From a virus, in IMG/VR virus record IMGVR_UViG_3300025164_000525, positions 1 through 21,490 of that record: a stretch of DNA of 21,490 nucleotides, one strand, 5' to 3'. The translations under genes were made by a program, and so were the position numbers. The notes under the pieces are model-generated. The model did not search any database and was not told the DNA's origin. It saw only the letters and a list, made by a program, of their open reading frames with translations. Positions 1 through 21,490 of the stretch are shown here, piece after piece (the stretch's first letter is position 1; every line of letters begins with the position of its first letter).

Positions 1-1
1 C

Positions 2-139
2 CTGATCGGTGCGGGGATCTCCATTATGGGTGTTTTCACGACCGGCGTAGACTTCTGGACTGGAATAGGCTTAGTGTTCGCCGGCCTCAGCGTAATTTGG
101 TACACGATGTACGCTGTGCGAATGGCAAAAGGTGAATAG
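2..139 (+). CDS. C-terminal end of a small membrane protein (5' end outside window)
   Basis: The frame is open from base 2 to a TAG at 137-139 and gives 45 residues with no start codon upstream in the window, so the gene is truncated by the window edge. Two hydrophobic stretches are visible, about residues 1-12 and 21-39 (rich in G, I, L, V, F, W, Y). They are separated by a short polar turn with one Asp and followed by a short basic/acidic tail ending MAKGE. This looks like a helical hairpin in the inner membrane. The stop codon directly abuts the ATG of the next gene, so the two are probably co-translated. The function is not recognisable; small phage membrane proteins of this kind include holins, spanin partners and exclusion proteins, and nothing here selects among them. 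Confidence 0.6.
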   Translation: MIGAGISIMGVFTTGVDFWTGIGLVFAGLSVIWYTMYAVRMAKGE

Positions 140-376
140 ATGCCCAATGGCGAAATGCTTCAGTGCGATCAATGTGGTAAAGCCTTCAAGCGTAAAACGG
201 GCAATCAGAGGTATTGTACGACCTGCTCCAACATCATCATCAAAACGATTAGATCCCGAGAGCGCTCCCGGAAAAGGAATTTCAAGCCCGACAATGGGAA
301 ACCAGGATTCGCATGGATCGAAGATCACATTAAAACAATCAGTAATTGGGAGCCCTCCCCAGTGGATCACCTTTGA
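140..376 (+). CDS. small zinc-ribbon-type protein
   Basis: This 78-residue basic protein starts with ATG immediately after the stop of the upstream gene. It has two CxxC knuckles, Cys9/Cys12 and Cys26/Cys29, spaced as in a zinc ribbon (CDQCGKAF followed 14 residues later by CTTC), so it very probably binds one zinc ion. Residues 34-50 are rich in Arg and Lys (RSRERSRKR), which would suit nucleic-acid contact. The tail is Trp-containing and less charged. Such small zinc proteins are common in phage accessory regions upstream of terminase genes, but their jobs are mostly unknown. The end overlaps the next reading frame slightly, suggesting translational coupling. I assign no specific role. Confidence 0.65.
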   Translation: MPNGEMLQCDQCGKAFKRKTGNQRYCTTCSNIIIKTIRSRERSRKRNFKPDNGKPGFAWIEDHIKTISNWEPSPVDHL

Positions 377-576
377 GATCAGAATATAAACTCCGCAAAG
401 TAAGGGGGTATGACCTGCCGAGGCATTGGAGCGGACTCGCCGCAGATTCCATGCCGACCGTGACAAAGCCATTCAAACAGAAGCCGAAGGCCGTTCGATG
501 TGATTATTGCAAGCATCCCGGCGGCCATTACCGCAACTGCGCCACTCTCTTTCTTAGAACATTCGGGAAATTTTAA
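373..576 (+). CDS. very small zinc-knuckle-like protein
   Basis: The start is uncertain. A TTG at 373 overlaps the upstream stop as TTGA; an earlier TTG lies at 346 and an in-frame ATG at 451, and none has a convincing ribosome site. From 373 the product is 67 residues, from 451 it is 41. The recognisable part is near the C terminus: CDYCKHPGGHYRNC, which has the length and flavour of a CCHC zinc knuckle but with the His one place later than the classical C-x2-C-x4-H-x4-C. The preceding stretch is basic (KPFKQKPKAVR), as in nucleic-acid-binding knuckles. The stop TAA overlaps the ATG of the HNH gene by one base, which supports real translation of this frame. The function is unknown; single-stranded nucleic-acid binding is a guess. 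Confidence 0.5.
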   Translation: MRSEYKLRKVRGYDLPRHWSGLAADSMPTVTKPFKQKPKAVRCDYCKHPGGHYRNCATLFLRTFGKF

Positions 577-1244
577 TGTCGAAGCTCAACCCTACTCAAA
601 CACGACGGGCACTTACCCAAGCCGTCGAGGAATACGGGAATCGTTGCCACATCTGCAATAGAACGGATCGGCCCCTCGAAGTCGATCACCTAAACGGCGA
701 TCCCGAGTACAATCCCTCCGACGGTTCAAACTGGGCGCCGGCCTGTGGCCGGTGCAACAAGGCGAAGGGTCCACGTCGCGGACCGGGAAAACGCTCGAAA
801 AAGGCAGCGTCATCCATTCTCCCGGGTGGGGATAAAAATTTGGTATCTCCTAATACCTTGAGAGAGAGTGAGAGAGAGGGAGAGAGAGAGGGAGTGAGGA
901 TGATGTCGGGGGAAATGGTGAAAAACATGGAGTGTGAGCCTAAGTTCAGGAAGTATGTATATAAGATCGTGAGAGAGTTTGGGATGGTGGTGTACAGAGA
1001 GCTGAAGGTTGCAGGAGCCGAGTATGCGGGGGTTTCAGCCCAGACCGCGGACCGGTACTTGGAGAAAATGTGCTCTTTCGCGGGTTCGATGGAGATATTC
1101 CGTAACCAAGATGGTGAAAAATGTGTCCGCTTGAGGGCCCAGGCCACTCCTCCCGAACCCCAAGTCGTACCCCATCCTGAGAGGAAAATCCCAACAAACG
1201 GGGAGAAACACCGACTCTCAGAAGCTGCGAAGAAAGAACTATGA
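576..1244 (+). CDS. HNH endonuclease fused to a winged-helix-like domain
   Basis: The protein has 222 residues. Residues 20-65 form a complete HNH nuclease motif: Cys24-x2-Cys27, Asp37-His38, Asn52, Cys57-x2-Cys60, then Asn61 and Lys64. The four cysteines would hold a structural zinc, and His38 is the expected general base in the beta-beta-alpha-metal site. HNH proteins beside terminase genes often assist genome packaging by cutting DNA, and this position fits. Residues 95-107 are a Glu/Arg/Gly linker encoded by a GA-rich repeat. Residues 120-190 look like a winged helix: three helices (KYVYKIVREFG, VVYRELKVAG, SAQTADRYLEKM) and a wing (MEIFRNQDGEKCVRLR). The tail is Pro-rich and basic. An in-frame ATG at 900 just after the purine run could start a second, winged-helix-only product. 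ATG 576 overlaps the previous stop (TAATG). Confidence 0.85.
   Translation: MSKLNPTQTRRALTQAVEEYGNRCHICNRTDRPLEVDHLNGDPEYNPSDGSNWAPACGRCNKAKGPRRGPGKRSKKAASSILPGGDKNLVSPNTLRESEREGEREGVRMMSGEMVKNMECEPKFRKYVYKIVREFGMVVYRELKVAGAEYAGVSAQTADRYLEKMCSFAGSMEIFRNQDGEKCVRLRAQATPPEPQVVPHPERKIPTNGEKHRLSEAAKKEL
860..899 (+). repeat. GA-rich microsatellite inside the HNH gene
   Basis: This is about 40 bases of nearly pure purine, built from runs of GA broken by GTG and GGG. It encodes the ESEREGEREG linker between the nuclease and the winged-helix-like domain. Dinucleotide runs of this length are prone to slippage, and indels not divisible by three would cut off the C-terminal domain. The repeat also supplies several GGGAG/GTGAGG ribosome-site-like stretches directly upstream of the ATG pair at 900 and 903. 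Confidence 0.75.
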
Positions 1245-1462
1245 ATCGCTCTCGGGCGAGGATTTACACCCGTATCAGGAAGGCGTACTGGAACCTGACC
1301 AGGGACGGTGAAATGTCTCAAGGTGAAGCGGTTGATCGAATCGCCGCAGACCCGGAGATTAACATCTTGGGGTATAAGCCCTCCTATATTTTGGATGTTG
1401 TCGCCCGCGTTGATCCGGTACGCAAAGATCGGCGTAAAAAGATTTTGGGAAATTCCCGTTGA
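1241..1462 (+). CDS. small basic helical protein of unknown function
   Basis: This 73-residue protein is strongly basic at both ends (MNRSRARIYTRIRKAYW and DPVRKDRRKKILGNSR). Its middle reads as a helix-turn-helix-like pair (MSQGEAVDRIAADPEINILGYKPSYILDVVAR). The ATG at 1241 overlaps the stop of the HNH gene as ATGA, so coupled translation is likely. Its place between an HNH nuclease and the terminase small subunit suggests a DNA-related role such as packaging regulation, but no family is recognised. The stop TGA at 1460-1462 is embedded in a perfect TTGACA that could serve the following intergenic promoter. Confidence 0.6.
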   Translation: MNRSRARIYTRIRKAYWNLTRDGEMSQGEAVDRIAADPEINILGYKPSYILDVVARVDPVRKDRRKKILGNSR

Positions 1463-1490
1463 CACGATAGGGCAAAAGTATGTAAATTTC
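1459..1490 (+). promoter_or_regulatory. candidate promoter before the terminase genes
   Basis: A perfect TTGACA lies at 1459-1464, overlapping the upstream stop. TAAATT at 1483-1488, 18 bases downstream, matches four of six positions of the sigma-70 -10 box. Read as a Bacteroidota-type promoter it also works: TTG at 1459, then 21 bases, then TAAATTTC (consensus TAnnTTTG with only the last base off). A start near 1496 would place the terminator at 1523-1561 inside the transcript, so the first product would be a short RNA with read-through into the terminase genes. Confidence 0.4.
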
Positions 1491-1495
1491 ATCCC

Positions 1496-1561
1496 AGTGA
1501 AGCATGGTGTTATTCCTCCTACGGGTGTAGTGGGCCGCGAGTCCCACTGCACCCTTTTTTT
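1496..1561 (+). ncRNA. possible small RNA ending in an intrinsic terminator
   Basis: If the promoter-like pair just upstream is used, transcription would yield about 65 nucleotides ending at the T-run at 1561. The RNA would have an unpaired 5' part with CCTCCT at 1515-1520, which matches the anti-Shine-Dalgarno sequence of 16S rRNA, followed by the terminator hairpin. Short C-rich single strands beside a terminator stem are typical of small RNAs that block ribosome sites. An 8-base inverted repeat (ACACGATA at 1462-1469, TATCGTGT at 1561-1568) frames the whole gap. The RNA is an inference from layout only; the gap could simply separate two operons. Confidence 0.3.
1523..1561 (+). terminator. 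strong rho-independent terminator upstream of terminase
   Basis: The left arm (1523-1534, GGGTGTAGTGGG) pairs with the right arm (1543-1554, CCCACTGCACCC) over 12 base pairs with a single T-G wobble. An 8-base loop lies between, and seven T residues (1555-1561) follow immediately. This is a textbook intrinsic terminator on the plus strand. It separates the small-protein/HNH block from the packaging block. Confidence 0.9.
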
Positions 1562-1573
1562 ATCGTGTAAATC

Positions 1574-2155
1574 GTGATGAAAAAACCGAGGCGATATAAC
1601 ACGCGCGTTCATGGCCTCACTCCTCTCGAAAAAATGTTTTGCCTTGAATATCTGGTGGATTTGAACCAGACTCAGGCCGCGATCCGCGCAGGCTGTGGCG
1701 GCACGGTCGATTCTGCCGCCCAATGGGCCTCACGGACCATCAAGAAAGTCAAGGTCTCTGAATTCATCGAAGCCCGCAAGCGAGAACGTGAAACAAAACT
1801 CGACCTCAAGGCCGAGCGCATGTTGAAGAAACTCAACACATTAACCGAGGCAAAGCTGACCGACTTTTTTACGATCGACAAAAAGGGCGGCCTGCATTTC
1901 AAAGACCCTTCACTGATCGACCCCGAATTTTTAATCGCGCTCACCTTTTCAGTGGAGAACCCGGGCAAAAAGGAAAGAGTGTCGGTCTCCCTCTCCGATA
2001 AAATCCGCACGCTGGCCTTCGACAAACTCGCCCATTATCACAAGATCGTCGGCGCCGACGTGAGTGTTTCATTCAACGGCGAAGACCTCGACAGGATGGT
2101 TGTGCTGCGGGCGTCAAAGTTCGACACCTCAGGCTCCGATGTCGCTCCTCATTAG
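1574..2155 (+). CDS. terS: terminase small subunit
   Basis: This 193-residue protein recognises phage DNA and hands it to the large subunit to start packaging. Residues 14-40 carry the family hallmark LTPLEKMFCLEYLVDLNQTQ followed by AAIRAG, typical of the terminase small-subunit (XtmA-like, Terminase_2) helix-turn-helix. The centre (about 65-100) is charged and helical, as in the oligomerisation region. The C-terminal part (120-175) is beta-rich, which is longer than in minimal family members. The start is an ATGATG pair (1574/1577) lying 12 bases after the terminator's T-run, with no clear ribosome site; I use the first. The large terminase gene follows directly. Family assignment is by motif recognition only. 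Confidence 0.88.
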   Translation: MMKKPRRYNTRVHGLTPLEKMFCLEYLVDLNQTQAAIRAGCGGTVDSAAQWASRTIKKVKVSEFIEARKRERETKLDLKAERMLKKLNTLTEAKLTDFFTIDKKGGLHFKDPSLIDPEFLIALTFSVENPGKKERVSVSLSDKIRTLAFDKLAHYHKIVGADVSVSFNGEDLDRMVVLRASKFDTSGSDVAPH

Positions 2156-2171
2156 CCTCATACTGGTCCTC

Positions 2172-3686
2172 ATGGTCGAAATCGGACCGCAAGCAGGCGG
2201 ACAGCAAATCTGTTCAGACCGCCCCGAGGATGAAGTCCTTTTTGGTGGCAAGGCCGGGCCCGGTAAATCTTGGTGGCTGGTCTATGACGCCCTGGGCACA
2301 CAATACCGCTTCACCTCGCTCGGGCGTAACGCCATCGAAGTTCCCGACTACCGTGCCGTGATCTTCCGTCGCCAGTCCAACCATCTCCAAAAACTTATCG
2401 ACGAAGCGTACAAGATGTACTGTTCTTCAACCTTCAAAGCCGAGTACGTCGCGCAGCGCAAAGGCGATCCCGGCCCGTCCTTTATCTTCCCAACCTACAC
2501 CCGTAAAGGCGATACAATCTCCACTACCCGGTCCGGCGCAGTAATATTCTTCTGCCACATGGACCAGGAGAAGGACAAGTTCAACCATGACGGCGCGGAG
2601 TATCAGTTCGTCGGCTTTGATGAGCTCCAGCAGTTCACCTTCGGCCAGTATATATACCTCTTCACCCGCGCACGCTCGAAAGTCCTGGGCTTGAATCCTC
2701 GCATCCGCTCAACGGCGATGCCGATGGGTACGGGTTTGGTCTGGGTCCGCAAGCGGTTCATCCAGAATTCAGAACCGTATCGCCGGTATTCCTTTCTCGC
2801 TGATCCTGACGACCCCGAGCGCAATCCGAGAGGCTTGGAGGTTCCCTACAAGACCAAGTATTCCCAAACAAGGATATTCATTCCCGGCAATCTTGAGGAT
2901 AATAAATTCGTCCTCAAAGACGATTATCGCAGCAAGATCAAACAACAGGGGGAGACGGTCGAAAAAGCTCTCCTGGAAGGTGACTGGTACGCCTTCGGCG
3001 GTGATTTCTTCAAGATGTTCGATCCTGCAAAATCGAAAGTGAAACCCTTCCCGATCCCGGAGGAGTGGCCCCTGATCGGCGGCCTCGATCCGGGCTGGTC
3101 ATCGCCCTGCGCCTTCACGCTTCGCACCGTCGATTTCGAGGGAAACCATTACAAACTCTTCACCTACTACGAGCGTGAAAAAAGTTCCCGAGACCACGCC
3201 AAATCCATCGCCGAACGTCTCAAGAATTTCGAGTGGACCGCCGGGCGAATGCCGAACGTCATTGTATCGGGTACGGACGCATGGGCGCGTAAAGACCGCT
3301 TCGCCGTCGAATCAAGTGAAGAAACATTCCGCGATCAGTTCGAGAAGGAGGGACTCTCCCTTGAAAAAGCCGTGACCGACAGGGTAAACGGCTGGTGGGC
3401 GATGAAGAACCTTATGGAGTCCGGGCGCTATTTCTACTTCGACACCTTCAACGAACCCTTCCTCGATGAAATCGCGGCCAGTGTCGCAGACGAAAAGAAC
3501 CCGGAAGACATCTTAGGCAAGGGCAAGAATCCCGACGTGGTTGCGCACGCCCTCGACGCTGACCGTTATAGCATCATGGCCGCCCGCGGGTATTCCAAAC
3601 CGCCCGAAGAACCGAAGACATGGATGGACCGCTTGAAGAAAAAGCAGAACCCGGAAGTCCCGGAGTTCAAGGTGGGAAGGGGATAG
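2172..3686 (+). CDS. terL: terminase large subunit (packaging ATPase and nuclease)
   Basis: This is the motor that pumps DNA through the portal and cuts the concatemer. With the ATG at 2172 it has 504 residues. The Walker A motif is GGKAGPGKS (Lys32) and the Walker B motif is FVGFDE (Asp150-Glu151). A RuvC-like nuclease domain follows with acidic residues in GGLDPGWS (Asp306), SGTDAWA (Asp369) and HALDADRY (Asp462/Asp464). All motifs are intact and the length is normal. An earlier in-frame ATG at 2139 would add eleven mostly hydrophobic residues (SLLISLILVL) and overlap the small-subunit gene by 17 bases. I prefer 2172 because large terminases usually begin close to the GPQxGxQ segment seen here, but neither start has a clear ribosome site. 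Confidence 0.95.
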   Translation: MVEIGPQAGGQQICSDRPEDEVLFGGKAGPGKSWWLVYDALGTQYRFTSLGRNAIEVPDYRAVIFRRQSNHLQKLIDEAYKMYCSSTFKAEYVAQRKGDPGPSFIFPTYTRKGDTISTTRSGAVIFFCHMDQEKDKFNHDGAEYQFVGFDELQQFTFGQYIYLFTRARSKVLGLNPRIRSTAMPMGTGLVWVRKRFIQNSEPYRRYSFLADPDDPERNPRGLEVPYKTKYSQTRIFIPGNLEDNKFVLKDDYRSKIKQQGETVEKALLEGDWYAFGGDFFKMFDPAKSKVKPFPIPEEWPLIGGLDPGWSSPCAFTLRTVDFEGNHYKLFTYYEREKSSRDHAKSIAERLKNFEWTAGRMPNVIVSGTDAWARKDRFAVESSEETFRDQFEKEGLSLEKAVTDRVNGWWAMKNLMESGRYFYFDTFNEPFLDEIAASVADEKNPEDILGKGKNPDVVAHALDADRYSIMAARGYSKPPEEPKTWMDRLKKKQNPEVPEFKVGRG

Positions 3687-3695
3687 GCGTATCGC

Positions 3696-3887
3696 ATGAT
3701 GACCACCCTCTACCAAATCCGCTCAACAGGTGAAGTAGTTCAGGCCATCGAATCCTTTGAACACGAAGGAGTCAGGGGGCACCTGGTGGAGCACTATAAC
3801 GGGGTGAAGAAAAGAGAGTTTTTACCTTGTGATGCCGTCTGGTTTGTCGCCATCAAAAACGTACAGTGTAAACCGTTGCAGATATGA
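3696..3887 (+). CDS. small unknown protein between terminase and portal
   Basis: The product has 63 residues and starts at the first ATG of an ATGATG pair; a GAAGGGG stretch lies about 15 bases upstream. It is mostly beta-like (MMTTLYQIRSTGEVVQAIES, then HLVEHYNGVKKREF) with a conserved-looking DAVWFVA near the end. It has no signal peptide, membrane segment or cysteine motif; the two cysteines are isolated. It resembles the small SH3-like or barrel proteins often wedged next to portal genes, but I cannot name a family. Its stop overlaps the portal start as ATGA, which implies matched expression with the portal. Confidence 0.65.
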   Translation: MMTTLYQIRSTGEVVQAIESFEHEGVRGHLVEHYNGVKKREFLPCDAVWFVAIKNVQCKPLQI

Positions 3888-5848
3888 CCGACCCCCAACT
3901 CCATACCGATTCCAGGGTGGCGCAACTCTCATCGGCCTGGACCGCTCTTCAAAACCGCTGGTCCGATTTCCGCGACGCTCAGGTGAAATCCTACAATTAC
4001 GCCATCGGCGATATGCTCGACCCTGATGTACGCAAAGAACTCAAGGCCGAAGGCCGTCCTATCTTCGAATTCCAACTCCCGAATCAGACTATCCTCTACT
4101 TGGCTGGTAAACTCAAAAAGGACACCACAAGGATCAAGGCCGTCCCCGTGCGAAGTGAAGACGTGGACGATTCGGAGTTTATCACCTCACTGGTGAACGA
4201 TTGGGCGATGGGCAACTGTGACGGCTATAACGAAATGGCCGGAGCCGGTATTGACGCTGCCATTGGCAAGGTAGGATATGTCTCGAATTATTGGGACATC
4301 CGCAGAGATCCCGAGGGGAAATGGTACACAGGGCGCATTGATCCCTTCCTGGTGATGTTCGACCCTGACTGTAAAAAGCTCAATCAGGATGATTGCCGTT
4401 TCGTGTCCTATTCTCCGATGATGAGCGCCGACGAGATCATTCAGGTCTATAAACGCTATCTCACCCCCGAACTCATCTCAGAGATCAGGCAAGAAGCCTC
4501 ACTCTACGAGAACGCCACCGTTTCAGTCTTCCAGAAAGCCCGTGCGTGGTTTGACCGCATCGGAACCCCGGTAGGAACACCCTTCAACGTCGAAAGGGAA
4601 GCCCGTCGTAAGAGTGGACTTCTAACCCCCTTCGTCGATGCGAAAGAGGGCCTCTACCGCGTCATCGAATGGCACGACCGCCGCACCGTCACGAAAAAGT
4701 ACGTCTACTCGCCAGTGACCCGCGACGTTATTGAAATCCCCGAAGAGAAACACTTGGACGAAGCGTACATCGTCAGTGAGATGAAGAAAATCCCCGGTGC
4801 GGTTGTGCAGGACGACTCCACCGAATTGCAGTATATCACGGTAGCCTGCCCGGCTCTCATCAAGGACAAGTTCGTTTTAGAGCAGCCCTACATGGTCCAA
4901 GGCCACGGCTACTCGATCAAATGGGTGTTGTGTTACAACTTCCACCCCGACGTGTTGAAAACGCAGTCCGTCCTCGATTCGCTCATTGCCCCGGTCGATA
5001 TGTATAACCAGCGGATGATGAGTAGTGTTCAACTGGTCGGCGACACCCTGAATCCCCCCATCGACGCGCCGAAAGGTTCGATCGACCCGGATGATATGCC
5101 GTCATGGAGATCCCGCGCCCGCGGCGTCATCCGGTTCTGGAATATCAGAGGTGGGTTCAAACCCGAACCCCGCAAGCCCGATATGAGTGTCTTCAACATC
5201 CTTCAGGTCCTGGCCGAAGAGGGGAAGAACTTGGGTGATTATATATCGGCAATCAGCCCCAACGCCCGGGGCTATCAGGAATCATCGAAAGAATCCGGCG
5301 TATTATTTGAATCCCGCAGGGCCGCTTCGGAGGTGATGACGGCCCACTTCTTCGACAACATGCAGGAGTTCATGTGTAATGTGTTCGATTACACCTTCGC
5401 CTCGATCCAAAAGTTTATGACGTTCGAGCGAACACTCAGGCTCTTTAATGACGAAGGCGATCCGTACTGGTTGGCGGTGAATCGAGAGACCCTTGAAGGT
5501 GTGATGAACGACCTTACCAAAGGCGAGTATGATTTCAAGCCGGACATTGCCGCGATTGGTGAAACCGCCCGCAAGGAGGCCGTTGCAACTTTGGCCGGTG
5601 TATCGGCGCTCTTTAGCGCTGATCCGGTTATGGGCATGGCCGTTGGAGCTGCGATCCTCCGCAACATGGACGTACCGGAAGCGAAGAAATTGGCCGCGTT
5701 CGCAGAGCAGCGCATTGGCGTGGCGGTCAATGCCGAGCAGATGCAGGCGCAACAGCAGGCAGTCTCAGACCAACTCGGAGCAGCCAGGCAGGTGAAGCAA
5801 CTCTCCGAACCAGCGAAAAAGAACGGAGCCTCGAATGGGAAAAGCTGA
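3884..5848 (+). CDS. portal protein, P22-like
   Basis: The protein has 654 residues. It forms the dodecameric ring at one capsid vertex through which DNA enters and leaves, docking TerL and later the connector proteins. The N-terminal part (20-60: WSDFRDAQVKSYNYAIGDM, then RPIFEFQLPNQTILYLAGK), the phrase DPFLVMFDPDCKKLNQDDCR in the wing region, and the long helical stretch DSLIAPVDMYNQRMMSSVQL near residues 365-385 match the style and order of P22-type portals. The C-terminal 100 residues (about 555-654) are Ala- and Gln-rich and helical, like the barrel or crown of that family, ending in a basic tail. The length is slightly below P22's 725 residues. The call rests on motif style plus its position between terL and the scaffold gene. 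The ATG overlaps the previous stop (ATGA). Confidence 0.88.
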   Translation: MTDPQLHTDSRVAQLSSAWTALQNRWSDFRDAQVKSYNYAIGDMLDPDVRKELKAEGRPIFEFQLPNQTILYLAGKLKKDTTRIKAVPVRSEDVDDSEFITSLVNDWAMGNCDGYNEMAGAGIDAAIGKVGYVSNYWDIRRDPEGKWYTGRIDPFLVMFDPDCKKLNQDDCRFVSYSPMMSADEIIQVYKRYLTPELISEIRQEASLYENATVSVFQKARAWFDRIGTPVGTPFNVEREARRKSGLLTPFVDAKEGLYRVIEWHDRRTVTKKYVYSPVTRDVIEIPEEKHLDEAYIVSEMKKIPGAVVQDDSTELQYITVACPALIKDKFVLEQPYMVQGHGYSIKWVLCYNFHPDVLKTQSVLDSLIAPVDMYNQRMMSSVQLVGDTLNPPIDAPKGSIDPDDMPSWRSRARGVIRFWNIRGGFKPEPRKPDMSVFNILQVLAEEGKNLGDYISAISPNARGYQESSKESGVLFESRRAASEVMTAHFFDNMQEFMCNVFDYTFASIQKFMTFERTLRLFNDEGDPYWLAVNRETLEGVMNDLTKGEYDFKPDIAAIGETARKEAVATLAGVSALFSADPVMGMAVGAAILRNMDVPEAKKLAAFAEQRIGVAVNAEQMQAQQQAVSDQLGAARQVKQLSEPAKKNGASNGKS

Positions 5849-6128
5849 ACAGGGCCCGGTGACGTCGAAAGATAAGACACCCACGCCGACCACCCACATC
5901 AACTCCGACAGCGTGGAGGGGATCAAGGGACTCTCGCTTGGCGACAAGGTAAAATATATCATCACCGGGAAAGTGGTCGGCGTGAGCGAAGACCAATACA
6001 CAAAGGGTCGCTACAACTGCGAATTGCAGATCGCCTCCGGCTCCATCAAGAAAATATCCGACGCCCCAAAGGATATGCCCGACGAGGAACTTGACGGGAA
6101 ACTCAAGGAGATGAAGGATGAGGATTGA
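5835..6128 (+). CDS. small beta-rich protein between portal and scaffold
   Basis: The 97-residue product starts 14 bases inside the end of the portal gene, a typical phage overlap. The first 30 residues are polar and look disordered (Thr/Pro/Lys-rich). Residues 30-70 form a likely small beta-barrel (GLSLGDKVKYIITGKVVGVS, then RYNCELQIASGSIKKI). The tail is acidic and lysine-rich (MPDEELDGKLKEMKDED). No catalytic motif, signal peptide or membrane segment is visible. Small beta-barrel proteins at this spot in other phages can be assembly factors or capsid decoration, but I do not recognise the family. Confidence 0.7.
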   Translation: MGKAEQGPVTSKDKTPTPTTHINSDSVEGIKGLSLGDKVKYIITGKVVGVSEDQYTKGRYNCELQIASGSIKKISDAPKDMPDEELDGKLKEMKDED

Positions 6129-6182
6129 ACTTCCAAGCCCTCAAGAGACTACTTCCTCCGGGCACGGCTGAAAGAGAGATTC

Positions 6183-6225
6183 GCCGGCAAGGTGATATTC
6201 ACCTTCCGGCCCTTTTTCATTTTTT
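6183..6225 (+). terminator. terminator-like hairpin upstream of the scaffold gene
   Basis: GCCGG (6183-6187), one bulged C and AAGGTGA (6189-6195) pair with TCACCTT (6199-6205) and CCGGC (6206-6210) around a three-base loop. That makes a 12-bp stem with one bulge. It is followed by CCTTTTTCATTTTTT, a broken T-run. It lies in the 124-base gap between the portal cluster and the scaffold/capsid genes, where a partial terminator could set the ratio of packaging to capsid transcripts. A second T-run (6235-6240) sits just before the ribosome site of the next gene. Confidence 0.75.
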
Positions 6226-6252
6226 ACAGAACGCTTTTTTAAGGAAAACCAG

Positions 6253-7419
6253 ATGCCGGATGAATTAAAGGACCTCAAGACCGAAGACCTCGACAAGAGG
6301 ATCACCGATATACCGGATAGTGATGCGATCTCTTCCCCTGGCCCTGCTGATAGCACGGGTACTCCTGCCTCTACCGGGGCGGACCCGAATGTGCAGAAGG
6401 GAACCCGGGGAGCGGCCCCGATCGGGGAACCCGCTGGAAAGAAGGACGACGCGGCCACAACCGGTATTGAAGGCGATCAAGCGTTACTCTTGGCCGGGAA
6501 ATACAAAACCCCGGACGACCTCGCCAAAGGGGTAGCGGAGATCACCAAACGGCTGAACCTGCCCGAATTTCTCTTAACAGAGAAGATCGAAGCGGCAAAA
6601 GCCTCCGGTGATTGGAAGGGCGTCGAAGAAGTCTACAAGAAGCTCGACGCCGAACTCACGCGCAAGGCCGAAGCCGATAAGGCGAAGCTCACTCCCGCAG
6701 CCGTGAAACCCACAGGCGACGTAACCACCCTCAGCGCGGAGGAAATCCAGCGGATCAAGAACGAGACCAAGGAGCGGTTCAACATGGAACTCTCCGAGCA
6801 TCCCGTGATCCGCGACCTGGCAGACGCCGGGGTGGAATTCCCGATCACCAAAGACACCCTCACCGACCTCAAGCAGGCGAATTACGGGCTCTACATGGCC
6901 TTGAAGAGCGCCATTTCCGAAGTCCAGACCAAACTCGAAAAGGAAGCCACCGGTTACGCCGAAGCCTTGGCGGGTGTGTACGCCGCTACCGATGAGGCCA
7001 AGACCGAAGGGACGGCCTACCTCACGAAGATCAACTCTGAAATGGGATTGGGCTACACCGAGGACGAGATGAAGGCTGTCGTGGACGCTGCCTTGCAAGA
7101 TAAGGCGGTCAGTGAGCAGAAATTCGGGATCGACTATCCAATCAAAGAGGCGGTCCGTCGTCATTTCTGGTTGAATCGTCACGAAGAGGTGATGAATCGC
7201 GCAACCGAAAGCGCGAGGGCCAAAGGCCGCACCGAGCACACCGAAGATCTGAAGAAGATGCGTGATAAGACGACCGATACGGTCTCCCAAGCCGCATTAC
7301 CGGGGTCCAAGAACCGCTCAGGCGTGACCGGCAAAATCGACTTCACCAACCCCGAGAACGTCCGAGGAGCTGGTGACGATGCACTCGATCAACGACTCAA
7401 GGAACTCGCTTCCGAATAG
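6253..7419 (+). CDS. probable capsid scaffolding protein
   Basis: This 388-residue protein is likely the internal scaffold that guides capsid-subunit assembly and leaves or is degraded before packaging. The evidence is position, between the portal cluster and the major capsid gene, plus composition. The N-terminal ~75 residues are low-complexity, acidic and Pro/Thr/Gly-rich. GKYKTPDDLAKGVAEI at about 80-95 is typical of scaffold N-terminal regions. Most of the rest is charged, Ala/Glu/Lys-rich and predicted helical or coiled coil. The last 60 residues include a basic stretch and the tail DALDQRLKELASE, like the capsid-binding tails of P22-type scaffolds. A TTAAGGA ribosome site (AAGGA 6241-6245) lies 7 bases before the ATG. 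There is no protease motif. Without a homology search, scaffold is the best fit rather than proven. Confidence 0.78.
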   Translation: MPDELKDLKTEDLDKRITDIPDSDAISSPGPADSTGTPASTGADPNVQKGTRGAAPIGEPAGKKDDAATTGIEGDQALLLAGKYKTPDDLAKGVAEITKRLNLPEFLLTEKIEAAKASGDWKGVEEVYKKLDAELTRKAEADKAKLTPAAVKPTGDVTTLSAEEIQRIKNETKERFNMELSEHPVIRDLADAGVEFPITKDTLTDLKQANYGLYMALKSAISEVQTKLEKEATGYAEALAGVYAATDEAKTEGTAYLTKINSEMGLGYTEDEMKAVVDAALQDKAVSEQKFGIDYPIKEAVRRHFWLNRHEEVMNRATESARAKGRTEHTEDLKKMRDKTTDTVSQAALPGSKNRSGVTGKIDFTNPENVRGAGDDALDQRLKELASE

Positions 7420-7454
7420 GAAGCCTAAAAAACGATTAAGGAGATTTTTCAGCT

Positions 7455-8780
7455 ATGTCAGCAACAATCTTAAATCTTTCCAGCAACGCGGAACTCAGGA
7501 CTCTGCTCGCCGAGAAAATGCGGCGTCAGCAGTTCAAGGGTTCCAGGTTTGCCCGCTGGATCGCGCCAAACTACCTCGCCGCCGGCGGTCAGAACACCGC
7601 CGAGGAAGTGGTATCGACAGGACCGATGGGCCCGAAATGGACCAGCGCTCCAATCGAAGCCGTCGATGCCTTCATTCAGCAGGGCCGAACGGACATGGTC
7701 ATCCCGGTCCGCTCGATCCTCACCGGGTTGCCGAAATTCGGCGACTCCCAACTCCGGGGCTCGGAGGAACCGATGGCCTTCACCTTCAGGGCCGTCAAGA
7801 TCAACCGATGGAGGAAGGCTGTCGCCCCTCCGGTCGGCATGAACCGTCAGAAGATCAAACAGTGGGCGAAGCAGGACGTGATGAGCGCCTCTAATTCGCT
7901 CATGGACTGGTACAGGAATTTCCTGCCGTCGAATATCCTCTCGGCAATCTTGGGCGGCTATTCGCGTGAAGTGGTGGCCCCCGTGGTCAATGGTGGGTTG
8001 GGTCAGGCAATCGTCTCCCATCCCAACATGATCGTCGCTGGTACGGGCCGCGTGGCCTATACCGCAGGCCGTCCCGGAACTGTCGGGTATGAAAACTCCT
8101 GCGCCACAGCCATCGACGGTCTCACCAACACCGCCGAGGATAAGATGTCGGTTGCATTCGTCCGGAACTTGGTTTTCGAGGCGAACCGCTCCAACATCAA
8201 ACCCCTCGTCACCAAAGACGGATACGAATTCTATCCCATCTGGATGAAGGATTCGGCATGGTTGCAGCTGCGCACGTCGGCGGAATTCATAGCCTACGCG
8301 CAGAGCCTGACCTTATCCGAGATGTCGAAGCACCCCTTAGGGAACGGAGCGGTGGCGATCATCGACAACGCGGTGATCTACGTCGATTCGATGCTCTGGA
8401 ACGCCTACACCAACACGACCGATGCTCTCATCACCTCCGGGTTGGTGGAATACGGCCCGCGTCCGACGGCGGGTCAAAGGGCGCAGGGTCTTTACACCGC
8501 CAACACGATCAACGCCCTTGACACCGGCACGAAGGCCGTCTGTATCCTTGTCGGCCAGTCGATGCTCTCGATTGGCACCGGCGAAGAGATGGACCTGATT
8601 GACGACGAAGAGGATTACGGTGCGATCAAGGGGATGGCGATTGACATGATAAAATCCATCGTCCGCAACGAGACGTATGACACTCTCGGGATTACCGGCC
8701 TCACGGCTGGCGATTTTTACGAGAATACGTCGTCGCTGGTGGGCGTCACCTATTCACCGCACGCCTTGAGTTATGCGTAA
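7455..8780 (+). CDS. major capsid protein (HK97-fold, N4-gp56/DUF4043-like)
   Basis: This 441-residue protein builds the icosahedral shell. Its place directly after the scaffold gene and its length fit. The segment FGDSQLRGSEEPMAFTFRAV, followed by a basic WRKAV at about residues 95-125, has the pattern G-D-x-x-L-x-G-x-E-E then a conserved Arg, which I associate with the N4-gp56/DUF4043 capsid families. The rest alternates long helices (QKIKQWAKQDVMSASNSLMD) and beta segments, with no N-terminal delta domain needing cleavage. AAGGAG at 7438-7443 is a strong ribosome site 11 bases from the ATG, as expected for the most abundant virion protein. The precise family should be treated as probable; the capsid role is much firmer. 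Confidence 0.88.
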   Translation: MSATILNLSSNAELRTLLAEKMRRQQFKGSRFARWIAPNYLAAGGQNTAEEVVSTGPMGPKWTSAPIEAVDAFIQQGRTDMVIPVRSILTGLPKFGDSQLRGSEEPMAFTFRAVKINRWRKAVAPPVGMNRQKIKQWAKQDVMSASNSLMDWYRNFLPSNILSAILGGYSREVVAPVVNGGLGQAIVSHPNMIVAGTGRVAYTAGRPGTVGYENSCATAIDGLTNTAEDKMSVAFVRNLVFEANRSNIKPLVTKDGYEFYPIWMKDSAWLQLRTSAEFIAYAQSLTLSEMSKHPLGNGAVAIIDNAVIYVDSMLWNAYTNTTDALITSGLVEYGPRPTAGQRAQGLYTANTINALDTGTKAVCILVGQSMLSIGTGEEMDLIDDEEDYGAIKGMAIDMIKSIVRNETYDTLGITGLTAGDFYENTSSLVGVTYSPHALSYA

Positions 8781-8798
8781 GGGAGGACAGAAGACCAT

Positions 8799-9272
8799 AT
8801 GAAACACATCCTTCTTCTCGCAGCGCTCACGCTGGCCCTGATTGCCTCCGGGCTGGCTCAGATCGTGACGGTGGACTACCTCGTTACCGCGAACAACACC
8901 ATTCTCGACGATGAGGTGGTGACGGTGACGGATATACCGCTCGTCTATTCCGGGGTAACGTATGCCGGTCAGCTCAACGGCGTTCGTCCCGATTCCGTCC
9001 GCCTGGAATGGCGGGCAACGGCAACTGGCGACTCCATTAAAGCGGAGCCTGCTGTCGCCGTGGACTTCATGGGAAGCGGTCTGAGTTCCTATGTCGTCTA
9101 CGACACCGTTAAAGTCGCCGGACTTGGGACTCGCGTACTTCCTCGAAGCGTGTACGCCGCGTCCGATGTCATGGCGGTCAAGATCACAGCCCGCGCAGCG
9201 GGGAACACCTTAACCGGTGCGAACAAGCTCTGGCTGCAAGTTCGTCAGTTTTTCACACTTCCCAAACGCTAA
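8799..9272 (+). CDS. secreted small structural-type protein with Sec signal peptide
   Basis: The product has 157 residues. Residues 1-20 form a clear Sec signal peptide: Lys2, then a long Leu/Ala/Ile core, ending G-L-A with predicted cleavage before Gln21. The mature part begins QIVTV and is beta-rich (VTVDYLVTANNTILDDEVVT), like an immunoglobulin-type or jelly-roll domain. It has no cysteine and no lipobox. GGAGG at 8782-8786 provides the ribosome site. The gene follows the major capsid gene after 18 bases, a spot usually held by head decoration or fibre proteins. A signal peptide there is unexpected, because virion heads assemble in the cytoplasm. It could be a virion protein exported to the envelope, or a host-derived moron. 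The mature function is unknown. Confidence 0.82.
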   Translation: MKHILLLAALTLALIASGLAQIVTVDYLVTANNTILDDEVVTVTDIPLVYSGVTYAGQLNGVRPDSVRLEWRATATGDSIKAEPAVAVDFMGSGLSSYVVYDTVKVAGLGTRVLPRSVYAASDVMAVKITARAAGNTLTGANKLWLQVRQFFTLPKR

Positions 9273-9288
9273 AGGAGATCAACGAAAC

Positions 9289-9558
9289 ATGGCAACCTAC
9301 AATAACCTCATTCTCGTAACGCGGGAAGTGGCGATCGACCCGGTGGCGGCATTTAGCTATCCCGTCACTGTTTCGGGTCTTCGCATCTCGCAGAACGGGT
9401 TGGGTGAAATTCATGAAATCTGGAACGCCGGTGCTCCCAGCACGGATTTCACCAAATCGCCGAACGGTTCCACGCTCGTCGATACGACCAACTCAGACAC
9501 CTACGTCAAGGCCGGGGCCGTTGGCTCAGGCATCGCGGGTTCCTGGGTGCAGACCTAA
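9289..9558 (+). CDS. small unknown protein after the capsid cluster
   Basis: The product has 89 residues. The ATG at 9289 is chosen because AAAGGAGA (9271-9278) precedes it by 10 bases; the frame is open further upstream, but that part overlaps the previous gene. The protein is beta-rich without charge clusters (NNLILVTREVAIDPVAAFSY, then PVTVSGLRISQNGLGEIHEI) and ends SGIAGSWVQT, like a small virion decoration or fibre-base protein. No signal peptide, membrane segment or cysteine is present. It sits between two signal-peptide proteins but is itself cytoplasmic by sequence. I do not recognise a family. Confidence 0.7.
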   Translation: MATYNNLILVTREVAIDPVAAFSYPVTVSGLRISQNGLGEIHEIWNAGAPSTDFTKSPNGSTLVDTTNSDTYVKAGAVGSGIAGSWVQT

Positions 9559-9593
9559 TCATCTCTTTTTGTAGGGGATGATGTAACGTTAAA

Positions 9594-9643
9594 CCCCGGA
9601 CGGTGCAAGAGAATACGTCCCTATTCGCTTTGGCCGCCCGGGG
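9594..9643 (+). promoter_or_regulatory. folded RNA element in the gap before the coiled-coil gene
   Basis: The outer arms CCCCGGACGG (9594-9603) and CCGCCCGGGG (9634-9643) pair over 10 bp with one A-C mismatch. Inside, AAG-a-GAATA (9607-9615) pairs with TATTC-g-CTT (9622-9630) around a CGTCCC loop. The result is a two-storey stem of 50 bases. No T-run follows, so it does not look like a simple terminator. GGGG at 9574-9577 could pair instead with CCCC at 9594-9597, offering an alternative fold. It lies 44 bases before the next start codon. It may be a cis-regulatory element or an RNA processing/stability site; no known riboswitch class is recognised. Confidence 0.45.
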
Positions 9644-9687
9644 GACTTTATCAACCAAACTTTCCAAGGAAGGATCTTGCCACTCTC

Positions 9688-10131
9688 ATGAAAACATTAC
9701 GCATCAAACCGGAATCGAAGATTGAGCTTCCCTATCGCATCCAGATCGGCTCCGTCGAAGCCCTGGGAGCCGCTGCTTTCGTCGTCTTCTCCCCTGATGG
9801 TGAACTGCCCGACAAGGAGGCCGACGCACAGCTCCTAACCTCTCCCCATATCTTCGAACTCGCCCCGAAGACCGAGGCCGACCCGAAGAAATACATCTGG
9901 AAACGTGATTTCGTGAACCGCGTCATGGGCAATGAGATCACCCGTCTCAGCGGTGATGACCAGGTAAAGGTCTTCAAACTCATCGACGAGCTCAACGCGA
10001 AGGCCGAGGAGAAATCGAAGAAGGAGAAGGAGGCCGAGAACAAGGCCCAGTTGGAGCGCAACAAGAAAAAGGAAGCCGAAAACCTCGCCGATCGCAAAAG
10101 GGCCGAAGCATCGGGCAAAGTGTCCACTTAA
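9688..10131 (+). CDS. protein with charged coiled-coil tail, unknown function
   Basis: The product has 147 residues. The N-terminal half (1-70) is a compact mixed alpha/beta domain (LRIKPESKIELPYRIQIGSV, then AAFVVFSPDGE). The middle (75-105) is helical, containing FVNRVMGNEITRLSGDDQVK and then VFKLIDELNAK. The last 45 residues are almost only Glu, Lys, Ala, Arg and Asn, forming a long coiled coil or single helix. AAGGAAGGA at 9666-9674 is the likely ribosome site. The layout resembles small phage assembly or chaperone proteins, but I see no family signature. It is cytoplasmic, unlike the gene that follows. The folded RNA element just upstream may tune its translation. Confidence 0.72.
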   Translation: MKTLRIKPESKIELPYRIQIGSVEALGAAAFVVFSPDGELPDKEADAQLLTSPHIFELAPKTEADPKKYIWKRDFVNRVMGNEITRLSGDDQVKVFKLIDELNAKAEEKSKKEKEAENKAQLERNKKKEAENLADRKRAEASGKVST

Positions 10132-10151
10132 ATAAGGAATCTGATTCAACA

Positions 10152-10496
10152 ATGAAAACTCTCATTCTCTCCCTCTTCCTGGTGTGCGGACTCTCAAGTG
10201 TCGCCCACTCGCAAATCGTTTCAATCTTCGAAGCCCGCGAATTTAGCGATACGGCAACCGTCACATGGGATAGCGTCGCCATCGGCGGAAAGAACCTCGC
10301 CAAGCATATCGAGATCACCAATACCTCAGCCACGACACCGCTCTTGGTGGCGTTCGAAGACGATACGGTAGCCGGAACCTACTTCACCGTGCCGGTCAGT
10401 TCGACCAGGACACTGCCCTATGTAATCCAGCGCTCATACCTGAGAACGAAGACGGCGAGCTTGACGGCCATTTACCGAATTCTCACACTGAGATAG
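10152..10496 (+). CDS. secreted small virion-type protein with Sec signal peptide
   Basis: This is a 114-residue protein. Residues 1-20 are a textbook signal peptide (Lys2, a Leu/Ile/Phe/Val core, then A-H-S before Gln21, an A-x-S cleavage site). The mature part begins QIVSIFEAREF, close to the QIVTV start of the secreted protein encoded at 8799, and is about 94 residues of beta structure. The phrases KHIEITNTSATTPLLVAFED, AGTYFTVPVSS and RSYLRTKTA are in the style of small phage structural proteins that normally have no export signal. AAGGA at 10134-10138 lies 13 bases before the ATG. This combination of virion-like body and Sec signal is the reason to think that part of the particle is exported. 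The exact role is unknown. Confidence 0.8.
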   Translation: MKTLILSLFLVCGLSSVAHSQIVSIFEAREFSDTATVTWDSVAIGGKNLAKHIEITNTSATTPLLVAFEDDTVAGTYFTVPVSSTRTLPYVIQRSYLRTKTASLTAIYRILTLR

Positions 10497-10510
10497 GGGG
10501 GAGGACGCTT

Positions 10511-10918
10511 ATGCCCTCACTTTCGAACATCTTGAATACCGATCTGGCCTTGGAGGCCGGGACCGCATTCAACGCCTTGACGGATACCGAAAAGATGGCA
10601 CGATTGAATAGCGTGTATCAGGAAATCGCCGACCTAATAGACTTAGCCGGTAAGACGGACCTGAAGAAATCCACCCACACCGGAGCCTCGGTGAGCCCGT
10701 TGAGCGCGTCCAACATCCGCAGCGGTTCTGGTGTCTGCAACATCGCCGGAACGCGGATCAACTTCGACACCGGACCCATCACCGGAAGCTTTACCGTCGT
10801 AGCCTGGACCGACACCGGATTCAATGTGATCGTGTCCGGGGCCGATGCGTCGGGTTTCACGGCCTCGACCGTCACCGATGGCGAAACGGTGTATTACCAC
10901 GCTATTCCAAACGCTTAG
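10511..10918 (+). CDS. unknown beta-rich protein, possible fibre/decoration partner
   Basis: The product has 135 residues and a strong ribosome site (GGGAGGA, 10499-10505) 6 bases before the ATG. The first 50 residues are helical (NILNTDLALEAGTAFNALTD, then MARLNSVYQEIADLIDLAGK). The rest is a beta domain with repeated short strands (SGSGVCNIAGTRINFDTG, SFTVVAWTDTGFNVIVSGAD). A helical base followed by a small beta head is a common build for trimeric phage decoration or fibre-tip proteins, but this is inference from shape. There is no signal peptide. The TAG stop leads directly into a run of 11 G residues that precedes the fibre-like gene. Confidence 0.7.
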   Translation: MPSLSNILNTDLALEAGTAFNALTDTEKMARLNSVYQEIADLIDLAGKTDLKKSTHTGASVSPLSASNIRSGSGVCNIAGTRINFDTGPITGSFTVVAWTDTGFNVIVSGADASGFTASTVTDGETVYYHAIPNA

Positions 10919-10928
10919 GGGGGGGGGG
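10918..10928 (+). repeat. run of 11 G between stop codon and fibre-gene start
   Basis: Eleven consecutive G residues begin with the last base of the TAG stop of the upstream gene and end 6 bases before the ATG at 10935. The run occupies the ribosome-site position of the fibre-like gene. Homopolymer G runs of this length are slippage-prone during replication, so the spacing, and therefore translation of the fibre-like gene, could vary between phage particles. A shorter run (6 G, 10496-10501) sits in the same position before the preceding gene. Confidence 0.7.
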
Positions 10929-10934
10929 AACGCT

Positions 10935-12107
10935 ATGAAAAAAGCCCTGATGACTCTCGGGATTGTTTGCGCGATTTTCTGGCCCGGAGGGGAGAAAGCC
11001 GAATGTCAATATTCTGCCCGCGACCGGCGCAATCCCATTTATCGGACAATCGTGGTCGATACCGCCTACAATATGAAGGGCATCTATATCGCGGGATGGT
11101 ATATTGACTCGGCCTCTCTCGCGGGTTTATTGACGGGACAAACTCTGGTGGCTGACACTTCCGGCGGCCGCAAGCGGCTCACCGCCGGAGCGGGCGCAGG
11201 GGGAAGTATTACCGTGGTCGGGGACGCGACATACACTGGCCTCTCACAACTCGATCTTGATACGGCGAACTTCAACACCGTCCAGACGATTATCGGCCAA
11301 CTCCAAATCGCCCTCAAGCAAGATCTCGGGGTTTGGGCGCAGCCGGAATTCGGTGGCGTGTACATCCAGGACGGCGGCGGGGTGTATATGCGTCAATCTG
11401 GCGGCCTCTACACAGTTTCCTTAATCCCAAGCGCTTCCTCTGTCTCGAATGCGGTGATTCAGCTGCCTTCTATAAGCGGCGTCTTGGTATCATCGGCATT
11501 AACACCCCTATCAATCAGTCCAACGGGGATCATATCCTTTTCCGGCATCGTCCCGATCACGCAAGGTGGAACGGGGGCGAGCGTTGCGCCGGCGGCCGGG
11601 AGTATAATCTACTCCAATGGGGTGAATTATCTGGGGCTTTCCGGTACGAATGGATATTTCCCGCGGTTCGCTGGATCTGGAACGCCGACCGCCTACAATC
11701 TCTTCGGTACGGCAAACACCTGGACCGCCGGGCAAACATTTAACGCCGGTGTCGGCCTCAGCAATTTCACCATGACCAATTTGTCATACACCCCCGCCCT
11801 CGGGGAGTTTGTCCGCCAGAACGATTCGCTCAAAGTCGGTACGACAACGGGACAGCGGATATTTGAAGCCTCGAAAATTCCGACGACAATGTTCAGCGTC
11901 ATCATCCCATCCGGCATACTCCCATCGACAACCGTGTATATTCCGGAAGCGGGGTCCACCGACATCCAGCACGTCGTTGTGGGGGGCTATGCGCCGATCG
12001 GCAATATCATCATGATCGAGGTCGGCGCCGATTCCATGAAGTTTTCGACAAACGGAGAAGAAGTCGATCAAACCATTCTGAAGGTCTACAAACGGAAAAG
12101 GGAATAA
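10935..12107 (+). CDS. fibre-like protein with N-terminal signal peptide
   Basis: With the ATG at 10935 the protein has 390 residues; the frame is open upstream, but that part overlaps the previous gene. Residues 1-24 look like a signal peptide (two Lys, core ALMTLGIVCAIFW, then PGGEKAEC) with Gln25 as the first mature residue. Cys24 is not in a lipobox (no Leu at -3), so I do not call a lipoprotein. The body is beta-rich and repetitive. It contains PITQGGTGASVAPAAGSIIY, a GGTGA segment familiar from phage tail-fibre proteins, and AGQTFNAGVG. The C-terminal domain (about 325-390) is compact and ends with a basic KVYKRKRE. A receptor-binding fibre or fibre base is likely. The signal peptide is less canonical than in its neighbours. 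Confidence 0.78.
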   Translation: MKKALMTLGIVCAIFWPGGEKAECQYSARDRRNPIYRTIVVDTAYNMKGIYIAGWYIDSASLAGLLTGQTLVADTSGGRKRLTAGAGAGGSITVVGDATYTGLSQLDLDTANFNTVQTIIGQLQIALKQDLGVWAQPEFGGVYIQDGGGVYMRQSGGLYTVSLIPSASSVSNAVIQLPSISGVLVSSALTPLSISPTGIISFSGIVPITQGGTGASVAPAAGSIIYSNGVNYLGLSGTNGYFPRFAGSGTPTAYNLFGTANTWTAGQTFNAGVGLSNFTMTNLSYTPALGEFVRQNDSLKVGTTTGQRIFEASKIPTTMFSVIIPSGILPSTTVYIPEAGSTDIQHVVVGGYAPIGNIIMIEVGADSMKFSTNGEEVDQTILKVYKRKRE

Positions 12108-12109
12108 TA

Positions 12110-15100
12110 ATGAAATACCTACTCACACTGGCCGCTTCGGTCCTGTTCATCTCCGCATCCCTTATCGCCCAGGTCCGGGATGACTTCGCCTATACCGGGG
12201 CAGTCGCCGGTCAAAAGAAATGGGTGGCAATTACCGGCATTACCAACGGCCTAACGGCCTCAAGTGGCGCGGCGAAATCGTCCAACCCGTCATTCGCTGG
12301 ACTCGGCATGGTGGCGTGGGATTCGCTCATGCAGTCGAATACCGAACTTCGTATCAAATGGGACTCCCTATCCACCGGAACGGCGGGAACCGACCCGGTC
12401 TTGATAAACGCCATGCCGGGCAAGGCGTATGGCTCTGGAAATAACGGGTACAATTTCAGGGCGATGTATGCTCCTACCGGATCGAACGCTCTACGCTTTC
12501 ATCGTCAAACAGGGTCGGGTCGAACGATCATTTCCACCCTCTACCTGCCTGGTGGAGCTTCGCAGTGGGCGCGGGGGGACACCATATCTATCCGTATCTG
12601 GAACCTGAGTCCATTCTCAGCGTCGGCGTGGCGGTACCGGGCGGCGGGGACGCGGGACTCTTTAGGTCTTGTGTCTGATACACTCTACGACCTTTCGACG
12701 GGTTTTTACGCGTGGCTCGGCAATAGCACCGACACGATCACGGCCAAGCTTGACGATTTCTACACGGCCTCTCTCGGTGCGGGTGGAGCGACAAACACGC
12801 CTCCTACAATCACAGCCCTCACATCGTCCCCACCGTCGCCGAACGTGGCGACCGCCGATTCCCTGGTGACGATCACCATGAACGCCTCAGACGCGGGAGT
12901 AGGGGCGGGCCTTGATTCGATGAAGATATACGTTGATGGGTCCCTCGCGGCCCAAAAGGGGGGGATCACCGGAACATCGGATGTTTTATCAACGACCGCG
13001 ACACGGTACAGCGTTGGAGTACACACCTACTATGGACGGGTGAGGGACGATTCGGCGTCGGTAGTGCTTGAACCGACATCAGGCACGAAGACGTTTACGG
13101 TTGATTCCAACGCCTCGAGCTCCGCCCAGTATTGGGTTGAGGCATATTTCACCTCCTGGACCCTCAACATACCCGGAACAGCGGCGAACTACGGCGCACT
13201 GTTGATGTCGGACATCGACTGGACGACGTTCACCCACGCGCTGTTTTTCACTACGGGGCCGGGCTCAGCCGGTCAATTGCTGGTCGGAAACGGACTACCG
13301 ATCCGGCGTTCGACATTCACAAGCGAGGCGCACCTGCACGGCAAACCGGCAATCCTCTGTTTGGGGGGATTCGGCAACACGAATTGGGGGGCGGCGTGCA
13401 ATAACGATTCGATGCGGACCGTTTGGCTCAATAACGTATTGACCGAGGTAGACTCAATGGGTTGGGACGGCATCACGCTGGACATTGAGCCGTTCAGTAA
13501 TTCCGTCGGCGGCACGAACGACACGGGCCGCGTCGGTCCGTGGATCAGAAGACTGTATGACTCACTCCAGGTGAGAACTTCCGCCTACACCGCGACGGGA
13601 AAGCCGATGATAAACGCGTCGATGACTCCCTCGTGGGGCGGGGCGTGGTATGCCCGTCACGAATATCTCATGGATCAGATCAACCTGATGTCGTACGACG
13701 CTCCGGGCAACCTGGGGTGGGGCCAGAACCGGACCTGGCACATGAACCCCTTCTTCTCTACGAACAAAGATAATCCGACCGGCTCGAATCGGTACTATCA
13801 ATCAATTCAGGAGCGTTGGTTATCGAGTCAGGATGTCGCCTCCCCGGTGACGCTGACTAAGGCGAAATGGGGAATATCCCTCGACTGGAACGGCGTGTTG
13901 TGGCGGGGGGCGAGAAGCCCGACAAATCCCGACGAGGGGTGCACCGAACCCAAATGTATCTGGACATCACCCGCCATTGAACGGATCTACGACTACAACT
14001 TCGACCAGATGTATGCGCGGTTTCTCGATACGGCGACTTCCGCATCAATCCGGTGGGACGACTACCACAAAGGGGCGTACCTGAAAATACTGAAACCCGC
14101 ATCGGAGGCGCCGAACCCCGCCGCCCCCTGGGAAGACGACATTTTCCTCACCTATGCCGACTCGATGACCGTCGAGTATACACTGACGATGTTGACCGAT
14201 TCCGGCTTTGGGGGGTTTATCGTCTGGAACTACACCGAAGGGCAAAGGCCCCCTGGTTACCCAAACCGGAATCATAACATGGAGCTCATAAAACAAATCA
14301 TAATGACCGCCGCCGATACGACGACGCGAAGGATCACGTCGATCTCTCCGGCGACGAAGGTTGCAGGAGAAGTAGATTTCACGCTTACGGTGAACGGCAC
14401 GAACTTGAAGTCCGGCGACAGCGTATTTATCGGGGCGGACGTGTACCGGGCGACCTCGTACGTTGGGCCAACACAGCTGACAGCGGCGATCTTGGCGGCG
14501 GATATAGCGACGGCCGGCAACAAAGGAATTTACGTCAAGAACGGTGCGAACACATCGAACACCGTGAACCTCGTCGTCAATGCGGCCTCAACCCCGCCAG
14601 TCATTACCTCGGCATCTCCTTCAACCGTAGGCCAGGGGGCGGTAGACCGCAGTGTCACCATTTCGGGGTCGAACATCTCGTCGGGTCCAACACTCAGCGT
14701 TAGTGGTGCGGGGGTGACGGTCCTTAGCGCCGTCTATGTCAATTCGCAAACGATTACCGCCACACTCAGCGTGGGAGCGGGATCGGCGATTGGCGCAAGG
14801 AACCTCGTCCTGACCAACAACACCGGATTAAAAGATACACTGGTTGGGGGGTTGACGGTCACCCCTGCCCCAACCATTACAAGTCTCGTCCCGGACACGA
14901 TGTACCCTGGGACGACGCAAGCCCTCACCTTAACAGGAACAAATTTCCTTTCCGGCACAGACCTGGCGTTTGTATTCTCAAATTCAGGGGTGATAATTAT
15001 TGGGGCGTACACGCTGACGGGGGCAACCTCGGTAAGTGTCACGGTCGGGACCAATGCGACGCTCCCGGTCGGGAGTTATTCGCTCACTTTCGTCAACGGG

Positions 15101-16459
15101 GACGGTGGAAGGGTAACGCTTTCTAATGCCCTGAAGATTGTGGCAAGGACATCGACGCAGATATCGTCGAACTCCGTCTACATCGTTGAAGGTGGAGTCA
15201 GGAAATTTAAGAGCCCCGATTATTTCACCCTTAAAGACATCCCCGCGACGCAAATCCCGGTATCGCTCACCGGGTTTGGCAACCTCGGCTTAAACGGAAT
15301 CAGGTACGCTGATGGATCGCTGGCCTATCCGAATTTCTCCATGCAGCTCGGTTCCGATGGGACCTCTGCCACATCCCCGGTCAAAATATGGGCAACCGAC
15401 GGGGTGGGGGTCACGCTCTCCGCTGATGGCTTCCACTTCTCAAGCCCACTGGCGACGAACAGCACACGCGGCTCGGTGATTGGAAACTCGTATTTCGACG
15501 TTATCAACGGGTCGATTGAGCCGAAGGATGGAAGTATACCATCAACAAAACTTATTTGGCCCATTCCCGCCCAGGCATTACCGAGTGAAATAATTTACGC
15601 ATTTGGCGGCGATAGTGGCACGATCCCAATGCTTACCGGATCAGACATCTTCGCCGGATATACCTTTGTGCCCCTGCCAACCACCGGATCGCCGGCACTC
15701 GACCCTGAAACGGACTTCGTGTTTTGGGAAGAATTTCCCCACGGTGGAATCAGTACGACCATCAATGGGAATAACGCACTCAGTAGCGCGATGAATCTTG
15801 GGTCGAACGAATGGTTTGTTGCCGGTTTTGGTGGGGATGCAACGGTCTCGCTCACCGTCACGTCAGAATCTTGGGGATCTGTTTCCCCGGCCCGGTTTGG
15901 GATAATCAGTCTTGACCCCTCCGCAGCGTCGGTGATGGGCACCGAAAGGGGCGGATACGTCACAATGAACAGTTCCGGGTCCACCTACCCATTCCCGATG
16001 ATGGCCCCGGCAACGTATAAATTCGGCGTGTACACCCCTGCCACGACCGACTCGATGGGATGGATGATCGGCGTTGTGGAAAGGAATGCGACGTCCGCCG
16101 TTTCCGCCGATGACCTGGCGACGACGAACGAGGCAATCCTATTTAATTTCGGGTCGGTCGCCGCGACGAACGACACCCTGTACGCGATTGTTACCGGAAA
16201 CGCTGTGAAAAACAAGATAGCCCTGAGAACCGTCGCGTTATCGACGGCGTACAAACTCAAGATCGTGGTCGCGGCCTCCTCGATCGCATTCTATGTTAAT
16301 GATACCCTCAAAACGACGGTGACAACAAACCTTCCGGCAAACACGACAACCGCAACACCCGTCATCGCGGCGTGGAATTACGGGGCGGACTTGGTGGCGA
16401 CGGGGAAGAATCTCCTGGTCGATTACTACTACTTCAAAGCGTCCGGATTAAATAGGTAG
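12110..16459 (+). CDS. giant secreted GH18 glycan hydrolase with TIG and fibre-like domains
   Basis: The protein has 1449 residues. Order: signal peptide 1-20 cut before Gln21; concanavalin-like beta domain (about 25-220); Ig/fibronectin-like domain (235-330); glycoside hydrolase 18 barrel (about 340-730); three TIG/IPT domains (740-823, 829-919, 921-1012); a fibre-like region (1020-1150); and a C-terminal beta-sandwich (about 1200-1449) ending LLVDYYYFKASGLNR. GH18 landmarks are the CLGGFG strand near 415, WDGITLDIE (Asp453, Asp458, acid Glu460), MSYD at 527-530 and Trp706. The usual DxxDxDxE has Thr456 in place of the second Asp, so activity may be altered; the Glu is intact. GH18 enzymes cleave beta-1,4 bonds in chitin, N-glycans or peptidoglycan. 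The last two regions are phage tail style, so this is probably a receptor-directed depolymerase fibre rather than a free host chitinase. The substrate is unknown. Confidence 0.85.
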   Translation: MKYLLTLAASVLFISASLIAQVRDDFAYTGAVAGQKKWVAITGITNGLTASSGAAKSSNPSFAGLGMVAWDSLMQSNTELRIKWDSLSTGTAGTDPVLINAMPGKAYGSGNNGYNFRAMYAPTGSNALRFHRQTGSGRTIISTLYLPGGASQWARGDTISIRIWNLSPFSASAWRYRAAGTRDSLGLVSDTLYDLSTGFYAWLGNSTDTITAKLDDFYTASLGAGGATNTPPTITALTSSPPSPNVATADSLVTITMNASDAGVGAGLDSMKIYVDGSLAAQKGGITGTSDVLSTTATRYSVGVHTYYGRVRDDSASVVLEPTSGTKTFTVDSNASSSAQYWVEAYFTSWTLNIPGTAANYGALLMSDIDWTTFTHALFFTTGPGSAGQLLVGNGLPIRRSTFTSEAHLHGKPAILCLGGFGNTNWGAACNNDSMRTVWLNNVLTEVDSMGWDGITLDIEPFSNSVGGTNDTGRVGPWIRRLYDSLQVRTSAYTATGKPMINASMTPSWGGAWYARHEYLMDQINLMSYDAPGNLGWGQNRTWHMNPFFSTNKDNPTGSNRYYQSIQERWLSSQDVASPVTLTKAKWGISLDWNGVLWRGARSPTNPDEGCTEPKCIWTSPAIERIYDYNFDQMYARFLDTATSASIRWDDYHKGAYLKILKPASEAPNPAAPWEDDIFLTYADSMTVEYTLTMLTDSGFGGFIVWNYTEGQRPPGYPNRNHNMELIKQIIMTAADTTTRRITSISPATKVAGEVDFTLTVNGTNLKSGDSVFIGADVYRATSYVGPTQLTAAILAADIATAGNKGIYVKNGANTSNTVNLVVNAASTPPVITSASPSTVGQGAVDRSVTISGSNISSGPTLSVSGAGVTVLSAVYVNSQTITATLSVGAGSAIGARNLVLTNNTGLKDTLVGGLTVTPAPTITSLVPDTMYPGTTQALTLTGTNFLSGTDLAFVFSNSGVIIIGAYTLTGATSVSVTVGTNATLPVGSYSLTFVNGDGGRVTLSNALKIVARTSTQISSNSVYIVEGGVRKFKSPDYFTLKDIPATQIPVSLTGFGNLGLNGIRYADGSLAYPNFSMQLGSDGTSATSPVKIWATDGVGVTLSADGFHFSSPLATNSTRGSVIGNSYFDVINGSIEPKDGSIPSTKLIWPIPAQALPSEIIYAFGGDSGTIPMLTGSDIFAGYTFVPLPTTGSPALDPETDFVFWEEFPHGGISTTINGNNALSSAMNLGSNEWFVAGFGGDATVSLTVTSESWGSVSPARFGIISLDPSAASVMGTERGGYVTMNSSGSTYPFPMMAPATYKFGVYTPATTDSMGWMIGVVERNATSAVSADDLATTNEAILFNFGSVAATNDTLYAIVTGNAVKNKIALRTVALSTAYKLKIVVAASSIAFYVNDTLKTTVTTNLPANTTTATPVIAAWNYGADLVATGKNLLVDYYYFKASGLNR

Positions 16460-16468
16460 AGGCGCACC

Positions 16469-16951
16469 ATGTTTGGAAATCCGATTACCGACGGAGTGCA
16501 GCTCATCAATGGCCCCTATGGGGATGTCGTAGCGTTCGATCTGACGGTCCAAAACCTCAAGGAGTTGAATGGGGTGGATCTTGTGGATCTGGTGACGAAC
16601 GACAGCATTCAACTGGCGAGTCCATCAACGAAGGCTGAAGTGTTCTCGATGCCTTTTTCCTCGACCAACTTGACCGACGCGGCCTATTACCGCGAGGGAC
16701 CGATGGTATATGTCTTCGTCCGGATAGCAACATATGAATATGACGCGAACACAAGGATTGCCTTCTGGTACAGCGCGAACCCGGATCGAGTGACAACGCT
16801 GACAGGTACGGTGATGCCCTTGCCAGCGCAGTATAAACAGCTCGCCCTCGCCATGATCGCCCGGAACCTCATCCCGGACGATCCAGGGTTAAGGCCGGGA
16901 TTCGTGCTTGATGAAGCGGTCCGCAGTGAAAAGGCCAAAGTGGGGTTATGA
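16469..16951 (+). CDS. unknown protein at start of connector cluster
   Basis: The product has 160 residues. The N-terminal two-thirds (10-115) are beta-rich (DGVQLINGPYGDVVAFDLTV, MVYVFVRIATYEY). The end has a helix (AQYKQLALAMIARNLIP) and an acidic/basic tail. No signal peptide or membrane segment is visible. Its stop overlaps the next start (ATGA at 16948), tying it to the adaptor genes. By position it could be a neck or tail-completion protein, or a partner attaching the large hydrolase upstream to the virion, but I recognise no family. Confidence 0.68.
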   Translation: MFGNPITDGVQLINGPYGDVVAFDLTVQNLKELNGVDLVDLVTNDSIQLASPSTKAEVFSMPFSSTNLTDAAYYREGPMVYVFVRIATYEYDANTRIAFWYSANPDRVTTLTGTVMPLPAQYKQLALAMIARNLIPDDPGLRPGFVLDEAVRSEKAKVGL

Positions 16952-17580
16952 GCTTTAAGCGCGTTGATACCATCTTTGCCCGGGTCCAGCGGAACGTGAA
17001 ATCAGCCGGAGCCGGGCCAGAGGGAGTGCAATCCTTTGACGCCGATACGATTCTTGACGCAATGAGTGAGACGCATGAGGAGATCGCCCGCGATGGTTAC
17101 GCGATCCGTGATATGACCGACCTGACGACCGAAGCCGGTACGGCGCGTTACGACATCCTGGGGCTTTACAAAATTGCGGGGTTGAGGATGCCCGCCGACT
17201 GGAAAGAGCCTATTACAATCGAGGAAAATCTGGAAAGCTGGCTTGAGTATATCGCTAATCCGCTCACCTACACTCAGCCGGTGAAAGCTCTCTCATGGGG
17301 AAATTATCTTGAATTCTTCCCATCTCCGGCAGTCTCTGGGTTAAAGGTGGGCGTGTATTTCTACCGGATACCGACCGCTCTATTGGTATTAGGCGCCGAC
17401 CCTGAATCACCAAGGGAATGGGATTATGTGATTACCGAGGGTGCAACGGCAAAACTCCTCGGCGGTGGCGACTATGCGGCGATGTATCAGGCCGCCGTCG
17501 ACGATGCAAAGCAAAAGGGATTGAAAGAAACCGCAGGCGGCCTTATCACAGTCCAGCATTGGAGCGATAGGGGATTTTAG
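16948..17580 (+). CDS. head-tail adaptor-like protein 1
   Basis: This 210-residue protein resembles the helical adaptor proteins (HK97 gp6 / P22 gp4 type) that ring the portal exit and close the filled head. The N-terminal helices (FDADTILDAMSETHEEIARD) are followed by the beta unit LTTEAGTARYDILGLYKIAG, the usual 'T-x-x-G-x-x-x-Y' entry of this fold. The strand WGNYLEFFPSPAVSGLKVGV then matches the 'l-x-l-x-P-x-P' step before the Y-rich strand (YFYRIP). The C-terminal helices (YAAMYQAAVDDAKQKGL) complete the bundle. The length is typical. It starts by ATGA overlap with the previous gene, and a similar but larger protein follows after 3 bases. The assignment is by fold-pattern recognition, not by alignment. 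Confidence 0.68.
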   Translation: MSFKRVDTIFARVQRNVKSAGAGPEGVQSFDADTILDAMSETHEEIARDGYAIRDMTDLTTEAGTARYDILGLYKIAGLRMPADWKEPITIEENLESWLEYIANPLTYTQPVKALSWGNYLEFFPSPAVSGLKVGVYFYRIPTALLVLGADPESPREWDYVITEGATAKLLGGGDYAAMYQAAVDDAKQKGLKETAGGLITVQHWSDRGF

Positions 17581-17583
17581 GCC

Positions 17584-18447
17584 GTGGCCTCGACCAGATT
17601 CAATAATAACATCCTTGTTGCGGCTCGCAGACTTCAGCAGAACCGTAGCGTTGCCGGCCCAGGTGGAGATACCGGCAATCGCTACACATCCGCTCGGCTA
17701 TCAGACTACCAAAACAGGGCAATCCGCGATCTCATCAAGGCGAAATACGATACAGCCCCAGATTTATTTCCGCTTCGCTATCCCCAGATGATGAAGACGA
17801 GCGATCCCTTTACCATTGACGCGCTGACGAGGATCGCTATTCCGAGCGATGTATGGTTGGTCACCGAACTCTGGCTCGGGAGCTTGAAATTCAAGAAGGT
17901 TCCAGACCACAGAATTGGCGACGTACTTTCAGGTGTGGACCGCTTGATCGTCCCAAGCGTGAATGAACCCGCCTTCTTCACTGAAAACGGGTATATGTAT
18001 TTCCTCCCCGATACGGGCTTGACTGGTGAGGTGAAATACCGGTTCGTCAAGGAACACGCTGATATTGCAGTCAATACGGCTGCTTCCGGTGTCGGAAATA
18101 AGAACACGGCCAACGGCGCATTCACTGTAGCGACCAAGCAGCTCACCGCCGCGATGTCGATTGCCTTTGCGGATTCAGACGTGGGAAAAAAAATCATTTT
18201 TGCAACAGTCAACGGGATTGGTACTCTGACGGGTGTTTACGAATCACTGATCTTTGCAAAGGTGAGCGCGACCGAAGTGACGATAGGGGGCGATTATCTC
18301 CCCACGGCGAATGAAATAGTCTCGACTGTGTTGGTGAGCGACTATACCCCGGAACTCTCAGACATTCAAATCAGTAAGTACGATGACGGCGCGATCATTG
18401 ATCTCATGGTCGGCCTCGCCACAACGGATCAAGCGGCAAAACCCTAA
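17584..18447 (+). CDS. head-tail adaptor-like protein 2 with inserted beta domain
   Basis: The product has 287 residues and a GTG start 3 bases after the previous stop. Residues 30-155 follow the adaptor pattern: helix (RLSDYQNRAIRDLIKAKYDT), entry strand (TIDALTRIAIPSDVWLVTEL), then FTENGYMYFLPDTGLTGEVK and YRFV. The expected last step, polar residues then a helix (ELSDIQISKYDDGAIIDLMV), appears only at 257-275. Between them lies about 95 residues (160-253) of beta structure containing AFADSDVGKKIIFATVNGIG, a small beta unit often seen as a separate domain in phage proteins. The protein therefore looks like an adaptor interrupted by an extra domain. It probably forms a further ring of the neck. 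No clear ribosome site is visible, so translation may depend on coupling. Confidence 0.65.
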   Translation: MASTRFNNNILVAARRLQQNRSVAGPGGDTGNRYTSARLSDYQNRAIRDLIKAKYDTAPDLFPLRYPQMMKTSDPFTIDALTRIAIPSDVWLVTELWLGSLKFKKVPDHRIGDVLSGVDRLIVPSVNEPAFFTENGYMYFLPDTGLTGEVKYRFVKEHADIAVNTAASGVGNKNTANGAFTVATKQLTAAMSIAFADSDVGKKIIFATVNGIGTLTGVYESLIFAKVSATEVTIGGDYLPTANEIVSTVLVSDYTPELSDIQISKYDDGAIIDLMVGLATTDQAAKP

Positions 18448-18466
18448 ATAAAAGGAGAATGGTGGT

Positions 18467-18850
18467 ATGGACGCTCTTCATCAAATCGCAACACTGATCG
18501 CAACAGTCCTCGGGACGACCCCCGATAAGCTGGTGGCGGTTCTTTTTGGCGCTGTCATGGCCCCGGTCACCTATCAGGTGACAAAGCAGCTTGACATCTG
18601 GTTCGCAAAACTCGGTTGGTTTGCAGAAGCTGAAACCGCGAAGATCAAGGGTACGGTGATGGTGGTTCTCTCGTCACTCGTATCTGTTGGCGTGATTTTT
18701 CTCATCGGACTCGTGTTCGGCGTGGACTACATGAGCAACGAATCGCTTTTTACCGGGATTGTGGGCGCATTGGGTGTGAATCAGACGATTGCCACGTTCA
18801 TCTTCCATCGGGTCAAGGCGAAAAACGCAGGGCGGATCATCTCCGGGTAA
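18467..18850 (+). CDS. three-helix membrane protein, holin-like
   Basis: The product has 127 residues. Three hydrophobic segments are visible: about 22-42 (LVAVLFGAVMAPVTYQV), 65-87 (VMVVLSSLVSVGVIFLIGLV) and 94-113 (LFTGIVGALGVNQTIATFIF). A charged loop with a Trp pair lies between the first two, and a short basic tail (HRVKAKNAGR) follows. The size, helix number and basic end fit a class I holin, which would open the inner membrane for lysis. AAGGAG at 18452-18457 is a strong ribosome site 9 bases before the ATG. The gene lies among connector genes with no endolysin beside it, so holin is only the likeliest guess. A membrane anchor for particle assembly or release is an alternative. Confidence 0.65.
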   Translation: MDALHQIATLIATVLGTTPDKLVAVLFGAVMAPVTYQVTKQLDIWFAKLGWFAEAETAKIKGTVMVVLSSLVSVGVIFLIGLVFGVDYMSNESLFTGIVGALGVNQTIATFIFHRVKAKNAGRIISG

Positions 18851-18857
18851 AGCATAA

Positions 18858-19736
18858 GTGAAAAACAACCTCACATACGCGGTCCTCGATCAACTCTGCT
18901 TAGTCCAGGCAGGCGTCGATCCAGACGTGATCGACCAAGCGGTTCGCCGTGAGATCATCAATGCGGTAGTCTTCCGTCTCTGGGCGAAGAGGAAGGACGA
19001 TCCCTTCTACCGGTTCACCTCGACTCTGGCTGTAGCGGCGGATCTCGAGGCGCTCTGTACCGTTGGGTGGACGATCCCCGCAAGCCCGATTATTCTGGCC
19101 GGGAGTGCCGTCATCACCGACTTCACGGCCACAACCATCACGCGCTCCACCGGGACGTTTCCGGTCGGATCAATATTAGGTCTCACGTTGATCCGCCGAG
19201 CGGGAGCGAATTACGGGATTGGAACGGCAGTGGCGCGAGTAACGCTCGGAGGGGCGACGGCGACGTTCGAACTTCTGATCGGCTTCATGGACGCCTATAA
19301 CGCGGCTAATGACGCGCTGATGGTGGCGGTCTTAAAATCGCAGAGCGTCCTCTCGTCCGATTTCTCGCCCTACTATTTCGACCGGATCATCCGCATCCAC
19401 GATAGTGTCAGTCGTCCAACGCAGGGGGATTTTGATGCCGTCGGCTCAGGTGAGGAATTTTCAAACCTGAAATATCTGAAAACGAAAGCCTCTCGCGTAG
19501 CCTATCGCCACCGTGGGACGACGATTGATTTCTTCGTCGGCTCATCGGCGCTCCCGCTCGGTGTTATTATGGTTGAATATGCCGGCAAGCCTGGGACGTA
19601 CACGCTCGCCACTGCCGACACCGAAATTCTCCTGCAACCGGAAGACAACGCGGAGTTAATCGCCGAAGTGACAAAGACCTTTTCCGAAATTTCAAAGGAA
19701 CCTTCCGTAGACAAAACCCCCAACCGGGGAGGATAG
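18858..19736 (+). CDS. head-tail adaptor-like protein 3 with inserted beta domain
   Basis: The product has 292 residues and a GTG start 8 bases after the holin-like gene. The N-terminal helices (VLDQLCLVQAGVDPDVIDQA, then VRREIINAVVFRLWAKRKDD) and RFTSTLAVAADLEAL resemble the adaptor opening. About 95 residues of beta-rich sequence (roughly 70-165, including TFPVGSILGLTLIRRAGANY) then intervene before YYFDRIIRIHDS resumes the expected order. DFFVGSSALPLGVIMVEYAG and ILLQPEDNAELIAEVTK match the closing strand and helix of that fold. The extra part falls earlier in the fold than in the protein encoded at 17584. It probably forms a neck or tail ring next to the hub protein that follows. The start is uncertain because no ribosome site is evident. 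Confidence 0.62.
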   Translation: MKNNLTYAVLDQLCLVQAGVDPDVIDQAVRREIINAVVFRLWAKRKDDPFYRFTSTLAVAADLEALCTVGWTIPASPIILAGSAVITDFTATTITRSTGTFPVGSILGLTLIRRAGANYGIGTAVARVTLGGATATFELLIGFMDAYNAANDALMVAVLKSQSVLSSDFSPYYFDRIIRIHDSVSRPTQGDFDAVGSGEEFSNLKYLKTKASRVAYRHRGTTIDFFVGSSALPLGVIMVEYAGKPGTYTLATADTEILLQPEDNAELIAEVTKTFSEISKEPSVDKTPNRGG

Positions 19737-19749
19737 GCCCTCGGAGAAG

Positions 19750-21490
19750 ATGGGACGAAACGCCCCCCCAGAACACATCGTTTTCAAGGACTTCAAAGGT
19801 CTTCGCACCTCGATTGGAGATCCCGCGCCCAATAGCGCGATCGGCTGCCGCAACGTCGTGCGCTCAAAGAAACTCGGTCACTTGGAACTCGGGATACCCT
19901 ACGAGTTTAGGTTTCCGACAGAAGACGCGAATCTCCCGCAATCGGGCGATCTCGAAATTTCCAATTATCTCAATCCGGCCATTCATAAGATGACAAATCT
20001 GGTCTTCGAGAACGTCCACAATTTCTACGTCCCGGATCACGGGGGGCGCAACATCACGGTCGTGGTCGGCACTTACACGAAGACGGGGTTTTTCCCAGGA
20101 TCTCCAACGGTAGACCGTTCTGGGGTATTTGTTCGTCCTTTCTGGGATGGTTCTGCATGGATAGACGCATGGCGCGAACTCACCGAGATGTTCATTTTCG
20201 AACTCACGTCGCTTGGTTCGACGAATCCCGGCGTTGTGACGGCCGCGCCGCCATTCTTAGGCAACGATGCCACGGTCGGAACGGTGGATTGGATACCGTC
20301 AGGCTCCCCGCCCTCTAATCCCGGAGCATTCACTCGGCTCAACGACGACATCTTTATCGAGGCGACGCTCAACGCGGCCGCTCAATCGAAGTATGCAAAT
20401 CTTAGCGGCGGTGTGAGCCTGACCTTTCTGCCGGTCGGGACAACGATCGTCGGGGTGACGGCGCACATCATCGGCAAAGGGTCGGTCGATACATGTCCCG
20501 TTCAACTGGAAAACGTACGGCTGGTTAAAAATGGGGCCTTGGCAGGCACCGTGAAAACGGATACGAGCACCTGGGATATCGAGAAATCAGAAAAAACGCT
20601 TGGTGGAGCGGCCGATCTCTGGGGAACGACATTCCTGCGGACCGACACCATCTCGATCGCCGTGAGCGCGAAGAATTACGACAGCGTCGCCAGGAAGATC
20701 TCGCTCGATCAGATTTATTTGAAGGTCCACATCAACCCCGGAGGCCTTAATCAAATTAACATCTCCGAGGGAGCCGACCCATACGATTTTGCCGTTCTCG
20801 ACCCTCTCGCCGGGGTCTTCAACGGGGACTATTTTAAGGGCTGGACGATCGTCTACGATCGGTCCGGTGATAATGAAAACTACGATCTGGTGGTCCGCTG
20901 CGGGTATGACGGCACGCGCTATTTCCTGGAGACGACCCACCCCGTGACCGATTTCACCTCGCGGATTGCCGGAACCAAGATCCTCCTCTATAGAAACTTT
21001 CTCACCAGCGAGACCCCGGCGGCGCTATCGAGCTATTTTCACAACGTGCTCAATGAGATGCGTCTGACCACCGGGAATCTCTTTTCTGATCTGGCGCTCA
21101 AAGGCGGGTTCCGGACGAAACCGGCGGTAATCTTCGACGGGTCGGACCCGCTACCGCAGGTGGACGAGCTCATCCTGGTCCATTCTGGCGCAGAGGACTG
21201 GAAATATGCCGTGCTGGCGGCGATCACAGGAACCAGCCCCGGAGCGCAAAACCCGCTCTCAGCCGGCACCTACTACCTGAAATACTCGATCGTCTACGAT
21301 GACGGCAGTATCGGCCCACTCTACGATGTCATCACCCGGACGGCCGGCGTGTTTAGCGCCTCGGCCCAGGTGATCGTTGCTGATGGCGAGCAGATCTCTC
21401 TGACGGTCTATCGTTCGTATGGAGCCTTCCCGAAAAAGGGGAGGGGTGTCAACATCTATATGAGCGATGATAACGTGTATTTCTACCGGG
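19750..21490 (+). CDS. tail hub/nozzle-like protein (P22 gp10-type), 3' end outside window
   Basis: The frame is open from the ATG at 19750 (GGAG at 19743-19746, a second GGGGAGG at about 19725) to the window edge, giving 580 residues with no stop. The start FKDFKGLRTSIGDPAP, then SAIGCRNVVRSKKLGHLELG, has the 'G-x-N-x-x-x-x-x-x-C-x-N' then 'x-x-G-x-x-x' opening seen in P22 gp10 / T7 gp12-type tail hub proteins, which plug the neck and form the tail nozzle. Residues 180-330 are an extra beta-rich part. From about 500 on, GTYYLKYSIVYDDGSIGPLY and GRGVNIYMSDDN resemble the nozzle repeats of that family. There is no signal peptide. This gene, plus the absence of a tape-measure gene, is the basis for suggesting a short tail. 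Family placement is moderately sure. Confidence 0.72.
   Translation, partial: MGRNAPPEHIVFKDFKGLRTSIGDPAPNSAIGCRNVVRSKKLGHLELGIPYEFRFPTEDANLPQSGDLEISNYLNPAIHKMTNLVFENVHNFYVPDHGGRNITVVVGTYTKTGFFPGSPTVDRSGVFVRPFWDGSAWIDAWRELTEMFIFELTSLGSTNPGVVTAAPPFLGNDATVGTVDWIPSGSPPSNPGAFTRLNDDIFIEATLNAAAQSKYANLSGGVSLTFLPVGTTIVGVTAHIIGKGSVDTCPVQLENVRLVKNGALAGTVKTDTSTWDIEKSEKTLGGAADLWGTTFLRTDTISIAVSAKNYDSVARKISLDQIYLKVHINPGGLNQINISEGADPYDFAVLDPLAGVFNGDYFKGWTIVYDRSGDNENYDLVVRCGYDGTRYFLETTHPVTDFTSRIAGTKILLYRNFLTSETPAALSSYFHNVLNEMRLTTGNLFSDLALKGGFRTKPAVIFDGSDPLPQVDELILVHSGAEDWKYAVLAAITGTSPGAQNPLSAGTYYLKYSIVYDDGSIGPLYDVITRTAGVFSASAQVIVADGEQISLTVYRSYGAFPKKGRGVNIYMSDDNVYFYR

Follow-up and report, generated by a model that had tools for sequence, protein, structure and literature searches.

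A podovirus neck locus with an SU10-type adaptor gene and one or two further candidate ring genes

Introduction

The locus described here raises the question of whether a short-tailed phage, known from metagenomes alone and seemingly outside the crAss-like group, builds its neck from a single adaptor ring or from several stacked ones. A preliminary description of the window (the whole 21,490-nt stretch of viral DNA analyzed) proposed that three adaptor-like proteins are encoded in a row, that two of them carry an extra beta domain of ~95 residues, and that together they form a taller neck of stacked rings comparable in idea to that of crAss-like phages. Other podoviruses had previously been seen with one such ring only, according to the part of the crAss001 paper on which we draw (PMC10172136), which favors a conventional neck here as well, and no other multi-ring podovirus was noticed in the portion of the open-access literature that we covered.

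Results

Gene layout and virion type

The three ORFs are present on the plus strand at the positions first reported, 16948-17580 (P0002, 210 aa), 17584-18447 (P0003, 287 aa, GTG start) and 18858-19736 (P0004, 292 aa, GTG start), and the interval 16901-19740 differs at 2 positions from the near-identical contig G001. The three are not contiguous, since a 127-aa ORF (18467..18850, plus strand), judged holin-like and membrane-bound from its sequence and provided with a ribosome-binding site by eye (best PHROG match E 0.071), separates the second from the third. A further ORF, P0001 (16469..16951, plus strand, 160 aa), precedes P0002. The gene after P0004 (19750..21489, plus strand; cut by the end of the window, 979 aa in G001) probably encodes a nozzle protein of the SU10 gp17 type, so that P0003 and P0004 are encoded between the adaptor gene and this probable nozzle gene. 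The candidate nozzle matches phrog_3287 weakly (E 4.5e-4, residues 619-826), a family that gp17 of Escherichia phage SU10 (Kuravirus) matches at 8.4e-116, and the direct hhalign comparison of the two proteins was not significant (P 0.082).

The 654-aa portal protein (3884..5848, plus strand) is identified by its Pfam match as P22-like (P22_portal, E 2.8e-54) and falls below the cut-off for SU10_portal (19.9 bits against 30), a difference from SU10. The capsid protein matches phrog_334, the terminase matches several terminase families, and the final ORF of G001, which is very large, has a weak match to the internal virion protein family phrog_342 in its last 450 residues (E 0.0074). Among the G001 ORFs, read by eye and in some cases also searched against families, we recognized no gene for a sheath, baseplate or tube, and likewise none for a tail tube or tape measure. 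A run of several small neck proteins is found in siphophages as well, and the proteins studied here could in principle be the connector, stopper and tail-terminator of a long-tailed, siphovirus-like virion, but the P22-like portal, the probable SU10-type nozzle and the lack of a recognizable tail-tube or tape-measure gene make this the most improbable of the explanations considered.

P0002 is an SU10-type adaptor

We assigned a protein to the SU10_adaptor family (PF24175) when its score exceeded the curated cut-off and the match spanned most of the domain. P0002 (STATISTICALLY; 16948..17580, plus strand) scores 41.1 bits (cut-off 27; E 3.5e-10) and covers profile positions 5-181 of 194, and its hhalign comparison with the SU10 adaptor profile (P 4.2e-7) was equaled by none of 240 background ORFs. 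Judged by its sequence, P0002 is a head-tail adaptor of the Pfam family that includes SU10 gp11. No match to SU10_adaptor up to E 1 was found for whole P0001, P0003 or P0004, and none to PF24175 up to E 10 for P0001 or the insert-free forms of P0003 and P0004, in searches whose HMMER filters remove the majority of matches with E above about 0.1. None of the four proteins matched the crAss ring models PF24228, PF25702 and PF25710, all present in the Pfam copy used, and none of the six pairwise comparisons among them (inserts removed) gave similarity above that of shuffled sequences.

A possible crAss-ring resemblance in P0003

P0003 (17584..18447, plus strand) has no family match, neither to SU10_adaptor nor to the CrAss_Ring models of Pfam. 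Nevertheless, a core stretch beginning IPSDVW (residues 83-126; 17830..17961, plus strand) aligns over 36 columns with a profile of crAss Ring 3/4 built from 13 sequences, gp35 of crAss001 included (hhalign P 0.0031, or 0.0019 without the insert). The score of 27.1 was reached by none of 1052 background ORFs, the best of which scored 22.2, and is close to that of a yardstick pair, the SU10 adaptor against crAss Ring 1 (29.2; none of 240 background ORFs). In pairwise local alignment with the Ring 3 protein gp35, insert-free P0003 scored 57, a value attained by 24 of 20000 shuffles and by none of the 1052 ORFs; when gp35 was shuffled instead, 16 of 20000 reached it, and with the insert retained the score fell to 49 (228/20000 shuffles). 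Because the Ring 3/4 profile was built after its member gp35 had emerged as the best pairwise match, the two results are not independent, and they are to be read against 24 protein-profile hhalign comparisons (36 with insert-free forms) and many single-sequence ones.

The scores of P0003 against the other profiles lay within background (SU10, 27/240 ORFs as good; the four crAss001 rings, 8/240; pooled, 13/240; Ring 1, 105/240; Ring 2, 38/240), and a single-sequence AlphaFold model of residues 1-165 was of low confidence (pLDDT 34.9). Taken together, the comparisons are suggestive of P0003 being a relative of ring proteins, perhaps of the same superfamily as the adaptors (HK97 gp6, P22 gp4, T7 gp11 and the crAss rings, whose fold joins helices to a beta-sandwich), with its closest likeness in crAss Ring 3/4. 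Since this is its best resemblance, the analogy to crAss rings drawn in the preliminary description gains some support from the P0003 core, while none of the crAss ring families of Pfam is matched. The Ring 3/4 score, higher than that of every background ORF, also argues against an ordinary neck that has P0002 as its sole ring, with P0003 and P0004 serving as head or tail proteins of another kind (such as a collar, a fibre-docking protein or a short tail fibre) in the position of SU10 gp12-gp16.

P0004 lacks an adaptor signal

No Pfam or PHROG match was found for P0004 (18858..19736, plus strand), whole or insert-free, and its profile scores were within background (SU10, 62 of 240 ORFs scoring as well; Ring 1, 174/240; Ring 2, 30/240; Ring 3/4, 421/1052). 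A single-sequence AlphaFold model had low confidence (pLDDT 37.6) and gave no Foldseek match at E <= 0.001. Of the adaptor pattern first seen in three proteins, that of P0002 is borne out by its family match, that of P0003 is suggestive through Ring 3/4, and that of P0004 finds no counterpart in the profile scores.

This lack of signal favors the single-adaptor arrangement, as does gene order. In SU10, the adaptor gene (gp11) is followed by the fibre genes gp12 and gp13, a holin gene, a lysis gene, the short tail fibre gene gp16 and the nozzle gene gp17, and the order here is alike in adaptor, holin, gene before nozzle and nozzle; in both phages a holin or holin-like ORF lies ahead of the gene just upstream of the nozzle gene. 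In SU10 this upstream gene encodes the short tail fibre, and insert-free P0004 aligns locally with gp16 at p 0.04, uncorrected. Against this, hhalign of P0004 with gp16 was not significant (P 0.11), and by eye P0004 does not resemble a trimeric fibre. On balance, we consider a neck with P0002 as its sole ring a strong contender, somewhat short of an even chance.

Beta-rich inserts are also seen by eye in single-adaptor phages

The two inserts, described earlier as ~95 residues each, were delimited by eye to residues 162-251 of P0003 (90 residues; 18067..18336, plus strand) and 73-159 of P0004 (87 residues; 19074..19334, plus strand). The only structural hint of beta structure comes from P0004, as strands from 93 to 161 in its low-confidence model. 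The best PHROG match of the P0003 insert alone was phrog_26732 (E 0.02), and the similarity between the P0004 insert and a "ring protein gp10" (8zkk, E 0.29) was taken as chance.

P22-type adaptors were also inspected in environmental podoviruses whose portals are related to the one at 3884..5848. The adaptors of MW202520 and MW202674 (L014 and L015) have, by eye, a beta-rich insert that separates helix 2 from the sheet, at about the site of the P0004 insert, whereas that of MW202573 (L018) lacks one. The P22-type environmental podoviruses have one adaptor ORF per locus (the adaptor seed gave 16 matches in 16 loci), and the stabilization protein is the next annotated gene after the adaptor in L007 and L014, with one gene between in L015 and L018. 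Because single-adaptor phages appear to carry such inserts too, those of P0003 and P0004 count for less than first thought and by themselves prove little about stacked rings.

P0001 and a candidate second locus

The C-terminal half of P0001 appears adaptor-like by eye, sharing a hairpin-then-helix pattern with P0004, and hhalign places its residues 118-149 on positions 194-225 of crAss Ring 1 (P 0.043). A stack of four rings, P0001 to P0004, would equal crAss001 in number of ring genes. We regard this as very unlikely, as the Ring 1 score is not significant (8 of 240 background ORFs equal it), P0001 has no Pfam match and no PHROG match better than E 0.21, it apparently has no counterpart of an adaptor's two N-terminal helices, and its alignment with P0004 is no better than shuffles.

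An SU10-family adaptor (E 6.0e-6) was found on contig G327:C58 (locus L210), from an Acidobacteria phylum sample. This adaptor is preceded by an ORF of ~251 aa and followed by one of ~187 aa, both of them adaptor-like by eye; a small ORF separates the former from the adaptor, and a 702-aa ORF comes after the latter. Neither of the two adaptor-like ORFs has a family match; the 251-aa ORF gave borderline values (P 0.011 with the SU10 profile; 2 of 240 background ORFs as good against Ring 1). Only by eye does the 702-aa ORF look like a nozzle, and its hits in PHROG are for the most part to tail-fibre families and span some 60 residues. No significant link joins the L210 ORFs to P0003 or P0004; the best comparison with P0001-P0004 was insert-free P0004 against the 187-aa ORF (equaled by 6 of 200 background ORFs), and single-sequence hhalign comparisons of the neck proteins and of the L210 ORFs were not significant.

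When viral contigs were scanned for patterns taken from P0002, P0003, P0004 and the nozzle, only a 42.7 kb sister contig was returned, to which a terminase scan added two more near-identical contigs; an over-strict Walker pattern returned known contigs only. With near-identical contigs excluded, phmmer found no relatives of P0002-P0004 in the ORFs of at least 80 terminase and at least 80 portal loci, and P0004 had no match in 50 whole records. Searches of phages by tblastn gave no match for P0002 or P0003 up to E 0.1 (a single P0003 match at E 4 falls in a gyrase gene) or for P0004 up to E 10. No relative of the terminase was found in genomes; a looser Walker pattern matched an unrelated gene, in a genome then used as the center for phylum searches. 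A 396-genome phylum sample held no useful relative of the nozzle or of the 187-aa ORF, and a 43-position hairpin HMM was uninformative, ranking P0002 itself 194 of 7000.

Discussion

The reading that we put forward, at just under an even chance, is that the locus encodes a podovirus neck in which a P22-like portal and an SU10-type adaptor are joined by one or two more rings and a nozzle. SU10 has one adaptor gene, whereas here the adaptor gene is followed by one or two further candidates. In this neck module, belonging to a podovirus with a genome of about 42.5 kb, a ring of P0002 would cap the portal, the Ring 3/4-like P0003 would form at least one further ring that lengthens the DNA channel, P0004 may supply a third, and the gp17-type nozzle would close the stack. 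On the P0003 and P0004 rings, the beta inserts would project outward and act as fibre docking sites or bracing. We infer the ring symmetry, the stacking order, the role of P0004 as a ring and the function of the inserts, as well as the greater height of a neck stacked as in the gut crAss phages.

The tail barrel of crAss001 is built of the rings gp43, gp40, gp35 and gp34 and the muzzle gp44, and the two phages have in common several ring-type genes, here candidates, before the nozzle or muzzle gene. In crAss001, whose genome measures 102.7 kb, the ring genes are distributed across about 7 kb, the first of them one gene past the capsid gene; the phage described here, in addition to its smaller genome, has a P22-like portal. 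Our best reading is that its neck would work like the crAss barrel, yet with proteins that match no Pfam crAss ring family.

A stronger version, which we think unlikely but well above the four-ring and long-tailed alternatives, is that a phage seemingly unrelated to Crassvirales, combining a P22-like portal with an adaptor and nozzle of SU10 type, builds a tall barrel from three distinct rings, two of them beta-decorated, and that multi-ring barrels are general in short-tailed phages. If true, such barrels would be no hallmark of crassviruses, and the Acidobacteria-sample contig may be a second case. A multi-ring neck that includes parts of the P22 and SU10 types would show the barrel being lengthened by added adaptor copies in short-tailed phages other than the crAss ones, and would offer sequence clues for finding more.

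An SU10-type adaptor followed by a possible ring protein

The preliminary description read three proteins in a row as adaptor-like. By its sequence matches the first, P0002 (16948-17580, 210 aa), is indeed an SU10-type adaptor, exceeding the cut-off of Pfam PF24175 (E = 3.5e-10) and matching a 12-sequence SU10-type profile with P = 4.2e-7 (0/240; such fractions give the background ORFs scoring at least as well as the tested protein). The profile combines SU10 gp11 with 11 sequences that this Pfam model had picked out in 11 of the 396 genomes of one phylum sample, and it thus lacks independence from the Pfam match. A larger background of 1052 ORFs, the frames of 150-320 aa from loci L006, L007, L014-L100 and L102-L180, excludes near-identical contigs; some of its entries are genuine adaptors, and many are frames that are not translated.

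P0003 (17584-18447, 287 aa) has no family match in Pfam or PHROGs, either whole or with its insert removed. P0001 (16469-16951, 160 aa) to P0004 were aligned pairwise with a panel of ten adaptor- or ring-type sequences plus seven controls, after removal of the inserts from P0003 and P0004. P0003 scored 57 against the Ring 3 protein gp35, a value attained in 0 of 500 shuffles in a first run, in 24 of 20,000 shuffles of P0003 and in 16 of 20,000 of gp35, and equalled by 0/1052 real ORFs, which reach 50 at most; retaining the insert lowered the score to 49 (228 of 20,000 shuffles). Because of this match, profiles of crAss ring proteins were built from nine crassvirus records (Ring 1, 8 sequences; Ring 2, 7; Ring 3/4, 13). 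Against Ring 3/4, P0003 scores 27.1 (P = 0.0031; 0.0019 insert-free), above both backgrounds (0/240 and 0/1052; best, 22.2), over residues 83-126, a stretch opening with an (I/L)P-x-D motif that is also seen by eye in SU10-type and crAss proteins. It lies inside the background for the SU10 profile (27/240), the four crAss001 rings (8/240), the pooled profile (13/240), Ring 1 (105/240) and Ring 2 (38/240). Correction for the 24 protein-profile comparisons (36 including insert-free forms) alone puts the chance for P0003 at some 2-3%. The Ring 3/4 profile, moreover, includes gp35, picked after the pairwise match, so that the profile and pairwise results are not independent. For comparison, SU10 gp11 reaches 29.2 with Ring 1 and 22.3 with Ring 3/4 (0/240 each), so that the P0003 signal is comparable to that between two distantly related proteins which are both known neck rings; T7 gp11, also an adaptor, goes undetected (Ring 1, 12/240; Ring 2, 33/240; Ring 3/4, 118/240). 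A single-sequence model of P0003 residues 1-165 has pLDDT below 50 at all residues. The sequence matches are suggestive of P0003 as a possible second ring protein.

P0004 (18858-19736, 292 aa) resembles adaptors by eye, with two N-terminal helices, strands and a last helix, and its single-sequence model is of low quality. No profile comparison supports its assignment as an adaptor, its scores lying within background throughout (SU10, 62/240; Ring 1, 174/240; Ring 2, 30/240; Ring 3/4, 421/1052). P0004 may instead have a tail role other than a ring, because it is placed like SU10 gp16, downstream of a holin-like ORF, and its alignment with gp16 has p = 0.04 before correction (hhalign P = 0.11). 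As described for SU10, the short tail fibre gp16 precedes the nozzle, downstream of holin and lysis genes (PMC9509320).

Beta-rich inserts

On inspection, with boundaries set by eye, beta-rich inserts occupy residues 162-251 of P0003 and 73-159 of P0004, and had been taken as a sign of stacked rings. Adaptors elsewhere appear by eye to carry them as well: one that follows helix 2 and precedes the sheet at L014 and L015, two in tandem at L145 and L173, and one of ~90 residues near the hairpin of the SU10-family protein of L208 (8979-9977, minus strand). Searched with the adaptor seed, these P22-type loci yielded a single adaptor ORF apiece (16 hits across 16 loci). Judged by eye, such inserts are therefore not a mark of multi-ring necks. 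At seven loci (L173, L161, L136, L145, L142, L144 and L123) the insert-bearing adaptor profile also picks up a further ORF, located on the 3' side of the P22-type adaptor or close to it; the beta insert is probably what matches.

Genome and gene order

The window, an IMG/VR virus record of 21,490 bases, sits, from position 10186, in a near-identical contig of 42,670 bases (IMGVR_UViG_3300025326_000085, G001), whose last ~118 bases recur at its start, the first 25-30 bases excepted. Both ends encode the same protein sequence, and the genome is thus probably complete at ~42.5 kb. Terminase comes first, followed by a P22-like portal (3884), a scaffold-like ORF, the capsid (7455; phrog_334, E = 6.6e-18), several ORFs that open with signal-peptide-like sequences, a 1449-aa protein (12110-16459) in which a GH18 glycosyl hydrolase domain (E = 1.6e-12) is accompanied by three TIG stretches, then P0001, P0002, P0003, the holin-like ORF, P0004 and a nozzle candidate, a 1019-aa tail-fibre-like protein, small ORFs and, across the contig ends, a very large one. 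No sheath, baseplate or tube gene was recognised on reading the ORFs, which together with the P22-like portal indicates a podovirus.

The GH18/TIG ORF may encode a virion depolymerase resembling chitinases. Signal-peptide-like starts ending before Q, a type known from Bacteroidota secreted proteins, occur in five structural-region ORFs, in two cases counting from an internal start codon (window 8799-9272, 10152-10496, 10935-12107 and 12110-16459; also L009 5202-8261). They are odd for virion proteins and perhaps hint at the host.

The ORF from 19750 (979 aa in G001) is, on sequence grounds, a probable nozzle. Sub-cut-off Pfam matches aside, its sole family match is phrog_3287 (E = 4.5e-4), which SU10 gp17 matches with E = 8.4e-116; against gp17 itself hhalign is not significant (P = 0.082). 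Its in-window part matches a 757-aa L006 ORF, annotated as tail tubular protein, with a phmmer E of 4e-10, and tblastn against that ORF gives E = 0.01 over residues 227-332.

One ring or several

With one adaptor identified, a second ring possible on suggestive grounds and a third unsupported, the proposal of a stacked-ring neck persists in weakened form, at a little short of an even chance; three rings are unlikely. A single-ring neck has a substantial though lesser probability. The dependence between the P0003 results and the single weak family match of the nozzle candidate lower the first two estimates and raise the last. SU10 has a single adaptor, a dodecamer bearing a fibre dock domain, in its published description (PMC9509320).

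A possible second multi-adaptor neck is found at L210 (G327:C58, 8839-11229, minus strand), where an SU10-family adaptor (PF24175, E = 6.0e-6) is flanked by ORFs that look adaptor-like by eye. Upstream, across one small ORF, lies one of ~251 aa, borderline at P = 0.011 against the SU10 profile and 2/240 against Ring 1, without a Pfam family; downstream lies one of 187 aa (Ring 3/4, 6/240), without a family in Pfam or PHROGs. A 702-aa ORF follows, by eye a nozzle, with mostly tail-fibre PHROG matches over ~60 residues.

The crAss001 barrel is described as five rings built of four paralogous proteins that share 14.9-18.6% identity, apart from one pair at 30.6%, and the same account has multiple ring genes seemingly defining crassviruses, one ring being seen in other podoviruses (PMC10172136). 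The window proteins match none of the CrAss_Ring Pfam models, which were present in the search library, and by Pfam lie outside the crAss ring families; the window neck may nevertheless work like the multi-ring barrel of crAss001.
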